From assembly GCF_004959855.1 (NCBI RefSeq), contig NZ_SPNT01000001.1:930001-994000 (forward strand): a stretch of 64,000 nt of DNA, given 5' to 3'. Shown here one piece after another: positions 1 through 64,000 of this stretch (position 1 is its first letter; each line of letters starts with the position of its first letter). The notes beneath the pieces were generated by a model. It made no database searches. It saw only the letters and a program-made list of their open reading frames with translations, and was not told where the DNA came from. The translations under genes and the position numbers were made by a program. Source of the stretch: Nitratireductor sp. XY-223. Lineage in GTDB: Bacteria; Pseudomonadota; Alphaproteobacteria; Rhizobiales; Rhizobiaceae.

Positions 1-1095
1 GGGCGCGCCGATGCAGAAGTGAATTCCGGCGCCGAAGGTCACGTTGGCCTGGTCCGGCCGGCCGGCGACGAAGGAGGCGGGCTCGGCGAATTGCCGAGGG
101 TCGCGGTTGGCGGCGCCGAGCGTCAGCCCGATTTCCTGGCCCTTCGTTATCTCGATCCCGCCGTCCAGGACGACATCTTCCAGCGCGTAACGGGTGAACA
201 TGTGCAGGGGCGCGTCGTAGCGCAGCGATTCCTCGATCGCGGCCGCCGTCGATCCGTCGTCCTTGAACAGATCCTGGTGGTCGAGGCCGTTTTCCAGGAT
301 CGCCTTCACCGCGTTGCCTGTCTGGTGGACCGTCGCCTCGTGCCCGGCATTCAGCAGCAGCACGCTCGTCGATATCAGTTCCGCATCGCTGAGCCGGTCG
401 CCGCCGCGCTCGGAAGTGATCATGTGGCTCAGCAGGTCATCGGTCGGATGGCGCCGCCGCTCGGCGATCAGTTCAGTGAGGCAGTCCGCAAAGTCCAGCG
501 CCGCCTGGTTGGCGGCGTGCTCGGCGGCCTCGTCGGTCTCGAACATGTACATGCGCACCATGGCGTGCGACCAGTCCAGCAGGTCGTCGCAGCGCTCCTG
601 CGGAACGCCAAGCATGCGCGCGATCACAGATACAGGGATCGGCTCGGCGAAGGCCTTGATGAGTTCCACTTCGCCGTCGGCGGCGAACCGGTCGATCGTC
701 GCATGGGTAAGGGCGGCGATTTCCGGCCGCAGCTTTTCCACCTGGCGCGACACGAACGCGCGGTTGACCAGGGTCCTGAGCCGCGTGTGCGCCGGAGGCT
801 CGAGCTCGAGCAGCGAGTGGGCCTCGACGGCATCGAAGTCGGAAAGATGCGGCTTGGGCGGCGCAAGTCCCAGCTCCTCGCGCGTCGCGACGTGCAGGAT
901 CTGGCGTCCAAAGCGTTTGTCGCGAAGGAGACGGCTGACGTCGGCAAAGCCGGTGAAACACCACATGCCGTACTCGTTCCAGAAAAATGTCGGCGAGACG
1001 GTGCGGATCTCTTCGTAAACGGGATAGGGATCGTTGAAAAACGCCGGATCGCGCGGATCGAGATCCACGGTTTTCGCATGTCTGTCGATTTTCAT
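1..1095 (-). CDS. Cytochrome P450, C-terminus cut by window edge
   Basis: Haem-thiolate monooxygenase, read from an ATG at 1095 on the minus strand and open to base 1. Visible P450 landmarks are the I-helix (LLNAGHEAT, about residue 240), the K-helix ExxR motif as EESLR, and the haem loop FGAGIHFCIG with the cysteine ligand just before the window edge. About 365 residues are present; the family is usually about 400-420, so only the last part is missing. The substrate cannot be told from sequence. It has no ferredoxin or reductase neighbour here and points away from clpP. The start is supported by the normal MKID... N-terminus without extra sequence. Confident as to family. Confidence 0.9.
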   Translation of the reverse strand, partial: MKIDRHAKTVDLDPRDPAFFNDPYPVYEEIRTVSPTFFWNEYGMWCFTGFADVSRLLRDKRFGRQILHVATREELGLAPPKPHLSDFDAVEAHSLLELEPPAHTRLRTLVNRAFVSRQVEKLRPEIAALTHATIDRFAADGEVELIKAFAEPIPVSVIARMLGVPQERCDDLLDWSHAMVRMYMFETDEAAEHAANQAALDFADCLTELIAERRRHPTDDLLSHMITSERGGDRLSDAELISTSVLLLNAGHEATVHQTGNAVKAILENGLDHQDLFKDDGSTAAAIEESLRYDAPLHMFTRYALEDVVLDGGIEITKGQEIGLTLGAANRDPRQFAEPASFVAGRPDQANVTFGAGIHFCIGAP

Positions 1096-1198
1096 TCGGC
1101 GCCTCTTTTCCCCATTTCAACAGCGCCTGGAAACGCCGCGCTGCCTTAACTATCTTCAACGCTTTACGGACGGCAAAGGCCCGCGGATGTCAACATGG

Positions 1199-1228
1199 CT
1201 TGAACCGAAACGCCTTGCCATCCTATGT
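1199..1228 (+). promoter_or_regulatory. Candidate heat-shock (sigma-32/RpoH) promoter of clpP
   Basis: CTTGAA at 1199-1204 is followed after 17 bases by CCTATGT at 1222-1228. This resembles the CTTG(AA)...C(C/T)TAT-T pattern known for alphaproteobacterial RpoH promoters. It lies about 68 bases upstream of the clpP start, in the right orientation. clpP is a classical heat-shock gene, which adds weight. The match was made by eye only. Confidence 0.5.
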
Positions 1229-1295
1229 ATGGGACAAATATTGATCCGATTCCCCGCTTCATCCGAAAGACGGGGTCAGCACAGAAGGCCACGCA

Positions 1296-1928
<633 letters not shown>

Positions 1929-2206
1929 GTCCTTGCCGCCAGATCAACACAATGGTGCTGCAAAACAGCAACATATTGACGTATATGGGGGTGGAACGGC
2001 TCGGAAGATACGTTAATTCTGAGTGTTAAGGTATTTTTCAAGACAAAGCGCATAGCTTTGTAATTGGTGCTCTGTATATTGACGATGGGATATCTCCTTG
2101 GGGCACCGTCAAAAAGTGTCCCGGTTGGCAGGTTCGATGGCCAATCGAGACGGATGGCATAAGGACTTGGTCCGGCATTGGTTGCGGCCGGTGGAAGGAA
2201 ATAAGT
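1929..2206. other. clpP-clpX intergenic region with a small hairpin
   Basis: This 278-base gap has no credible reading frame. It contains a perfect 7-bp hairpin (ACAAAGC, loop GCATA, GCTTTGT) at 2043-2061 with no T-run after it, so it does not look like a simple terminator. The base composition is more AT-rich than in the flanking genes, so a clpX promoter probably lies here, but I could not pick a convincing -35/-10 pair. Confidence 0.4.
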
Positions 2207-3484
2207 ATGAGCAAGGTCAGCGGTGGTAGCGGCGGCGACTCTAAAAACACGCTCTATTGTTCGTTTTGCGGCAAGAGCCAGCATGAGGTTCGCAAGCTGA
2301 TCGCGGGACCGACGGTCTTCATCTGCGATGAGTGCGTCGAGTTGTGCATGGACATCATCCGCGAGGAAAACAAGTCCTCGATGGTGAAGTCCAGCGATGG
2401 GGTTCCGACGCCCCAGGAAATCATCGACACGCTCGATGAATATGTGATCGGCCAGGGCCAGGCCAAGCGCGTCCTTTCGGTTGCTGTTCACAACCACTAC
2501 AAGCGCCTTGCCCATGCCAGCAAGAGCAACGATATCGAACTCGCGAAATCCAACATCATGCTGGTCGGTCCGACCGGCTGCGGCAAGACCTACCTGGCGC
2601 AGACGCTGGCCCGTATCATCGACGTGCCGTTCACCATGGCCGACGCGACGACGCTGACCGAAGCCGGTTACGTGGGCGAGGACGTCGAGAATATCATCCT
2701 CAAATTGCTTCAGTCCGCGGACTACAATGTCGAGCGCGCGCAGCGCGGCATCGTCTATATCGACGAGGTCGACAAGATCTCGCGCAAGTCGGACAATCCG
2801 TCGATCACCCGCGACGTCTCGGGCGAGGGGGTCCAGCAGGCGCTCCTGAAGATCATGGAGGGCACCGTTGCATCGGTTCCGCCGCAGGGCGGCCGCAAGC
2901 ACCCGCAACAGGAATTCCTGCAGGTCGATACGACCAACATCCTTTTCATCTGCGGCGGCGCCTTCGCCGGCCTCGACAAGATCATTTCGGCGCGGGGCGA
3001 GGGAACCTCCATCGGCTTTGCCGCGACGGTCAAGGCGCAGGACGAACGCCGCGTCGGCGAAATCCTGCGGGAGCTGGAGCCGGAGGACATGGTCAAGTTC
3101 GGGTTGATCCCGGAATTCATCGGCCGCCTGCCGGTGATCGCCACGCTCGAGGACCTCGACGAGGATGCGCTGATTTCGATCCTGTCGGAACCGAAGAACG
3201 CGCTGGTGAAGCAGTATCAGCGCCTGTTCGAGATGGAAGACGTCGAACTGACCTTCCACGAGGACGCGCTCCGCGGCATCGCGCGCAAGGCGATCGCGCG
3301 CAAGACCGGCGCCCGCGGGCTGCGCTCGATCATGGAGAAGATCCTTCTCGACACCATGTTCGAACTGCCGTCCCTGGAAGGTGTCCAGGAGGTCGTCATT
3401 TCCGACGAGGTGGTGTCGGGATCGGCGCGTCCGCTCTACATCTATTCCGAGCGGGAAGAGGAAAAGGGCAACGCCACGGCATAG
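2207..3484 (+). CDS. clpX: ATP-dependent protease ATP-binding subunit ClpX
   Basis: AAA+ unfoldase that recognises ssrA-tagged and other substrates and threads them into ClpP. The 425 residues show an N-terminal C4 zinc-binding domain (Cys18, Cys21, Cys40, Cys43), Walker A GPTGCGKT (121-128), Walker B VYIDEVDK (183-190), the RKH pore loop (230-232), and the IGF ClpP-docking loop (269-271). All functional motifs are intact and the length is typical. An upstream GGAAATAAGT stretch is only a modest ribosome binding site. A rho-independent terminator follows at 3507-3532, so clpX is probably transcribed separately from lon. Confidence 0.98.
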
Positions 3485-3506
3485 CCGGCCCAACGTGATT
3501 TGCAAG

Positions 3507-3532
3507 ACCCGCCCGCAAGGGCGGGTTTTTTT
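3507..3532 (+). terminator. Rho-independent terminator after clpX
   Basis: ACCCGCCC and GGGCGGGT form an 8-bp GC-rich stem around a GCAA tetraloop and are followed directly by a run of seven T. It lies 22 bases after the clpX stop codon. This is a textbook intrinsic terminator. Confidence 0.9.
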
Positions 3533-3912
3533 GTCTGGACCCCCTCGAAAAGCGTCGAAACGGTCCATTTTGTTCCGCCATGTGGCCGGGCGGTCACGAC
3601 CCGGCCTTGACAACGAGGCGTGCACGGAAAATAGAACGTGCGTTGGATTTTCCACAGCAATTCCGGAGGTTCCGGGCCTTGCGCGCAATATGCGGTCAAT
3701 TCTTGTTTCTGTGCGTTTGACTCGGGGCGGCGCTGCGCTAAAGCTGGTGGCTATACATACAGGTTGAGATTCGAGTGCGATTGTACGGTCGGTGTAGTCT
3801 TGTGGCGTTCGTGCGGGGTTGAAACGGCTATTTGAACACTCCACTTAGGAACAAGTGAAAAGGGGCCGCGAAGCTTCTCAAATGCTCCAATCGGCGGCCG
3901 AAAGGAAACAAG
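3533..3912. other. Long lon leader, no gene seen
   Basis: The 380 bases between the clpX terminator and lon hold no credible coding sequence on either strand. The stretch must contain the lon promoter. A GTTGAA...CCACTTA arrangement at about 3819-3848 is only a weak heat-shock-like match. The ribosome binding site before lon (AAAGGAAACAAG) is good. Confidence 0.4.
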
Positions 3913-6327
3913 ATGAATGAAATAGCCACCCAGCAAAATGATGCGGCCACCTATCCGGTGTTGCCGCTGCGCGATATCGTTGTGTTTCCGCACATGATCG
4001 TGCCGCTGTTTGTGGGTCGGGAAAAGTCCATTCGCGCCCTTGAAGAGGTCATGGGCGCTGACAAGCAGATCCTGCTGGCGACGCAGATCAACGCCGGTGA
4101 CGACGATCCGGCGACGGACGATATCTACGAGGTCGGAACGGTTGCCAACGTTCTGCAGCTGCTGAAGCTGCCGGACGGCACCGTGAAGGTGCTGGTCGAG
4201 GGCAAGGCGCGTGCCCAGATCACCGGATTTGAGCAGAATGAGGAATATTACGCGGCCTTTGCCGATATCCTGCCGGAGCCGGACGAGGATGCCGTCGAAA
4301 TCGAGGCGCTGTCGCGTTCCGTGGTTTCGGAATTCGAGAACTACGTCAAGCTGAACAAGAAGATCTCTCCCGAGGTCGTCGGGGCCGCGAGCCAGATCGA
4401 CGACTACTCCAAGCTCGCCGACACGGTCGCATCGCACCTGTCGATCAAGATCCCCGAAAAGCAGGAGATGCTGGCGACCGTCAGCGTCAAGGAAAGGCTT
4501 GAGCGGGCGCTCGGCTTCATGGAGGGCGAGATTTCCGTCCTGCAGGTCGAGAAGCGCATCCGTTCGCGGGTCAAGCGGCAGATGGAGAAGACCCAGCGCG
4601 AGTACTATCTCAACGAACAGATGAAGGCGATCCAGAAGGAGCTCGGTGACGGCGAGGAAGGCCGTGACGAAATGAGCGAACTGGAAGAGCGCATCGAGAA
4701 GACGAAACTGTCCAAGGAAGCCCGTGAAAAGGCCGATGCGGAGCTCAAGAAGCTGAAGCAGATGAGCCCGATGTCGGCCGAAGCGACGGTCGTGCGCAAT
4801 TACCTGGACTGGCTGCTCGGCATTCCGTGGGGCAAGAAATCGCGGATTAAGGTCGATCTCAACAAGGCCGAGGGCATTCTCGAGGCTGACCACTACGGCC
4901 TCGAGAAGGTCAAGGAGAGGATCCTCGAATACCTCGCGGTTCAAAGCCGGTCGAACAAGATCAAAGGCCCGATCCTGTGCCTTGTCGGACCTCCCGGCGT
5001 CGGCAAGACGTCGCTGGCCAAATCGATCGCCCGGGCCACGGGCCGCGAATATGTGCGCATGGCGCTGGGCGGCGTTCGCGACGAAGCGGAAATCCGCGGA
5101 CACCGGCGGACCTATATCGGCTCCATGCCGGGCAAGGTCATCCAGTCGATGAAAAAGGCGAAGAAGGCCAATCCGCTGTTCCTGTTCGACGAAATCGACA
5201 AGATGGGCATGGATTTCCGCGGCGATCCGTCCTCGGCGCTGCTTGAGGTGCTGGATCCGGAGCAGAACTCCACCTTCATGGACCACTATCTGGAAGTGGA
5301 ATACGACCTGTCGAACGTGATGTTCATCACCACGGCGAACACGCTCAACATCCCGCCGCCCCTGATGGACCGGATGGAGATCATCCGTATCGCCGGCTAC
5401 ACGGAGGACGAAAAGCTCGAGATCGCCCGCCGTCACCTGTTGCCGAAGGCGTTGCGCGACCATGCGCTCCAGTCCGAGGAATTTGCCGTCAGCGACGGCG
5501 CGCTGCGCGAGATTGTCCGCCGCTACACCCGTGAGGCAGGCGTGCGCAATTTCGAGCGCGAGCTGATGTCGCTCGCCCGCAAGGTCGTCACCGAGATTCT
5601 CAAGGACGGCGTTGAAGCCGTCAGCGTGACGGAAGAGAACCTCGACAAGTATCTCGGCGTGCCGCGGTTCCGCTACGGCGAGGCCGAGCGCGACGACCAG
5701 GTCGGTGTCGTTACCGGTCTTGCCTGGACGGAGGTCGGCGGTGAGCTGCTGACCATCGAGGGCGTCATGATGCCCGGCAAGGGCAAGATGACGGTCACCG
5801 GCAACCTGCGCGACGTGATGAAGGAATCGATTTCAGCAGCCGCGTCCTACGTGCGCTCGCGTGCCGTCGATTTCGGCATCGAGCCGCCGATGTTCGACCG
5901 ACGCGACATCCACGTACACGTGCCCGAGGGCGCGACACCAAAGGACGGTCCGTCGGCCGGCGTCGCGATGGCGACATCCATTGTATCGACCATGACGTCG
6001 ATCCCGGTCCGCAAGGACGTCGCGATGACCGGCGAGATCACGCTGCGCGGCCGTGTGCTGCCGATCGGCGGGCTGAAGGAGAAGCTGCTCGCGGCGCTGC
6101 GCGGCGGCATCAAGACGGTCCTCATTCCGGAAGAGAACGCCAAGGACCTGGCCGAGATTCCGGACAATGTGAAGAACGAGCTTGAGATCATTCCGGTCTC
6201 GCATATGAGCGAGGTTCTCGAGCGGGCGCTGACGAGTCAGCCCCAGCCGATCGACTGGGACGAGGCCGAAACACCGATTCCGACCGAAAATAACGGTGAT
6301 GAAACGGGTGCGTCGGTGGCCCACTGA
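3913..6327 (+). CDS. lon: ATP-dependent protease Lon
   Basis: Homohexameric AAA+ protease of the LonA type that degrades misfolded and regulatory proteins, including cell-cycle factors in alphaproteobacteria. The 804 residues comprise an N-terminal substrate-binding domain (about 1-200), a coiled-coil linker (about 205-290, rich in K, E and R), an AAA+ module with Walker A GPPGVGKT (359-366), and a C-terminal protease domain. The Ser-Lys dyad is Ser681 (DGPSAG) and Lys724 (GLKEK). The length is normal. Gene order clpP-clpX-lon-hupB matches related genomes. Confidence 0.98.
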
Positions 6328-6362
6328 TTCTGTCAAAATTCAACCGGCAAAGCGATTTGGGG

Positions 6363-6390
6363 ACGGGCGAAAGCCCGTTTCCGTCGTTTT
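6363..6390 (+). terminator. Possible terminator after lon
   Basis: ACGGGC-GAAA-GCCCGT forms a compact 6-bp stem with a stable tetraloop, followed by TTCCGTCGTTTT. The T-run is interrupted, so termination may be partial. It is located 36 bases past the lon stop. Confidence 0.5.
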
Positions 6391-6446
6391 AAAGGGTAAA
6401 AACCCATAAAAAACGCCGGATTACGGGGGTTTTCCGCACTGAATCA

Positions 6447-6474
6447 TTGTGATTTTGTGTTTGCGACGTACAAT
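6447..6474 (+). promoter_or_regulatory. Probable housekeeping promoter of hupB
   Basis: TTGTGA (6447-6452), a 16-base spacer, and TACAAT (6469-6474) form a good sigma-70-type pair about 50 bases before the hupB start codon. It lies after the lon terminator candidate, which agrees with separate transcription of the abundant HU protein. Confidence 0.6.
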
Positions 6475-6524
6475 CCCCTTCGACTTTGCGTGAGTCGATT
6501 CTTACACACTGAGAGGGTTGGAAA

Positions 6525-6800
6525 ATGAACAAGAACGAATTGGTGGCTGCCGTTGCTGACAAAAGCGGTATGAGCAAGGCTGATGCCGGCTCTGCAGTTG
6601 AAGCAGTATTCGACACCATCACATCCGAGCTGAAGGGTGGCGGGGACGTTCGTCTGGTAGGATTCGGTAACTTCACCGTGTCGCACCGCGGAGCATCGAA
6701 GGGGCGCAATCCGATGACTGGCGCGGAAGTGGACATCCCGGCCCGTAATGTTCCGAAGTTTTCGGCTGGCAAGGGCCTGAAGGACGCTGTCAACAGCTAG
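6525..6800 (+). CDS. hupB: HU family DNA-binding protein
   Basis: Small basic nucleoid protein that binds and bends DNA as a dimer. The 91 residues match the HU fold throughout: an N-terminal helical half (MNKNELVAAVADKSGMSK...), the beta core VRLVGFGNFTV, and the DNA-contacting arm carrying the conserved GRNPMTG proline. The ribosome binding site is AGAGGG with about 8 bases of spacing. Its own promoter and terminator flank it, consistent with high, independent expression. It follows lon, as in many Gram-negative bacteria. Confidence 0.97.
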   Translation: MNKNELVAAVADKSGMSKADAGSAVEAVFDTITSELKGGGDVRLVGFGNFTVSHRGASKGRNPMTGAEVDIPARNVPKFSAGKGLKDAVNS

Positions 6801-6833
6801 ACCCGAACCCGAAAAACGGTTCTTTCGACATTC

Positions 6834-6863
6834 AGCCCGGCATTCGTGCCGGGCTTTTTCTTT
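6834..6863 (+). terminator. Rho-independent terminator after hupB
   Basis: AGCCCGGCA and TGCCGGGCT form a perfect 9-bp stem closed by a TTCG tetraloop and followed by a T-rich tail. It lies 33 bases past the hupB stop. Confidence 0.93.
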
Positions 6864-6967
6864 CCTGTGTTCTGCGCGATTGCCGACTAACAGTCTTTGC
6901 ACTATGGATGAACCGGGGTGCGGCGCATCGCGCGCACCCGGTAGCAGCACTCATCCTTCGGTGAAAC

Positions 6968-8371
6968 ATGGACAGCATGCGCGACCCAAACGGGAAGGGC
7001 AGTCAGAAAACCCTTTCCTGGGCCGGACACACACGGGCGACACTTGTGCTGGGCCTGCCGCTGATCGGCGCGCAGCTCGCCCAGATGGCGATCGGCGTGA
7101 CCGACACGGTCATGATCGGCTGGCTCGGCGCGCCGGAACTGGCGGCCGCGGTCCTGGGCGCGCAGTCCTTCTTTCTGTTCTTTATCTTCGGCACCGGCTT
7201 CACGCTGGCCGTCATGCCCCTTGCTGCGCAGGCGCACGGCCGCGACGACGTGCGGGGCGTGCGCCGCTCCGTGCGCATGGGCATGTGGGTCATCCTTATC
7301 TACAGCGCCATCATCATGGTGCCGTTGTGGATGACGGAATCCATTTTGCTGGCGCTCGGACAGCCGCCGGCGACGGCGGCGCTCGCCGGCGACTACATGC
7401 GGGTTGCGCAGTGGGCGATGGCGCCCAGCCTGATGATCATGATTTTCCGGTCATATCTCAGCGCACTGGAGCGTGCACAGGTGGTGCTTTGGGCAACGGT
7501 TGCCGGAACAATCGCCAATGCCTTCCTGAACTACATGTTCATCTTCGGCAATTTCGGTGCGCCGCGGATGGAGGTCGTCGGTGCGGCGGTGGCGTCCGTG
7601 GGCACGGCGGCCGTCACTTTTGTCCTGTTGACGCTCTACACAGTCACGCGTGGAGACCTGCGACGCTATGAGTTGCTGGTGCGTTTCTGGCGACCGGACT
7701 GGCAGGCCTTCTTCGAGGTGTTGCGGCTCGGGTGGCCCATCAGTGCCACGATCCTGGCGGAAACGAGCCTTTTCGCGGCAGCCTCGGTGATGATCGGATG
7801 GATCGGGACCATCGAACTGGCGGCGCACGGCATTGCATTGCAGCTCGCATCGATCGCCTTCATGTTCCCGCTTGGCCTTTCCGGCGCCGCGACCGTGCGT
7901 GTCGGCAATGCCTATGGCCGCGGAGACTGGGTGGGGCTCGGCCGCGCGGGCACGGTGGCGATCGCGCTCGCTGTGGTCATCACCCTGTCCCTGGCGGCGG
8001 TTTTCTGGATTTTTCCCGAAACGCTGATCGGCCTCTATCTGGATGAAAACAACGAGGACGCGGTTGTGGTCTTGCAGCATGCGGTCCCATTGCTGGCCGT
8101 CGCGGCGGCCTTCCAGACCGTGGACGGACTGCAGGTTATCGGCGCCGGTTTGCTGCGTGGCCTCAAGGACACGAAGGTGCCGATGATTTTCGCGGTGCTG
8201 AGCTACTGGGCGTTTGGCATGACAGCCGCATATCTCCTTGCCTTCTACTGGGATCTGGGTGCCGTCGGCGTGTGGTGGGGTTTGGCCCTCGGGCTGTTGC
8301 TGGCCGCGATCCTGATGAACTGGCGCTTCCAGCAGCGCGAACGGCTCGGGCTGGTCGGTGGTCAGACCTGA
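6968..8371 (+). CDS. MATE family multidrug/toxin exporter (NorM-type)
   Basis: Inner-membrane antiporter that exports organic cations or drugs using sodium or proton gradients. The 467-residue protein consists of about twelve hydrophobic segments arranged as two similar six-helix halves, and it begins with a short polar tail. The MATE pattern GVTDTVMIGWLGAPELAA near residue 40 is typical of NorM proteins. The start chosen is the ATG at 6968; an in-frame ATG nine bases later is also possible. The 3' end overlaps the convergent GMC oxidoreductase gene by 10 bases. The substrate is unknown. Confidence 0.92.
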   Translation: MDSMRDPNGKGSQKTLSWAGHTRATLVLGLPLIGAQLAQMAIGVTDTVMIGWLGAPELAAAVLGAQSFFLFFIFGTGFTLAVMPLAAQAHGRDDVRGVRRSVRMGMWVILIYSAIIMVPLWMTESILLALGQPPATAALAGDYMRVAQWAMAPSLMIMIFRSYLSALERAQVVLWATVAGTIANAFLNYMFIFGNFGAPRMEVVGAAVASVGTAAVTFVLLTLYTVTRGDLRRYELLVRFWRPDWQAFFEVLRLGWPISATILAETSLFAAASVMIGWIGTIELAAHGIALQLASIAFMFPLGLSGAATVRVGNAYGRGDWVGLGRAGTVAIALAVVITLSLAAVFWIFPETLIGLYLDENNEDAVVVLQHAVPLLAVAAAFQTVDGLQVIGAGLLRGLKDTKVPMIFAVLSYWAFGMTAAYLLAFYWDLGAVGVWWGLALGLLLAAILMNWRFQQRERLGLVGGQT

Positions 8372-9960
8372 CAGATCATCGCCGCCGCCTTTTCCGCAAT
8401 CATGAAAGTGGGCGCGTTCGTGTTGGCGGATGTGATCTTCGGCATCACCGAAGCGTCCACGACACGCAATCCGTCAACGCCACGGACCCGCAGTTGCGGA
8501 TCGACGACGGAAGCCGTGTCATTTCCCATGCGGCAGGTTCCGACCAGGTGATAAACGGTGCTTGCGTGCTCGCGGATGGCGGCGAGGATTTCTTTATCAG
8601 AGCGCACATCGGCGCCCGGGACGACCTCGTTCTTCCAAAGGCCGGCGAATGCCGGCTGGTGGTAAATGTCGCGCACGATCTTCATGCCCTCGATCATCAC
8701 ATCCCTGTCCAACTGGGTGCTGAGGTAGTCGGTGCGGATCAATGGATCCGCGAACGGGTCGCTCGAGGTGATCGCGACCGAGCCGCGGCTTTGCGGGTGG
8801 CACTGCCAGTAGGAGGTGGTGAAGCCCGAGTACCGATGAAGCGGGGTTCCGGGCCTGTCGACGGAGAGCGGCATAACGAATAGCTGAAGGTCCGGACGGT
8901 TCCCGTCGGCATAACGTGTGCAGACCGCACCGCCGACCTGGCCCGCACCGACGGTCAGCGGCCCCCTTGACCAAAGCAGCCAGTCCAGCCCCATCTTGGC
9001 GAGCTTCAGCGGATTGCGCACGTGGTCGTTCAGGCAGTCCCTGCCCGAAGACAGTTCCACGATCGTGCGCATTTGCAGGTGATCGGCAAGGTTGGCGCCC
9101 ACCTCCGGCGCATCAACACGCACGCCAATGCCGTGCGCGCGCAGCAGATCAGCCGGCCCGATCCCCGACAATTGCAGAATCTGGGGGCTTTGCACCGACC
9201 CGGCCGCCAGAATCACCTCACGCGCGGCCCGGACGGTTTCGGTAGCGCCACGGCGCGCGTAGCGCAGGCCGATGGCCCGGTCGCCGTCGAAGTCGAGGCC
9301 GACCACATGCGCGTGCGTCCTGAGTTCGAGGTTATCCCGGCGCAGCGCCGGCCTCAGAAATGCTGTTGCCGCGCTGTCGCGCCAGCGTCCGCGCAGGGTC
9401 AACTGGTACCGGCCGAGGCCGTAGGACGACACGCCGTTGAAGTCCGGATTGTCCGGCAGGCCGGTCTGCCGTGCCGCCTCCAGCCAGGCATCGCAGGCGG
9501 CGTTTTCGTTGCGAAGGTCCGAGACCTGCAGCGGGCCGTGGGCGCCGCGAAACTGGGATGGCGGGCCGGAATAGGTTTCGATGCTCCTGAAATGGGGCAG
9601 GACATCCCGGAAGCTCCAACCGCTGGCACCAAGCGTCTCCCAGTCGTCGAAGTCCTCCTGTTGACCGCGGATATAGATCAGGCCGTTGATTGAGCTTGAA
9701 CCGCCAACAACGCGGCCGCGGGGCACATCCATGCGACGCCCGGCGATGCCGTCATCTGGGGCGCCCCTGTAGAGATGCGAGACGCGGCTGTCATAGATGG
9801 ATTTGAAATAGCCGACCGGAAGCCGCTGCCAGAAACCGCGATCCGATCCGCCGGCCTCCAGCACCAGGACGCGGCACCGCTCGTCCTCGCTCAGCCTGGT
9901 TGCCAGGACCGAACCGGCGGTTCCCGAGCCAACGATGACGTAGTCGAATTCCTGAGGCAT
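8362..9960 (-). CDS. GMC-family FAD-dependent oxidoreductase (choline dehydrogenase-like)
   Basis: Flavoprotein that oxidises alcohols or aldehydes. The 532 residues start with the FAD dinucleotide fold (YVIVGSGTAGSVLATRLSE, about residues 6-24). GMC signatures follow (RGRVVGGSSSINGL; GSVQSPQILQLSGIGP), and the C-terminal catalytic region contains GTCRMG and NTNAPTFMIAEKAA. I start it at the ATG at 9960 because AGGA lies 5-6 bases upstream. An in-frame ATG at 10005 would add 15 residues that overlap the preceding gene's end. It is 28 bases downstream of an enolase-superfamily gene on the same strand, so the two probably form an operon for catabolism of a polyol or sugar acid. The substrate is not predictable. 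Confidence 0.93.
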   Translation of the reverse strand: MPQEFDYVIVGSGTAGSVLATRLSEDERCRVLVLEAGGSDRGFWQRLPVGYFKSIYDSRVSHLYRGAPDDGIAGRRMDVPRGRVVGGSSSINGLIYIRGQQEDFDDWETLGASGWSFRDVLPHFRSIETYSGPPSQFRGAHGPLQVSDLRNENAACDAWLEAARQTGLPDNPDFNGVSSYGLGRYQLTLRGRWRDSAATAFLRPALRRDNLELRTHAHVVGLDFDGDRAIGLRYARRGATETVRAAREVILAAGSVQSPQILQLSGIGPADLLRAHGIGVRVDAPEVGANLADHLQMRTIVELSSGRDCLNDHVRNPLKLAKMGLDWLLWSRGPLTVGAGQVGGAVCTRYADGNRPDLQLFVMPLSVDRPGTPLHRYSGFTTSYWQCHPQSRGSVAITSSDPFADPLIRTDYLSTQLDRDVMIEGMKIVRDIYHQPAFAGLWKNEVVPGADVRSDKEILAAIREHASTVYHLVGTCRMGNDTASVVDPQLRVRGVDGLRVVDASVMPKITSANTNAPTFMIAEKAAAMICQV

Positions 9961-9988
9961 GGTTTCCTGTTCTCGTCGGCATCTGCCG

Positions 9989-11137
9989 TCAGATGTTGAC
10001 CTCAATCCGGTGGGTCACGTAGCGGTCAAGGTCCGCGGGCAAAGCATCGCAGCCGAGACCCGATCCCGACACGGCCGGTCGCATCCCGGTGGCGCTGTCG
10101 ATATCCGGGGTTGGAAACGCCTCGCGGAGCGGATTCGGGTTGATGTCCACCTCCAACAGACCGTTACCGCCCACCGCCGCGAGCAGTTCGGCCGAGGCGG
10201 AAAGGCCGATGCCGCCGCCCAGAAAATGCGGGCAATAGGTCCTGCCGGCCGCGGTCGCCGCGCGGGCAACGGCATAACATCCCGAAATGCCGCCCCACTT
10301 GGCGACATCAGGCTGCAGGAACGTCAGGAAACCGGCATTGATCGCATCGGTGAACGCTTCAGTTCCGGCGATGTTCTCACCTCCGGCCAGCGGAATCTGT
10401 GTCGATGCGGCGACGTCTTTCCAGGCGGCCTCAGGCGCATCGGCGGCGATGGGTTCTTCAAGCCACCCCAATGGGGTATCCGCCAATGCGAACAGGAGTG
10501 ATTTGGCCCGCTCAGCGTCAAACGCCTGATTGGCGTCCGCAAAGAGGGACTCATCCGGCCCGAGCGTCTCAATGAGCGATCGAACGGCCGATGCGTCGCG
10601 GCCCGGCTCGAAACCAACCTTGACCTTGAACGCGTTGAATCCGGCATCTCGCGCCCGTGCCAACTCGGCGTCCGCCGCATCGATATGTATGCCGCTCGCG
10701 TAAACCCGTACGTTGTCGGCGGCGTCTGGATTGAGAAGCTTGCGCAATGGGAGGCCCACCGCGCGCGCCTTGATGTCCCAGAGTGCCGTGTCTATTCCGG
10801 CGATAGCCTGACTGAACGGCCCCCATTCGCGGCTTTGCAGGGCCATGAGGCGGGTTTTGGCCTCGATGTCGCGGAAGAACGCGGCCGGGTCTGCGACCGT
10901 TTGACCAAGCACCAAAGGCGCGATGTCACGTGCAATAAGGTTCACCCGGTGTTCGGCTCCCGCCGCGGGCCAGTTGGCGAAAACCTCGCCCCAGCCGCAG
11001 CAGCCGTCGGATGCCTCGAGCCGCACGAACACCGCCGGACGATCCGACATGCGGCCGAAGGACGTTTCCAATGGCGTGTGGATCGGGCAGCGACAGGACA
11101 GCGCCTCGATCCGCGTTATGCGATGCTGATGCGGCAT
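9989..11137 (-). CDS. Mandelate racemase/muconate-lactonising enzyme family protein (enolase superfamily)
   Basis: Divalent-metal enzyme that abstracts an alpha-proton from a carboxylate, acting as a dehydratase, racemase or cycloisomerase. In the 382-residue protein I see the KxK motif (FKVKVGF, about residue 190), metal ligands in DANQAF, WLEEPI and GGEN, then LQPDVAKWGG and a late histidine in CPHFLGGGIG. The start is the ATG at 11137, preceded by AAGGA. A longer frame to 11278 exists, but its extra 47 residues look non-coding. It is first in a two-gene minus-strand unit with the GMC oxidoreductase. Subfamily and substrate are uncertain. Confidence 0.9.
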   Translation of the reverse strand: MPHQHRITRIEALSCRCPIHTPLETSFGRMSDRPAVFVRLEASDGCCGWGEVFANWPAAGAEHRVNLIARDIAPLVLGQTVADPAAFFRDIEAKTRLMALQSREWGPFSQAIAGIDTALWDIKARAVGLPLRKLLNPDAADNVRVYASGIHIDAADAELARARDAGFNAFKVKVGFEPGRDASAVRSLIETLGPDESLFADANQAFDAERAKSLLFALADTPLGWLEEPIAADAPEAAWKDVAASTQIPLAGGENIAGTEAFTDAINAGFLTFLQPDVAKWGGISGCYAVARAATAAGRTYCPHFLGGGIGLSASAELLAAVGGNGLLEVDINPNPLREAFPTPDIDSATGMRPAVSGSGLGCDALPADLDRYVTHRIEVNI

Positions 11138-11345
11138 TGTTCCTTGTATCCGGGGTCCACGGGTGAGCCACCTGTAGAAAACACTTCCGCCGGCCTTGCG
11201 CAACAACTGGGTGCCTGTTGCGTGCTTCTCTTTGCCTTGGCGGCTGTGCGTGCCGGACGGCTCGGCGAAGAGAAGCACGTATCGCCCTTGGCGCCGAAGG
11301 CGCGGCTTTCACTGAAGGTTGGGGGAGGGTTGTTCCGAAACCGAA

Positions 11346-11421
11346 TGGTGGGCGGTGAGAGACTCGAACTCCCGACATCCTCGGTGTAAACGAGGCGCTC
11401 TACCAGCTGAGCTAACCGCCC
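11346..11421 (-). tRNA. tRNA-Val (anticodon TAC)
   Basis: The minus strand folds as a full cloverleaf: acceptor GGGCGGT/ACCGCCC, D-arm with AGCTCAGCTGGTAGAGC, anticodon stem CCTCG/CGAGG around loop TTTACAC (anticodon TAC, reads GUA), and a T-arm with GTTCGAGTC. The discriminator is A and the CCA end is encoded (11346-11348). The total is 76 bases. Confidence 0.96.
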
Positions 11422-11633
11422 GTCGAAAATCTTGGCACCGTTTATGCGCTTCGTCCGTTGAGTGCAAGGAAAAAGACGTGCAAACGCCAAAGTTTTTGTC
11501 CCGACCAGCAGCTCGTTTGGGCAATCAAAAATTTGTCGCCCGTTTTGAGACAAAAGCACTGGATGGGTGCTTGACAGGATCGGGGGAACAGCTTAATCCA
11601 CCGCTCACGTTTTGCAGACTTGCAAAGCCAAGC

Positions 11634-11710
11634 GCGGGTGTAGCTCAGCTGGTTAGAGTGCCGGCCTGTCACGCCGGAGGTCGCGGGTTCGAGCCCCGTC
11701 ACTCGCGCCA
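11634..11710 (+). tRNA. tRNA-Asp (anticodon GTC)
   Basis: Cloverleaf on the plus strand: acceptor GCGGGTG paired with CACTCGC (one G-U pair), D-arm AGCTCAGCTGGTTAGAGT, anticodon loop CTGTCAC (GTC, reads GAC) between CCGGC and GCCGG, and a T-arm with GGTTCGAGCC. CCA is encoded (11708-11710). The total is 77 bases. It is divergent from tRNA-Val, with 212 bases between them in which I see no other gene. Confidence 0.96.
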
Positions 11711-11772
11711 TTAAATCAAGCACTTAGCAAATCCCGAAATTTCGAATAGTTGGAATCCAGGCCGGGTTTCGA

Positions 11773-13119
11773 CTATTTCTGTCTTTTCCTCTTCCGCCAG
11801 GGCGCATCCCGTTCCCAATCGCCGGCCATGATCGAGCCGAAGGGATCCACCATGTCGACAACGTTGGCGAGCTCGTGCTTCCGAATCTGTTCACGGACCT
11901 GATCAGCACTCTTGTATGCGTCGGGAAGTTCGCTCTTGTCCGGAATTCCGCAGTAGAACCGCACGTCGATATCGGCCGGAATGACAGGTTCGTATTCCTT
12001 CAGAAATCGTGTCCGGCTCATATTGCGACCGGCTCCATGGGGCGCGAAACCCAATGCACCGCGATTGTCCGCGTGCTGCGTGATGAGGATCGGTTCAGCC
12101 ATGTTCATCGGGATGATCGTGCGGCCATCGTCGTCCGGCGAGAAGCCGGCATAGGACGGTGTGGCGCCCTTTGCGTGATAGAACAGGCCATCAGACTTCT
12201 GGAAGACAAAATTATGCTCATTCCAGAATTGGTCTTCTATCTTGTTCCCGAGATTCGCGGCGATGGCATCATGAAGGCACAGGTGGTTGAGCTTGGTCCA
12301 TTCTCTGACCAGTTGAAGCGCTTGACAGTAATCCTGACCTTCCCGTGTGTCAGCCGCGAGCCAGGAATTGGCCTTCGACACACGAGGCGCGATTGCCAGC
12401 GTATGACGATACGCTGCGGACATCCCGCGCTTGTACAGATGCGCCCCAAATCCCCTCGAGCCGTGATGTGAAACGATGGTCAGCTGACCGGTCGATCGCA
12501 GGTGTCCGACGTAGTAAAAATGGTTTCCGTCGCCCTGGGTGGTGAAGTGCCCCCAGGCGATATCCTCGAGTCCATTCGTGAAGGGATTGCTCTCCATCTT
12601 CGACAGGAATTCCGCCGGCGCGGTGATCGGATGCTTTGCGCGTTTGGTGGGTCCGAAGTGTGCGAATTCATTGATCGTATCCAGCAGTCGGGCGGGATCG
12701 TCCGCACGCTTGAGCACCGTCATGGCCATCGAACAGCAGATGTCCGACGAATGATATCCAGGGTGAATGGCGTTTTCGGTCGCGACGACCGCGCCGACGG
12801 GAATTGTTCCCGCCGGACACGCATCCGGCATGATGGCGCCGGCCTTGACCGTTGGGACCCGCATCAGTTCGTCCATTGCCTTGTGGACCGCGGCGACATT
12901 CTCTCGCTCGACATCGTTCTCAGGCTCGATGAACGCCTGATAGGCCAGCCCGTTGGTCCGCATGAGAACTTCAACGGGTTGCAGGTCCTGCAGGGCGGCA
13001 AAGATCTCGTTGTCGTCGTTGCCCTGGGAGCGCATCCTGTTGGCATGGGCGATCGCATCGGGGAACCACTTACCCGGCTTGAAGCCCCATTTGATCAGTG
13101 TCTTTCCGGTGATCTCCAA
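11773..13119 (-). CDS. RtcB-family RNA ligase (divergent)
   Basis: Predicted GTP- and manganese-dependent ligase that joins 2',3'-cyclic phosphate or 3'-phosphate RNA ends to 5'-OH ends. Conserved RtcB-like blocks in the 448 residues are HPGYHSSDICCSM, TQGDGNHFYYVG, SHHGSRGFG, HAKGATPSYAG, and APHGAGRNMSRT. The last block carries the histidine expected to accept GMP. Metal-binding Cys and His positions look kept. It begins with TTG at 13119, preceded by AGGAG at a 7-base spacing; no ATG fits. No RtcA cyclase, archease or RtcR-type sigma-54 activator is next to it. It points at the tRNA-Asp gene on the other strand. Function as repair or tRNA ligase is inferred from family only. Confidence 0.85.
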   Translation of the reverse strand: MEITGKTLIKWGFKPGKWFPDAIAHANRMRSQGNDDNEIFAALQDLQPVEVLMRTNGLAYQAFIEPENDVERENVAAVHKAMDELMRVPTVKAGAIMPDACPAGTIPVGAVVATENAIHPGYHSSDICCSMAMTVLKRADDPARLLDTINEFAHFGPTKRAKHPITAPAEFLSKMESNPFTNGLEDIAWGHFTTQGDGNHFYYVGHLRSTGQLTIVSHHGSRGFGAHLYKRGMSAAYRHTLAIAPRVSKANSWLAADTREGQDYCQALQLVREWTKLNHLCLHDAIAANLGNKIEDQFWNEHNFVFQKSDGLFYHAKGATPSYAGFSPDDDGRTIIPMNMAEPILITQHADNRGALGFAPHGAGRNMSRTRFLKEYEPVIPADIDVRFYCGIPDKSELPDAYKSADQVREQIRKHELANVVDMVDPFGSIMAGDWERDAPWRKRKRQK

Positions 13120-13830
13120 CGGAAAACTCCTATTTCATCGGGTCGTCAGATATCGGTTCGACGACTGTCTGGTTCTGTGTTGTTCCGGTGCTGTATATGA
13201 TTACAGCCACCTCTTTTCCATCCTTGAAGGATTTGCGTGCTGACGACACGCAAACTGATTGTCCTGCCTTTTTGCGTCGGTCAAATTCGGGGTTGGGCCG
13301 CAAATATTGAGAAACAGGGTTAACGCGCCGGCCCCGCCGCATTGGCGGCCCGGCAGTCGTGTTCGGCAATCTTCCGCAAAAACAAACACATCACATATTT
13401 GAGATGGGAGCCAAAAACAGCCTCTCACCGGCCAACATTTGAGGATCAATGCTTGCCGGCGGCGTTGTCTGTCGCGATGCGAATACTGCCGCCCGGCAGC
13501 CGTCTTCGCCCGGCCGCTCGCAATCCATTTCTCACAATTGAGATGAATAAAGCAGTTCAAGCAGTTAATTTTATTTGGTTACCTGTCTTACGTTAATATC
13601 ACCATACAAGTCAATATCGCTAAGTACATATATAATAAAAATATGTATAAAATTTGATTAAAATTTTATCTATTTCAGTCTTCTAAATATTAATGCCTGT
13701 CAATATTGACTTATAGAGTACTAAGAGTTGTTATAAATCGTCAGGCGGGAATTAATTGTTGATAAAGCGAAGAATTTAACGTTCTGCAGCGGGGAGGCCA
13801 CGCGGATGGGAAGCGTGAAAGGGGAGTGCC
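13120..13830. other. 711-base AT-rich intergenic region upstream of the repeat protein
   Basis: No convincing coding sequence was found on either strand; the short open frames lack ribosome binding sites and protein-like composition. From about 13530 to 13800 it becomes markedly AT-rich, unlike the rest of the window. It contains a perfect 12-base palindrome, GTCAATATTGAC (13699-13710), and a TTGACT...TATAAA pair (see the promoter entry). Such an AT-rich block ahead of an odd gene is compatible with nucleoid-protein silencing or with acquired DNA. This is inference. Confidence 0.5.
13706..13737 (+). promoter_or_regulatory. Candidate promoter of the repeat-protein gene
   Basis: TTGACT (13706-13711) overlaps the right half of the palindrome GTCAATATTGAC. 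TATAAA follows at 13732-13737 after 20 bases, or TTATAA after 19, which is longer than ideal. A regulator binding the palindrome would cover the -35 element. The strong AAGGGGAG ribosome binding site is about 80 bases downstream. Confidence 0.35.
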
Positions 13831-15636
13831 ATGAAGTTTTCCAGGCGATTAAAGCTGCCGGCCATGCTGGCGGCTGCCGTGCTGTTCGGCGCGGCGTACG
13901 CTGTCGTATGGCCTAGTAGTGCCCTAGCGAATAGTGGAGGAGCATCGAGCTCTGAAAGTTCCGCTGGTTCCGAAAGCTCGGCAAGTGCAGAGAGTTCGGC
14001 CAGTGCCGAAAGCTCTGCAGGTCAAGCGAGCAGCAACAGCGGTGCAAACAACAACAACGGCCGCAGCAACGAACAAAGCCGCAACCGCGGCCGTAACAAC
14101 GAACAAAGCCGCAACCGCGGCCGCGACAATGAACAAAGCCGCAACCGTGGCCGCAACAATGAACAAAGCCGCAACCGCGGCCGTAACAACGAACAAAGCC
14201 GTAACCGTGGCCGCGACAACGAACAAAGCCGCAACCGTGGCCGCAACAATGAAAGCCGCAATAACAAGGGTGGCGGCAAAGAAAACGGCAGATACGGTAA
14301 CAGAAACGGTGGTGACCGTGCTGGCCGGGAAGGTCGGCGCAATGGCGGTGAAGGCAAACGTGGCCGAGCCGGCAGGCACAATAAACATGGCGGCTGGGGA
14401 AAAGACGATCGGACACCCGGTTGGCATAACAAAGACAAGGATCGCGACCGCTGGGACAAAGGCGATCGTGGTCGTTACACCAAGAAGGGTGGCGCAAGGG
14501 TTAAGACCCGAGACAAGCACCACTACAAGCATCGTTCGGGCCGCGACAAGAAGCGCGAGCGCGAAAACGGCCAGAGCAAGAAGAAGCGTGAGCGTGAATA
14601 CGGCCAGAAAAAGAAACGCGGTGAATCACCGCGCAATGAACAGCGCCGTGGCAAGAAGAATGATGAATGGCAGCGCTACGCCGACAAACATCACTACAAG
14701 CACCGTTCGGGCCGCGACAAGAAGCGCGAGCGCGAATACGGTCAAAACAAAAAGCGTGAGCGTGAAAACGGCCAGAACAAAAAGCGCGAGCGCGAATACG
14801 GCCAGAATAAAAAGCGTGAGCGCGAAAACGGCCAGAACAAAAAACGCGAGCGCGAATACGGCCAGAAGAAGCGTGAGCGTGAAAACGGCCAGAAGAAGAA
14901 GCGCGAGCGTGAATACGGCCAGAAGAAGCGTGAGCGTGAAAACGGCCAGAAGAAGAAGCGCGAGCGTGAATACGGCCAGAAGAAGCGCGAGCGTGAAAAC
15001 GGCCAGAAGAAGAAGCGTGAGCGTGAATACGGCCAGAAAAAGAAACGCGATGATTCACCGCGCAACGAACAGCGCCGTGGCAAGAAGAAGGATGAATGGA
15101 AGCGTTACGCTGACAAGCATCACTACAAGCATCGCTCCGGCAAGAAGAAAGGCGGTCAGAAGTTCAGCAAGAAAGACTGGAACAGTGATCGGCACTACGC
15201 CAAGAAGGACGGCCGCAAGAAGCGCGATGATGTAAAACGCGACCGCAAACGTGGTGAAGAATGGGAACGTGGCAAGAAAGGCAAATATGCCTACAAGAAA
15301 GACGGTCCCAAGAAGAAGTACGGCAAGCGGCATGGGCCTAAGAAGAAGCATGCCCACAAGCACCACGACAAAAAGAAGAAACACGCTCACAAGCGCGACG
15401 GCAAAAAGAAGAAGTACGCTTACAAGTACGACAAGAAAAAGAAGAAGCACGCTCACAAGCACAAGAAAAAGAAGAAGCACGCCAAGAAGCACAAAAAGAA
15501 GCGTAAATATGCCAAGAAGAAAAAGAAGAAGCGCAAGCACCGTCGCAAGAAGCCGCGGCCGGAGCCCGTTGCGCCTCAGCTCCAGCCGGTCGACTGTGAA
15601 CGGTTCCAGACGGACGGCACAATCGACTGCCGCTAG
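13831..15636 (+). CDS. Secreted, highly basic tandem-repeat protein of unknown function
   Basis: I do not recognise this 601-residue protein. It has a clear Sec signal peptide (basic RR start, hydrophobic 10-28, likely cut after SSALA at residue 34). A Ser/Glu/Ala stretch follows (35-70), then six 10-residue repeats of the type NNEQSRNRGR (79-140). Next come a Gly/Arg/Lys region (141-228), a long block of KKREREYGQ/KKRERENGQ units (about 239-407) flanked by copies of DKHHYKHRSG and SPRNEQRRGKK, a Lys/His/Tyr-rich tail with HAHK and YAYK motifs (480-575), and a short non-repetitive end with two cysteines (DCERF...DC). Net charge must be very positive. It has a strong ribosome binding site (AAGGGGAG) and a strong terminator after it, so it looks expressed alone. 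It could be an envelope or matrix polycation that binds DNA, polysaccharide or minerals; that is speculation. Confidence 0.8.
   Translation: MKFSRRLKLPAMLAAAVLFGAAYAVVWPSSALANSGGASSSESSAGSESSASAESSASAESSAGQASSNSGANNNNGRSNEQSRNRGRNNEQSRNRGRDNEQSRNRGRNNEQSRNRGRNNEQSRNRGRDNEQSRNRGRNNESRNNKGGGKENGRYGNRNGGDRAGREGRRNGGEGKRGRAGRHNKHGGWGKDDRTPGWHNKDKDRDRWDKGDRGRYTKKGGARVKTRDKHHYKHRSGRDKKRERENGQSKKKREREYGQKKKRGESPRNEQRRGKKNDEWQRYADKHHYKHRSGRDKKREREYGQNKKRERENGQNKKREREYGQNKKRERENGQNKKREREYGQKKRERENGQKKKREREYGQKKRERENGQKKKREREYGQKKRERENGQKKKREREYGQKKKRDDSPRNEQRRGKKKDEWKRYADKHHYKHRSGKKKGGQKFSKKDWNSDRHYAKKDGRKKRDDVKRDRKRGEEWERGKKGKYAYKKDGPKKKYGKRHGPKKKHAHKHHDKKKKHAHKRDGKKKKYAYKYDKKKKKHAHKHKKKKKHAKKHKKKRKYAKKKKKKRKHRRKKPRPEPVAPQLQPVDCERFQTDGTIDCR
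14065..14250 (+). repeat. 30-base in-frame tandem repeats (NNEQSRNRGR block)
   Basis: Six nearly identical 30-base units and a partial seventh encode (S/N/D)NEQSRNRGR. Variation is confined mostly to the first residue and to silent third-codon positions. The coding reading frame explains the repeat, so it is not a CRISPR array. Confidence 0.9.
14515..15160 (+). repeat. 27/30-base repeats nested in a larger duplicated segment
   Basis: Units encoding (N/K)KKREREYGQ and (N/K)KKRERENGQ alternate (Tyr, then Asn) over about 170 codons. They are bracketed by three copies of a DKHHYKHRSG box and two copies of SPRNEQRRGKKxDEWxRYA. The layout suggests a duplicated module whose inner repeats then expanded. 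Silent differences between copies show the repeats are not a very recent single expansion. Confidence 0.85.
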
Positions 15637-15694
15637 AGCTTGAGCGAAACAGGCATCGGTGCCGGTGAAACGGACACCGAAGCCAAACCGAAAA

Positions 15695-15730
15695 AGAAGC
15701 GCCCGCCGTTGTTCGGCGGGCGCTTTTTTA
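15695..15730 (+). terminator. Rho-independent terminator after the repeat protein
   Basis: GCGCCCGCCG and CGGCGGGCGC form a perfect 10-bp stem with a 5-base loop and are followed by six T. It lies about 60 bases past the stop codon. AAAAAGAA before the stem would also allow some function on the minus strand. Confidence 0.93.
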
Positions 15731-16051
15731 TTGCGGTGGCGCGAGCGATCCTCGTGCGGCACGTAGCCTGCCCGCGAAGGCGATATCCGTCTCGGCGTGT
15801 CGGACCGGGCTTCTCACCAAACGCCGAGGTCGGGATTCGGACTCGCTTAGTGGCAGCACGGCTGTGCACAATCGGGGGTGCGGGGCCATCGGATTTGCGT
15901 TAATTTTGCGGTGCACTATGGCGAGGGTCAATTCGTCGCATTTATGTGTTTGACCGGGGGCATTTGCGTTGACTGGGCGGGCTTTATGTGTAAACCGGCA
16001 CATTGGAACCATTCGCGACTGCAACAGCCGTGAAGCAGCAAGGAAACCAAG
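15731..16051. other. Region upstream of the nuo operon
   Basis: 321 bases with no credible gene. It should hold the nuo promoter. The best eye match is TTGACT (15969-15974) with a poor -10 (TAAACC at 15991), about 60-80 bases before nuoA. The nuoA ribosome binding site AAGGA sits about 10 bases upstream of its ATG. Confidence 0.35.
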
Positions 16052-16417
16052 ATGACTGAACTGTTGAGTTCATATCTCCCGATTGTGGTTTTTCTCGGCA
16101 TTTCCCTGGTAATCGGACTGGCGCTGTTGGTTGCTCCGTTTCTGATTGCGTACAAGGCGCCCGATTCGGAAAAGCTCTCAGCATACGAGTGCGGCTTCAA
16201 CGCCTTCGACGATGCCCGAATGAAGTTCGATGTCCGGTTCTACCTGGTCGCGATCCTGTTCATCATATTCGATCTTGAGGTCGCGTTCCTGTTCCCCTGG
16301 GCGGTTTCCTTTGACGGCATCGGCTGGTTCGGTTTCTGGTCCATGATGGTGTTTCTGGCGATCCTGACCGTCGGTTTCATCTACGAATGGAAGAAGGGAG
16401 CGCTGGAATGGCAGTAG
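16052..16417 (+). CDS. nuoA: NADH-quinone oxidoreductase subunit A
   Basis: Small membrane subunit of respiratory complex I at the junction of the membrane and peripheral arms. The 121 residues hold three predicted transmembrane helices and the conserved loop [23 protein letters not shown], which carries the cysteine known from ND3. It is the first gene of the nuo operon, and its end overlaps the nuoB start by 10 bases, suggesting translational coupling. Confidence 0.97.
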
Positions 16418-16989
16418 GCGACGGCAGTTCCACCCTGGTTGCACCGCAACCGCGCGGCATCATCGACCCGGCCACCGGCAAACCGGCGGGTTCGAACGAT
16501 CCTTTCTACGGTGAAATCAACAACGAGCTGGCGGACAAGGGTTTCCTGGTCACGTCCACGGACGAGCTCATCAACTGGGCGCGGACCGGGTCGCTGATGT
16601 GGATGACCTTCGGCCTGGCATGCTGCGCCGTGGAAATGATGCAGATGTCGATGCCGCGATACGATGCGGAACGCTTCGGTTTCGCGCCGCGCGCTTCGCC
16701 CAGGCAATCCGACGTGATGATCGTCGCCGGGACGCTGACCAACAAGATGGCGCCGGCGCTGCGAAAGGTCTACGACCAGATGCCGGAACCGCGCTATGTC
16801 ATCTCCATGGGATCGTGTGCGAACGGCGGCGGGTATTACCACTATTCCTACTCGGTCGTTCGCGGCTGCGATCGCGTGGTCCCCGTCGACATCTACGTTC
16901 CGGGCTGCCCGCCGACGGCGGAGGCGCTTCTTTACGGCGTGCTGCTGCTGCAGAAGAAAATCCGCCGCACCGGCACGATCGAGCGATAG
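16408..16989 (+). CDS. nuoB: NADH-quinone oxidoreductase subunit B
   Basis: Peripheral-arm subunit that carries the terminal iron-sulphur cluster N2, which passes electrons to quinone. The 193-residue reading has the unusual adjacent cysteine pair (Cys72-Cys73, ACCAVEMM) plus Cys137 (GSCANGG) and Cys167 (GCPPT). I prefer the ATG at 16408, preceded by GGGAG, over the in-frame ATG at 16387, which has no ribosome binding site and would deepen the overlap with nuoA. All cluster ligands are present. Confidence 0.96.
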
Positions 16990-17003
16990 GAGAGGCCGGT
17001 TCC

Positions 17004-17606
17004 ATGAGTGAAGCGCTGAACGAACTGGCATCCTATCTCGCCGAGCGCAGGGGCGAGTGCATCGTGTCGTCCGAAATCAGCTATGGCGAGCTGACCGTCG
17101 TTACCACGCCGGAGAACGTGCTGTCGCTGCTGACATTCCTTCGCGACGATGCCCAGTGCCAGTTTGTCAACTTCACCGATATCTGCGGCGTGGACTGGCC
17201 GTCGAGAATGCGGCGCTTCGATGTGGTCTACCATCTGCTTTCGCCGCGACAGAACATGCGCGTGCGGGTGAAGCTCGAAGTCGGCGAGGAAGAGACGGTT
17301 CCCTCTGCAACACCGGTCTATCCGGGGGCGGATTGGTTCGAACGGGAGGCCTACGACATGTACGGCATCCTGTTTACCGGCCATCCGGACCTGCGCCGGA
17401 TCCTGACGGATTACGGTTTCGAGGGGCATCCCCTCCGCAAGGATTTTCCGACGACCGGATTCGTCGAGGTCCGCTATGACGACGAGGTCAAGCGGGTCGT
17501 CTACGAGCCGGTCAAACTGAAGCAGGAATTTCGCAATTTCGATTTTCTGTCGCCTTGGGAAAGTGCCGAATACGTGCTTCCGGGGGACGAGAAGGCGGAT
17601 GAATAG
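17004..17606 (+). CDS. nuoC: NADH-quinone oxidoreductase subunit C
   Basis: The 30-kDa subunit homologue of the complex I connecting module. The 200 residues include the family signature near [21 protein letters not shown] and [14 protein letters not shown]. It is a separate gene, not fused to nuoD as in E. coli. The ATG at 17004 follows an AGGAGAGG ribosome binding site; an upstream extension of the same frame inside nuoB is not coding. An unrelated GFA-family gene separates it from nuoD. Confidence 0.96.
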
Positions 17607-17630
17607 GACATTGTTGAGCGAGGCCAGGAT

Positions 17631-18077
17631 ATGACCGATACAAAGTCAACTGCCGACGGCGAACGCCTGCAAGCACGTTGCCTTTGCGGGGCCGTTCGCT
17701 TCTCCGCGGTTCCGGCAAACGCCAACACCAGCGTGTGCCATTGCCATATGTGCCAGCGCTGGGCTGCCGGTCCCTTCTTCGGCGTGCACTGCCGGGACAC
17801 CGTGGAATTCGAAACGAGCGACGACCTGGAGCGCTTCGAATCCTCACAGTGGGCGGAACGGGGCTTTTGCCGCAAGTGCGGCACCTCGCTGTTCTGGAAT
17901 CTGCGCGGCAAGGCGGACTACCATGTCTCGCTGACGGCCTTCGAGCCGAGGCCGGATGCAAAATTCACCGATGAGATCTTCATCGACGAAAAACCGGACT
18001 GCTACGCGTTTGCCAACGACACCAAGAAACTGACCGGGGCGCAGGTGTTCGCCATGTTCGCCGAGGGCCAGGAATAG
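17631..18077 (+). CDS. GFA family protein (zinc-binding, CENP-V/GFA domain)
   Basis: A 148-residue protein of the glutathione-dependent formaldehyde-activating family. Members bind zinc through clustered cysteines; only a few have proven activity, and many are of unknown role. Visible ligands are Cys17/Cys19 (CLCGAVRF), Cys36/Cys38/Cys41 (CHCHMC), and Cys80/Cys83 (CRKCG). It sits inside the nuo operon between nuoC and nuoD, with 24 bases upstream and 4 bases downstream, so it must be co-transcribed. It is not a known complex I subunit; a link to complex I is only suggested by location. Confidence 0.88.
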
Positions 18078-18081
18078 CACG

Positions 18082-19272
18082 ATGACGGAACACAGCGTAC
18101 GCAATTTCAACATCAACTTCGGCCCGCAGCACCCCGCTGCGCACGGCGTGCTGCGCCTTGTCCTGGAACTTGACGGCGAGATCGTCGAGCGCGTCGATCC
18201 GCATATCGGCCTGCTGCACCGCGGAACCGAAAAACTCATCGAGACAAAGACCTATCTTCAGGCCGTTCCCTATTTCGACCGGCTCGACTATGTCGCACCG
18301 ATGAACCAGGAGCATGCCTTTGCCCTTGCGGTCGAGAAGCTGCTCGACGTTACGATCCCGATGCGCGGACAGCTCATCCGTGTTCTCTATTCCGAAATGG
18401 GCCGCATCCTTGCGCATCTTCTCAATGTCACGACCCAGGCCATGGATGTCGGCGCGCTGACGCCACCGCTGTGGGGCTTCGAGGAACGCGAGAAGCTGTG
18501 TGTGTTCTACGAGCGCGCCTGCGGGGCGAGGTTCCATGCGGCTTATGTCCGGCCGGGCGGCGTTCACCAGGACCTGCCCCCGGAGCTGGTCGAGGATATC
18601 GGCAAGTGGTGCGATCCGTTCCTCAAGGTCTGCGACGACATCGAGGGCCTGCTGACCGACAACCGCATCTTCAAGCAGCGCAATGTCGATATCGGCGTGG
18701 TCAGCCTGGACGATTGCTGGGCCTGGGGCTTTTCTGGTGTGATGGTCCGCGGCTCGGGCGCGCGCTGGGACCTCCGGCGCGCCCAGCCCTATGAATGTTA
18801 CAGCGATCTGGAGTTCGAGATTCCGGTCGGCAAGAACGGCGACTGCTACGACCGCTATCTCATCCGCGTTGAGGAGATGCGCCAGTCGGTCAAGATCATG
18901 AAGCAATGTGTCGAGCTGCTTCTCGGTGCCCACCGCACCGGTCCGGTCTCCTCGACGGACGGCAAGATCGTGCCGCCGAAGCGTGGCGAGATGAAACGCT
19001 CGATGGAAGCGCTGATCCATCATTTCAAGCTCTATACCGAGGGTTATCACGTGCCGGAGGGCGAGGTGTATGCCGCGGTGGAGGCGCCGAAGGGCGAATT
19101 CGGCGTGTACCTTGTTTCCGACGGAAGCAACAAACCCTATCGATGCAAGATCAAGGCGCCGGGCTACGCTCACCTGCAGGCAATGGATTTCATTTGCCGC
19201 AACCACATGCTGGCCGATGTGTCCGCGATCCTCGGCTCGCTCGATATCGTGTTCGGAGAGGTGGACCGCTAA
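18082..19272 (+). CDS. nuoD: NADH-quinone oxidoreductase subunit D
   Basis: The 49-kDa subunit of complex I, which with NuoB forms the quinone-binding cavity. The 396 residues begin with [26 protein letters not shown], the conserved quinone-loop region with the GPQHPAAHG motif, and continue through [13 protein letters not shown] to the C-terminal [13 protein letters not shown]. The length and ends are normal. Its stop codon overlaps the start of the following small gene by one base. Confidence 0.98.
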
Positions 19273-19493
19273 TGACCAGAACAATTCTCAAGGCAGCCCT
19301 TTGCACGGCCGCGCTGACAGGCGCCGTCCCGTTGGCGGCGGCGCAGTCTTCCGGCGGCGCGGATTCAACAATGCAGGCGTTGCTTCAGGACGGGTACGAG
19401 ATCAGGGCCATGGCACCGAATGGCAGCCAGTATGTTGTGCTGCTGCAAAAGGGCAAGGCGGCCTATGCGTGTGAATTCGTAACGGTGACCTAG
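19272..19493 (+). CDS. Small secreted protein encoded within the nuo operon
   Basis: This 73-residue protein has a signal peptide ([17 protein letters not shown]..., likely cut after LAAA near residue 24) and a mature part of about 49 residues reading [17 protein letters not shown]...[16 protein letters not shown]. The TAATG junction with nuoD implies translational coupling. The mature sequence, with a GYEIRAM segment and a late AYACE motif, looks like a small folded periplasmic domain. I know no function. It may be an assembly or envelope protein carried along with the operon; this is inference. Confidence 0.8.
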
Positions 19494-19531
19494 TCGCGGT
19501 GCCGCGCCATCAACAGTGGAACCGAATAAGT

Positions 19532-20479
19532 ATGTCCGTCCGCCGCCTTGCAGAAGACGCCGTCCAGCCCGCAGAGTTCCGGTTCAGCCGCGACAATGCA
19601 TCATGGGCAAAGGCGACCATTAAGAAGTATCCGAAGGGCCGCCAGCAATCGGCTGTCATACCGCTGCTCATGCGCGCGCAGGAACAGGATGGCTGGGTAA
19701 CGCGAGCGGCGATCGAACACGTCGCCGACATGCTGAAGATGCCCTATATCCGTGCGCTGGAGGTGGCGACGTTCTATACCCAGTTTCAGCTCAAGCCGGT
19801 CGGCACCAAGGCACATGTCCAGGTTTGCGGCACAACGCCGTGCATGCTGCGCGGATCGGAAGACCTGATCCGGATCTGCAGGGAAAAGATCAACGCCGAG
19901 CCGTTCGAGACGAATGATGCGGGCACGCTCTCCTGGGAGGAGGTCGAGTGCCAGGGCGCATGCGTCAACGCGCCCATGGTGATGATATTCAAGGATGCCT
20001 ACGAGGATCTGACTGCGGAACAGCTCGCAGACATCATCGACAGGTTCGAGGCGGGCGAGGGCGATTCCGTAACCCCGGGACCGCAGAACGGCCGGCACCT
20101 TTCGGCTCCGGCCGGCGGGCTGACGACCCTGACCGAGGAAGACGCACCGGCACCGGCAAGCGTGGCCAAGGCAGCACCCGCTGCGCCAGGCGAGCCCGGC
20201 GAAGGCACCCAGCCGGCGGCGATGGAAGAGCCGGAGGAAAAGGACGACCTCAAGATGCTCTCCGGCGTCGGTTCGAAGATCGAGACGCTGCTCCATTCCA
20301 TCGGAATCTACAAATTCGAGCAGATCGCCGGCTGGAAGGAGGAGGAGCGTGCCTGGGTCGACGGCTTCCTGAAATTCAAGGGCCGCATCGAACGCGAGGA
20401 ATGGGTCAAGCAGGCCGACGCGCTCGCCAGGGGCGGCGTCGAGGAATATGTCCGCGTCTTCGGCAAGAAACCGCGGTAA
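19532..20479 (+). CDS. nuoE: NADH-quinone oxidoreductase subunit E with C-terminal extension
   Basis: The 24-kDa subunit holding the [2Fe-2S] cluster N1a next to NuoF. Residues about 1-165 are the thioredoxin-like NuoE core with cluster cysteines in CGTTPC and CQGAC. A Pro/Ala/Glu-rich linker (about 170-240) and a terminal domain (about 241-315, [22 protein letters not shown]...) resembling a helix-hairpin-helix fold follow. The total of 315 residues is about 150 longer than E. coli NuoE; such extensions are seen in related Rhizobiales. The start is the ATG at 19532; the ribosome binding site is weak. Confidence 0.95.
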
Positions 20480-20490
20480 AGGGGCAAGGC

Positions 20491-21795
<1,305 letters not shown>

Positions 21796-21849
21796 GCGCC
21801 GCGGGCAGGGGACGGGGTGAAGGCGGGCGACCGCGGAACTGGACGAACG

Positions 21850-23931
21850 ATGGCAAAGATCAAGGTTGACGGGAACGAGATTGAGGTGCCGGACCACTAC
21901 ACGCTTCTGCAGGCGTGCGAGGAGGCGGGTGCGCAGGTTCCGCGTTTCTGTTTTCATGAGCGGCTTTCGATTGCCGGCAATTGCCGCATGTGCCTCGTCG
22001 AGGTGAAAGGCGGACCGCCGAAGCCCGCCGCCTCATGTGCGATGGGCGTGCGCGACCTGCGTCCGGGGCCGGACGGCGAGCCGCCGGAAGTCTTCACCAA
22101 TACGCCGATGGTCAAGAAGGCGCGCGAAGGCGTCATGGAGTTCCTGCTGATCAACCATCCGCTGGACTGCCCGATCTGCGACCAGGGCGGCGAGTGCGAC
22201 CTGCAGGACCAGGCCATGGCCTTCGGGGTCGATTCTTCGCGCTTCCAGGAAAACAAGCGCGCCGTGGAGGACAAATATATCGGGCCGCTGGTCAAGACCA
22301 TCATGACCCGCTGCATTCACTGCACGCGCTGCGTCCGCTTCACAACGGAAGTCGCGGGCATTTCCGAGCTGGGGCTCATCGGGCGCGGCGAGGATGCCGA
22401 GATCACGACCTATCTCGAGCATGCCATGACGTCGGAGCTGCAGGGCAATGTCATCGACCTGTGTCCGGTCGGCGCTCTGACCTCAAAGCCCTACGCGTTC
22501 CAGGCGCGCCCCTGGGAGCTCAACAAGACGGAAACGATCGATGTGATGGATGCCTGCGGATCGGCGATCCGCGTGGATACGCGCGGCCGCGAGGTCATGC
22601 GTATCATGCCGCGCATCAACGAGACGATCAACGAGGAGTGGATCTCCGACAAGACGCGGTTCGTCTGGGACGGTCTCAAGACCCAGCGTCTCGACCGGCC
22701 CTTCGTCAAGAAGGACGGCCGCCTGCAAGCGGCCAGCTGGCAGGAGGCTTTCGCCGCCGTGAAATCCGCCGTGGACGGTGTTCCTGGTAATCGCATCGGT
22801 GCCATCGCCGGCGATCTCGCGACCGTCGAGGAGATGTACGCGCTCAAGCAACTGATGGCGTCGCTCGGCTCGCAAAACGTCGACTGCCGGCAGGACGGAT
22901 CAAGGCTGGATCCGTCGTTTGGTCGCGCCAGCTACCTGTTCAATCCGACCATCGAAGGCATCGAGGACGCCGACGCGCTGCTTATCGTCGGCGCAAATCC
23001 GCGCTACGAGGCGTCGGTCCTTAACGCGCGAATCCGCAAGCGCTGGCGCATGGGCGATTTCCCGATAGCCGTGATCGGCGAGAATGCCGATCTGCGCTAT
23101 GAGTACGAGTATCTCGGCGCGGGTGCCGAGACCTTGTCCGAGGTCGCCAGCGGCATCAACAAGTTCGCAGCCAAGCTGAAACGGGCCGAAAAGCCGATGA
23201 TCATCGTCGGCCAGGGTGCCCTGTCACGCGCCGACGGCGTCGCAGTCCTCGCGGAAGCGGCCAAGCTTGCCGAGGCGGTCGGCGCGGTTTCCGGCGACTG
23301 GAACGGTCTCGCCGTCCTCCACACGGCTGCCGGGCGTGTCGGCGGCCTTGACGTCGGTTTCGTACCAGGCAGCGGCGGAATTCCGGCGCAGTCCATGCTT
23401 GCGGATACGGATGTGCTCTTCCTTCTCGGTGCCGACGAATTGGACATGACGAAGCGCCAGAGCGGATTCACGGTCTATATCGGCAGCCACGGCGATGTCG
23501 GCGCCCACCATGCGGATGTCATCCTGCCGGCGGCGGCATACACGGAAAAAGCCGGCATTTATGTAAATACGGAGGGCCGCGTGCAGTACGGTGTGCGCGC
23601 CGCCTTCGCGCCCGGCGAGGCCAAGGAGGACTGGGCGATCCTGAGGGCCTTGTCCGACGTTCTGGGCCACAGGCTTCCATTCGACTCGCTGCACCAATTG
23701 CGCTCGGCGCTCTTCGACGCGCATCCGCATTTCGCCGATGCCGATGTCGCCGTACCGGCCGACAGCGCCGATATCGCGAAGCTGGCAGCCGCGGGTGGCA
23801 AGCTCGATACGGCCGGCTTCCAATCCACCGTAGCGGATTTTTACCTGACCAACCCGATAGCCCGCGCGTCAGCGGTGATGGCGGAGTGCTCGGCACTCGC
23901 CCGCGACGCCGGCAAGGTCGCGGCCGAATAG
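21850..23931 (+). CDS. nuoG: NADH-quinone oxidoreductase subunit G
   Basis: The 75-kDa iron-sulphur subunit and electron wire of complex I. The 693 residues start with a ferredoxin-type [2Fe-2S] domain ([15 protein letters not shown]), then ligands for two [4Fe-4S] clusters ([27 protein letters not shown]), and finally a molybdopterin-oxidoreductase-like domain that does not bind molybdenum in this subunit. The start is the ATG at 21850, giving the standard [14 protein letters not shown]-terminus. The upstream in-frame extension starting at 21817 is unlikely. Confidence 0.97.
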
Positions 23932-23944
23932 GAACTGAGACACG

Positions 23945-24997
23945 ATGACATTCGACGCGTTCATCACAAACTATGTCTGGCCGGCCCTGATCATGATCGG
24001 CCAGTCGCTGCTGCTGCTGGTCGCTCTGCTGATTTTCATCGCATACATCCTGTACGCCGACCGTAAGGTCTGGGCGGCGGTGCAGATGCGGCGCGGGCCG
24101 AATGTCGTCGGCCCCTTCGGGCTGCTCCAGTCCTTCGCCGACTTCTTCAAATTCGTGTTCAAGGAGCCGATCATTCCGGCCGGCGCCAACAAGGGTGTTT
24201 TCCTTCTGGCGCCGCTCATCTCGGTCACGCTGGCGCTGGCGGCGTGGGCGGTCGTGCCCGTTGCAGAGGGCTGGGCGGTCGCGTCTATCAATGTCGGCAT
24301 CCTTTACGTCTTCGCCATATCGTCGCTGGAAGTCTACGGCGTGATCATGGGTGGCTGGGCGTCGAACTCGAAATACGCCTTTCTGGGCGCGCTCCGCTCT
24401 GCGGCTCAGATGGTGTCCTACGAGGTTTCCATCGGTTTCGTGATCATCACGGTTCTCCTGTGCGTCGGCTCGCTCAATCTCACCGACATTGTCCTTTCGC
24501 AGGAAACCGGCCTCGGAACGATGCTCGGGCTGCCCAACAGCTTTCTTGACTGGCACTGGCTCGCGCTGTTCCCGATGTTCATCGTGTTCTTCATTTCGGC
24601 GCTGGCCGAGACCAACCGCCCCCCATTCGACCTGCCGGAGGCCGAATCCGAACTCGTCGCCGGCTTCATGGTCGAATACGGCTCGACGCCGTACCTGCTG
24701 TTCATGCTCGGCGAATATGCAGCCATCGTGCTGATGTGCGCACTGACGACGATCCTGTTCCTCGGCGGCTGGCTGCCGCCGGTCGACATCTGGTTCCTGA
24801 ACTGGATACCGGGTGTTTTCTGGTTCGTCCTCAAGGTCTGCTTCGTCTTCTTCATGTTCTCCATGGTGAAGGCATTCGTGCCGCGCTACCGCTACGACCA
24901 GCTCATGCGGCTCGGCTGGAAGGTGTTCCTGCCGCTGTCGCTGGCGATGGTCGTGATCGTCGCTTTCGTCCTCAAACTGACCGGCTGGTCCGCCTGA
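23945..24997 (+). CDS. nuoH: NADH-quinone oxidoreductase subunit H
   Basis: Membrane subunit (ND1 homologue) that forms the entrance to the quinone channel. The 350 residues have about eight or nine hydrophobic helices and the conserved segments [22 protein letters not shown] and [23 protein letters not shown], whose acidic residues are important for quinone access. There is a 13-base gap after nuoG and a 18-base gap before nuoI. The length and motifs are normal. Confidence 0.98.
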
Positions 24998-25015
24998 ACC
25001 GGGAGATCAAGGGAA

Positions 25016-25504
25016 ATGTCGCTCGCACAAGCCGCCAAGTCCGTCTTCCTGAAGGAGTTCGTCGAGGCATTCCTGCTGTCGATGCGCTATTTCTTCGCGC
25101 CCAAGTCGACGGTCAATTACCCTTACGAGAAAGGCCCGGTCAGTCCGCGTTTCCGCGGTGAGCACGCGCTGCGCCGCTATCCGAACGGCGAGGAGCGCTG
25201 CATCGCCTGCAAGCTGTGCGAGGCGATCTGCCCGGCGCAGGCGATCACCATCGAAGCCGGGCCGCGCCGCAATGACGGAACGCGCCGCACCGTTCGCTAC
25301 GACATCGACATGGTCAAATGCATCTATTGCGGTTTCTGCCAGGAGGCCTGCCCGGTGGATGCGATCGTCGAGGGACCGAATTTCGAATTCGCCACCGAGA
25401 CCCGCGAGGAGCTGTACTACGACAAGGACAAGCTGCTCGACAATGGCGACCGGTGGGAGCGGGAAATCGCCCGCAACATAGAATTGGACGCTCCCTACCG
25501 GTGA
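25016..25504 (+). CDS. nuoI: NADH-quinone oxidoreductase subunit I
   Basis: Peripheral subunit with two [4Fe-4S] clusters (N6a, N6b) that pass electrons to N2 in NuoB. The 162 residues show two ferredoxin motifs, [13 protein letters not shown] and [13 protein letters not shown], in the order expected. The protein is followed by an unusually large 149-base gap with two hairpins before nuoJ. Confidence 0.98.
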
Positions 25505-25513
25505 GTGTCGAAA

Positions 25514-25536
25514 CGGACCGCGGAGGCGGCGGTCCG
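25514..25536 (+). other. Intercistronic hairpin 1 between nuoI and nuoJ
   Basis: CGGACCGC and GCGGTCCG form a perfect 8-bp stem around a 7-base loop, 10 bases past the nuoI stop. No T-run follows. It could protect the 3' end of the upstream message or mark an RNA processing site. Confidence 0.55.
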
Positions 25537-25575
25537 ACATCCAACCGGTCCATCAGGGCCGGGAACTGAAATCAG

Positions 25576-25594
25576 CCGCCGGGCTTACCGGCGG
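25576..25594 (+). other. Intercistronic hairpin 2 between nuoI and nuoJ
   Basis: CCGCCGG and CCGGCGG form a perfect 7-bp stem with loop GCTTA. Together with hairpin 1 it fills the only large gap within the nuo operon, separating the peripheral-arm genes plus nuoH from the remaining membrane-arm genes. Confidence 0.55.
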
Positions 25595-25653
25595 TTCATC
25601 TACGGAAATCCGCGTCCCCAGCGGGTTTCGGGGGAAATAAAAAGGCACAGATC

Positions 25654-26268
25654 ATGGGTCTCCAGGCTCTGTTTTTCTACCTGTTCTCGGCGATTGCCAT
25701 TGCCTCGGCCTTCATGGTCATTTCGGCGCGCAATCCCGTGCACTCGGTGTTGTTCCTGATCCTGACATTCTTCAACGCGGCGGGGCTTTTCCTGCTGACC
25801 GGGGCGGAATTTCTCGCCCTCATCCTGGTGGTTGTCTATGTCGGTGCCGTCGCCGTGCTGTTCCTGTTCGTGGTCATGATGCTGGACATCGATTTCACGG
25901 AACTTCGTTCCGGGGTTATGGAATATGCCCCGGTCGGCGCGCTGATCGGTTTCATTCTGGCAGCCGAGCTGGTCCTTGTCCTTGCCGGCAACGCCTTCAC
26001 CGTCGAGCCGGTGGCCGATCCGACGCAGCCCATTCCCGATCTCAATGAAGTGCCCAATATCCAGGCGCTCGGCGACATTCTCTACACCGACTACATTCAT
26101 TTCTTCCAGGCCGCAGGAATGATCCTCCTGGTGGCGATGATCGGCGCGATCGTCCTGACACTGCGCCACAAGGAAAATGTCAAACGCCAGGATGTGACCA
26201 GGCAGGTTGCCCGCACGCCGGAAACGGCCATCGAGGTGGTCGATGTCAAGCCCGGAAAGGGCATCTAG
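25654..26268 (+). CDS. nuoJ: NADH-quinone oxidoreductase subunit J
   Basis: Membrane subunit (ND6 homologue). The 204 residues hold five predicted helices, with the conserved VYVGAVAVLFLFVVMMLDI segment corresponding to the pi-bulge helix TM3 of complex I. It is followed by nuoK after 18 bases. The C-terminal tail is polar and typical in length for the group. Confidence 0.97.
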   Translation: MGLQALFFYLFSAIAIASAFMVISARNPVHSVLFLILTFFNAAGLFLLTGAEFLALILVVVYVGAVAVLFLFVVMMLDIDFTELRSGVMEYAPVGALIGFILAAELVLVLAGNAFTVEPVADPTQPIPDLNEVPNIQALGDILYTDYIHFFQAAGMILLVAMIGAIVLTLRHKENVKRQDVTRQVARTPETAIEVVDVKPGKGI

Positions 26269-26286
26269 GCGGGGTTAGGAACAGAC

Positions 26287-26595
26287 ATGGAAATCGAACT
26301 TTCCCATTATCTCACGGTTGCCGCCATCCTGTTCACGCTCGGTGTGTTCGGCATTTTCCTGAACCGCAAGAACGTCATCGTCATCCTGATGTCGATCGAA
26401 CTGATCCTGCTCGCCGTCAATCTGAACTTCGTGGCGTTCTCCGAGCACCTCAACGATCTTGTCGGCCAGGTCTTTGCGCTGTTCGTGCTAACGGTCGCCG
26501 CGGCCGAGGCGGCCATCGGGCTTGCGATCCTCGTCGTCTTTTATCGCAACCGCGGTTCCATCGCGGTTGAAGACATCAACATGATGAAGGGCTGA
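26287..26595 (+). CDS. nuoK: NADH-quinone oxidoreductase subunit K
   Basis: Small membrane subunit (ND4L homologue), 102 residues with three helices. Conserved glutamates expected for the proton path are visible in [16 protein letters not shown] and in the [13 protein letters not shown] helix. The gaps are short (18 bases before, 7 after), as usual. Confidence 0.97.
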
Positions 26596-26602
26596 GCGGA
26601 CC

Positions 26603-28588
26603 ATGTATCACGCAATTGTTTTCTTCCCGCTTTTGGGAGCAATCATTGCCGGGCTGTTCGGCCGCTCGATCGGGGCGCGGGCTTCGGAATATGTGACCTG
26701 CGGGCTGATGGTGATCGCGGCGTTCCTGTCGTGGATCTCGTTCTTCCAGGTGGCGCTGGGCCATGGCGATCTCATCCAGATCGAGGTGTTGCCGTGGATC
26801 GTCGCCGGAACGCTCAATATCGACTGGGCCTTCCGTATCGACACGCTGACGGCGGTGATGCTGGTGGTGGTCAACACGGTCTCGTCCCTGGTGCATATCT
26901 ACTCGATCGGCTACATGCATCACGATCCGAGCCGGCCGCGCTTCTTCTCCTACCTGTCGCTGTTCACCTTCGCCATGCTGATGCTGGTGACGTCGGACAA
27001 CCTGGTGCAGATGTTCTTCGGCTGGGAGGGCGTCGGCCTCGCGTCCTATCTGCTGATCGGCTTCTGGTTCAAGAAACCGTCCGCCAATGCGGCTGCCATC
27101 AAGGCCTTCATCGTCAACCGTGTCGGCGATTTCGGCTTCTCGCTGGGCATCTTCGGCCTGTTCGTGCTCTTCGGTTCGGTCTCGATGGATGTCATCTTCG
27201 CAGGCACAGCGGACTTCATGCCGGCCGCCGAGGCACGCAATTCGGATGCGCTCTTCGAGTTCTTCGGCATCGAGATGGACAAGGGCGATGCGCTGACCAC
27301 GGTCTGCCTGCTCCTGTTCATGGGCGCGATGGGCAAGTCGGCCCAGTTCCTGCTGCACACCTGGCTGCCGGATGCGATGGAAGGCCCGACCCCGGTCTCG
27401 GCCCTGATCCATGCCGCGACGATGGTTACGGCCGGTGTCTTTCTCGTCGCCCGCATGTCGCCGATCTTCGAGCTGTCGACCGACGCCCTGACCGTTGTCA
27501 CGATCGTCGGCGCGGTGACCGCGTTCTTCGCGGCGACCGTCGGACTGGTGCAGAACGACATCAAGCGCGTCATCGCCTATTCGACCTGCTCGCAGCTCGG
27601 CTACATGTTCGTCGCGCTCGGCGTCGGTGCATACGGCGCCGGCATCTTCCACCTGTTCACGCACGCCTTCTTCAAGGCGCTGCTATTCCTTGGCGCCGGA
27701 TCGGTCATCCATGCCGTGTCGGACGAGCAGGACATGCGCCGCATGGGCGGGCTTCGCAAGCACATTCCCATAACCTACTGGCTGATGGTCATCGGAACCC
27801 TCGCGCTGACCGGTTTCGGCATTCCGTTCACGCCGATCGGCACCGCCGGGTTCATCTCCAAGGACGCGATCATCGAATCCTCCTTCGTGGGCCATAATCC
27901 GGCCGCCGGATTTGCTTTCGTGCTGCTGGTGATCGCCGCGACCTTTACCAGCTTCTATTCCTGGCGGCTGATCTTCATGACCTTCCACGGCAAGCCGCGC
28001 GCGTCGTCCGACGTCATGCACCACGTGCATGAATCGCCGCTGGTCATGCTTGCGCCGCTCTACATCCTCGCCGCCGGTGCGCTCTTCGCCGGCATGCTAT
28101 TCGTCGGCGATTTCTTCGGTCACCACTATGAGGAATTCTGGAACGGGGCGCTGTTCACGCTGCCTGACAACCACATCGTGCATGAATTCCACAACGTGCC
28201 GGCCTGGGTGAAGCTGAGCCCGTTTGCCGCCATGGTCGTCGGCTTCCTGTTCGCATGGCAGTTCTACATACGCTCGCCGGAGACGCCGAAGGCGCTCGCC
28301 GCCCAGCACAACGGCCTCTACCAGTTCCTGCTCAACAAATGGTATTTCGACGAGCTTTACGACCTGATGTTCGTGCGTTCGTCGAAGTGGCTCGGCCATC
28401 TGCTGTGGACGAAGGGTGACGGCTGGCTGATTGACGGTTTCGGGCCTGACGGCATCGCGGCACGCGTGCATCAGATTACCAACCGGATTGTCCGGCTGCA
28501 GACCGGATATCTCTATCACTATGCCTTTGCGATGTTGATTGGTGTTGCCGCACTTGTCACCTGGATGATGCTCGGGAGTGCTGTGTAA
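26603..28588 (+). CDS. nuoL: NADH-quinone oxidoreductase subunit L
   Basis: Largest antiporter-like proton-pumping subunit (ND5 homologue), 661 residues. The conserved TM5 glutamate is Glu142 in FFGWEGVGL. The TM7-8 block [23 protein letters not shown] is present, as is a C-terminal extension forming the long lateral helix. Its stop and the nuoM start overlap (TAATG). Confidence 0.98.
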
Positions 28589-30096
28589 TGACCGACTGGC
28601 CGATCCTTTCCGTGGCCACATTTGTGCCGCTTGTCGGTGTGCTCCTGATATTGCTGATCCGCGATGACAGCGAGACGGGCCGCCGAAACATCCGGAATGT
28701 TTCGCTGATCGTCACGACGTTCAACTTCCTGTTTTCGCTGTTCATCTGGGCGAATTTCGACGACTCGAAAGTCGGCTTCCAGTTCGTCGAGCAGGCGCAA
28801 TGGCTGGGCGAGGGCATCTCCTACCACATGGGGGTCGACGGCATCTCAGTGCTGTTCGTCGTGCTGACCGCCTTCCTCATGCCGCTATGCATCCTGGCAA
28901 GCTGGGAATCGGTGCAGCACCGCGTCAAGGACTACATGATCGCGTTCCTGATCCTGGAAACGCTGGTTATCGGCGCCTTCTGCGCGCTCGATATCGTCCT
29001 GTTCTACGTCTTCTTCGAGGGCGGGCTGATCCCGATGTACCTGATCATCGGGGTGTGGGGCGGCAAGCGGCGCATCTACGCGGCCTTCAAGTTCTTCCTC
29101 TATACGCTGGTCGGCTCGGTGCTGATGCTGCTGGCCATCATGGCGATGTACTGGAATGCAGGCACCACCTCGATCCCGGAAATGCTGGCGCATAATTTCC
29201 CTGCAAACATGCAGATATGGCTGTGGCTGGCCTTCTTCGCATCCTTTGCCGTCAAACTGCCGCTGTGGCCGGTCCATACATGGCTGCCGGATGCGCACGT
29301 CGAGGCGCCGACGGCCGGGTCCGTGGTGCTGGCGGGCATCCTGCTGAAACTCGGCGGCTACGGCTTCATCCGGTTCTCGTTGCCGATGTTCCCGATCGCC
29401 TCGGTCGAGCTTTGGCCGCTGATCTTCACGCTGTCGGTCGTCGCCATCATCTGGGCCTCGCTGGTCGCGCTGATGCAGGACGACGTCAAGAAGCTGATCG
29501 CCTATTCCTCGGTCGCCCATATGGGTTACGTGAAGATGGGGATCTTCTCGGCCAACGCACAGGGCGTCAACGGCGCGATTTTCCAGATGCTTTCGCACGG
29601 ACTGGTCTCCGCCGCGCTGTTCCTTTGCGTCGGCGTGATTTACGACCGCATGCACACACGCGCAATCGCCGACTATGGCGGGCTGGTAAACAACATGCCG
29701 AAATACGCCGTGGTCTTCATGGTCTTTTCCATGGCCAATGTCGGCTTGCCGGGGACATCCGGCTTTGTCGGCGAGTTCCTCGTGCTGATCGGCGCTTTCC
29801 AGGTCAGCAGCTGGATCGCCATCCTGGCGACGCTCGGCGTGATCCTGTCGGCCGCCTACATGCTCTGGCTGTACCGGCGCGTGATCTTCGGTCCGCTTGA
29901 GAAAGAGAGCCTGAAGTCGCTGCTCGACCTGTCGCAGCGCGAGAAGATCATTCTCTACCCGCTGGCGGCGTTGATCATCTTCTTCGGCGTTTATCCGCTG
30001 CCGGTCTTTGACGTAACGACGGTGACGGTCGATGCGCTGATCAACAACTACAATATCGCGCTTGAGGCCGCCAACGGCCTGGCGCTCGCGGACTGA
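28588..30096 (+). CDS. nuoM: NADH-quinone oxidoreductase subunit M
   Basis: Antiporter-like membrane subunit (ND4 homologue), 502 residues with about fourteen helices. Glu144 in [11 protein letters not shown] matches the essential TM5 glutamate, and the block [21 protein letters not shown] matches TM7-8. It starts in the nuoL stop codon, implying coupling, and ends 17 bases before nuoN. Confidence 0.98.
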
Positions 30097-30113
30097 CGAA
30101 GGACACTGGCCAT

Positions 30114-31565
30114 ATGACAGCTGAACTCCTCGTATCGAGCCTGCAGCTCTCCACTCCGGAACTCATCCTGGCCGTCGGGTCGATGGTGCTCCTGATGATC
30201 GGGGTCTTTTCCGGCCGGCAGTCCTCGACCCTGGTGACCGGGCTGGCGGTCGCCCTGCTGATCGCGGCCGGTGTGTGGATGGTTCTGATATCCGACCTGG
30301 GCGTCGCCTATGGCGGCTCGTTCGTTCAGGATCCCTTCGCGCGTTTCATGAAGGTCCTCACGCTGATCGGCTCGATCACCGCGATGGCGATGGCCGTCGG
30401 TCACGCGCAGGAAGAGCAGATCGACCGGTTCGAGTTTCCGGTGCTCATTGTCCTGGCGACGCTCGGCATGATGCTGATGATCTCCGCCGACGATCTCATC
30501 GCGCTGTATCTGGGCATCGAATTGCAGTCGCTGGCGCTCTACGTGGTGGCGGCGATCAATCGCGACAGCACCCGCTCGACGGAAGCGGGCCTCAAATATT
30601 TCGTCCTCGGCGCGCTGTCTTCGGGCATGCTGTTGTACGGCGCGTCGCTGATCTACGGCTTTACCGGGCACATCGGTTTCCCGGAAATCGCCGCCGCCGT
30701 AGCCGAGGGCGAGCGCTCGATCGGCGTCGTGTTCGGACTGGTGTTCCTGCTCGCCGGTATCGCCTTCAAGATCTCGGCGGTGCCGTTCCACATGTGGACC
30801 CCGGACGTCTACGAGGGCGCGCCGACGCCGGTCACGGCCTTTTTCGCCGCCGCGCCGAAGATCGCGGCGATGGCGATGCTGGTGCGTGTGGTGATCAGTG
30901 CGTTCGAGCCGGTGGCGCCCGACTGGCAGCAGATCATCGTCTTCGTGTCGATCGCGTCGATGGTGCTTGGTGCGTTCGCTGCCATCGGCCAGCGCAACAT
31001 CAAGCGGCTGATGGCCTATTCCTCGATCGGCCATATGGGCTACGCCCTGGTGGGACTCGCGGCCGGCTCCCAGGTCGGGGTGCGCGGTGTCGTCATATAC
31101 ATGCTGATCTACATGATCACCACGCTCGGCACATTCGCCTGCATCCTGGCCATGCGGCGCAAGGAAGAGGGCAATGTCGAGCAGATCGATGATCTGTCCG
31201 GCCTTGCCTCCAGCAATCCGCTGATGGCGACGATCCTGACGATCTTCATGTTCTCGCTCGCCGGCATCCCGCCGCTTGCCGGCTTCTTCGCCAAGTATTT
31301 CGTATTCCTTGCGGCCATCGAATCCGGACTCTACGCGCTCGCGGTCATCGGTGTCCTGGCATCGGTAGTCGGTGCCTATTACTACCTGCGCATCGTCAAG
31401 ATCATGTGGTTCGACGAGGCGGGCGTATCCTTCGTGCCGGTTGCCGGAGAATTGCGCGTCGTCATGGGCGTTTCTGGTCTGTTCGTGCTCGGCTATGTGC
31501 TGGTCGGCGGTCCGGTCGGCCGGGCAGCCGGCGTTGCGGCCCAGACCCTGTTCGTGGCAGGATGA
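30114..31565 (+). CDS. nuoN: NADH-quinone oxidoreductase subunit N
   Basis: Third antiporter-like proton channel subunit (ND2 homologue), 483 residues. The typical TM5 motif is [16 protein letters not shown], followed by [21 protein letters not shown]. It completes a nuoA-N set with all fourteen subunits present in canonical order. birA begins 4 bases after its stop, so the transcript probably continues. Confidence 0.98.
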
Positions 31566-31569
31566 CTGG

Positions 31570-32322
31570 ATGAGCAGCGCGGGTGGAGAATACAGGCACG
31601 AAGCACTGGGCGATTTGGATTCGACCAATCTGGAATGTCTGGAACGCGCCCGGCAGGGCGACAGGGGTAATCTCTGGATCACCGCCAATCGCCAGCTGAA
31701 GGGCCGCGGCCGGCGCGGCCGCGGCTGGGTGTCCGAGCCCGGCAATCTCTATGCTTCGCTGCTGTTGATCGATGTCGCGCCGCAGGAAGCGCTCGCCAGC
31801 CTGCCGCTTGCGGTCGGCGTCGCCGTTTACAAGGCGATTTCGCAAGTCCTGCCCCCCGGCGGAAACAAAGCCTCGATCAAGTGGCCCAACGACATCCTGG
31901 TCGGCGGCAAGAAGGTTGCCGGCATCCTGCTGGAGAGCGAGGCGCTGCCTGATGGCACGCAAGCCGTTGTTATTGGCTGCGGTGTCGACGTGGCACACGC
32001 GCCCGACGAGGTGATGTACCCCGTCACGACACTGCATGCCGCTGGGTCCGCGGTCTCGCCCGACGAGCTCTTTGCACGGCTCTTTCAGGCCATGCAGGAG
32101 GAACTGGCGCGCTGGGACCGGGGAAGAGGCATTGCCGCCGTGCGTGAGGCGTGGCTCGACGCGGCGGAAGGGATTGGCGGTCCCATCACGATAAACCTGC
32201 CCGACAGCACCTTGTCGGGAACCTTCAGGAACATCGATGCATCGGGCTGCCTCGTTCTCGTCGACGATGACAACAATATTCAAACCGTCGCCGCTGGCGA
32301 TGTCTTCTTCGGGCGGCCCTGA
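31570..32322 (+). CDS. birA: Biotin--[acetyl-CoA-carboxylase] ligase
   Basis: Attaches biotin to carboxylases such as acetyl-CoA carboxylase through biotinyl-AMP. The 250 residues contain the glycine-rich adenylate-binding motif KGRGRRGRGWVSEPG (about residue 44) and KWPNDILVGGKKVAGIL with the catalytic lysines. The N-terminal DNA-binding domain of E. coli BirA is absent, so it is a class I enzyme without repressor function. The ATG at 31570 lies 4 bases after nuoN. The nuo-birA-rnj order is common in Rhizobiales. Confidence 0.95.
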   Translation: MSSAGGEYRHEALGDLDSTNLECLERARQGDRGNLWITANRQLKGRGRRGRGWVSEPGNLYASLLLIDVAPQEALASLPLAVGVAVYKAISQVLPPGGNKASIKWPNDILVGGKKVAGILLESEALPDGTQAVVIGCGVDVAHAPDEVMYPVTTLHAAGSAVSPDELFARLFQAMQEELARWDRGRGIAAVREAWLDAAEGIGGPITINLPDSTLSGTFRNIDASGCLVLVDDDNNIQTVAAGDVFFGRP

Positions 32323-32358
32323 GTTGGGCACGGCATTCCGACAACAGACCAAAGCATA

Positions 32359-34026
32359 ATGGCTTCAAAGAACGAACTGGTATTCCTGCCGCTCGGCGGC
32401 GTTGGCGAGATAGGCATGAATCTCGCGCTTTACGGCTATGGCCCCAAGGGCCGGCGCGAATGGATCATGGTGGATTGCGGCGTCACATTCGCCGGCCCGG
32501 AACTGCCGGGCGTCGATCTGATCCTGCCGGACATCAGCTATATCGAGGACGAGAAGATCGACCTGAAGGCGATCATCATCACCCATGCGCATGAGGATCA
32601 CTACGGCGCCGTCGCGGAGCTGTGGCCCTATCTCGGCGCGCCGGTTTACGTGACACCGTTCACTGCCGGCATGCTCGAGGCGAAACGCGCCTATGAGGGC
32701 GACATGAACGAGGTGCCGGTCACCATATACAGGGCGGGCGACACCTTCGAGGTCGGACCGTTCTCGATCGAGGCGGTGCCGGTCAACCATTCCATACCGG
32801 AGCCGGTTTCCCTTGTGATCTCTTCGCCGGCCGGGCGCGTGATCCACACCGGCGACTGGAAGATCGACGAGGCGCCCTCGCTCGAACCGCTGACCGATGA
32901 AAAACGGTTCCGTGAAATCGGCGACGAGGGTGTCCTTGCGCTCATCTGCGATTCGACCAACGCGCTGCGCGACGGCGTATCGCCCTCGGAGAAAGAGGTC
33001 AGCGAGAGCCTCGAGAACATCGTCAGCGCCGCCAGGGGCAGGGTGGCGATGACCACGTTTTCTTCCAATGTCGGGCGCATCCGGTCCGTCGCCGAAGCGG
33101 CAAGGGACGCGGGCAGGAAAGTACTCCTGCTCGGCAGTTCCATAAAGCGTGTCGTCGATGTTGCGACGGATCTCGGATACATGGAGGGCCTCCCACCCTT
33201 CATCGATGAAGACGAGTTCAACACGATCGACCGCGACAAGATCGTCATCATCCTGACCGGCAGCCAGGGCGAGAACCGTGCGGCGCTGGCCAAGATCGCG
33301 CGCGACGAAATGCGCAATGTGATGCTCAATGCCGGCGACACGGTCGTTTTCTCGTCGCGGACGATTCCGGGCAATGAAAAGGCGATCCTGGAAATCAAGA
33401 ACGGTCTGATCGACCAGGGCGTCAACATTATTACCGACGACGAGGCCCTGGTGCACGTTTCCGGACACCCCCGGCGCAATGAACTCAAGCGCATGTACGA
33501 GTGGATCCGGCCCGAAATCCTGGTGCCGGTGCATGGCGAGGCGGCGCATCTGACCGGGCACGCGGCGTTTGCCCGCCAGTGCGGCATCAAGACGGTGCCG
33601 CATGTGCGCAATGGCGACCTGCTGCGTCTGGCGCCGGGGCCGGCGGAAGTGATCGACGCGGTGCCGCACGGCCGGATCTTCAAGGACGGAGACCTGATTG
33701 GCGGCTTCGACGAAATGGGAATTGGCGAAAGGCGCAAACTCTCGTATGTCGGCCACATCGCGGTCAATGTGCTGCTCAACGGCAAGCATGAACTGGTACG
33801 CGAGCCGGTGGTGCGGGCGCACGGCATACCGGAGGCCGACGAGGAAGGCGAGCTGCTCACGGACCGTTTGGAGGAAGCAGCGGCCAGCGCCGTGCAGAGC
33901 ATCCCGCGCGTGCGGCGGCGCGACCTGGACGTCGTTCATGAATCGGTGCGCCGCGCCGTCAGGGCGGCGGCGCGCGACGTGTGGGGCAAGAAGCCGGTCA
34001 TGACCGTGTTCGTCAATCGCGTCTGA
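32359..34026 (+). CDS. rnj: Ribonuclease J
   Basis: Metallo-beta-lactamase/beta-CASP nuclease with 5'-exonuclease and endonuclease activity in RNA processing and decay. In the 555 residues the zinc motif THAHEDHYGA (about residue 74) and later ligands (HTGDWKID, CDSTN, VHVSGHP) are clear, followed by the beta-CASP region and C-terminal domain. In alphaproteobacteria RNase J coexists with RNase E. The length and start are normal. It is downstream of birA and upstream of mce. Confidence 0.95.
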   Translation: MASKNELVFLPLGGVGEIGMNLALYGYGPKGRREWIMVDCGVTFAGPELPGVDLILPDISYIEDEKIDLKAIIITHAHEDHYGAVAELWPYLGAPVYVTPFTAGMLEAKRAYEGDMNEVPVTIYRAGDTFEVGPFSIEAVPVNHSIPEPVSLVISSPAGRVIHTGDWKIDEAPSLEPLTDEKRFREIGDEGVLALICDSTNALRDGVSPSEKEVSESLENIVSAARGRVAMTTFSSNVGRIRSVAEAARDAGRKVLLLGSSIKRVVDVATDLGYMEGLPPFIDEDEFNTIDRDKIVIILTGSQGENRAALAKIARDEMRNVMLNAGDTVVFSSRTIPGNEKAILEIKNGLIDQGVNIITDDEALVHVSGHPRRNELKRMYEWIRPEILVPVHGEAAHLTGHAAFARQCGIKTVPHVRNGDLLRLAPGPAEVIDAVPHGRIFKDGDLIGGFDEMGIGERRKLSYVGHIAVNVLLNGKHELVREPVVRAHGIPEADEEGELLTDRLEEAAASAVQSIPRVRRRDLDVVHESVRRAVRAAARDVWGKKPVMTVFVNRV

Positions 34027-34051
34027 CCGGAACCAGAGGGAGCGGGCTGGA

Positions 34052-34456
34052 ATGATTGGAAGGCTGAACCACGTCGCGATTGCGGTGCCTGATCTGGAGG
34101 CGGCGACGGCACAATACAGGGACACGTTGGGCGCTTCCGTTTCGCAACCCCAGGCGCTGGCCGAACACGGCGTGACCGTTGTCTTTGTGGAACTCGGCAA
34201 CACCAAGGTCGAACTGCTGGAGCCGCTTGGGGAAAATTCGCCGATCGGGGCATTTCTCGAAAAGAACCCGTCCGGCGGCATGCATCACATCTGCTACGAG
34301 GTGGACGACATCATTGCGGCGCGCGAGCGGCTGAAGGCCGGCGGTGCGCGGGTGCTCGGCGACGGCGAACCGAAGATCGGGGCGCACGGCAAACCGGTGC
34401 TTTTTTTGCATCCCAAGGATTTCTGCGGCACCCTTGTGGAACTGGAACAGGTCTAA
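34052..34456 (+). CDS. mce: Methylmalonyl-CoA epimerase
   Basis: Vicinal-oxygen-chelate (glyoxalase-fold) enzyme that interconverts (R)- and (S)-methylmalonyl-CoA in propionyl-CoA metabolism. The 134 residues contain the VOC metal ligands His7 (LNHVAIAV), a second histidine in GGMHHICYEVDD, and a final glutamate (VELEQV), with the family motif GENSPIGAFLEKNPSGGMHH. Position after rnj and before a DUF1467 gene matches related genomes. Confidence 0.95.
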   Translation: MIGRLNHVAIAVPDLEAATAQYRDTLGASVSQPQALAEHGVTVVFVELGNTKVELLEPLGENSPIGAFLEKNPSGGMHHICYEVDDIIAARERLKAGGARVLGDGEPKIGAHGKPVLFLHPKDFCGTLVELEQV

Positions 34457-34473
34457 CGGATCAAATCCCGCCA

Positions 34474-34749
34474 ATGAGTTTGCTTACGGCCCTCGCAGTC
34501 TATTTCATCATCTGGTGGATCACACTGTTCGCGATCCTGCCGATCGGTGTTCGCACGCAAGCCGAGGAACAGGACGTCACACTGGGAACGACCGAGAGCG
34601 CACCGGTCAAATTGCAGATGCGAAAGAAGGTCCTGCTGACCAGCCTGGTGTCGGCTTTGATCTTCGGGGTCTATTTCGTGCTGACTGTGGCGTTCGGCCT
34701 GTCCGTCGACTCGATACCGCGCATCGTTCCGGACTTTTCCAACCGCTGA
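34474..34749 (+). CDS. DUF1467 family membrane protein
   Basis: A 91-residue protein with two predicted transmembrane helices (about 5-24 and 52-73) joined by a polar loop containing IGVRTQAEEQDVTLGTTESAP. That pattern, starting with FIIWWITLFAILPIGVRTQ, is characteristic of DUF1467, an alphaproteobacterial family of unknown function. It is 17 bases after mce and probably last in this transcript. Confidence 0.9.
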   Translation: MSLLTALAVYFIIWWITLFAILPIGVRTQAEEQDVTLGTTESAPVKLQMRKKVLLTSLVSALIFGVYFVLTVAFGLSVDSIPRIVPDFSNR

Positions 34750-34761
34750 TCCGGCCCGCCG

Positions 34762-35214
34762 TCAGCGGGAGATCCGCTTTTCAAAGAAAACCCGGTGGAA
34801 CCCTTCCTGCAGGCCGCGTCCGGTCTCGCAATAGCCCAGCGACCGGTAGATGGACAGGTTCTCGGACATATGGATGTTCGTGTAGAGCTTGACCGAGCAG
34901 AATTTGCCCTTGCGGGCGTACTGTTCGACGAAGTCGATGAGCATACGCCCGAAACCCTTGCCGTGATGGACCGGGTCAACGGCGATGTTCTCCAGGAAGA
35001 CACTGTCCCCGTCCTCATAAAAGGCGACGAAGCCGTACAGAACGTCGTCGTCCGCCAGAACAAACACCATGCCGTCGGCAATCTGCGCGGCGAAATCAGC
35101 AGTCATGGGCGCCGGTTCGCGGCCGATCCGCTCGACATATTTCTGATATGCCTTGCGTGCGCAGAGGGCGATCGAATTCTCATCGTCTTTTTCGGCGCGG
35201 CGGAGGGTGGTCAT
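34762..35214 (-). CDS. GNAT family N-acetyltransferase
   Basis: Predicted acetyl-CoA-dependent acetyltransferase of unknown substrate. The 150-residue reading contains the GNAT acetyl-CoA motif (ENIAVDPVHHGKGFGRMLIDF, about residues 75-95) and the late NLSIYRSLGY segment typical of the fold. I start it at the ATG at 35214, which begins directly with the domain. A longer in-frame start at 35280 would add 22 residues of unclear status. It is convergent with the DUF1467 gene and divergent from the EAL gene. Confidence 0.88.
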   Translation of the reverse strand: MTTLRRAEKDDENSIALCARKAYQKYVERIGREPAPMTADFAAQIADGMVFVLADDDVLYGFVAFYEDGDSVFLENIAVDPVHHGKGFGRMLIDFVEQYARKGKFCSVKLYTNIHMSENLSIYRSLGYCETGRGLQEGFHRVFFEKRISR

Positions 35215-35438
35215 GCTGGCGGCTATCGGTCCGTTCAAATGGGATTTTTTTGAAACTAGCAGCTTATTCGCGGCAACCAAACGGATTCAGGAACTAGAAA
35301 GACATCCCTGTTACCTTGAATTGATTGCATTTTTACCAGAGCGGGCAGCCGGACTTGAAACAGAGGAAAAAGCTGTATTCGGTTTTGAGGATGCTGCGGA
35401 AGTCTGGGGACTCGCGCGGGCCGCGGACTTTTGCGGGC

Positions 35439-37043
35439 ATGCGGTTGCACAAACTAAAGCCGCTGAAGTTGCTGGCGCTGATCATCATGGTACTGGCGAG
35501 CGCGGCTTTCTTTGCCTATACGACCAATTCCGTCGTTCAGTCCATTCACGCGGCGCAGAACCGGGCGCGTCTTCAGGAACTGGCCAATTCGACGCTCAAT
35601 CGAGCGGAACTCGGGGCCGATTATGCGTTCATCGCACTGACGGAGCTGCTGGAACGTTCCGAAATCAGCTGCGGCAAGAGTTCATTGGAGATGTTCCGGA
35701 CGCAGGTACACCAACGGTCGATCGTCAAGGATATCCGCATGCTGGACGCGCAAGGGGTTACCCGCTGCGCGGCGTTTCCGGAAGTCCTCGGAGGCGCGGA
35801 TGTCCGCGTCGACCTCAACACCATGAGAGCCTCCCGCAACGAGCAGATCAAGCTACTGCCGCTGCAATTGCATGGACAGATGGCGCTCGGTGTCGCCTGG
35901 ATCCTGAACCGGGATACCATATTGCTTGCCACGGTCAGCACCGGGACGCTGGTTTACGACGTGCTGCCGCGGGCGCTCAGGTCCGGCAACGAAGTTCGCG
36001 TTGTTCTGAGAGAAGGACCCTCGATCGCATCCCACGCCGGCGTGGTTCACGGCTCGGTCGGGAGTTCGGGCGATGGCGCCCAAATGCTGAAATTCCAGGC
36101 CAAATCGGCGCGTTATCCGCTTCGGGCCGAAATCCGGATATCCGATCATCTCGCGATGCAGTGGAACAACCATATCGGCGCGGCTTATCCGTTGACCGGC
36201 GGCGTTTTCGGATTCCTGTTCGGCCTGCTTGCCATACGCGCGGTTTCGCAGCCCCGGGGCATTGCCGCCGAAATCGACGACGCCCTCAAGGAATGCCAGT
36301 TCAAGGCCTATGCGCAGCCCATATTCGATCTGAAAAGCGGCGCCGTTACAGGATGTGAGATCCTGGCGCGCAGATTGCTGAAAGACGGAACAGTCATTCC
36401 GCCCAGCGAGTTTGTTCCGCTGGCGGAGCAGACCGGCAAAATCGCACCGATCACCTGGCAGGTGATGGATGACGCGCTGAACGGACTGCGTACCTTCCTC
36501 AGGCAGAACAAGCACTTCACGGCAGCGTTCAACGTCGGCGCGCAGCAATTGATGCAGCCCGACTTCATTTCGGACCTGCGCAGCCATGTGCGCGAAGCAC
36601 GCCTCGGGTCCCGGCAGATCACAATCGAGGTGACGGAGCGGCAACAGTTCAACGACATGGATGTGGCCGCCGCAATCATCGCTCGCGTGAAGGACCACGG
36701 GTTCCACATTGCAATCGATGACGCGGGAACCGGCCACAGCGGGCTCAGCCACATACAGAAACTCGGCGCCGATATCATCAAGATCGACCGCTTCTTCGTC
36801 GACCAGGTGGTGCACGATCCGAGCGCCCGCTCGCTCATCAAGATGCTGGTGCGCCTGGCCGGCGACCTGCGCATGACGACGGTGGCGGAAGGCATCGAGA
36901 CCGAAGAGCAATTGGAGGCGCTCACGCAATTGGGTGTCGACAAGGGGCAGGGATTCCTCGTTTCCAAGCCGCTGCCGCTCAGGACCTTTGTGGGATTTGT
37001 CGAGAAACTGTCGCAGTCCAATCAACGCCGCGCCGCGGCCTGA
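35439..37043 (+). CDS. Cyclic-di-GMP phosphodiesterase with periplasmic CSS-like sensor and EAL domain
   Basis: Predicted membrane c-di-GMP hydrolase. In the 534-residue reading a first transmembrane helix (about 9-28), a periplasmic domain of about 215 residues, and a second helix (about 247-268) precede a cytoplasmic EAL domain (about 280-525). The sensor has the CSS layout: Cys78, then Cys110 in the Cys-Ala-Ala form instead of Cys-Ser-Ser. In CSS proteins such cysteines form a redox-sensitive disulphide. The EAL catalytic residues are kept: Glu307 (written EIL here), Asn365, Glu397, Asp427-Asp428, Lys448 and Glu484. The start is uncertain; a TTG at 35325 or an ATG at 35391 in frame are alternatives. 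Confidence 0.88.
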   Translation: MRLHKLKPLKLLALIIMVLASAAFFAYTTNSVVQSIHAAQNRARLQELANSTLNRAELGADYAFIALTELLERSEISCGKSSLEMFRTQVHQRSIVKDIRMLDAQGVTRCAAFPEVLGGADVRVDLNTMRASRNEQIKLLPLQLHGQMALGVAWILNRDTILLATVSTGTLVYDVLPRALRSGNEVRVVLREGPSIASHAGVVHGSVGSSGDGAQMLKFQAKSARYPLRAEIRISDHLAMQWNNHIGAAYPLTGGVFGFLFGLLAIRAVSQPRGIAAEIDDALKECQFKAYAQPIFDLKSGAVTGCEILARRLLKDGTVIPPSEFVPLAEQTGKIAPITWQVMDDALNGLRTFLRQNKHFTAAFNVGAQQLMQPDFISDLRSHVREARLGSRQITIEVTERQQFNDMDVAAAIIARVKDHGFHIAIDDAGTGHSGLSHIQKLGADIIKIDRFFVDQVVHDPSARSLIKMLVRLAGDLRMTTVAEGIETEEQLEALTQLGVDKGQGFLVSKPLPLRTFVGFVEKLSQSNQRRAAA

Positions 37044-37119
37044 GAATACCGCGAAGAAACAGTGACGCTGCCGCAGTCACACAAATCCCGCGCACGCTCA
37101 GAATGAATTTTGATAAAGC

Positions 37120-37146
37120 AAAAAAAAACAAGGCATAAAGCCTTGT
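37120..37146 (-). terminator. Rho-independent terminator on the minus strand
   Basis: Read on the minus strand, ACAAGGC, loop TTTAT and GCCTTGT form a perfect 7-bp stem followed by nine T. It is oriented toward the 3' end of the EAL gene. No protein gene on the minus strand ends just before it. Confidence 0.8.
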
Positions 37147-37463
37147 ATGGTAAGTATCGCGTTGATCGTTTAACCGGTGTTACTCGGCGGCTGCAGGTCA
37201 ACCCGCGCCTTAGATCCATCCTCCCAAGACTTTGACCGCGAAACGGACAGTGATCGATTGCCCCTGCCTCATTGGTGGTGGAAACTAGCCCATTGTTTGC
37301 TCGATGTCACCCGAAAAGTGACATTTTTATCGCTGTCGAGAATTTTTTTTAAGCGAAGCGTAATCTGACCATAGACCGTTGCAATAAGCGGACATGCCAA
37401 TGGGGCGTTCGGCTTCCCTTCCAACCGCCAAGCCGCTAATACAACTGTCGTTTTATAGCTGTA

Positions 37464-37487
37464 TCGCCTGATTCCTGAATCGGGCGA
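37464..37487 (+). other. Leader hairpin upstream of proS
   Basis: TCGCCTGAT and ATCGGGCGA pair over 9 bp (one T-G wobble) around a 6-base loop, 22 bases before the proS start. No T-run follows. It may influence proS translation or be incidental. Confidence 0.4.
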
Positions 37488-37509
37488 CAAATCCCGACCG
37501 GACACGAAG

Positions 37510-38838
37510 ATGCGCCTTTCCCGCTATTTCCTACCCATTCTCAAAGAAAACCCCAAAGAGGCGGAGATCGTCTCACACCGGCTGATGCTGCGCGCAGGAA
37601 TGATCCGCCAGCAGGCCGCCGGTATTTACTCGTGGCTGCCGCTCGGCAAGCGGGTGCTGGAGAAGGTCAACACGATCATCCGCGAGGAGCAGGACCGCAC
37701 CGGTGCCATCGAGATCCTGATGCCGACGATCCAGTCCGCCGAACTGTGGCAGGAAAGCGGGCGGTATGACGACTACGGCCGCGAGATGCTGCGCATCACG
37801 GACCGTCAGGACCGGCCCATGCTCTACGGACCCACGAACGAGGAGATGGTCACCGACATTTTCCGCAGTTATGTCCGCTCCTACAAGGACCTGCCGCTCA
37901 ACCTCTATCACATCCAGCTGAAGTTCCGGGACGAGATCCGGCCGCGCTTCGGCACCATGCGTTCGCGCGAATTCCTGATGAAGGATGCCTATTCCTTCGA
38001 TATCGACCAGGAAGGGGCCCGTCGTGCCTACAACAAGATGTTCGTTGCTTACCTGCGAACCTTTTCGCGCATGGGACTGTCGGCGGTTCCCATGCGCGCC
38101 GATACGGGCCCGATCGGCGGCGACCTCAGTCACGAGTTCATCATCCTCGCGGACACCGGCGAATCCGAAGTTTTCTGCCACCGCGACTACCTGGGCTTCG
38201 AGATTCCCGACGAGACGACCGATTTCGAGGATGCCGGCGCGCTGCAGGCGATCGTCGACAAATGGACGTCGCTTTATGCCGCCACGTCCGACATGCATGA
38301 CGCGGAAGCATTTGCCGCCGTCGCCGATGACGCTAAGCTGTCGGCGCGGGGAATCGAGGTCGGCCATATCTTCTACTTCGGAACCAAATATTCCGAGCCC
38401 ATGGGCGCGAAGGTGATGGGACCGGACGGCAAGGAGCATCTCGTGCATATGGGATCGTACGGCATCGGACCGACACGCCTGGTTCCCGCGATCATTGAGG
38501 CCTCCCACGATGATAACGGCATTGTCTGGCCGAAGAGCGTCGCGCCGTTCGATGTCAGCATCATCAACATGAAGGTCGGCGATGACGCGTGCGACGGCGC
38601 CAGCGAGAAGCTCTATCGCGAGCTGGGCGCGGCGGGGCTGGACGTGCTTTATGACGACCGGGACGAGCGGGCGGGTGCCAAGTTCGCCACGGCGGACCTG
38701 ATCGGAATTCCGCAACAGATCGTGGTCGGGCCGCGGTCGATCGCGGGCGGTGAAGTCGAGATCAAGGACCGAAAGACCGGTGAACGGGAAAATGTCACGC
38801 TTGAGGCAGCCGTCAATCGGCTGGTTTCGGAAACTTAA
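37510..38838 (+). CDS. proS: Prolyl-tRNA synthetase (short alphaproteobacterial type)
   Basis: Class II aminoacyl-tRNA synthetase that charges tRNA-Pro. The 442 residues match the bacterial ProS form that lacks the large insertion (INS) editing domain of the E. coli enzyme (572 residues). Class II motif 2 is visible around [26 protein letters not shown], motif 3 lies near [10 protein letters not shown], and the C-terminal anticodon-binding domain follows from about residue 340. It lies 9 bases before lolC, so the two are probably co-transcribed. Confidence 0.96.
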
Positions 38839-38847
38839 GGAGTGGCG

Positions 38848-40158
38848 ATGAGCGGCGACATCGCAGAGGCGACCAGGACTTCCAAGGGCAACGGCCGGCC
38901 GTTCGCCGGCGCGTTCTGCGCCTACGAGCGTATGATCGCCTGGCGTTACCTGCGCTCGCGGCGCAAGGAGGCCTTCATCTCCGTGATCGCCGGCTTCTCC
39001 TTTCTCGGGATCATGCTCGGCGTGGCGACGCTGATCATCGTCATGGCGGTGATGAACGGGTTCCGGGGCGAACTGATCGATCGCATCCTGGGTGTCAACG
39101 GTCACATACTGGTGCAGCCCATCGACGAGCCGTTCGATGACTACGATGCGCTCGCGGGCCGGCTTGCCGATGTCCCGGGCGTTCGCGCGGCAATCCCGAT
39201 GATCGACGGGCAGGCGCTTGTCTCGGGATACCGGGACGTCGGCACCGGCGCGCTGGTGCGCGGCATCCGCGCCGATGACCTGACCAGCCTCGGCGGGGTT
39301 GCCGACAACATCCTGAGCGGCGACCTTGTCGGCTTCGCATCGGGCGAGGGACTTCTGGTCGGCTCACGGCTGGCATCCAATCTGGGGCTTGGCGTCGGCG
39401 ATACGATCAAGCTGATATCGCCGGAGGGCGATGTGACGCCGCTTGGCGTGACGCCGCGGATCAAATCCTACCCGGTGTCCGGCATCTTCGAAATCGGCAT
39501 GTCGGAATATGACGGGTCGATGGTCTTCATGCCGCTGGAGGAGGCCCAGCTCTATTTCAATTCCGACGGGCTGGTACAGGCGATCGAACTCTTTATCGAC
39601 GATCCGGATACGGTGGACGCGGTGCGGCCGCTGCTCGAGACGGCGGCCGGCCGGCAGGTCTACATCTCCGACTGGCGGCAGCAGAACCGGACATTCTTCT
39701 CGGCGCTCGAAGTCGAGCGCAACGTCATGTTCATGATCCTGACCCTGATCGTCCTGGTGGCCGCGCTCAACATCATTTCCGGCCTGATCATGCTGGTCAA
39801 GGACAAGGGACACGACATCGCCATCCTCAGAACCATGGGCGCCACGTCCGGCGCGATCCTTCGCATTTTCTTCATGACCGGTGCCGCCATCGGCGTAACC
39901 GGCACGATTGCCGGATTCCTGCTCGGCGTCATCGTCTGCTGGAACATCGAATCCATCCGCCAGTTCTTCTCCTGGCTGTCGGGAACGACGCTGTTCGATC
40001 CCGAGCTCTATTTCCTCAGCCAGCTTCCGGCCGACATGAATGCCGGAGAGACGGTCGCAGTGCTGCTGATGGCCATCGGCCTTTCGTTCCTTGCAACGCT
40101 GTTTCCGGCCTGGCGGGCGTCGCGGCTCGATCCGGTCGACGCGCTGCGCTACGAGTAG
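38848..40158 (+). CDS. lolC: Lipoprotein-releasing ABC transporter permease LolC/LolE family
   Basis: Inner-membrane permease that releases mature lipoproteins to the periplasmic carrier LolA. The 436 residues have an N-terminal transmembrane helix (about 38-60, ISVIAGFSFLGIMLGVATLI), a large periplasmic domain, and three C-terminal helices with a FtsX-like domain. The ATG at 38848 follows AAGGAG at 5 bases; an in-frame GTG at 38842 is inside the ribosome binding site. Alphaproteobacteria usually have a single LolC/E-type protein paired with LolD, as here. Confidence 0.94.
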   Translation: MSGDIAEATRTSKGNGRPFAGAFCAYERMIAWRYLRSRRKEAFISVIAGFSFLGIMLGVATLIIVMAVMNGFRGELIDRILGVNGHILVQPIDEPFDDYDALAGRLADVPGVRAAIPMIDGQALVSGYRDVGTGALVRGIRADDLTSLGGVADNILSGDLVGFASGEGLLVGSRLASNLGLGVGDTIKLISPEGDVTPLGVTPRIKSYPVSGIFEIGMSEYDGSMVFMPLEEAQLYFNSDGLVQAIELFIDDPDTVDAVRPLLETAAGRQVYISDWRQQNRTFFSALEVERNVMFMILTLIVLVAALNIISGLIMLVKDKGHDIAILRTMGATSGAILRIFFMTGAAIGVTGTIAGFLLGVIVCWNIESIRQFFSWLSGTTLFDPELYFLSQLPADMNAGETVAVLLMAIGLSFLATLFPAWRASRLDPVDALRYE

Positions 40159-40167
40159 GGCGATCCG

Positions 40168-40848
40168 ATGGCTGACACGGTTCTTCAGATCGACGGCGTG
40201 CGCAAGCATTACCAGCAGGGCGACAACATCATTTCGATCCTCGAAGGCGCCGAATTCGCGTTGCGCAAGGGCGAGACTGTCGCACTCGTCGCGCCCTCGG
40301 GCGCCGGAAAATCAACGCTGCTTCATGTCGCCGGCCTGCTGGAACATCCCGATGGCGGCGAGGTCTTCGTGAACGGCAAGGCGTCGAGCGGGCTGAGCGA
40401 CGACGCGCGCACCGCCATGCGCAGATCCGATATCGGCTTCGTCTACCAGTTCCACCACCTGCTGCCGGAATTCACGGCGCTCGAGAATGTCATGATGCCG
40501 CAGATGATCGCCGGCCTAACGCAAAAGGCCGCTTCCGAACGGGCGCACCAGTTGCTGGACTACATGCGCATCGGACACCGGGCCGAGCACCGTCCGGCTG
40601 AACTGTCGGGCGGTGAACAGCAGAGGGTGGCGATCGCACGGTCGGTGTCGAATGCGCCGCTTGTCCTCCTGGCCGACGAGCCGACCGGAAATCTCGATCC
40701 GGGAACCGCCGGCTATGTCTTCGAGGCGCTCGAGGCGCTGGTGCGTCAGTCCGGTCTCTCGGCCCTTATTGCAACCCACAACCACGATATCGCCTCGCTG
40801 ATGGACCGGCGGGTGACGCTCGAAGAGGGCAGGGTGGTCGAGTACTGA
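40168..40848 (+). CDS. lolD: Lipoprotein-releasing ABC transporter ATP-binding protein LolD
   Basis: ATPase that drives lipoprotein release with LolC/E. The 226 residues show Walker [10 protein letters not shown] (about 42-50, with Ala in place of the first Gly), the signature [13 protein letters not shown], and Walker [13 protein letters not shown]. The lolC gap is 9 bases. The next feature downstream is a LexA-box promoter for a tiny gene rather than dnaE. Confidence 0.96.
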
Positions 40849-40982
40849 GCGTTCAGACGAAGAACCCTCCGCAAACAGCAAAATCACGACGGTTTCCGGT
40901 TGCATTTGCAAGCCGCCGGTTAACGCCGCAGCCGGTCGGTCGTGGCGACTTAAGGCTTCCTTAAGCACAATAGGCTATTCGC

Positions 40983-41020
40983 TTGACATGAGAACAAGAA
41001 AGGAACAAACTACAAACATA
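40983..41020 (+). promoter_or_regulatory. SOS promoter with LexA box before the 28-codon gene
   Basis: TTGACA (40983-40988) is a perfect -35. Three bases later begins GAAC-N7-GAAC (40992-41006), the direct-repeat LexA operator known in alphaproteobacteria. A LexA dimer here would sit between -35 and -10 and block transcription. The -10 is less clear (CAAACT at 41006 or TACAAA at 41011). Confidence 0.75.
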
Positions 41021-41040
41021 GACGGAATAAGGAGGAACAT

Positions 41041-41127
41041 ATGTTCGACTTTGCAAAAGACTGTGCCGCGTTCGCCTCCATGCTCATGTTTGTGACAAGC
41101 CTTACACTGGTGGTGATGGCACTGTAA
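41041..41127 (+). CDS. 28-residue SOS-regulated membrane microprotein, SidA-like candidate
   Basis: The tiny frame starts with ATG preceded by an ideal ribosome binding site (AAGGAGG, 5 bases upstream) and encodes a short polar head (MFDFAKDCAAF) and one hydrophobic helix (about residues 9-28). A LexA box and perfect -35 lie 35-58 bases upstream. In Caulobacter, SidA is a 29-residue, LexA-controlled inner-membrane peptide that blocks division through FtsW/FtsN. Size, topology and regulation agree with this gene being a SidA-type inhibitor, but homology has not been tested. It is too short for usual gene callers. Function is inference; existence as a gene is well supported by its signals. Confidence 0.72.
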   Translation: MFDFAKDCAAFASMLMFVTSLTLVVMAL

Positions 41128-41133
41128 TTGCCG

Positions 41134-41190
41134 GGGCGGCATCAGGCCGTCCGGCTGAAGCCTGACCACTTTGTTCAGGCCTCAATTTCT
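41134..41190 (+). terminator. Two hairpins between the microprotein gene and the O-demethylase gene
   Basis: Hairpin GGGCGGC-ATCAG-GCCGTCC (41134-41152, one wobble) is followed by GCCTGA...TCAGGC (41160-41180) and CTCAATTTCTT. They lie between two convergent genes and probably end transcription from the left. Neither has a pure T-run, so this is a moderate call. Confidence 0.5.
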
Positions 41191-41342
41191 TCCGAAACTG
41201 AAAGCTCAAAGTTCCAGGAATCGTGCTGATCTCCGGCCTGGTTTCACGCGTTCTTGCTTCGCTGCTTTTCATCGCGCCCGGTCGTCGTGCGCGGGTCAGG
41301 AAGCGCGGGCCAAATCGAGGGGATGCGACCGGCCGATGCCGG

Positions 41343-42686
41343 TCAGTCCCGCTTGACCGGGCGGGCGTCGACGGTCACCCGGATCTCCTTCTGCACATGG
41401 CGCTCGACGGTGGGTTTGGCCGAGCCGCCGTCCGGTTCGCCCCAGATCAGTGTCAGTTCGCGACCGTCTGTCGCCAGATCCGATTCGATCGCCGCCAGCG
41501 AGAACCAGCTGTTCAGGTGGACGGTGTAGACCGGGTAATAGGATACGCCGACCTGGCGACCATCGAGCAGTACCTTGTCCTGCGGCGATGTCGTGTAATT
41601 AGCCATCGGCATTTCCATGAACTTGTAGCGCTCGCCGCCGCCCAGCGTACTGGCGAAGACATTGACCACGTCGCTGTCGTTCCAGACCAGCCGGACCTTG
41701 CGGCGTTGCGGTGCCTGCGCCATCTCCTCCAAAGCCCGGCGGCCGATGAAGTCGTGGTCGAATTTGATCATGAAGCCGTAGCCGAGCTCGTAGGGCGTCT
41801 GGTAGAGCGCCTCGATCCGTCCTGTCTTGTTGCTGCCGCCGACCGACATCGATCCCTCGAAGCCGTTGGCCGGCAGCCATTCGCGGTAGGCCCGCATGGC
41901 GTCACCGCTGTAGATCGCCGGAACGACAGACCCGGCCCAGCCGGACTCCACCGCGGTGACGGGATAGATGCGCGATCCGATGGGCTGCAGTCCGAATTCC
42001 GCGCCGGCCTCCATGATGAGGTCCTTCACCGCCTGTCCGTCTTCTGACGGTCCCCAGAACTCCAGCCCGGGCGCGCCCGACATACGGTGGTTCAGCGCGG
42101 TGACTTCGTGCGGGCCGACCCTGAATTTTCCCATCTTGAAGAACCCGATCTCCGGCAGCGGGCCGCCATTGACGATCTCGAATATCCGGTCGGCGTTCGG
42201 TCCCTGGACCTGGAAACGGAAGCGGCGGCGGGCCGCCAGGTCCGGCGACGGCGGGTCGAAATGTTCAAGCCGGACGTCGTAACGGCCGGTCTCTGCATGG
42301 AACGCCACCCAATTGGCAACCGCCGGCTTGCCGACGATGCTGACCCGGTTTTCCTCCTCGCAGAACAGGATGGCGTCGCCGATATAGTGGCCGTCAGGGT
42401 TGCACACGACATATTGCTTGGCCTGCATCGCGCCGAATCCGGTGAAGCTGTTGATGCCGAGGTACGAAAGCAGCGGGTAGAGGTCCGGCCCCGCGAAGGT
42501 GACGTCGCACATGTGGTAGGACATGTCCTGAAAAATCGCCGCGTGGCGCCAGGCCCGCTGCTCGTCCTGCCAGTTGCTGAATTCCGGCTGAAGGGGAAAA
42601 CCGAACGGCCTGCCACGGGCGTTGTACATCATGTCGAAAACGTCACCGTGGGCGTCGATCTTTTGTTGCAGCGACTGCTGTTTCAT
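41343..42686 (-). CDS. GcvT-family tetrahydrofolate-dependent O-demethylase, LigM/DesA-like
   Basis: The 447 residues belong to the aminomethyltransferase (GcvT) fold. They resemble most closely, from memory, the LigM/DesA enzymes of Sphingobium, which move the methyl group of vanillate or syringate to tetrahydrofolate. Shared blocks include PEFSNWQDEQRAWRHAAIF, AKQYVVCNPDGHYIGDA, FRFQVQGPNADRIF, MSGAPGLEFWGP, GDAMRAYREWLPAN, and GYGFMIKFDHDFIGRRALE. A strong ribosome binding site (AGGAGGAG) supports the start. It is divergent from a LuxR-type regulator (63-base gap) and near a TRAP transporter. Another methyl donor, such as a non-aromatic one handled by DmdA-like relatives, cannot be excluded. 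Confidence 0.82.
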   Translation of the reverse strand: MKQQSLQQKIDAHGDVFDMMYNARGRPFGFPLQPEFSNWQDEQRAWRHAAIFQDMSYHMCDVTFAGPDLYPLLSYLGINSFTGFGAMQAKQYVVCNPDGHYIGDAILFCEEENRVSIVGKPAVANWVAFHAETGRYDVRLEHFDPPSPDLAARRRFRFQVQGPNADRIFEIVNGGPLPEIGFFKMGKFRVGPHEVTALNHRMSGAPGLEFWGPSEDGQAVKDLIMEAGAEFGLQPIGSRIYPVTAVESGWAGSVVPAIYSGDAMRAYREWLPANGFEGSMSVGGSNKTGRIEALYQTPYELGYGFMIKFDHDFIGRRALEEMAQAPQRRKVRLVWNDSDVVNVFASTLGGGERYKFMEMPMANYTTSPQDKVLLDGRQVGVSYYPVYTVHLNSWFSLAAIESDLATDGRELTLIWGEPDGGSAKPTVERHVQKEIRVTVDARPVKRD

Positions 42687-42749
42687 GTCCGTCTCCTCCT
42701 GGAACGCGGACTATTATGGGAACGGCAAAACGGCTAATCTGTCATCCGC

Positions 42750-43583
42750 ATGACGGACAAAACGGACCCCAATATCGTGACACTCGGCGACCAGGCGAAG
42801 CTTATAGCCTCGGTGTCCACGGACGATTTCGGAAAGGCGCTTCTGGACTATGTCTCGACGGCGGCGGTCATCCGCAATTTCGGCACGTTCTACTTCGCGG
42901 ACCTGCGCGACCCGCGCCCGGTGCTGTCGGTGTGGTCCGGCAAAATCAGCGACTACTGGTTCCGCAACAATGCGGCGGATATTCTGAGTTCGCCGCAATT
43001 CCAGGCGGAGATCCGCCAGCGGATCGCCCTGGCGCCGGCCGACGGCGTCCATTTCGAGCTTTGGCGGCCGCCGGAAGATGATTTCCGTCACGAGATGTAC
43101 AGGCGCGTGGGAATGCTGGAGCGCATTGCCGTTGCTTCCAGGCGCGGCAGGTCCGGATATCAGAGCTTTTTCCTGCGCAGTGCCGCCGACGGATCGCTGC
43201 AGCCGCAGGAGATCGAGCGGCTGCGCGATGTATTGCCGGTCGCCCACGAACTGATCGGCCTGCGCCACAGGATCGTCGGGTCCGAAGCGTTCCAGTTCAC
43301 ATCCGGGCTCAGCGTTTCCAGCCTGCGCGAACGCGGCGTGCAGGCGTTTGAGATATTGTCGCGCAGGGAATCGGAGATCTGCGACTGCATCGTGCGCGGG
43401 CTGACGGTGGAGGGCACCGCCATCGAACTCGGCATTGCAGGCAGTTCCGTGCGCACCCTGCGCCAGCGCGCCTACCGCAAGCTCGGCATCAACTCGGCCG
43501 GCGAACTAATGGCACTGATCATCAACGACCGGACTAACCTGCGGGCCGTCAGCGGAACATCGAGTCAGGCAAGAACAGGCTGA
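42750..43583 (+). CDS. LuxR-type HTH transcriptional regulator
   Basis: A 277-residue regulator with a C-terminal LuxR helix-turn-helix (about 200-256, LSRRESEICDCIVRGLTVEGTAIELGI...LGINSAGELMALI) and an N-terminal part of about 190 residues without a recognised ligand domain. It has no receiver-like aspartate motif. It is divergent from the O-demethylase gene, so it most likely controls that gene and the TRAP genes. Its 3' end overlaps the convergent dctM gene by 35 bases. The start codon has no good ribosome binding site; GTCAT-CCGC-ATGAC overlaps the start and could be an autoregulatory site. Confidence 0.85.
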   Translation: MTDKTDPNIVTLGDQAKLIASVSTDDFGKALLDYVSTAAVIRNFGTFYFADLRDPRPVLSVWSGKISDYWFRNNAADILSSPQFQAEIRQRIALAPADGVHFELWRPPEDDFRHEMYRRVGMLERIAVASRRGRSGYQSFFLRSAADGSLQPQEIERLRDVLPVAHELIGLRHRIVGSEAFQFTSGLSVSSLRERGVQAFEILSRRESEICDCIVRGLTVEGTAIELGIAGSSVRTLRQRAYRKLGINSAGELMALIINDRTNLRAVSGTSSQARTG

Positions 43584-44853
43584 GTTGCGGAAAGGCGACG
43601 AGCAGCGCCAGGCCGACAACCATGGCCACCCAGAACGGCATGACGCCGATGAATATCTCGCTCATGGGAGTCCGTTCGGCGACGGTCTTCACGACAAACA
43701 CGTTCAGCCCGACCGGCGGCGTGATCAGGCCCATTTCAACGACAACGACGATCAGCACGCCGAACCAGACGAGATCGAAGCCGTATCCGGCCACGATGGG
43801 CAGGAACACGGGCACCGTTATGACCAGCATCGAAAAGGCCTCCAGAAACGTCCCGAGCAGGATGTAGCACGCCAGGATGAGCAGCAGTGTCGTGTACGGT
43901 CCGAAACCCGCCTCCACCAGCAGGTTCAATAGGTCGGACGGCAGGTGGGTGAGTGCCAGGAAGGGGCCGAGCACGCTGGCGCCGATTGCGATCAGGAATA
44001 CTGCCGCCGTCGTCCTGACGCTGTCGAGCAGCGCCGGCCCGAAGGTCCGCAACGTCAGCCGGCCCATGGCGAAGGCGATAACGGTGATCAGGAAGGCGCC
44101 GACGCCGGCCGCTTCGGTCGGTGTAAATACCCCGAGATAGATGCCGCCGATCGACACGCAGACAACGAAGACCAGCGGCAGGGCACCGCCGAGGGTGCGC
44201 CAGCGCTCCGACCAGGGTATGGCGAGCGCACGCGGGGCGATCTCCGGATTGAGCCGCACATTCAGGCTGATGGTGGCGACGAACAGCAGGGTCAGGAGCA
44301 GCCCGGGCACGATCCCCGCCATGAAAAGGCGTCCGATGCTGGCCTCGGTGAGCAGCGCGTAGATTACAAAGCCGGCGGAAGGCGGGATGAGGATGCCCAG
44401 GGTCCCGCCGGCCGCCACGGCACCGGTCGCGAGCCGCGGCGAATAGCCGACCCGGTCCATTTCCGGCAGCGCCACCCGGCCCATGGTCAGCGCCGTCGCG
44501 ACGGACGAGCCGGACACTGCGGAAAAGCCGGCGCAGCCCACGACTGCCGCCGAGGCCATGCCGCCGCGAAGCCCGCCGATCCAGGCAAAGGCAGCGTCGA
44601 AAAGGCTGCGGCTCATACCCGACACCGATGCGATGTTTCCCATCAGCACAAACAGCGGCACGATGACCAACAGGTAGTTGGCGCTCAGGGCTTGAGCGGT
44701 GGATGCCATCGTCGCGGTTCCCGCCGGCATCCCGTTGAGCACCGAAATGCCGCCGAAACCAACGGCGAGCAGGCTCAGGCCAACGGGCATTCTCAGGGCA
44801 AGCAGCCCAACCAGCACAATCATGCCGAGGATGCCGGCGCCGGTCTCAGTCAT
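43549..44853 (-). CDS. TRAP transporter large permease (DctM)
   Basis: Main membrane channel of a tripartite ATP-independent periplasmic transporter, driving solute uptake with an ion gradient. The 434 residues are almost wholly hydrophobic helices, with the DctM pattern NIASVSGMSRSLFDAAFAWIGGLRGG and ASAAVVGCAGFSAVSGSSVATA. The start is the ATG at 44853, giving MTETGAGILGM; a longer in-frame start at 44991 lies inside the dctQ gene. The first codons overlap the dctQ end by 8 bases. The solute is unknown. Confidence 0.94.
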   Translation of the reverse strand: MTETGAGILGMIVLVGLLALRMPVGLSLLAVGFGGISVLNGMPAGTATMASTAQALSANYLLVIVPLFVLMGNIASVSGMSRSLFDAAFAWIGGLRGGMASAAVVGCAGFSAVSGSSVATALTMGRVALPEMDRVGYSPRLATGAVAAGGTLGILIPPSAGFVIYALLTEASIGRLFMAGIVPGLLLTLLFVATISLNVRLNPEIAPRALAIPWSERWRTLGGALPLVFVVCVSIGGIYLGVFTPTEAAGVGAFLITVIAFAMGRLTLRTFGPALLDSVRTTAAVFLIAIGASVLGPFLALTHLPSDLLNLLVEAGFGPYTTLLLILACYILLGTFLEAFSMLVITVPVFLPIVAGYGFDLVWFGVLIVVVVEMGLITPPVGLNVFVVKTVAERTPMSEIFIGVMPFWVAMVVGLALLVAFPQLSLFLPDSMFR

Positions 44854-45340
44854 CGGCGCGTCCCAGAAGCGAGCACAACGTTTGCCACAGGAGTATCGCG
44901 GCAAACAGCGCCATCGACACACAGATGGCGCCGTAGAGCGTCCATAACGGAAACTCCAGGAAGATCGTGCCGTCGCCATAGGCCCAGGCATCGACCGCCT
45001 TGCGCCAGGCGCGCCGGCTGAGGAAGGCCAACGTGACGATACCGACCGCGCCGGTTATCAGATCGCCGAGGCGGCGGCCGGCGGTTCCGAGGGCGCTACT
45101 GAGAAGATCAACCCGGATATGGGCCCGTTCGACCGTGCAGAAGGGGATCGCAAGCATGATCAGGAAGGACAGCATGATCTCGATCATTTCGTTGCTGCCG
45201 CCGATCGGCCGGCCGGCGAGATAGCGCAAGCCCGTATCGGCAACGGTAAGCAACATGATCGCAAGCAGCAGGCCGCAGGCGCACTGCGCCAGACGCAGCG
45301 ATACGGCGCGCATGATCCGGTCGATGGTTTCGAACGGCAA
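44846..45340 (-). CDS. TRAP transporter small permease (DctQ)
   Basis: Small four-helix membrane subunit of the TRAP transporter, 164 residues. The DctQ pattern is visible as RYLAGRPIGGSNEMIEIMLSFLIMLAIPFCTVERAHIRVDLL. It is translated between the binding protein gene (6-base gap) and the large permease (8-base overlap), the usual P-Q-M order. Confidence 0.92.
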   Translation of the reverse strand: MPFETIDRIMRAVSLRLAQCACGLLLAIMLLTVADTGLRYLAGRPIGGSNEMIEIMLSFLIMLAIPFCTVERAHIRVDLLSSALGTAGRRLGDLITGAVGIVTLAFLSRRAWRKAVDAWAYGDGTIFLEFPLWTLYGAICVSMALFAAILLWQTLCSLLGRADD

Positions 45341-45346
45341 GCGGTT

Positions 45347-46339
45347 CTACCCGCCGCGCATTTTCGCCAGGACCTGACGGGCCGGCAGCCCCTCGCTCTC
45401 GAGTTTCGACATCGCCTCTTCCAGAACCACGGCCGCGGCTTCGTTGAAGGGAGCGGCGGCCTCCGCGGTCAGTTGGATTTCACTGCGGCCGTCGGTGCCA
45501 AGAAATGCCTTGATCGAACCGAGTGTGATGCGGTTGCCGACCTCACTGGCCTGCGCAGCCAGCATCTCGCCGGACACCGAGTCCAGTGCCGATTTCTGGG
45601 CATCGGACATGCCGCGATATGTATCGCGGTTCATCACCAGCGTGAACACTGCAGGCAGGCTGTCGAACCCGGTTATCATGTAGCGGGAGACTTCGGTCAG
45701 CTTGAACCCGGCGGCACCAGAGGCATTGATCAGCACAGCGTCGACGACACCGGTCTGCATGGCCGTGTAGACCTCGGTCACCGGCATGAAAATCGGCGTG
45801 GCACCCCAGGCTTCGATCAGCCTGCCGGCTTCCTTTGAGCCGGCGCGGATTTTCAGACCCTTGACGTCGTCGATCGATTGCACCGGATTATCACGGGTAA
45901 AGAGTACGGCCGGCGGCATTGCCCAGGTGGCGAGCAGTTTGACCCGTTTGTACTCGTCGGCAAACAGATCCTGCGCCCGGTTCATCGCTTCTGTCGCCTT
46001 CATCGGTTGCTGAATGGCGCCCGGCTGCTCGGCAATCAGCGACAGCGGGAACGGATTGCCCGGTGTATAGGCCTGCACGACGAAGGCGACGTCGGCCACT
46101 CCATCGATCGCCCGGCTGTATTGTTCCAGCGGCCCCTGGCCGAGCTCTCCGGCCGGAAAGATCCGCACGGTGACCTCGCCACCGGTGGCCTCGCTGACCT
46201 TGTCGCCCCACCACTCGAATATCATTCCGTGGAAGGGATGTTGAGGCGACATGAAATGTGAAAGCTTGATCTCGGTTGCCTGGGCGGACGCCGCAAGAAT
46301 GACGGCACCCGCCAGCACGGCTGCAAAAAGACTGCGCAT
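45347..46339 (-). CDS. TRAP transporter solute-binding protein (DctP)
   Basis: Periplasmic solute receptor of the TRAP system. The 330 residues begin with a signal peptide (cut likely after SAQA at residue 21), followed by TEIKLSHFMSPQHPFHG and the DctP core GLKIRAGSKEAGRLIEAWGATPIFMPVTEVYTAMQTGVVDA. That segment usually contains the arginine that binds the carboxylate of the solute. A carboxylate ligand is therefore likely. It is the first gene of the three-gene TRAP operon, with a palindromic operator candidate upstream. Confidence 0.93.
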   Translation of the reverse strand: MRSLFAAVLAGAVILAASAQATEIKLSHFMSPQHPFHGMIFEWWGDKVSEATGGEVTVRIFPAGELGQGPLEQYSRAIDGVADVAFVVQAYTPGNPFPLSLIAEQPGAIQQPMKATEAMNRAQDLFADEYKRVKLLATWAMPPAVLFTRDNPVQSIDDVKGLKIRAGSKEAGRLIEAWGATPIFMPVTEVYTAMQTGVVDAVLINASGAAGFKLTEVSRYMITGFDSLPAVFTLVMNRDTYRGMSDAQKSALDSVSGEMLAAQASEVGNRITLGSIKAFLGTDGRSEIQLTAEAAAPFNEAAAVVLEEAMSKLESEGLPARQVLAKMRGG

Positions 46340-46388
46340 GCGCTCCTCCCTTGTTGCTTCAAGGATCGCAGCAAACGTATGGAATTTC

Positions 46389-46408
46389 TGTCATATGAAC
46401 GTATGACA
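46389..46408. promoter_or_regulatory. Palindromic operator candidate between dctP and benE genes
   Basis: TGTCATA and TATGACA form a perfect 7-bp inverted repeat spaced by TGAACG, centred in the 219-base divergent region between the TRAP operon and the first BenE gene. Such a site could bind a dimeric regulator acting in both directions. No regulator gene of matching family lies directly beside it; the LuxR-type regulator at 42750 is the nearest. Confidence 0.55.
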
Positions 46409-46558
46409 TAGGCGGTGTTCAGCCCATAGCGGCAGCACGCCTTTGTTCGACTGCCGGGCGCATACCGCACCATCGGCGCGCCGCCGCGGCCGATTGCGGA
46501 ACGAACTGGTGTCCCAGGTGAATTGCCGGTAGCCTCGGGCTGTTTCAGAAGGGATTCG

Positions 46559-47710
46559 ATGCGTCCGTCCATTGTGATATCGGCGCTGGTGGCCCTGGTC
46601 ATCAGTTTCACCAGTTCAATCGCGATTGTCCTCGCCGCGGCTGCCGCCGTCGGAGCCAATGCGGAACAGACCGCGTCCTGGGTGGCATCGTTGTTCCTTG
46701 CGAAAGCTGCCATAACGCTGGTGCTGAGCGTGCGCTACCGCGCGCCCGTTATCGCCGCGGGTTCAACCACCGGCGCCGCGGTGATAGCCGCGACAAGCGG
46801 GGAGACTATCGCCACGGCGGTCGGGGCGTTTTTCGTCGCCGCCATTTTGACGATCCTGACATCCGCCATTCGGCAACTCGGCACGCTGGTCGAACGCATA
46901 CCGAGTGCCATTGCCTCGGCGATGCTCGCGGGGATTCTGTTCACTTTCGTTGTCGCCGTGTTCGAGGACATCAGGGCGGCGCCCGAATTGGTCGTGCCGC
47001 TGGTTGTGCTGTTCGCGGTTGTCCGCGTTTTCTCGCCGATCTGGGCCGTCCTCGCCGTTCTCGTCGGCGGCATCGGCCTGGCCTATTTCCTTGGTATGAC
47101 GCAGCCGGTCGGTCAGCTGCATGTGTCGTGGCTTGTCTGGATCGCACCGAAGTTCGAACTCAACGCGGTCATCGGTCTCGGCCTGCCGCTTTATCTCGTG
47201 ACCATGACGTCTCAGAACCTGCCGGGGTTTGCCGCCCTGAAAGCCTCCGGCTACGAATTGCCGTGGCGGCCGGTCCTTTCGGTGACGGGACTTGTTTCGC
47301 TTGTGACCGCCGGGTTCGGCGCGCATGCATCCAACCTTGCGGCAATCACGGCATCGGTCTGCTCCGGTCCGGATGCCCATCCGGACAAGGACAAGCGCTG
47401 GATGTGCGGTCCGTTCTATGCCGGCGGAAACGTCATCCTCGCGCTCTTCGGCGCGTCGCTCGTCACGCTGTTTCACAGTTTTCCGAAGGCGCTCATTATC
47501 AGCGTTGCAGGGCTTGCCCTGGTCAGCGCCCTTGCCACGTCGCTCAGCCGCAGCATGGTCGCGACGGACGGTCACTTCGCTGCGGTCGTCACCTTCGCCG
47601 TCACCGCTTCGGGATTGTCGGTGTTCGGCATCGGCTCCGCCTTCTGGGGCCTGGTGGCCGGCCTTTTCGTGCTTGGCCTCGAACGGCTTGCGCGAATGCG
47701 TTCGCAATGA
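46559..47710 (+). CDS. BenE-family benzoate/H+ symporter-like permease (copy 1)
   Basis: Inner-membrane transporter of 383 residues and about twelve helices, related to the benzoate:proton symporter BenE. Family blocks include PVIAAGSTTGAAVIA, GLPLYLVTMTSQNLPGFAALKASGY, and GAHASNLAAITASVCSGPDAHPDKDKRW. I use the ATG at 46559 (ribosome binding site AAGGGA) rather than an upstream TTG. It is divergent from the TRAP operon and convergent with a second BenE copy of identical length. The real substrate may be another aromatic or hydrophobic acid. Confidence 0.9.
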   Translation: MRPSIVISALVALVISFTSSIAIVLAAAAAVGANAEQTASWVASLFLAKAAITLVLSVRYRAPVIAAGSTTGAAVIAATSGETIATAVGAFFVAAILTILTSAIRQLGTLVERIPSAIASAMLAGILFTFVVAVFEDIRAAPELVVPLVVLFAVVRVFSPIWAVLAVLVGGIGLAYFLGMTQPVGQLHVSWLVWIAPKFELNAVIGLGLPLYLVTMTSQNLPGFAALKASGYELPWRPVLSVTGLVSLVTAGFGAHASNLAAITASVCSGPDAHPDKDKRWMCGPFYAGGNVILALFGASLVTLFHSFPKALIISVAGLALVSALATSLSRSMVATDGHFAAVVTFAVTASGLSVFGIGSAFWGLVAGLFVLGLERLARMRSQ

Positions 47711-47736
47711 GCCGCCAGGAACGATGCGGTGTCGTC

Positions 47737-48888
47737 CTATGTGCGATAATGCCGGTAGAGCTGATCGAGGCCGTAGATGAACAAACCCGCGGCCAATCCC
47801 CAAAAGGCGGAGCCGATGCCGAACGCGGATAGACCCGAGGCGGTGACGGCAAACGTTCCGACGGCGACGAAACGGTCCTCGTTCTCGGCCAGGCTGTTGC
47901 CGAGCGCGTTGGCCAGCGCGCCGATCAGCGCGATGCTGGCCACGGTGGCAATCAACGCTTTCGGAAAACTGTTGAAGAGCGCCACGAGCGACGCGCCGAA
48001 GGCGGCGATGACAACATAGCCGCCGGCATAGAACGGACCGCACAGCCAGCGTTTGTCCTTGTCCGGATGGGCGTCGGGACCGGTGCAGATCGAGGCCGTG
48101 ATCGCGGCAAGGTTGGTGGCATGGGCTGCGAACCCGGCCGATGCCAGGGAAGCAAGTCCGGTGACCGTCAGCACGGGGCGTGACGGCGGCGCGTAGCCGG
48201 AAGCCTTGAGGACCGCAAAGCCCGGCAGGTTCTGCGATGCCATGGTGACCAGGTAGAGGGGCAGGCCGAGGCCGATCATCGGTTCGATGTCGAATTTCGG
48301 CGTGACCCACACAAGATGCGATATCCGCAGGCCCTCAACCGACCCGGCGAGGCCGAGGATGTAGGTCAGGGCAATGCCGCTCGCCAAAACCGCCAGCACC
48401 GCCCAGATCGGTGAAAACAGGCGGATGCAAACAAACAGGACGAGAAGCGGCAGCACCAGTTCGGGCGCCGATTTCAGATGATCGAACACTCCCAGGACGA
48501 AGCTGAACAGAACGCCGGCCAGCATGGCGGAGGCAACGGAACCGGGGATGCGCTCGATCATCGCCGCGATCGGTTTGAAGATGGCGGTCAGCAGTGTCAG
48601 AACGGCGGCGAAGAAAAACGCGCCGACGGCGGTTTCGATCGTTTCGCCCGATGACTGCGCGATGAGGGCTGCGCCCGGTGTCGACCATGCGGCGACGATC
48701 GGCATGCGGTAGCGAAAGCTCAATATCGCGGTTGTCGCGGCGGTGGCCAGGCAAATGGACGCGATCCAGGAGGAGGTCTGCGCCGCATCGGCGCCGACCG
48801 CCTCGGCGGCCGCAAGGACGATGGCAACGGAACTGCCGAACCCGACAAGCACGGCGACGAGCGCCGATATGACAACAGAAGCGCGCAT
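47737..48888 (-). CDS. BenE-family benzoate/H+ symporter-like permease (copy 2)
   Basis: A 383-residue permease, a paralogue of the preceding gene in the opposite direction, separated by 26 bases. It shares long stretches such as GLPLYLVTMASQNLPGFAVLKASGY, GPDAHPDKDKRWLCGPFYAGG, and the C-terminal GIGSAFWGLAAGLF. Divergence in other parts suggests an old duplication or separate specificities rather than a recent copy. Same caution on substrate as copy 1. Confidence 0.9.
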   Translation of the reverse strand: MRASVVISALVAVLVGFGSSVAIVLAAAEAVGADAAQTSSWIASICLATAATTAILSFRYRMPIVAAWSTPGAALIAQSSGETIETAVGAFFFAAVLTLLTAIFKPIAAMIERIPGSVASAMLAGVLFSFVLGVFDHLKSAPELVLPLLVLFVCIRLFSPIWAVLAVLASGIALTYILGLAGSVEGLRISHLVWVTPKFDIEPMIGLGLPLYLVTMASQNLPGFAVLKASGYAPPSRPVLTVTGLASLASAGFAAHATNLAAITASICTGPDAHPDKDKRWLCGPFYAGGYVVIAAFGASLVALFNSFPKALIATVASIALIGALANALGNSLAENEDRFVAVGTFAVTASGLSAFGIGSAFWGLAAGLFIYGLDQLYRHYRT

Positions 48889-49082
48889 GGATTCCCCCGA
48901 TTAGAGATTGCGAAGCTAGCGCCATTCCAAATCGGGTGCCAGCGATAATCCGGGAGGCGGCGATCGGGGGATTATCATTCCGTCCGAATCGGGACATTAC
49001 TGTGTGGATTCCACTACAGGACCGCATGCGGACAAGGGCCCGATGCTCTACAATCGGGCAGCCGCGAAGCAGGGATGATGAC

Positions 49083-52000
49083 ATGACCGAGGAAACAACG
49101 AGGACCGCGAGCGAACAACCGGCAGGCCCCGGATTTGTTCATCTGCGCGTGCACTCGGCCTATTCGCTGCTGGAAGGCGCATTGCCACTCAAGAAGATCA
49201 TCGCCATGGCCGCCGCCGACGGACAGCCGGCCATCGGGATCGCAGATACCAACAATCTGTTCGGCGCTCTGGAATTCTCGGTCAAGGCCGTGGAAGAGGG
49301 ACTGCAGCCGATCCTGGGGTGCCAGCTCGACATCGACATGCAGGACGGCGGCAACGAGGGACGCCAGGGCCATCGCGAACACGTCGCGGAACGGCCGTCC
49401 GTCGTGCTCATCGCCATGAATGAGGACGGGTACCGGCGGCTGGTCGAACTGGTAAGCCGGGCCTATCTCGACGGGTCCGGTGCGGACCGGGCGCATATCT
49501 GCTTCTCCTGGCTCGCTGATGGCGGCGCGCAGGACCTGATCTGCCTTTCCGGCGGTTCCGGCGGACCGGTCGACGAGGCCGTCTCGCAGGATCAGCGGCA
49601 TCTTGCGGAAACGCGGATCGACCGGTTCATGGAGGTGTTCGGCGACCGATTCTACATCGAGCTGCAGCGGCAAGCGGGTTTCGATCGCGCGCACGAAAAC
49701 CACATGCTCGAGCTTGCCTATGAGAAAGCGGTGCCGATTGTCGCGACAAACGAGGCGTTCTTTCCCGCACCGGCGGATTTCGATGCCCACGACGCGCTGA
49801 TGGCGGTGGCCCACAACGCGATGGTTTCCGACGACAGCCGATTCCAGCTCACGCCCGATCATTATCTGAAGAGCCGTGCCGACATGTGCACGCTGTTCGA
49901 GGATCTGCCGGAGGCGCTGGACAATACCGTCGAGATCGCCAGGCGTTGCTCGTTCCTGCTGAACACGCGCGCGCCGATCCTGCCGCGCTTTACCGGCGGG
50001 TCCGGCGATGCCGAGGAAGCCGAGCGCGCCGAGGCCGCGGAATTACGGCGGCAGGCGGAGGAGGGACTGGACCAGCGCCTCAAAGACCTCGGCTTTGCCG
50101 AGGGGTTCTCGGAGGAGGACTACCGCGAACGCCTCGACGTGGAACTCGGTATCATCGAGCGCATGCGCTTTCCCGGCTACTTCCTGATCGTTGCCGACTT
50201 CATCAAATGGGCCAAGGCGCACGACATTCCGGTGGGACCGGGCCGCGGATCCGGCGCCGGATCGCTGGTGGCCTACGCGCTGACGGTGACGGATGTCGAT
50301 CCGCTACGCTTTTCGCTGCTATTCGAGCGCTTTCTCAACCCGGAACGCGTGTCGATGCCCGATTTCGATATCGATTTCTGCCAGGACAGGCGCGACGAAG
50401 TCATCCGCTACGTCCAGGAGAAATACGGTCGCCAGCAGGTCGCGCAGATCATTACCTTCGGTTCGCTGCAGGCGCGCGCTGCGCTGCGCGATGTGGGCCG
50501 CGTTCTCGAGATGCCTTACGGGCAGGTGGACCGGATCTGCAAGCTCGTACCCAACAATCCGGCCAATCCGACACCACTCTACAAGGCCATCGAGGAAGAA
50601 CCGAAACTGCGCGAGGAGGCGGAAAAGGAGCCGGTGGTCGGACGGCTCCTCGATATCGCCCAGAAGATCGAGGGTCTCTACCGGCACGCCTCGACCCATG
50701 CAGCAGGTATCGTCATCGGCGACCGGCCGCTGTCGCAACTGGTGCCGATGTACCGCGATCCGCGCTCGGACATGCCGGTCACGCAGTTCAACATGAAATG
50801 GGTCGAGCAGGCCGGCCTCGTCAAATTCGATTTCCTCGGCCTCAAGACGCTGACCGTTCTGAAGACGGCGGTCGATTTCATCGCCGAGCAGGGCGTTGAG
50901 GTCAATCTGAACGCGCTGCCGCTGGACGACGATGAAACCTACGCGATGCTAGCGCGGGGCGAGACTGTGGGCGTGTTCCAGGTGGAAAGCGCCGGCATGC
51001 GCAAGGCACTCATCGGTATGCGACCGGACCGCATCGAGGACATCATTGCCCTGGTGGCGCTGTACCGCCCGGGGCCGATGGAGAACATCCCGGTCTACAA
51101 TGCCCGCAAGCACGGCGAGGAGGAGGTGGCCTCCATCCACCCGAAGATCGACTATCTGCTGGAAGAGACGCAGGGCGTCATCGTCTACCAGGAGCAGGTC
51201 ATGCAGATCGCCCAGGTGCTGTCCGGCTATTCTCTCGGCGAAGCCGACATGCTGCGCCGCGCCATGGGCAAGAAAATCAAGGAGGAGATGGACAAGCAGC
51301 GCAGCCGCTTCGTCAGCGGCGCGGTGGAGGGCGGCGTTACCAAGCCGCAGGCCGACCTGATCTTCGATCTCCTGGCCAAGTTCGCCAATTACGGCTTCAA
51401 CAAGTCGCATGCCGCGGCCTACGGCATCGTTTCCTATCAGACCGCCTATCTGAAGGCGCACCACCCGGTCGCGTTCCTCGCAGCTTCGATGACGCTCGAC
51501 ATGTCCAACACGGACAAGATCAACGATTTCCGTCAGGACGCCGCCCGGCTCGGCATCGAGGTCGTGCCGCCATCCGTGCAGACCTCACATCGGATCTTCA
51601 AGACCCGGGAGAACCGGATCCACTATTCGCTCGCCGCGATCAAGGGCGTCGGCGAGGCGGCTGTCGACCATATCGTGGAGGTGCGGGGCGACAGACCGTT
51701 CGAGAGCATCGAGGATTTCTTCCTGCGCGTCGATCCGAAGCTGATCAACCGGCGGGTGCTGGAGCATCTCATCTGTGCCGGCGCCTTCGACTGTTTCGGC
51801 CGAGACCGGGCGGAGTTGGTCAACGGCATCGACCGGCTGCTCGGCTTTTGCCAGACGGCTGCCAGCGACCGCGACACCGGGCAGGGCGCCCTGTTCGGCG
51901 CCGGCGCCGGGACCGGTCCGGAAGTGATTCAACTGGACGGCGTAACGCCTTGGGTTCCTTCGGAAAAACTCCATCGGGAATACCAGTCGCTCGGCTTCTA

Positions 52001-52577
52001 TCTTTCGGCCCATCCGCTCGACACCTACGGTGAGCTTCTTGAAAAGATGCGGGTCCAGACCTTCGCGGAATTCTCCAATGCAGTCCGGCAGGGTGCCACC
52101 GCCGGCCGGCTGGCCGGGACGGTGACGTCGAGGCAGGAGCGCAAGACCCGCACGGGCAACAAGATGGGGATCATCGTCTTTTCCGATTCGTCCGGCCAAT
52201 ACGAAGGGGTCCTGTTTTCAGAGGGTCTTGCGCAGTACCGCGATCTCCTGGAGCCGGGCAAGTCCCTGGTGATCACGGTCGACGCCGAGGAGCGGCCGGA
52301 GGGCATCAGCCTGCGCATTCAGACTGTCCAGTCGCTGGAGGAGCGGGCCGTGCAGACGCAAAAGGCGCTGCGCATCTTCGTGCGCGACAGTTCGCCGATC
52401 GCCCAGATCGCCGGCCATCTCAATGCCAGCGGCGACGGGCTGGTCTCCTTTGTGGTCATCAAGGAGGACGGCCGCAAGGAGATCGAGGTGGAACTTCCGA
52501 AGCGCTACCGGATATCGCCGCAGATTGCATCGGCGCTGAAAACGGCCAAGGGTATCGTCGACGTCGAACTCGTTTAG
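49083..52577 (+). CDS. dnaE: DNA polymerase III alpha subunit
   Basis: Catalytic subunit of the replicative DNA polymerase. The 1164 residues start with a PHP domain (FVHLRVHSAYSLLEGALPLKKI), then the polymerase core with the aspartates of PDFDIDFCQDRRDEVI (about residue 425), the thumb/fingers, a helix-hairpin-helix region (KGVGEAAVDHIVEVR), and a C-terminal OB domain. It is the DnaE1 type (not the error-prone DnaE2). The ATG at 49083 gives the standard length; the frame is open to 48936 but that part is not protein-like. In related genomes lolD and dnaE are near neighbours; here about 8 kb intervene. Confidence 0.97.
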   Translation: MTEETTRTASEQPAGPGFVHLRVHSAYSLLEGALPLKKIIAMAAADGQPAIGIADTNNLFGALEFSVKAVEEGLQPILGCQLDIDMQDGGNEGRQGHREHVAERPSVVLIAMNEDGYRRLVELVSRAYLDGSGADRAHICFSWLADGGAQDLICLSGGSGGPVDEAVSQDQRHLAETRIDRFMEVFGDRFYIELQRQAGFDRAHENHMLELAYEKAVPIVATNEAFFPAPADFDAHDALMAVAHNAMVSDDSRFQLTPDHYLKSRADMCTLFEDLPEALDNTVEIARRCSFLLNTRAPILPRFTGGSGDAEEAERAEAAELRRQAEEGLDQRLKDLGFAEGFSEEDYRERLDVELGIIERMRFPGYFLIVADFIKWAKAHDIPVGPGRGSGAGSLVAYALTVTDVDPLRFSLLFERFLNPERVSMPDFDIDFCQDRRDEVIRYVQEKYGRQQVAQIITFGSLQARAALRDVGRVLEMPYGQVDRICKLVPNNPANPTPLYKAIEEEPKLREEAEKEPVVGRLLDIAQKIEGLYRHASTHAAGIVIGDRPLSQLVPMYRDPRSDMPVTQFNMKWVEQAGLVKFDFLGLKTLTVLKTAVDFIAEQGVEVNLNALPLDDDETYAMLARGETVGVFQVESAGMRKALIGMRPDRIEDIIALVALYRPGPMENIPVYNARKHGEEEVASIHPKIDYLLEETQGVIVYQEQVMQIAQVLSGYSLGEADMLRRAMGKKIKEEMDKQRSRFVSGAVEGGVTKPQADLIFDLLAKFANYGFNKSHAAAYGIVSYQTAYLKAHHPVAFLAASMTLDMSNTDKINDFRQDAARLGIEVVPPSVQTSHRIFKTRENRIHYSLAAIKGVGEAAVDHIVEVRGDRPFESIEDFFLRVDPKLINRRVLEHLICAGAFDCFGRDRAELVNGIDRLLGFCQTAASDRDTGQGALFGAGAGTGPEVIQLDGVTPWVPSEKLHREYQSLGFYLSAHPLDTYGELLEKMRVQTFAEFSNAVRQGATAGRLAGTVTSRQERKTRTGNKMGIIVFSDSSGQYEGVLFSEGLAQYRDLLEPGKSLVITVDAEERPEGISLRIQTVQSLEERAVQTQKALRIFVRDSSPIAQIAGHLNASGDGLVSFVVIKEDGRKEIEVELPKRYRISPQIASALKTAKGIVDVELV

Positions 52578-52588
52578 GAGTGCCAGCC

Positions 52589-52996
52589 ATGTCCACTGTA
52601 CCACCGCCGGCCGATCCGGAAGCGGATCCGGTCGTCAAACAGGTTTTTGACGACATCCGCGCCACGCGCGGCAGTGATTTCGTCAATCTGCTCTGGACGT
52701 ACCTGGCCTTCGATCCGCCGCTGCTCAAACAGGTCTGGGAGGACGTCAAGGCGGTGATGGCGACGCCGTCGGCACTTGATCCGAAGACCAAGGAAATGAT
52801 CTATGTTGCGGTATCGATCGCCAATTCCTGCAGCTACTGCGTCCATTCGCACACGGCGGCCGCAAGGGCTAAGGGGATGAGCGACGAGGAACATGCGGAT
52901 CTGCTGCGCGTCGTCGCAACGGCTTCGAAGACCAACGCGCTGCTGAACGGTTTGCAGATACCGGTCGATCCGCAATTCAACAGGGAGACGAGCTAG
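52589..52996 (+). CDS. Carboxymuconolactone decarboxylase/AhpD-like protein
   Basis: A 135-residue all-helical protein of the CMD/AhpD family. The redox-type motif Cys81-Ser-Tyr-Cys84-Val-His86 (SCSYCVHSH) marks the peroxidase-type (AhpD-like) branch rather than the true decarboxylase. It starts at the ATG at 52589 after TAGGAG, 11 bases past dnaE, and its stop overlaps the start of the next gene. Likely role in thiol-based peroxide or organic hydroperoxide defence; specificity unknown. Confidence 0.88.
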   Translation: MSTVPPPADPEADPVVKQVFDDIRATRGSDFVNLLWTYLAFDPPLLKQVWEDVKAVMATPSALDPKTKEMIYVAVSIANSCSYCVHSHTAAARAKGMSDEEHADLLRVVATASKTNALLNGLQIPVDPQFNRETS

Positions 52997-53967
52997 TGGC
53001 CTATTCCGTCGTAGCGTCGAAAGCCGGAGGAAGTGATGTTCTCGAAGTCCGGGAGATCATGGCCCCGATACCGGGGCCGGGCGAGGTGCTTTTGCGTCAC
53101 ACCGCCATCGGCGTCAACTTTATCGACACCTACTTCCGGACCGGGCTCTATCCGTGGCCCGTCGACAGCGACCTGGTGCTCGGCGCCGAGGCTGCCGGCG
53201 TTGTCGAAGATGTGGGTCGGGATGTTGACGGCTTTTCAGTGGGCGACAGGGTGGCCTATGTTTCGGCCAACGGGGCCTATGCAAGCCACCGGACGATCGA
53301 GGCCTCGCAGCTCGTGCGGCTTCCGGACAACGTTTCGGACGAAACGGCGGCCGGCTGCATGGTCAAGGGGCTGACGGCCCGCTACCTGCTGCACGACAGT
53401 TTCAAGGTCGAGAAGGGCCACAACGTGCTGTTCCACGCGGCCGCCGGCGGCGTCGGACAGATCGCCGGGCAGTGGCTCGCCGCCATGGGAATCCGCGCGA
53501 TCGGCACGGCGGGCGGGCCGGAGAAATGCGCGCTGGCGCTGAAGCACGGCTATGCGCAGGTCATCGACTACAGATCCGAGGACTTCGTCGAAAAGACGCG
53601 AGCGCTCGTGCCGGACGGTGTCGAGGTGGTCTATGATTCAGTCGGCAGGGACACCTATCCCGGATCACTCAACTGCCTGAAAATGCACGGAACAATGGTC
53701 AGCTTCGGACAGTCTTCGGGCGTCGCCGTGGACTTCAAGCTCGCCGACCTGGCGGCCGGCTCGTTCCACGTGACGCGGCCGATCCTCTTCCATTTCACCG
53801 CTCTGCCGGGTTGGCTCGACCGGGCTTCATCGGAGCTCTTTGCGCTGATTGGCGAGGGCACGATCAAGGTCGATGTGAACCAGACTTTCGGCCTGCGCGA
53901 TGCGGCGAGCGCGCATGATGCGCTGGAAGGCCGCAAGACCACCGGAAGCACGATTCTGATCCCCTAA
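52996..53967 (+). CDS. NADPH:quinone oxidoreductase (zinc-free MDR family)
   Basis: Medium-chain reductase of 323 residues that reduces quinones or enals with NADPH. It has the GroES-like N-terminal part (GPGEVLLRHTAIGVNFIDTYFRTGLYP) and the cofactor fold HAAAGGVGQIAGQWLAAMG (about residue 148). The zinc-binding cysteines of alcohol dehydrogenases are absent, as in the QOR group. The GTG start overlaps the upstream stop codon (TAGTG), so it is coupled to the AhpD-like gene. Confidence 0.92.
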   Translation: MAYSVVASKAGGSDVLEVREIMAPIPGPGEVLLRHTAIGVNFIDTYFRTGLYPWPVDSDLVLGAEAAGVVEDVGRDVDGFSVGDRVAYVSANGAYASHRTIEASQLVRLPDNVSDETAAGCMVKGLTARYLLHDSFKVEKGHNVLFHAAAGGVGQIAGQWLAAMGIRAIGTAGGPEKCALALKHGYAQVIDYRSEDFVEKTRALVPDGVEVVYDSVGRDTYPGSLNCLKMHGTMVSFGQSSGVAVDFKLADLAAGSFHVTRPILFHFTALPGWLDRASSELFALIGEGTIKVDVNQTFGLRDAASAHDALEGRKTTGSTILIP

Positions 53968-53973
53968 AGGCGT

Positions 53974-55308
53974 TTATCGCTGTTTGGGACCGGTTGCGTC
54001 GCGATCGCGCTGCGGCCGCGCGCTGCGCTGGCGGCCGAACGTGTATCCGGTCTCGACGGCGTCGCGGCCGAAACGGTCGCGGACCTTGTCGATCGCCTTC
54101 TCCGCGACCGCCCGCTGGGTGGCCTTGGTGTCGACAAGATCGGGCGGATCGGCGAGGTCGGCGGCGGAAAGGTCCGAAACGCCTATTCCGAGCAGCCGGT
54201 ACCTGGTGCCGTCGAGCTCCTTTTCCAGCAGGGCAAGCCCTGTGTGGAAAATGCGGTCGGCAAGGCAGGTCGGATCGTCGAGCCTGCGGTTGCGCGTGCG
54301 GATCTTGAAGTCGGCGCTCTTGAGTTTCAGCACGATGGTCTGGCCGGCAATGTCGCTCTTCTTCAGACGACGCGATACCTTTTCCGATAGCGAGCGGAGC
54401 ACGGCGACCAGGGTCTCGCGATCGGCGTGGTCGCTGTTGAAGGTCGTTTCGGCCGAAACGCTCTTGGCGCTGTCGCGGGTATGGACCTGGCGCGCGTCCT
54501 CACCGCGTGAGAGGTGGAAAAGGCGTTGTCCGATGGCGCCGTAACGCCGCATCAGGTCGCCTTCCTCCATCTCCTGCAACTGGCCGATCCGGGTGATTCC
54601 GTCGCGCTCGAGTGTCGCCGCGAAGGCCTTGCCGACGCCCCAGATCGTCGTGACCGGCATGTCCTTCAGGAAATCGATGGCTTCCGCTTCTCCGATCACC
54701 GAGAAACCGCGCGGCTTTTCCAGGTCCGAGGCGACCTTTGCCAGGAACTTGCAATAGGAAAGGCCGACGGAAACCGTGATGCCGATCTCCTCCTCGATGC
54801 GCCTGGCGAAGGCGGCGAGGGTGCGTGCCGGCGGGTTGCGGTGGAGTGTCTCGGTACCGGCGAGTTCGAGGAACGCCTCGTCAATGGAGATCGGCTGCAC
54901 CAGCGGCGTCAGTTCCTCCATCATCCTGCGAACCTGCTTGCCGACGCGGCTGTATTTTTCCATGTCCGGTTTGACCACCACGGCCTGCGGGCAAGCCTTC
55001 AGGGCCTTGAACATCGGCATGGCGGAGCGCACGCCGTGGATTCGGGCGAGATAGCAGGCCGTCGAGACCACACCGCGCTTGCCGCCGCCGATGATCACCG
55101 GCTTGTCCGCCAGTTCCGGATTGTCGCGCTTCTCGACGGTTGCGTAAAAGGCGTCGCAATCGACATGGGCGACCGTCAGCGAATAGAGCTCGTCGTGCCG
55201 CAAGACCCTGGGGCTGCCGCATTGCGTGCAACGGGGCTGACTGTCCTCCTGGTAGGTCAGGCAGTCGCGGCAAAAGCCGAATTTCGGATCCCGGTTGTTG
55301 GCCGACAT
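53974..55308 (-). CDS. dinB: DNA polymerase IV (Y-family) with N-terminal zinc ribbon
   Basis: Translesion DNA polymerase active in damage tolerance. The 444 residues begin with a Cys4 ribbon (Cys13, Cys16, Cys27, Cys30) not found in E. coli DinB but seen in rhizobial forms. The palm with Asp50 ([14 protein letters not shown]) and the SIDEAFLEL motif follow, then the little-finger domain. The ATG at 55308 follows GGTGGAGC. A LexA box lies 16-30 bases upstream. It is convergent with the quinone oxidoreductase gene, with only 6 bases between. Confidence 0.94.
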
Positions 55309-55323
55309 TGCTCCACCGGTTCG

Positions 55324-55338
55324 GAACAAAGATTGAAC
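55324..55338 (-). promoter_or_regulatory. LexA box upstream of dinB
   Basis: On the plus strand the site reads GAAC-AAAGATT-GAAC, equal to GTTC-N7-GTTC on the dinB strand. It is the alphaproteobacterial LexA direct repeat and lies 16 bases upstream of the dinB start codon, where binding would block initiation. Confidence 0.75.
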
Positions 55339-55369
55339 ATATTCGGTTTACGCCGCATCGGCGTAGCAA

Positions 55370-56017
55370 TCAAGCGCCCATGTGGGCGCGAATGATCTGC
55401 TCGATATGGGGCCAGTCCTCGGCCTCGATGACATCGTCACCCGGATGCGGCGCCATGGAGCGGAACTGGGCGTTGCTCATGTAGTAGATGGCTTGCGTGG
55501 TCGGTGCATGTTTCTTCGCCGAATGCAGGTTGTAGATCATGTCATCGATGAAGATCAGCGGCAGCTCGCGCTCGCCATGGATCTCGCGGATAAGCGGGCC
55601 CTTTTCGGCGTTCGTCGCAACGAGCGGGTAGGTAAGGCCGTGCCGGTCGAGCAGCGTCCGCCTGATGTCGTAGTGGTGCGGCGGCATGGCCGAAAGAAAC
55701 ACGATATCGGCCAGTTCGGAAAGGCTAGACAGGACGGTTTCGACGTCGGTGGTCGGCGTTTGCCAATCCAGCTGTTCCGAAAAGAAGCGTTCCAGCAATT
55801 CCCGGCAGGCATCGTTTTCGGCCGCCTCGCCGCTGTCCAGGGCGATGATGTTTCCCGTCAGGCGAAAGGAACGCGGCAACAGTTCGTATCCATTGGCATT
55901 CAGGAAGGCGTTGAGAGGCGTCAGGAACTCGAGAACCACTTCGTCCACGTCGCAGACAACGAGCGGCTTGTCCTCGAGCGCGATCTGCGTATGACCAACC
56001 GTTGCCTGCGTGGTCAT
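55370..56017 (-). CDS. HAD superfamily hydrolase
   Basis: A 215-residue haloacid-dehalogenase-fold protein, probably a phosphatase. Motif I is VVCDVDEVVLEF (the two aspartates at about residues 23 and 25), motif II is in VFLSAMPP, a lysine occurs in NAEKGPLI, and motif IV is IFIDDM. The substrate is unknown. Its ATG overlaps by one base the stop of the DUF3572 gene (TGATG on the minus strand), so the two are coupled. Confidence 0.85.
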   Translation of the reverse strand: MTTQATVGHTQIALEDKPLVVCDVDEVVLEFLTPLNAFLNANGYELLPRSFRLTGNIIALDSGEAAENDACRELLERFFSEQLDWQTPTTDVETVLSSLSELADIVFLSAMPPHHYDIRRTLLDRHGLTYPLVATNAEKGPLIREIHGERELPLIFIDDMIYNLHSAKKHAPTTQAIYYMSNAQFRSMAPHPGDDVIEAEDWPHIEQIIRAHMGA

Positions 56018-56322
56018 CAGGTGCTCCCTTCAAAGGGCTGCTCGCCGCCGAGCTCACGCCAGGCTTCGACGACCGTTTCGGGATCGATGTCGCGCGCGCT
56101 GCAATAGGCGAGCAGGGTCGGCTCATGTGCCATCAGAAAACCGAGAACACCGGCGAGAAATCCGGGTTCAGAGGAAGCCGCGCGCAGATTGTCGACGCTC
56201 AGGCCGGAAATTGCCAGAAACCGCGACATCATCTCACCGTCGCTGGCAATCCACGACAGCACATCGACAGCCAGTTCCTGGGTTTCGGCTTCCTTGTGCG
56301 ATTGATTACGATTTGAGCCCAC
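56017..56322 (-). CDS. DUF3572 family protein
   Basis: About 101 residues, mostly helical and acidic, matching DUF3572 by the core AVDVLSWIASDGEMMSRFLAISGL and the end GFLMAHEPTLLAYC. The function of the family is unknown. I place the start at a GTG at 56322; a TTG at 56340 is an alternative. The much longer open frame to 56670 crosses divK in antisense and is not real. It is divergent from divK. Confidence 0.78.
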   Translation of the reverse strand: MGSNRNQSHKEAETQELAVDVLSWIASDGEMMSRFLAISGLSVDNLRAASSEPGFLAGVLGFLMAHEPTLLAYCSARDIDPETVVEAWRELGGEQPFEGST

Positions 56323-56445
56323 GGGTTTGCTTTTCTTCAACCAAATTGCGCTAGTTTGAAATCGGATCAGTTTTGAGAATCTGTCCGGCGGCAGCATAAT
56401 GTCTGGTGGTGGAAGAGCAAGATTGACGGGGGCTGAGTGTGGTAA

Positions 56446-56817
56446 ATGCCTAAACGGGTTATGATCGTTGAGGACAACGAGCTGAATATGAAGTTGTTCC
56501 GCGATCTCATTGAAGCATCCGGTTACGAGACGGTTCAGACCCGCAATGGGCTTGAAGCGCTTGATCTTGCCCGCAAGCACAAGCCCGATCTCATCCTCAT
56601 GGATATCCAGCTTCCGGAGGTTTCCGGCCTTGAAGTCACGAAGTGGCTGAAAGAGGACGACGAACTGCATTCGATACCGATTATCGCCGTGACCGCCTTT
56701 GCCATGAAGGGCGACGAGGAAAGAATACGTCAGGGTGGCTGCGAGGCTTATATGTCCAAGCCGATATCGGTCCCCAAATTTGTTGAAACCATAAAAACTT
56801 ATCTCGGCGACGGATAA
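56446..56817 (+). CDS. divK: Single-domain response regulator DivK
   Basis: Essential polarity and cell-cycle regulator of alphaproteobacteria, phosphorylated by DivJ and dephosphorylated by PleC; it acts on DivL-CckA to control CtrA. The 123 residues are one receiver domain with the acidic pocket (Glu9-Asp10), phospho-acceptor Asp53 (LMDIQLP), Thr83 in AVTAFAM, and Lys105 (MSKPIS). It has no output domain. pleD follows after 17 bases, the usual arrangement. Confidence 0.95.
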
Positions 56818-56834
56818 CCTGAGGAAGATTGCTG

Positions 56835-58205
56835 ATGACAGCCCGCATCCTGGTCGTGGACGACATTCCCGCCAATGTAAAATTGCTGGAAGCGCGCCTG
56901 TTGGCCGAATATTTCGATGTCATTACCGCGGTGAACGGTGAGGAAGCCCTGGCGATTTGCGCCGACGGCCAGGTGGATCTGGTGCTTCTCGATATCATGA
57001 TGCCGGGCATGGATGGCTTCGAGGTGTGCGAGCGCCTGAAGGCCGACAGCGCCACGACGCATATTCCGGTCGTCATGGTCACGGCGCTCGATCAGCCGTC
57101 AGACCGGGTGAGGGGCCTTCGTGCCGGCGCCGACGATTTCCTGACCAAGCCGGTCAACGACCTGCAACTGCTTGCCCGGGTCAAGAGCCTGGTGCGGCTG
57201 AAGGCACTGACCGACGAGCTGCGCATTCGCGCCCAGGCCGCCCACGATGTCGGCATCAACAGCCTTCTGGGCAGCAAGGCCATGGAAGACGGCATGGGAC
57301 GGGCGCTGCTCGTGGACGAGCGCCGCAACTCCCAGGACCGCATCACCCAGATCCTGCGCAAGACGGCCGACCTGACAGTCATGTCGGATCCGCAGTCCGC
57401 GTTGTTCGAGGCAGCGGAAAACCCATACGAGCTGATCCTGGTCAGCTCGAATTTCTCGAACTCCGATCCGCTGCGCCTGTGTTCGCAGCTGCGTTCGCTC
57501 GACCGGACCCGTTTCGTGCCGCTGCTGCTGGTCTGCGATCAGGGTGAGGAGGATATCGTCAACCGGGCGCTTGAGCTCGGCGTCAACGACTACATCATCC
57601 GTCCGATCGATCCGAACGAACTGGTGGCCCGGTGCAGCACGCAGTTCCGCCGCAAGCGCTACAACGACTACCTGCGGTCCAGCGTCCAGCATTCCATCGA
57701 GCTTGCCGTTACCGATCCGCTGACCGGACTCTACAACAGGCGCTATCTTGATTCGCACATGCACATCCTGCTGGAGCGCTCGGTCGCGAGGGATCGGGTG
57801 CTGTCGGTGCTGGCCATTGATCTTGATCGATTCAAGGCGGTCAACGACACCTATGGCCACGATGTTGGCGACGAGGTTCTGCGCGAGTTTTCCAACCGGG
57901 TTCGCGCGGCAATCAGGGGCATCGACCTGGCCTGCCGGCTCGGCGGCGAGGAATTCGTCATCGTTCTTCCCGATACGGAAGGTTCCGTGGCCGAATCGAT
58001 CGCCGAGAGGCTGCGCCGCGAGATTGCCGAGGTGCCGTTCCGGGCGGGACCGGAAGGACCGGAGCTCACCGTGACCGCCTCCGTCGGCGTCGCATCGCTG
58101 TCCGAAGCCGGCGAATCACCCGCGCAACTGCTTAAAAGGGCCGATAATGCGCTGTTTGAGGCCAAGGCGAGGGGTCGAAACCGGGTCGTCGCGCAGGCAG
58201 CGTAA
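56835..58205 (+). CDS. pleD: Diguanylate cyclase response regulator PleD
   Basis: Makes c-di-GMP when phosphorylated, controlling the motile-to-sessile cell fate. The 456 residues comprise REC1 with Asp53 (LLDIMMPGMD), a degenerate second receiver (about 155-270), and a GGDEF domain (about 285-453). The active site reads GGEEF (about 370-374), and the inhibitory I-site RxxD is present as RGID five residues before it. The start is the ATG at 56835 after GAGGAA. It works with the divK gene just upstream. Confidence 0.95.
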   Translation: MTARILVVDDIPANVKLLEARLLAEYFDVITAVNGEEALAICADGQVDLVLLDIMMPGMDGFEVCERLKADSATTHIPVVMVTALDQPSDRVRGLRAGADDFLTKPVNDLQLLARVKSLVRLKALTDELRIRAQAAHDVGINSLLGSKAMEDGMGRALLVDERRNSQDRITQILRKTADLTVMSDPQSALFEAAENPYELILVSSNFSNSDPLRLCSQLRSLDRTRFVPLLLVCDQGEEDIVNRALELGVNDYIIRPIDPNELVARCSTQFRRKRYNDYLRSSVQHSIELAVTDPLTGLYNRRYLDSHMHILLERSVARDRVLSVLAIDLDRFKAVNDTYGHDVGDEVLREFSNRVRAAIRGIDLACRLGGEEFVIVLPDTEGSVAESIAERLRREIAEVPFRAGPEGPELTVTASVGVASLSEAGESPAQLLKRADNALFEAKARGRNRVVAQAA

Positions 58206-58417
58206 CTCTTCACGCCATTGGGCGGTGCAATGGCGCCCTTGTCTCGACGCTGATGGTAAGTCAGCGTATCCTGTCACAAAAGTCTGATTCTTAAGATTTA
58301 TCGCAGGTTTCTCGGTTTCCGCCGTTTACCATGTGCTTATTTGCGGCGGCAAAACGGTTAAGAAAACGTTGATTTTTTTGCTCCGATGAGCAAATGTTGT
58401 GGATAGGGGTGAGGGTG
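58206..58417. other. Spacer between pleD and the small RNA candidate
   Basis: About 210 bases with no gene. It includes AT-rich stretches (58360-58380, TTGATTTTTTTGC) that could hold a plus-strand promoter for the downstream structured RNA, but no clear -35/-10 pair was found. Confidence 0.35.
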
Positions 58418-58600
58418 GAACGGATTCCGTTCTGCGCACAGCCTATCGAATCGTCTACCCCATGGTGCTCAGGTCCGCCGCATCTCCTGGGTCGTGGGGT
58501 CGGCTGGTCGGCACAAGGAAATGTGGCCTCCTCGTACCGCAACCTGTGCTGACCAGCCCCCAATTAAAAAAGCCGCTTCGCAACGAAGCGGCCTTTTTTT
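58418..58600 (+). ncRNA. Candidate structured small RNA upstream of a strong terminator
   Basis: On the plus strand four hairpins follow each other. First, GAACGGATTCCGTTC (58418-58432). Second, a nested stem ACCCCA...TGGGGT (58457-58500) enclosing CTCAGG...CCTGGG. Third, a long stem GGCTGGTC-G-GCACA-A-GG paired with CC-TGTGC-T-GACCAGCC (58502-58558, about 15 pairs). Last comes the terminator GCCGCTTCG...CGAAGCGGC with seven T. No matching frame exists. I could not match it to 6S, SRP or RNase P RNA. The terminator is bidirectional and also serves rpmG, so the strand is not certain. Confidence 0.42.
58566..58600. terminator. Bidirectional rho-independent terminator (rpmG and plus-strand RNA)
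   Basis: A perfect 9-bp stem, GCCGCTTCG/CGAAGCGGC (58572-58592) with a 3-base loop, is flanked by six A on the left and seven T on the right, so it can end transcripts in both directions. On the minus strand it begins 21 bases after the rpmG stop. Confidence 0.93.
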
Positions 58601-58620
58601 GTCCAATCGGCAGCCTGTTG

Positions 58621-58788
58621 CTACTTGATCTTGGTTTCCTTGAACTCGACGTGCTTCCTGGCAACCGGGTCATACTTGGTCTTGACCATCTTTTCCGTCA
58701 TCGTGCGGCTGTTCTTCTTGGTCACGTAAAAGTAGCCGGTGTCTGCAGTCGACTGCAGCTTGATTTTGATTGTGGTGGCTTTGGCCAT
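58621..58788 (-). CDS. rpmG: 50S ribosomal protein L33
   Basis: Small ribosomal protein of the large subunit, 55 residues beginning [18 protein letters not shown] and ending FKETKIK. The typical L33 segment [10 protein letters not shown] and the [12 protein letters not shown] end are present. It is the cysteine-free (zinc-independent) type. It is easily missed because of its size. The ATG at 58788 has AAGGCAGG upstream, a promoter at 58858-58885, and a strong terminator after it, so it is a single-gene unit. Confidence 0.96.
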
Positions 58789-58857
58789 TGATCTACCTGC
58801 CTTGCAAAAACGAAGCCGCGGACAGCCTAGAAGCCTCCACGGCGAAAATCTGCGCGG

Positions 58858-58885
58858 AAACTACAATTCGCGGTGAAAATGTCAA
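58858..58885 (-). promoter_or_regulatory. Probable rpmG promoter
   Basis: On the minus strand TTGACA (perfect -35, bases 58885-58880) is followed after 16 bases by TAGTTT (58863-58858). It is about 70 bases upstream of the rpmG start codon. Confidence 0.5.
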
Positions 58886-58925
58886 GTCCCGTCGCGAGCG
58901 GATTTGCCGCTATGTGGCGAAACGA

Positions 58926-59675
58926 CTACAGCAGTTCACGGACAAAGCGCCCGTAGCGTGCCTGGTAGAAGGGAACGGGGCGACCAAAGGGCAGCGACCG
59001 GTCGTGGTTCAGTTCGTTCACCAGCTCGGTGATGATCGCCTGGGTGATACGCGGCATTTCGATCTGGCCGACCTCGGAGAGCCCGACCCATTTCAGGTCC
59101 AGGAGTTCGTTGCTCGATTCGGCGTCCGAATTGCCGATCTCGTCGCGGAAACAAGCAAAAAAACGGGTGTCGAAGCGGCGCGTTCTGCCCGGTGGCGTAA
59201 TGGCCCGTGCGACGTAGCGGAGCGGTGAAATACTTGGCGCCATCCGGCGGCTGGCAAAGCCCGACCAGTCCGGGTGCCGGCTCACCGGGCCGGGTCCGCC
59301 CATCAGAATTCCGACCTCTTCGAAGGTCTCGCGTACGGCGGTTATCGCCAATGCGCGGGCGCGAAAGGCGCTGGCCGGTTTCGGCATCCTGTTGAGAAGC
59401 CTCTCCTCAACAGCAGGGTGCAGGTTGTCGGCCGCCGCAATGTATCCGTCGCCGCGATCCCGCCGGCCGCCGGGAAAGACGTAAGTGTCGGGCATGAAGG
59501 CGTGAGCGGTGTGGCGTTTGCCCATCAGAAGGGTGGGTTCGCTGCCGGACCGGTCGATCAGGATCAGGGTCGCCGCGTCCCTTGGACGCAGTTTCGGGCC
59601 GTTTCCGGAACCGCGACGGGCTTCTTTATCGAGACCGGGATCGGTGTTCTGCTCTGCGTTCTTCGGCTCCGCCAT
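58926..59675 (-). CDS. NUDIX hydrolase
   Basis: A 249-residue member of the Nudix family, which cleaves nucleoside diphosphates linked to other groups. The catalytic half of the Nudix box is clear (ITAVRETFEEVGILMGG), but the preceding glycine part is separated by an insertion of about 40 residues (VFPGGRRDRGDG...), as in the NUDT8/19-like or CoA-type branch. Residues 1-30 are polar and variable. It is 29 bases after the DUF983 gene and is the last gene of the topA-rnr run. Confidence 0.87.
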   Translation of the reverse strand: MAEPKNAEQNTDPGLDKEARRGSGNGPKLRPRDAATLILIDRSGSEPTLLMGKRHTAHAFMPDTYVFPGGRRDRGDGYIAAADNLHPAVEERLLNRMPKPASAFRARALAITAVRETFEEVGILMGGPGPVSRHPDWSGFASRRMAPSISPLRYVARAITPPGRTRRFDTRFFACFRDEIGNSDAESSNELLDLKWVGLSEVGQIEMPRITQAIITELVNELNHDRSLPFGRPVPFYQARYGRFVRELL

Positions 59676-59704
59676 CGTCTTTTGTTACCCCCCGGATGCG
59701 CCGG

Positions 59705-60145
59705 CTATCCGCCGCTCACGATCTCGACCGCATCCTCTTCCTCGCCACCGAAGCCGTGCATGTAGTTGGCCCATTGCAGGCCGATGACAGCACCCTTCAC
59801 GGGCTGGATCATGGCAAGCGCCATGACAAGGGTGAGCGGAATCCACATGGCGAGATGCTGCCAGCTGTTCCAGTCGAGAAATGGTTCAGCCATCATGTAG
59901 CCGCCTACCACGATATGGCCGACGATAAAGATGACCAGGTAGGGCGGCAGGTCGTCGGCCCGGTGGTGGTGCATCTCCTCACCGCAGCGCTCGCAGTTGT
60001 GCACCGGCTTCAGGAAAGACCGGAACAAGCGGCCCTCGGCGCAATGCGGACAGCGGCCCGACCAGCCCTTGGCAATGGCGCGCCACAGATCGCGCGATGG
60101 GCGGACGGGTGCGGGACGTTGTGAATAGACGTGTTGATCGGCCAA
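59705..60145 (-). CDS. DUF983 family membrane protein
   Basis: 146 residues with two CxxC pairs near the N-terminus (RCPHCAEG; NCERCGEEM), suggesting a small metal-binding ribbon. These are followed by the DUF983 signature HHRADDLPPYLVIFIVGHIVV and two transmembrane helices. The function is unknown; the family is common in alphaproteobacteria. It begins 2 bases after the rnr stop, so it is translated from the same message. Confidence 0.9.
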   Translation of the reverse strand: MADQHVYSQRPAPVRPSRDLWRAIAKGWSGRCPHCAEGRLFRSFLKPVHNCERCGEEMHHHRADDLPPYLVIFIVGHIVVGGYMMAEPFLDWNSWQHLAMWIPLTLVMALAMIQPVKGAVIGLQWANYMHGFGGEEEDAVEIVSGG

Positions 60146-60147
60146 AG

Positions 60148-62439
60148 TCAGTATCCTCTGCGTTTTTTTCTCCGGGTGCCGTTTCCACGCGATGCACCCC
60201 GCTTTGCCTTGTGAAATGACCGGGTGGCGGCTGAGAGCTTGCGCCCCTCACTCAGCATTTCGAAGCGCAGCGCTCCGGCGAGGGGAATGGCTTCGGCAAG
60301 CCGGACCTCCACGCCGTCGCCCAACCGATAGCCTCTGCCGGTCTTCTCGCCGACCAGGGCCTGGTGCGCTTCGTCGTAGATATAATAGTCCAGCCCGAGT
60401 GTTGAAACCGGGATAAAGCCGTCTGCGCCAAATTGTTGCAGGGAGACGAAGAGACCTGCCTTGGTGACGCCGGATACGCGCCCCTCGAACTCCTCGCCGA
60501 CACGGTCGGCCAGGTGGTGGGCGATCAGCCGGTCGACCGTCTCGCGCTCGGCCGCCATGGCGCGGCGCTCGAAGGTTGAGATTTCCGCCGAAATCTCTTC
60601 CAGCGCGGCCTCTTCCTCCGGCGTAATCCCGCCCTCGCCAAGCCCGAGCGAACCGATCAGCGCCCGGTGTACGATCAGGTCCGCATAACGCCTGATGGGA
60701 GAGGTGAAATGCGCATACTTCATCAGGTTTAGGCCGAAATGGCCAATATTTTCAGGGCTGTAGTTTGCCTGACTCTGGGTGCGCAGGACCATTTCGCTGA
60801 CCATGGTCTCGTGCGGCTTGTTGCGCGCCTTGGTGAGAATGCCGTTGAAGCTGTTCGCCCGCAGATGCCCGCCCTTGGCGAGCGGTATGTCCAGCGTCTT
60901 GAGGAAATCGCGCAGCGCCTCCTGCTTGGCAAGCGACGGTGCGTCGTGGACGCGGTACACCAGCGGTTGGCGCTTGTTTTCCAGCGTCTCGGCAGCGGCG
61001 ACGTTGGCCTGGATCATGAATTCCTCGATCAGCCGGTGTGCGTCGAGCCGCTCCGGAATGACCACCGTGTCGACCCGGCCGTCCTCATTGAGGCGCAGCT
61101 TGCGTTCCGGAATGTCGAGTTCGAGCGGCTGACGCCTGTCGCGGCCGCGCGAAAGGACGGCGTAGGCCTGCCACAGCGGCTTGAGGATGTCTTTCAAAAG
61201 CGGCCCGGTCTTTTCGTCCGGCGCACCGTCGGCGGCCGCTTGCGCCTGCGCATAACTCAGCCTGGCGAAGCTCTTCATCATGATCCGGTGGAACGTGTGG
61301 CCGATCTTGCGGCCCTCGGCCGAGAACACCATGCGCACCGCGAGTGCCGGCCGGTCGACGCCTTCCTTCAGGGAGCAAAGGTCGTTCGAGATGCGTTCCG
61401 GCAGCATCGGCACGACCCGGTCGGGAAAATAGACCGAGTTTCCGCGTTTCAGCGCCTCGCGGTCGAGCACAGACCCGGGGCGGACATAATGGGCGACATC
61501 GGCGATCGCCACGTAAACGACGACGCCGCCGGTATTGGACGGATTGTCGTCGGCCTCGGCGAACACCGCGTCGTCGTGATCCTTGGCGTCCGCCGGGTCG
61601 ATCGTGATCAGCGGAAGGTTGCGCCAGTCCTCGCGCTTTGCGAGCGTCACCGGCTTGGCCTTTTCGGCTTCCGCAAGCACATTGGCGGGAAACCGGTACG
61701 GTATGCCGTGCGCGTGGATGGCAATCATCGAGATCGCCTTTTCGCTGGCGACCGATCCGACGACGCTGAGGACCTTGCCGCGCGGTATTCCGTAACGGCC
61801 GCCCCGGTTCGGCTCGACCTCGACAAGATCGCCGTCTTTCGCCTTGCCGACCAATTCGGGATCGATGACGATCTCCTTGCCGCGGCGCTCGATCGGCTCC
61901 ATGCGGCCGCCGCCGCCCGGCGTTTCGCGGAACACGCCCATCAACGTTCCGCGTTGATGGTCCAGAACCTTCATGATGCGGGCCGTATGGGCCGGGCCGA
62001 CCCCGTCCTCGGATGCTGAAATGCGGGCCAATACCCGGTCCCCCACGCCCGCTGCCGGTGCTCTGGCCTTGCCCCTTTTGTGGTTCGTTTGCCGGATCAG
62101 GACCGCCGGCGCCACCGTGCCGTCATCCTGCCACTCCGCCGGCCGGCCGATCAGGGCGCCATCGTCGTCGCGGGAGGTGATGTCGAGCACGGTCACCGGG
62201 GGCAGGGCGCCGGGCCGGATCAGCTGTTTGCGCCGCCGTGCCAGAAGGCCTTCGTCTTCGAGATCGCGTAAAATGCCCTTCAGCAGAACGCGGTCGTGGC
62301 CGCGGACCGCGAATGCCTTGGCGATGTCGCGCTTGGAGGCGCGGGAAGGGTGCTCGGCGATAAAGCGTAGGATCGTCTCCCGGTCAGGCACGCCGCGCTC
62401 AGGCCGGTTGCTTTTCCCGGGAGCCGTTCTTTTGGGCAA
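60148..62439 (-). CDS. rnr: Ribonuclease R
   Basis: Processive 3'-5' exoribonuclease that degrades structured RNA. The 763 residues include N-terminal winged-helix and cold-shock domains, the RNB catalytic domain with its aspartate cluster (TIDPADAKDHDDAVF, about residue 280), a C-terminal S1 domain (EFEGRVSGVTKAGLFVSL), and a basic tail ending RKKRRGY. All family parts are present. It starts 2 bases after the topA stop. Confidence 0.96.
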   Translation of the reverse strand: MPKRTAPGKSNRPERGVPDRETILRFIAEHPSRASKRDIAKAFAVRGHDRVLLKGILRDLEDEGLLARRRKQLIRPGALPPVTVLDITSRDDDGALIGRPAEWQDDGTVAPAVLIRQTNHKRGKARAPAAGVGDRVLARISASEDGVGPAHTARIMKVLDHQRGTLMGVFRETPGGGGRMEPIERRGKEIVIDPELVGKAKDGDLVEVEPNRGGRYGIPRGKVLSVVGSVASEKAISMIAIHAHGIPYRFPANVLAEAEKAKPVTLAKREDWRNLPLITIDPADAKDHDDAVFAEADDNPSNTGGVVVYVAIADVAHYVRPGSVLDREALKRGNSVYFPDRVVPMLPERISNDLCSLKEGVDRPALAVRMVFSAEGRKIGHTFHRIMMKSFARLSYAQAQAAADGAPDEKTGPLLKDILKPLWQAYAVLSRGRDRRQPLELDIPERKLRLNEDGRVDTVVIPERLDAHRLIEEFMIQANVAAAETLENKRQPLVYRVHDAPSLAKQEALRDFLKTLDIPLAKGGHLRANSFNGILTKARNKPHETMVSEMVLRTQSQANYSPENIGHFGLNLMKYAHFTSPIRRYADLIVHRALIGSLGLGEGGITPEEEAALEEISAEISTFERRAMAAERETVDRLIAHHLADRVGEEFEGRVSGVTKAGLFVSLQQFGADGFIPVSTLGLDYYIYDEAHQALVGEKTGRGYRLGDGVEVRLAEAIPLAGALRFEMLSEGRKLSAATRSFHKAKRGASRGNGTRRKKRRGY

Positions 62440-62441
62440 GT

Positions 62442-64000
62442 CTACTCCTCGGCCTTGACCGTCTTGCTCTTGCGCGCGGCCGGCTTCTTTGCAGTCTTCT
62501 TGCGCGTCGTCGACGCCTTTTTGCGGGTCGAACCGGATTTTTTGCCGCCGCCCTTGGCAGCCTTGGCGGCAATCAGTTCCAGTGCCTTTTCGACCGTGAT
62601 CGATTGCGGATCGGCGTCCTTGGGCAGCGTCGCGTTGATCTTGCCCCAGTTGACGTAGGGACCGTAGCGTCCGTCGCGCACCGTGATGGGGCCGCCGTCC
62701 GGATGGTCGCCCAGTTCCTTGAGGGCTGCCGGTTTTGCGCGGCGGCCGGGACCTTTCGCCTGCTTTTCAGCCAGCACGGTGACCGCGCGGTTGAGGCCGA
62801 TGGAGAACACGTCTTCGATCGTCTCCAGATTGGCGTAGACACCGTCATGCAGCAGGAACGGTCCGTAGCGGCCGAGGCCGGCTGAGATCATCTTGCCGGA
62901 TTCCGGATGGGTGCCGACGTCGCGGGGCAGGGAGAGCAGCGCCACCGCCTTTTCGTGGTCGATGTCCTCGGGCTTCCAGTTCTTCGGAAGGCTGGAACGC
63001 TTCGCGCCCTTGCCGTCGCCCCTTTGGACATAGGGCCCGAAACGGCCGGTTCGCAACGTGATCTGCTCGCCGGTCAGCGGATCCTTGCCGAGATCCTTGG
63101 GGTCGTTGGAGGCGGCCGCCTCGTCGGACGCCGCGTCCGCCGAGAGCTGCCGCGTGTAGCCGCAATCGGGATAGTTCGAACAGCCGACGAAGGCGCCGTA
63201 GCGGCTGAGTTTCAGCGACAGGTTTCCGGTACCGCATTTCGGACAGATCCTCGGGTCGGAGCCGTCCTCGCGGGCAGGGAACACCAGAGGCGCCAGTTCC
63301 TCGTTGAGCGCGTCGAGGACATTGCTGACGCGCAGTTCCTTGGTGCCCTCGATGTGGTGGAGAAATTCGCGCCAGAAATCGCGCAGAACGTCCTTCCACT
63401 GCAGTTCGCCGGCGGATATGCGGTCCAGCTTTTCCTCAAGATCGGCGGTGAAATCATATTCGACGTAGCGGTCGAAGAAGTTCTCCAGGAACGCCGTCAC
63501 CAGCCGTCCCTTCGCTTCCGGGATCAGCTTGCGGCTTTCGATCGCCACATATTCGCGGTCGCGCAAGGTCGCCAGGGTCGCCGCATAGGTGGAGGGCCGG
63601 CCGATACCGAGCTCTTCCATCTTCTTGATGAGCGACGCTTCCGAATAGCGCGGCGGCGGCTCGGTAAAGTGCTGCGTGGCGTTTATCTTCTCGCGCGCCA
63701 GCTCCTCGTTCGCGTTGATCGGCGGCAGCCGGCGGGCGTCGTCATTGTCGTCCGATGCCTCCGAATCTTCCTTCTGGTCGGTATAGGCGGCGATGAAGCC
63801 GTCGAACCGGATCACCGATCCGGTCGCCCTCAGGCCGGCGTGCTCGCCATTGTTGTCGGCCGAAATCTCAACGGCCGTGCGTTCGATTTCCGCCGGTGCC
63901 ATCTGGCTGGCGATCGCCCTTTTCCAGACCAATTCGTAGAGCCGGTACTGGTCGCCGTCGAGATACTGCTTCATCGATTCGGGCGTGCGGCTGAAATCGG
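62442..64000 (-). CDS. topA: DNA topoisomerase I, N-terminal part outside window
   Basis: Type IA topoisomerase that relaxes negative supercoils. Only the C-terminal 519 codons are present; the frame is open to the window edge (reading DFSRTPES before the methionine at 63974), so the Toprim domain and the active-site tyrosine lie outside. Seen are the end of the catalytic core (RYSEASLIKKMEELGIGRPSTYAATL), a Cys4 zinc ribbon (CPKCGTGNLSL...CSNYPDC), several repeated RFGPYVQRGDG-type C-terminal modules, and a Lys-rich tail. It leads an operon with rnr, DUF983 and NUDIX. Confidence 0.96.
   Translation of the reverse strand, partial: DFSRTPESMKQYLDGDQYRLYELVWKRAIASQMAPAEIERTAVEISADNNGEHAGLRATGSVIRFDGFIAAYTDQKEDSEASDDNDDARRLPPINANEELAREKINATQHFTEPPPRYSEASLIKKMEELGIGRPSTYAATLATLRDREYVAIESRKLIPEAKGRLVTAFLENFFDRYVEYDFTADLEEKLDRISAGELQWKDVLRDFWREFLHHIEGTKELRVSNVLDALNEELAPLVFPAREDGSDPRICPKCGTGNLSLKLSRYGAFVGCSNYPDCGYTRQLSADAASDEAAASNDPKDLGKDPLTGEQITLRTGRFGPYVQRGDGKGAKRSSLPKNWKPEDIDHEKAVALLSLPRDVGTHPESGKMISAGLGRYGPFLLHDGVYANLETIEDVFSIGLNRAVTVLAEKQAKGPGRRAKPAALKELGDHPDGGPITVRDGRYGPYVNWGKINATLPKDADPQSITVEKALELIAAKAAKGGGKKSGSTRKKASTTRKKTAKKPAARKSKTVKAEE

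Follow-up and report, generated by a model that had tools for sequence, protein, structure and literature searches.

The gene at positions 13831-15636 on the forward strand of the DNA analyzed here, a 64,000-nucleotide stretch of Nitratireductor sp. XY-223 (the window), runs from an ATG start through 601 codons to a stop and encodes a highly positively charged protein with an export-type N-terminus. We read it, with confidence that is about even, as a lineage-specific, exported and largely disordered polycation that would bind or bridge acidic polymers at the cell surface. The initial annotation of this DNA had the gene's position, strand and length right.

Among the 90 six-frame open reading frames of at least 200 amino acids in the window, this protein has the top net charge, +135, the runner-up at +79 being an out-of-frame reading frame within the same gene; its lysine content of 20% is likewise the maximum, with the next at 8%. 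The mature chain, taken from residue 34 on (568 residues), has a net charge of about +131 and a pI of 10.8, with 120 Lys, 93 Arg and 26 His beside 82 Asp/Glu, and 8 of the 568 residues are Val, Ile, Leu, Met or Phe. Its composition (K 21.1%, R 16.4%, G 11.3%, E 8.8%, N 7.9%, S 6.0%, D 5.6%, H 4.6%, Y 3.9%) is dominated by the Arg, Lys, Glu, Asn, His and Gly first noticed in it, but the description of the chain as almost only these residues was too strong, because the six make up about 70% of the mature part. The longest run of Lys, Arg and His is 13 residues. Net charge lies between +8 and +29 per 50 residues across residues 84-583, and between +16 and +26 per 100 residues across residues 84-483; it is higher near the C-terminus, where residues 534-583 carry +29 and are 52% Lys. 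Past residue 40, no 15-residue window exceeds a hydropathy of 1.0. An AlphaFold2 model built from two sequences has a mean pLDDT of 54.9, and 335 of its 601 residues score less than 50.

The searches turned up a single true relative, a 520-residue protein encoded directly before nuoA in Hoeflea (Allohoeflea) poritis E7-10 (NZ_JAPJZH010000009.1). PMC13077888 transfers this species to Allohoeflea and gives "H. prorocentri" as a close relative; its source was the bleached coral Porites lutea, according to the title of the species description cited in the same paper. The two proteins have in common the signal peptide, the motif HNKHGGW..D.RTPG, the motif KHHYKHRSG (three and two copies, respectively), a conserved block at residues 440-512 (KKDWN..RHYAK..RDRKRGEEWERGKK..KRHGPKK; 15148-15366, forward strand), a Lys/His tract of KKKHAHK-like units at residues 504-574 (15340-15552), and a tail at residues 575-601 (PVDCERxxxDGTxxCR; 15553-15633). 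The tail holds the only two cysteines, Cys 589 and Cys 600, and the two-cysteine ending singled out at first sight is kept in the ortholog; AlphaFold2 places a low-confidence beta-hairpin between them, with strands at 591-594 and 597-600.

The reading frame is under purifying selection. Over the whole alignment of 469 codons, dN is 0.40 and dS 1.21; residues 431-512 are 75% identical (71 aligned codons, dN 0.13, dS 0.77) and residues 513-575 are 80% identical (45 aligned codons, dN 0.15, dS 1.58). Across the signal peptide and residues 440-601, differences fall 31/19/62 on codon positions 1/2/3. Constraint is weak over residues 34-182 (33% identity, dN 0.79, dS 1.26), where the alignment is doubtful, and dS is saturated over residues 183-238. 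Because there is one ortholog, conservation here means a single comparison.

The protein had been described as made of nested repeats. Repeats are present, all on the forward strand: six copies of NEQSRNRGR with a period of ten residues (14068-14247), 13 copies of KRERE[YN]GQ within 14551-15036 (two at 14551-14607 and eleven at 14722-15036), and three copies of DKHHYKHRSG (14512-14541, 14683-14712 and 15112-15141), the last being the unit found twice in the ortholog. The two large arrays, however, have zero copies each in the sole ortholog, and the nested layout is not what is conserved: long arrays were seen only in the Nitratireductor protein, whereas composition, charge layout, both ends and several short motifs are shared. 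As a first impression from one ortholog, it is the composition, the two ends and a handful of motifs that selection seems to preserve, and not any particular repeat. All ten pairwise DNA differences among the DKHHYKHRSG copies lie at codon position 3, although choosing repeat units by amino-acid pattern favors synonymous differences. A scan for DNA self-matches, which lacks that bias, found lags divisible by three in 1035 of 1035 windows (60 nucleotides, at least 80% alike), with mismatches of 147/83/271 on codon positions 1/2/3, leaning to the third. AlphaFold2 draws a helix at residues 294-407, over the KRERE array, with pLDDT of 86-96 for blocks within residues 301-400. Checked as a possible single alpha-helix, this region has high pLDDT, yet its repeat contains Gly and Asn and the model used two sequences only; we do not rely on the helix, because the ortholog lacks this array and because of the Gly in the repeat.

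The gene has expression signals of its own, as the initial annotation had held. An AT-rich upstream region (13600-13780, forward strand), conserved in H. poritis, lies within a stretch (13550-13780) of 27% GC, the window as a whole having 61%. Conservation between the two species extends over roughly 200 bp upstream: in successive blocks of 50 alignment columns, starting at the ATG and moving away from it, 43, 41, 36 and 34 columns are identical, then 20 and 20. A ribosome binding site read by eye, AAAGGGGAG (13818-13826, forward strand), ends four nucleotides before the ATG, and the part of the leader that starts at GGCCACGCG and reaches the ATG is one base apart from its H. poritis counterpart. 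A promoter-like pair picked by eye, TTGACT (13706-13711) and TGTTAT (13729-13734) with a 17-nucleotide spacer, is missing from the output of the promoter scan. Downstream stands a strong intrinsic terminator (15693-15729, forward strand; stem -30.4 kcal/mol, z -6.8), and H. poritis has a terminator of different stem sequence (-27.4 kcal/mol, z -6.1). Rfam gave no matches up to E 1 over 13500-13900, and the leader folds no better than its shuffles (z -0.6 and -0.1). No second copy of the upstream region was found in the same genome. In a sample of 121 family genomes that evidently did not include H. poritis, 54 had a match to the region at E 1, the best foreign match covering 31 bases at 3.9e-6 in genome G006. 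A xenogeneic silencer of the MucR/Ros type might act on the AT-rich stretch 13600-13780. An out-of-frame open reading frame of 36 codons in each species (13806-13916, MGSVKGECHE...), with its own Shine-Dalgarno-like stretch, overlaps the beginning of the polycation gene. Identity to H. poritis is 26 of 37 positions, the stop counted, and the differences, small in number, are distributed 7/4/3 over the codon positions of this frame, whose position 1 is position 3 of the main frame; we dropped it as a coding unit because the differences track the main frame.

The N-terminus is best read as an export signal. Residues 1-33 (MKFSRRLKLPAMLAAAVLFGAAYAVVWPSSALA; 13831-13929, forward strand) have the features of a Sec-type signal peptide, and by scripted rules of thumb for charge, hydropathy and cleavage site, as distinct from a trained predictor, both species show a basic n-region, a hydrophobic h-region and small residues at -3 and -1, in keeping with the signal peptide first claimed. 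The n-region has a charge of +4 (+3 in the ortholog), the best 15-residue hydropathy window is 2.27 at residue 12, and the two signal peptides are 70% identical over 33 residues. Two candidate cleavage sites appear in each species, ALA/NS and AYA/VV here and SLA/QS and AHA/VV in the ortholog. Entry by the Tat pathway is unlikely because the twin-arginine is not conserved: the polycation has RR where the ortholog has SRMR. A lipoprotein is also unlikely because the N-terminus has no Cys, the lipobox Cys being absent from the cleavage site and the sole cysteines being 589 and 600.

The same N-terminus admits another reading, in which the signal stays uncleaved and serves as an N-in anchor; the polycation would then be periplasmic, tethered to the inner membrane and engaged in neutralizing lipopolysaccharide or other anions. 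The +4 n-region, the hydrophobic stretch that continues to VVW, the presence of two cleavage candidates with neither clearly best, and the letters VVWPS, identical in both species, are consistent with this. The small -3/-1 residues that precede residue 34 in both species (ALA and SLA), however, favor cleavage, and we consider the anchor unlikely.

The opening of the mature chain also bears on export. A Ser-rich spacer free of Lys and Arg occupies residues 34-77 (13930-14061, forward strand), the first mature Lys or Arg being residue 78; random ordering would give 44 such leading residues with a chance of 3.6e-10. The corresponding spacer of the ortholog is Gly/Gln-rich, with 22 Lys/Arg-free residues (chance 1.5e-4). 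In both species the Lys residues are shifted toward the C-terminus relative to the Arg residues, to an extent reached in 0 and 2 of 2000 label shuffles, respectively. The ratio of Lys to Arg is 1.29 (1.12 in the ortholog) against 0.53 in ten neighboring genes, which agrees with a published preference of Sec substrates for Lys, where the trend is toward few Arg (PMC9110029). The trends described for mature chains of Sec substrates are few Arg, hydrophobic patches and no poly-Lys (PMC9110029, PMC10465204), and a review states that such patches help Sec targeting and that a model protein was transported less well once they had been removed (PMC10465204). The polycation departs from these trends, which are not strict criteria, in its number of Arg, its runs of Lys and its lack of hydrophobic patches.

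Bacterial proteins of the histone H1 kind, such as Hc1/HC2 and AlgP, are Lys-rich disordered polycations that are not known to have an export signal. If the N-terminus of the present protein were no working signal, the polycation could be a cytoplasmic nucleoid protein of this kind, and its composition does resemble H1-like tails. The heparin-binding hemagglutinin of mycobacteria, the adhesin HBHA, offers a further comparison: it has a folded N-terminal part, no known classical signal peptide and, like the polycation, a Lys-rich repetitive C-terminal part, while the polycation is unlike it in being charged over nearly the whole mature length. No sequence relation to HBHA was seen in profile searches, in which the polycation has no PDB-chain match at E 0.1 and no Pfam match. 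Lysine-rich HBHA has been reported as nucleoid-associated (PMC10665949). Against a nucleoid role for the polycation stand the conserved hydrophobic N-terminus with its basic n-region, the Lys/Arg-free spacer, and the lack of any Pfam match at E 1 for either the full protein or the ortholog, the last of which also separates it from Hc1/HC2 and AlgP; we judge such a role improbable.

Silaffins of diatoms begin with a signal peptide that is followed by a Ser/Lys-rich repetitive chain. A silaffin-like protein that binds metal or templates mineral through clusters of Ser, Lys and His would accord with the Ser-rich spacer, the HAH units of the Lys/His tract and the 26 His of the mature chain. Composition is the sole basis of this likeness, and modifications, including the polyamine and phosphate groups of silaffins, are unreadable from DNA. 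Conserved phosphorylatable Ser with Lys clusters, the mark of silaffins, is not seen across the pair: Gly and Gln replace the spacer Ser in H. poritis, so the Ser is not conserved, and we give the mineral or metal reading only a small probability. Secreted polycations serve wet adhesion as the polybasic cement proteins of the sandcastle worm; those are animal proteins, and the polycation here has no identified polyanionic partner. The protein would act much as other repetitive cationic proteins do, and it belongs to none of the groups compared.

The initial annotation had named no described bacterial family with this exact layout, and the Pfam, NCBIfam, PHROGs and PDB-chain libraries searched yielded no fit. 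Besides the absence of Pfam and PDB-chain matches given above, the full protein had no PHROGs match at E 0.1 and a single NCBIfam match, at 15.3 bits against a cutoff of 650 (cutoffs are curated whole-protein scores; PHROGs has none), and the ortholog matched no NCBIfam or PHROGs family. A profile check restricted to the N-terminal 80 residues likewise gave no family placement. The N-terminal matches, to Pfam New_glue (17 bits, cutoff 31), NCBIfam TIGR03931 (12.5, cutoff 47.6), phrog_197 (E 0.011) and phrog_21988 (E 0.087), are read as composition. No description of the protein or its layout appeared in the open-license literature searched, as judged by the titles and starts of abstracts among the matches listed.

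Genome searches gave matches at E 0.01 in 4 of 61 genomes of relatives and at E 0.001 in 5 of 394 genomes of the family, both sets of matches including H. poritis, and in 3 of 397 genomes of the order and 2 of 385 of the class, where H. poritis is not among the matches listed. The tail alone matched at E 0.1 in 46 of the 394 family genomes, H. poritis again included in the set. A pattern scan returned 34 stretches from genome contigs, one of them a relative (H. poritis), and 19 from viral contigs with no relative; the one plasmid record matched, from Mycoplasmopsis (25% identity, E 4e-3), was taken as low complexity. Across relatives, family, order, class, contigs, viruses and plasmids, no further relative beyond H. 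poritis appeared among the matches inspected, a set that excludes those in G040, G1038 and G003, the tail match in G036 and most weak tail matches. Matches set aside, all ascribed to composition or chance, were the R/G-rich tail of a large protein (G010), the repeat tail of a long protein (G127), a tail match in a 40-codon frame opposite a 186-residue open reading frame (G223), and matches in G158, G544, G282, G020 and G005 (the last at E 1.4). Proteins at two loci of other Hyphomicrobiales, L091 and L092, combine a signal-like N-terminus with a low-complexity stretch (profile E 8.7e-8 and 0.005) but differ in having acidic linkers, a length of about 170-210 residues and a non-repetitive C-terminal part, with neither polycation nor Cys tail, and are read as composition matches rather than homologues. 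At these loci (L091 714-2031, L092 853-2058), pairs of exported-looking Ser/Gly/Asp-rich proteins adjoin response-regulator-like genes.

Within the genus, nuoA is present in 8 of 8 genomes and the polycation gene in two, according to a two-sequence profile whose best matches in the other six were E 1.4, 3.7 or none; at a threshold of E 10 this profile matched in 4 of 8 genomes, with a second match in the Nitratireductor genome itself at 0.86 that has stops inside. In a tree of nuoA plus the next 1480 bases, for which the program flagged the base composition of that same genome as unlike the rest, the two carrier species are sisters with 100/100 support; one gain in their common ancestor is thus the simplest reading. 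A place between rtcB and nuoA had been given for the gene: its position directly before nuoA is shared by both species, but rtcB is no neighbor in H. poritis and was not found in the 16-kb stretch from that species. Among stretches from seven other genomes of the genus, a tRNA-Val/tRNA-Asp pair is kept upstream of nuoA in G003-G007 and is absent from the 7.7 kb upstream of nuoA in G001; the tRNA scan left out G002, where 1.4 kb lies upstream of nuoA near a contig end. The interval from tRNA-Asp to nuoA is about 290-440 bases in three genomes (G003-G005). In G006 of this set it holds a single gene, which matches DUF6492; it holds rtcB and the polycation gene in the window, and a sce7726/sce7725/RES-domain cassette with the polycation gene in H. 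poritis. The interval resembles a small insertion hotspot of the genus (window 11711-16051, L055 3096-9114, L047 5682-7187). The H. poritis cassette adjoins tRNA-Asp (L055 3333-6270), and we take it to resemble a mobile toxin-antitoxin or defense-like set. The neighbors of the polycation gene, the nuo genes and rtcB, give no hint of function.

If it were a secreted antagonist, the polycation would harm the envelopes of competing cells in the manner of free histones; this would suit the high charge and export signal, and also the variable interval with its cassette in H. poritis. The open reading frame lists and tblastn searches with the window's genes, however, found no other interval gene common to both species, so the polycation has no shared partner beside it, and we hold this role to be rather improbable. 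Neutral low-complexity sequence or an assembly artifact is exceedingly improbable: fast turnover of the arrays, low complexity, relatives seen in one other species only and the weak constraint at residues 34-182 might suggest a non-functional stretch, but the related gene in a separate genome record, the purifying selection with its third-position excess, self-match lags that are only in frame and the conserved leader mark a genuine gene, as the initial annotation had maintained, and make the artifact it had named as a possible refutation unlikely.

For the preferred reading, an exported polycation of the cell surface, a course of events can be sketched. The protein would enter the Sec pathway by its signal peptide, with the Lys/Arg-free spacer first through the channel, where it could serve the start of translocation, and with positive charge then increasing, unevenly, toward the C-terminus. 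Outside the inner membrane it would be a largely disordered chain that may bind and bridge lipopolysaccharide, exopolysaccharide, extracellular DNA or sulfated glycans of a marine host, and the two-cysteine tail may close as a disulfide hairpin, capping the chain or pairing it with another. Polymer binding is the likeliest function in view of the charge and the export signal, and the protein should bind polyanions outside the cell at low salt. Binding to sulfated glycoconjugates is reported for the lysine-rich repeats of HBHA (PMC3293801); by analogy, and given the coral origin of H. poritis, sulfated host glycans are one possible target.

More tentatively, and we regard this as possible though on the doubtful side, the protein may be the founding member of a family of exported polycations that has not been described before, in which the spacer, the shift of Lys over Arg toward the C-terminus and the C-terminal rise in charge are adaptations that let 213 Lys and Arg cross SecYEG; with them a marine bacterium associated with a host would build a cationic scaffold for its acidic matrix. 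If so, the polycation and its ortholog would be natural exceptions to the trend of Sec substrates to avoid Arg and poly-Lys, and the standard bacterial export machinery would have an exceptionally difficult cargo in them. Cationic components of bacterial matrices are mostly thought to be polysaccharides or DNA-binding proteins released from cells; a dedicated gene for an exported polycation would be a separate solution.
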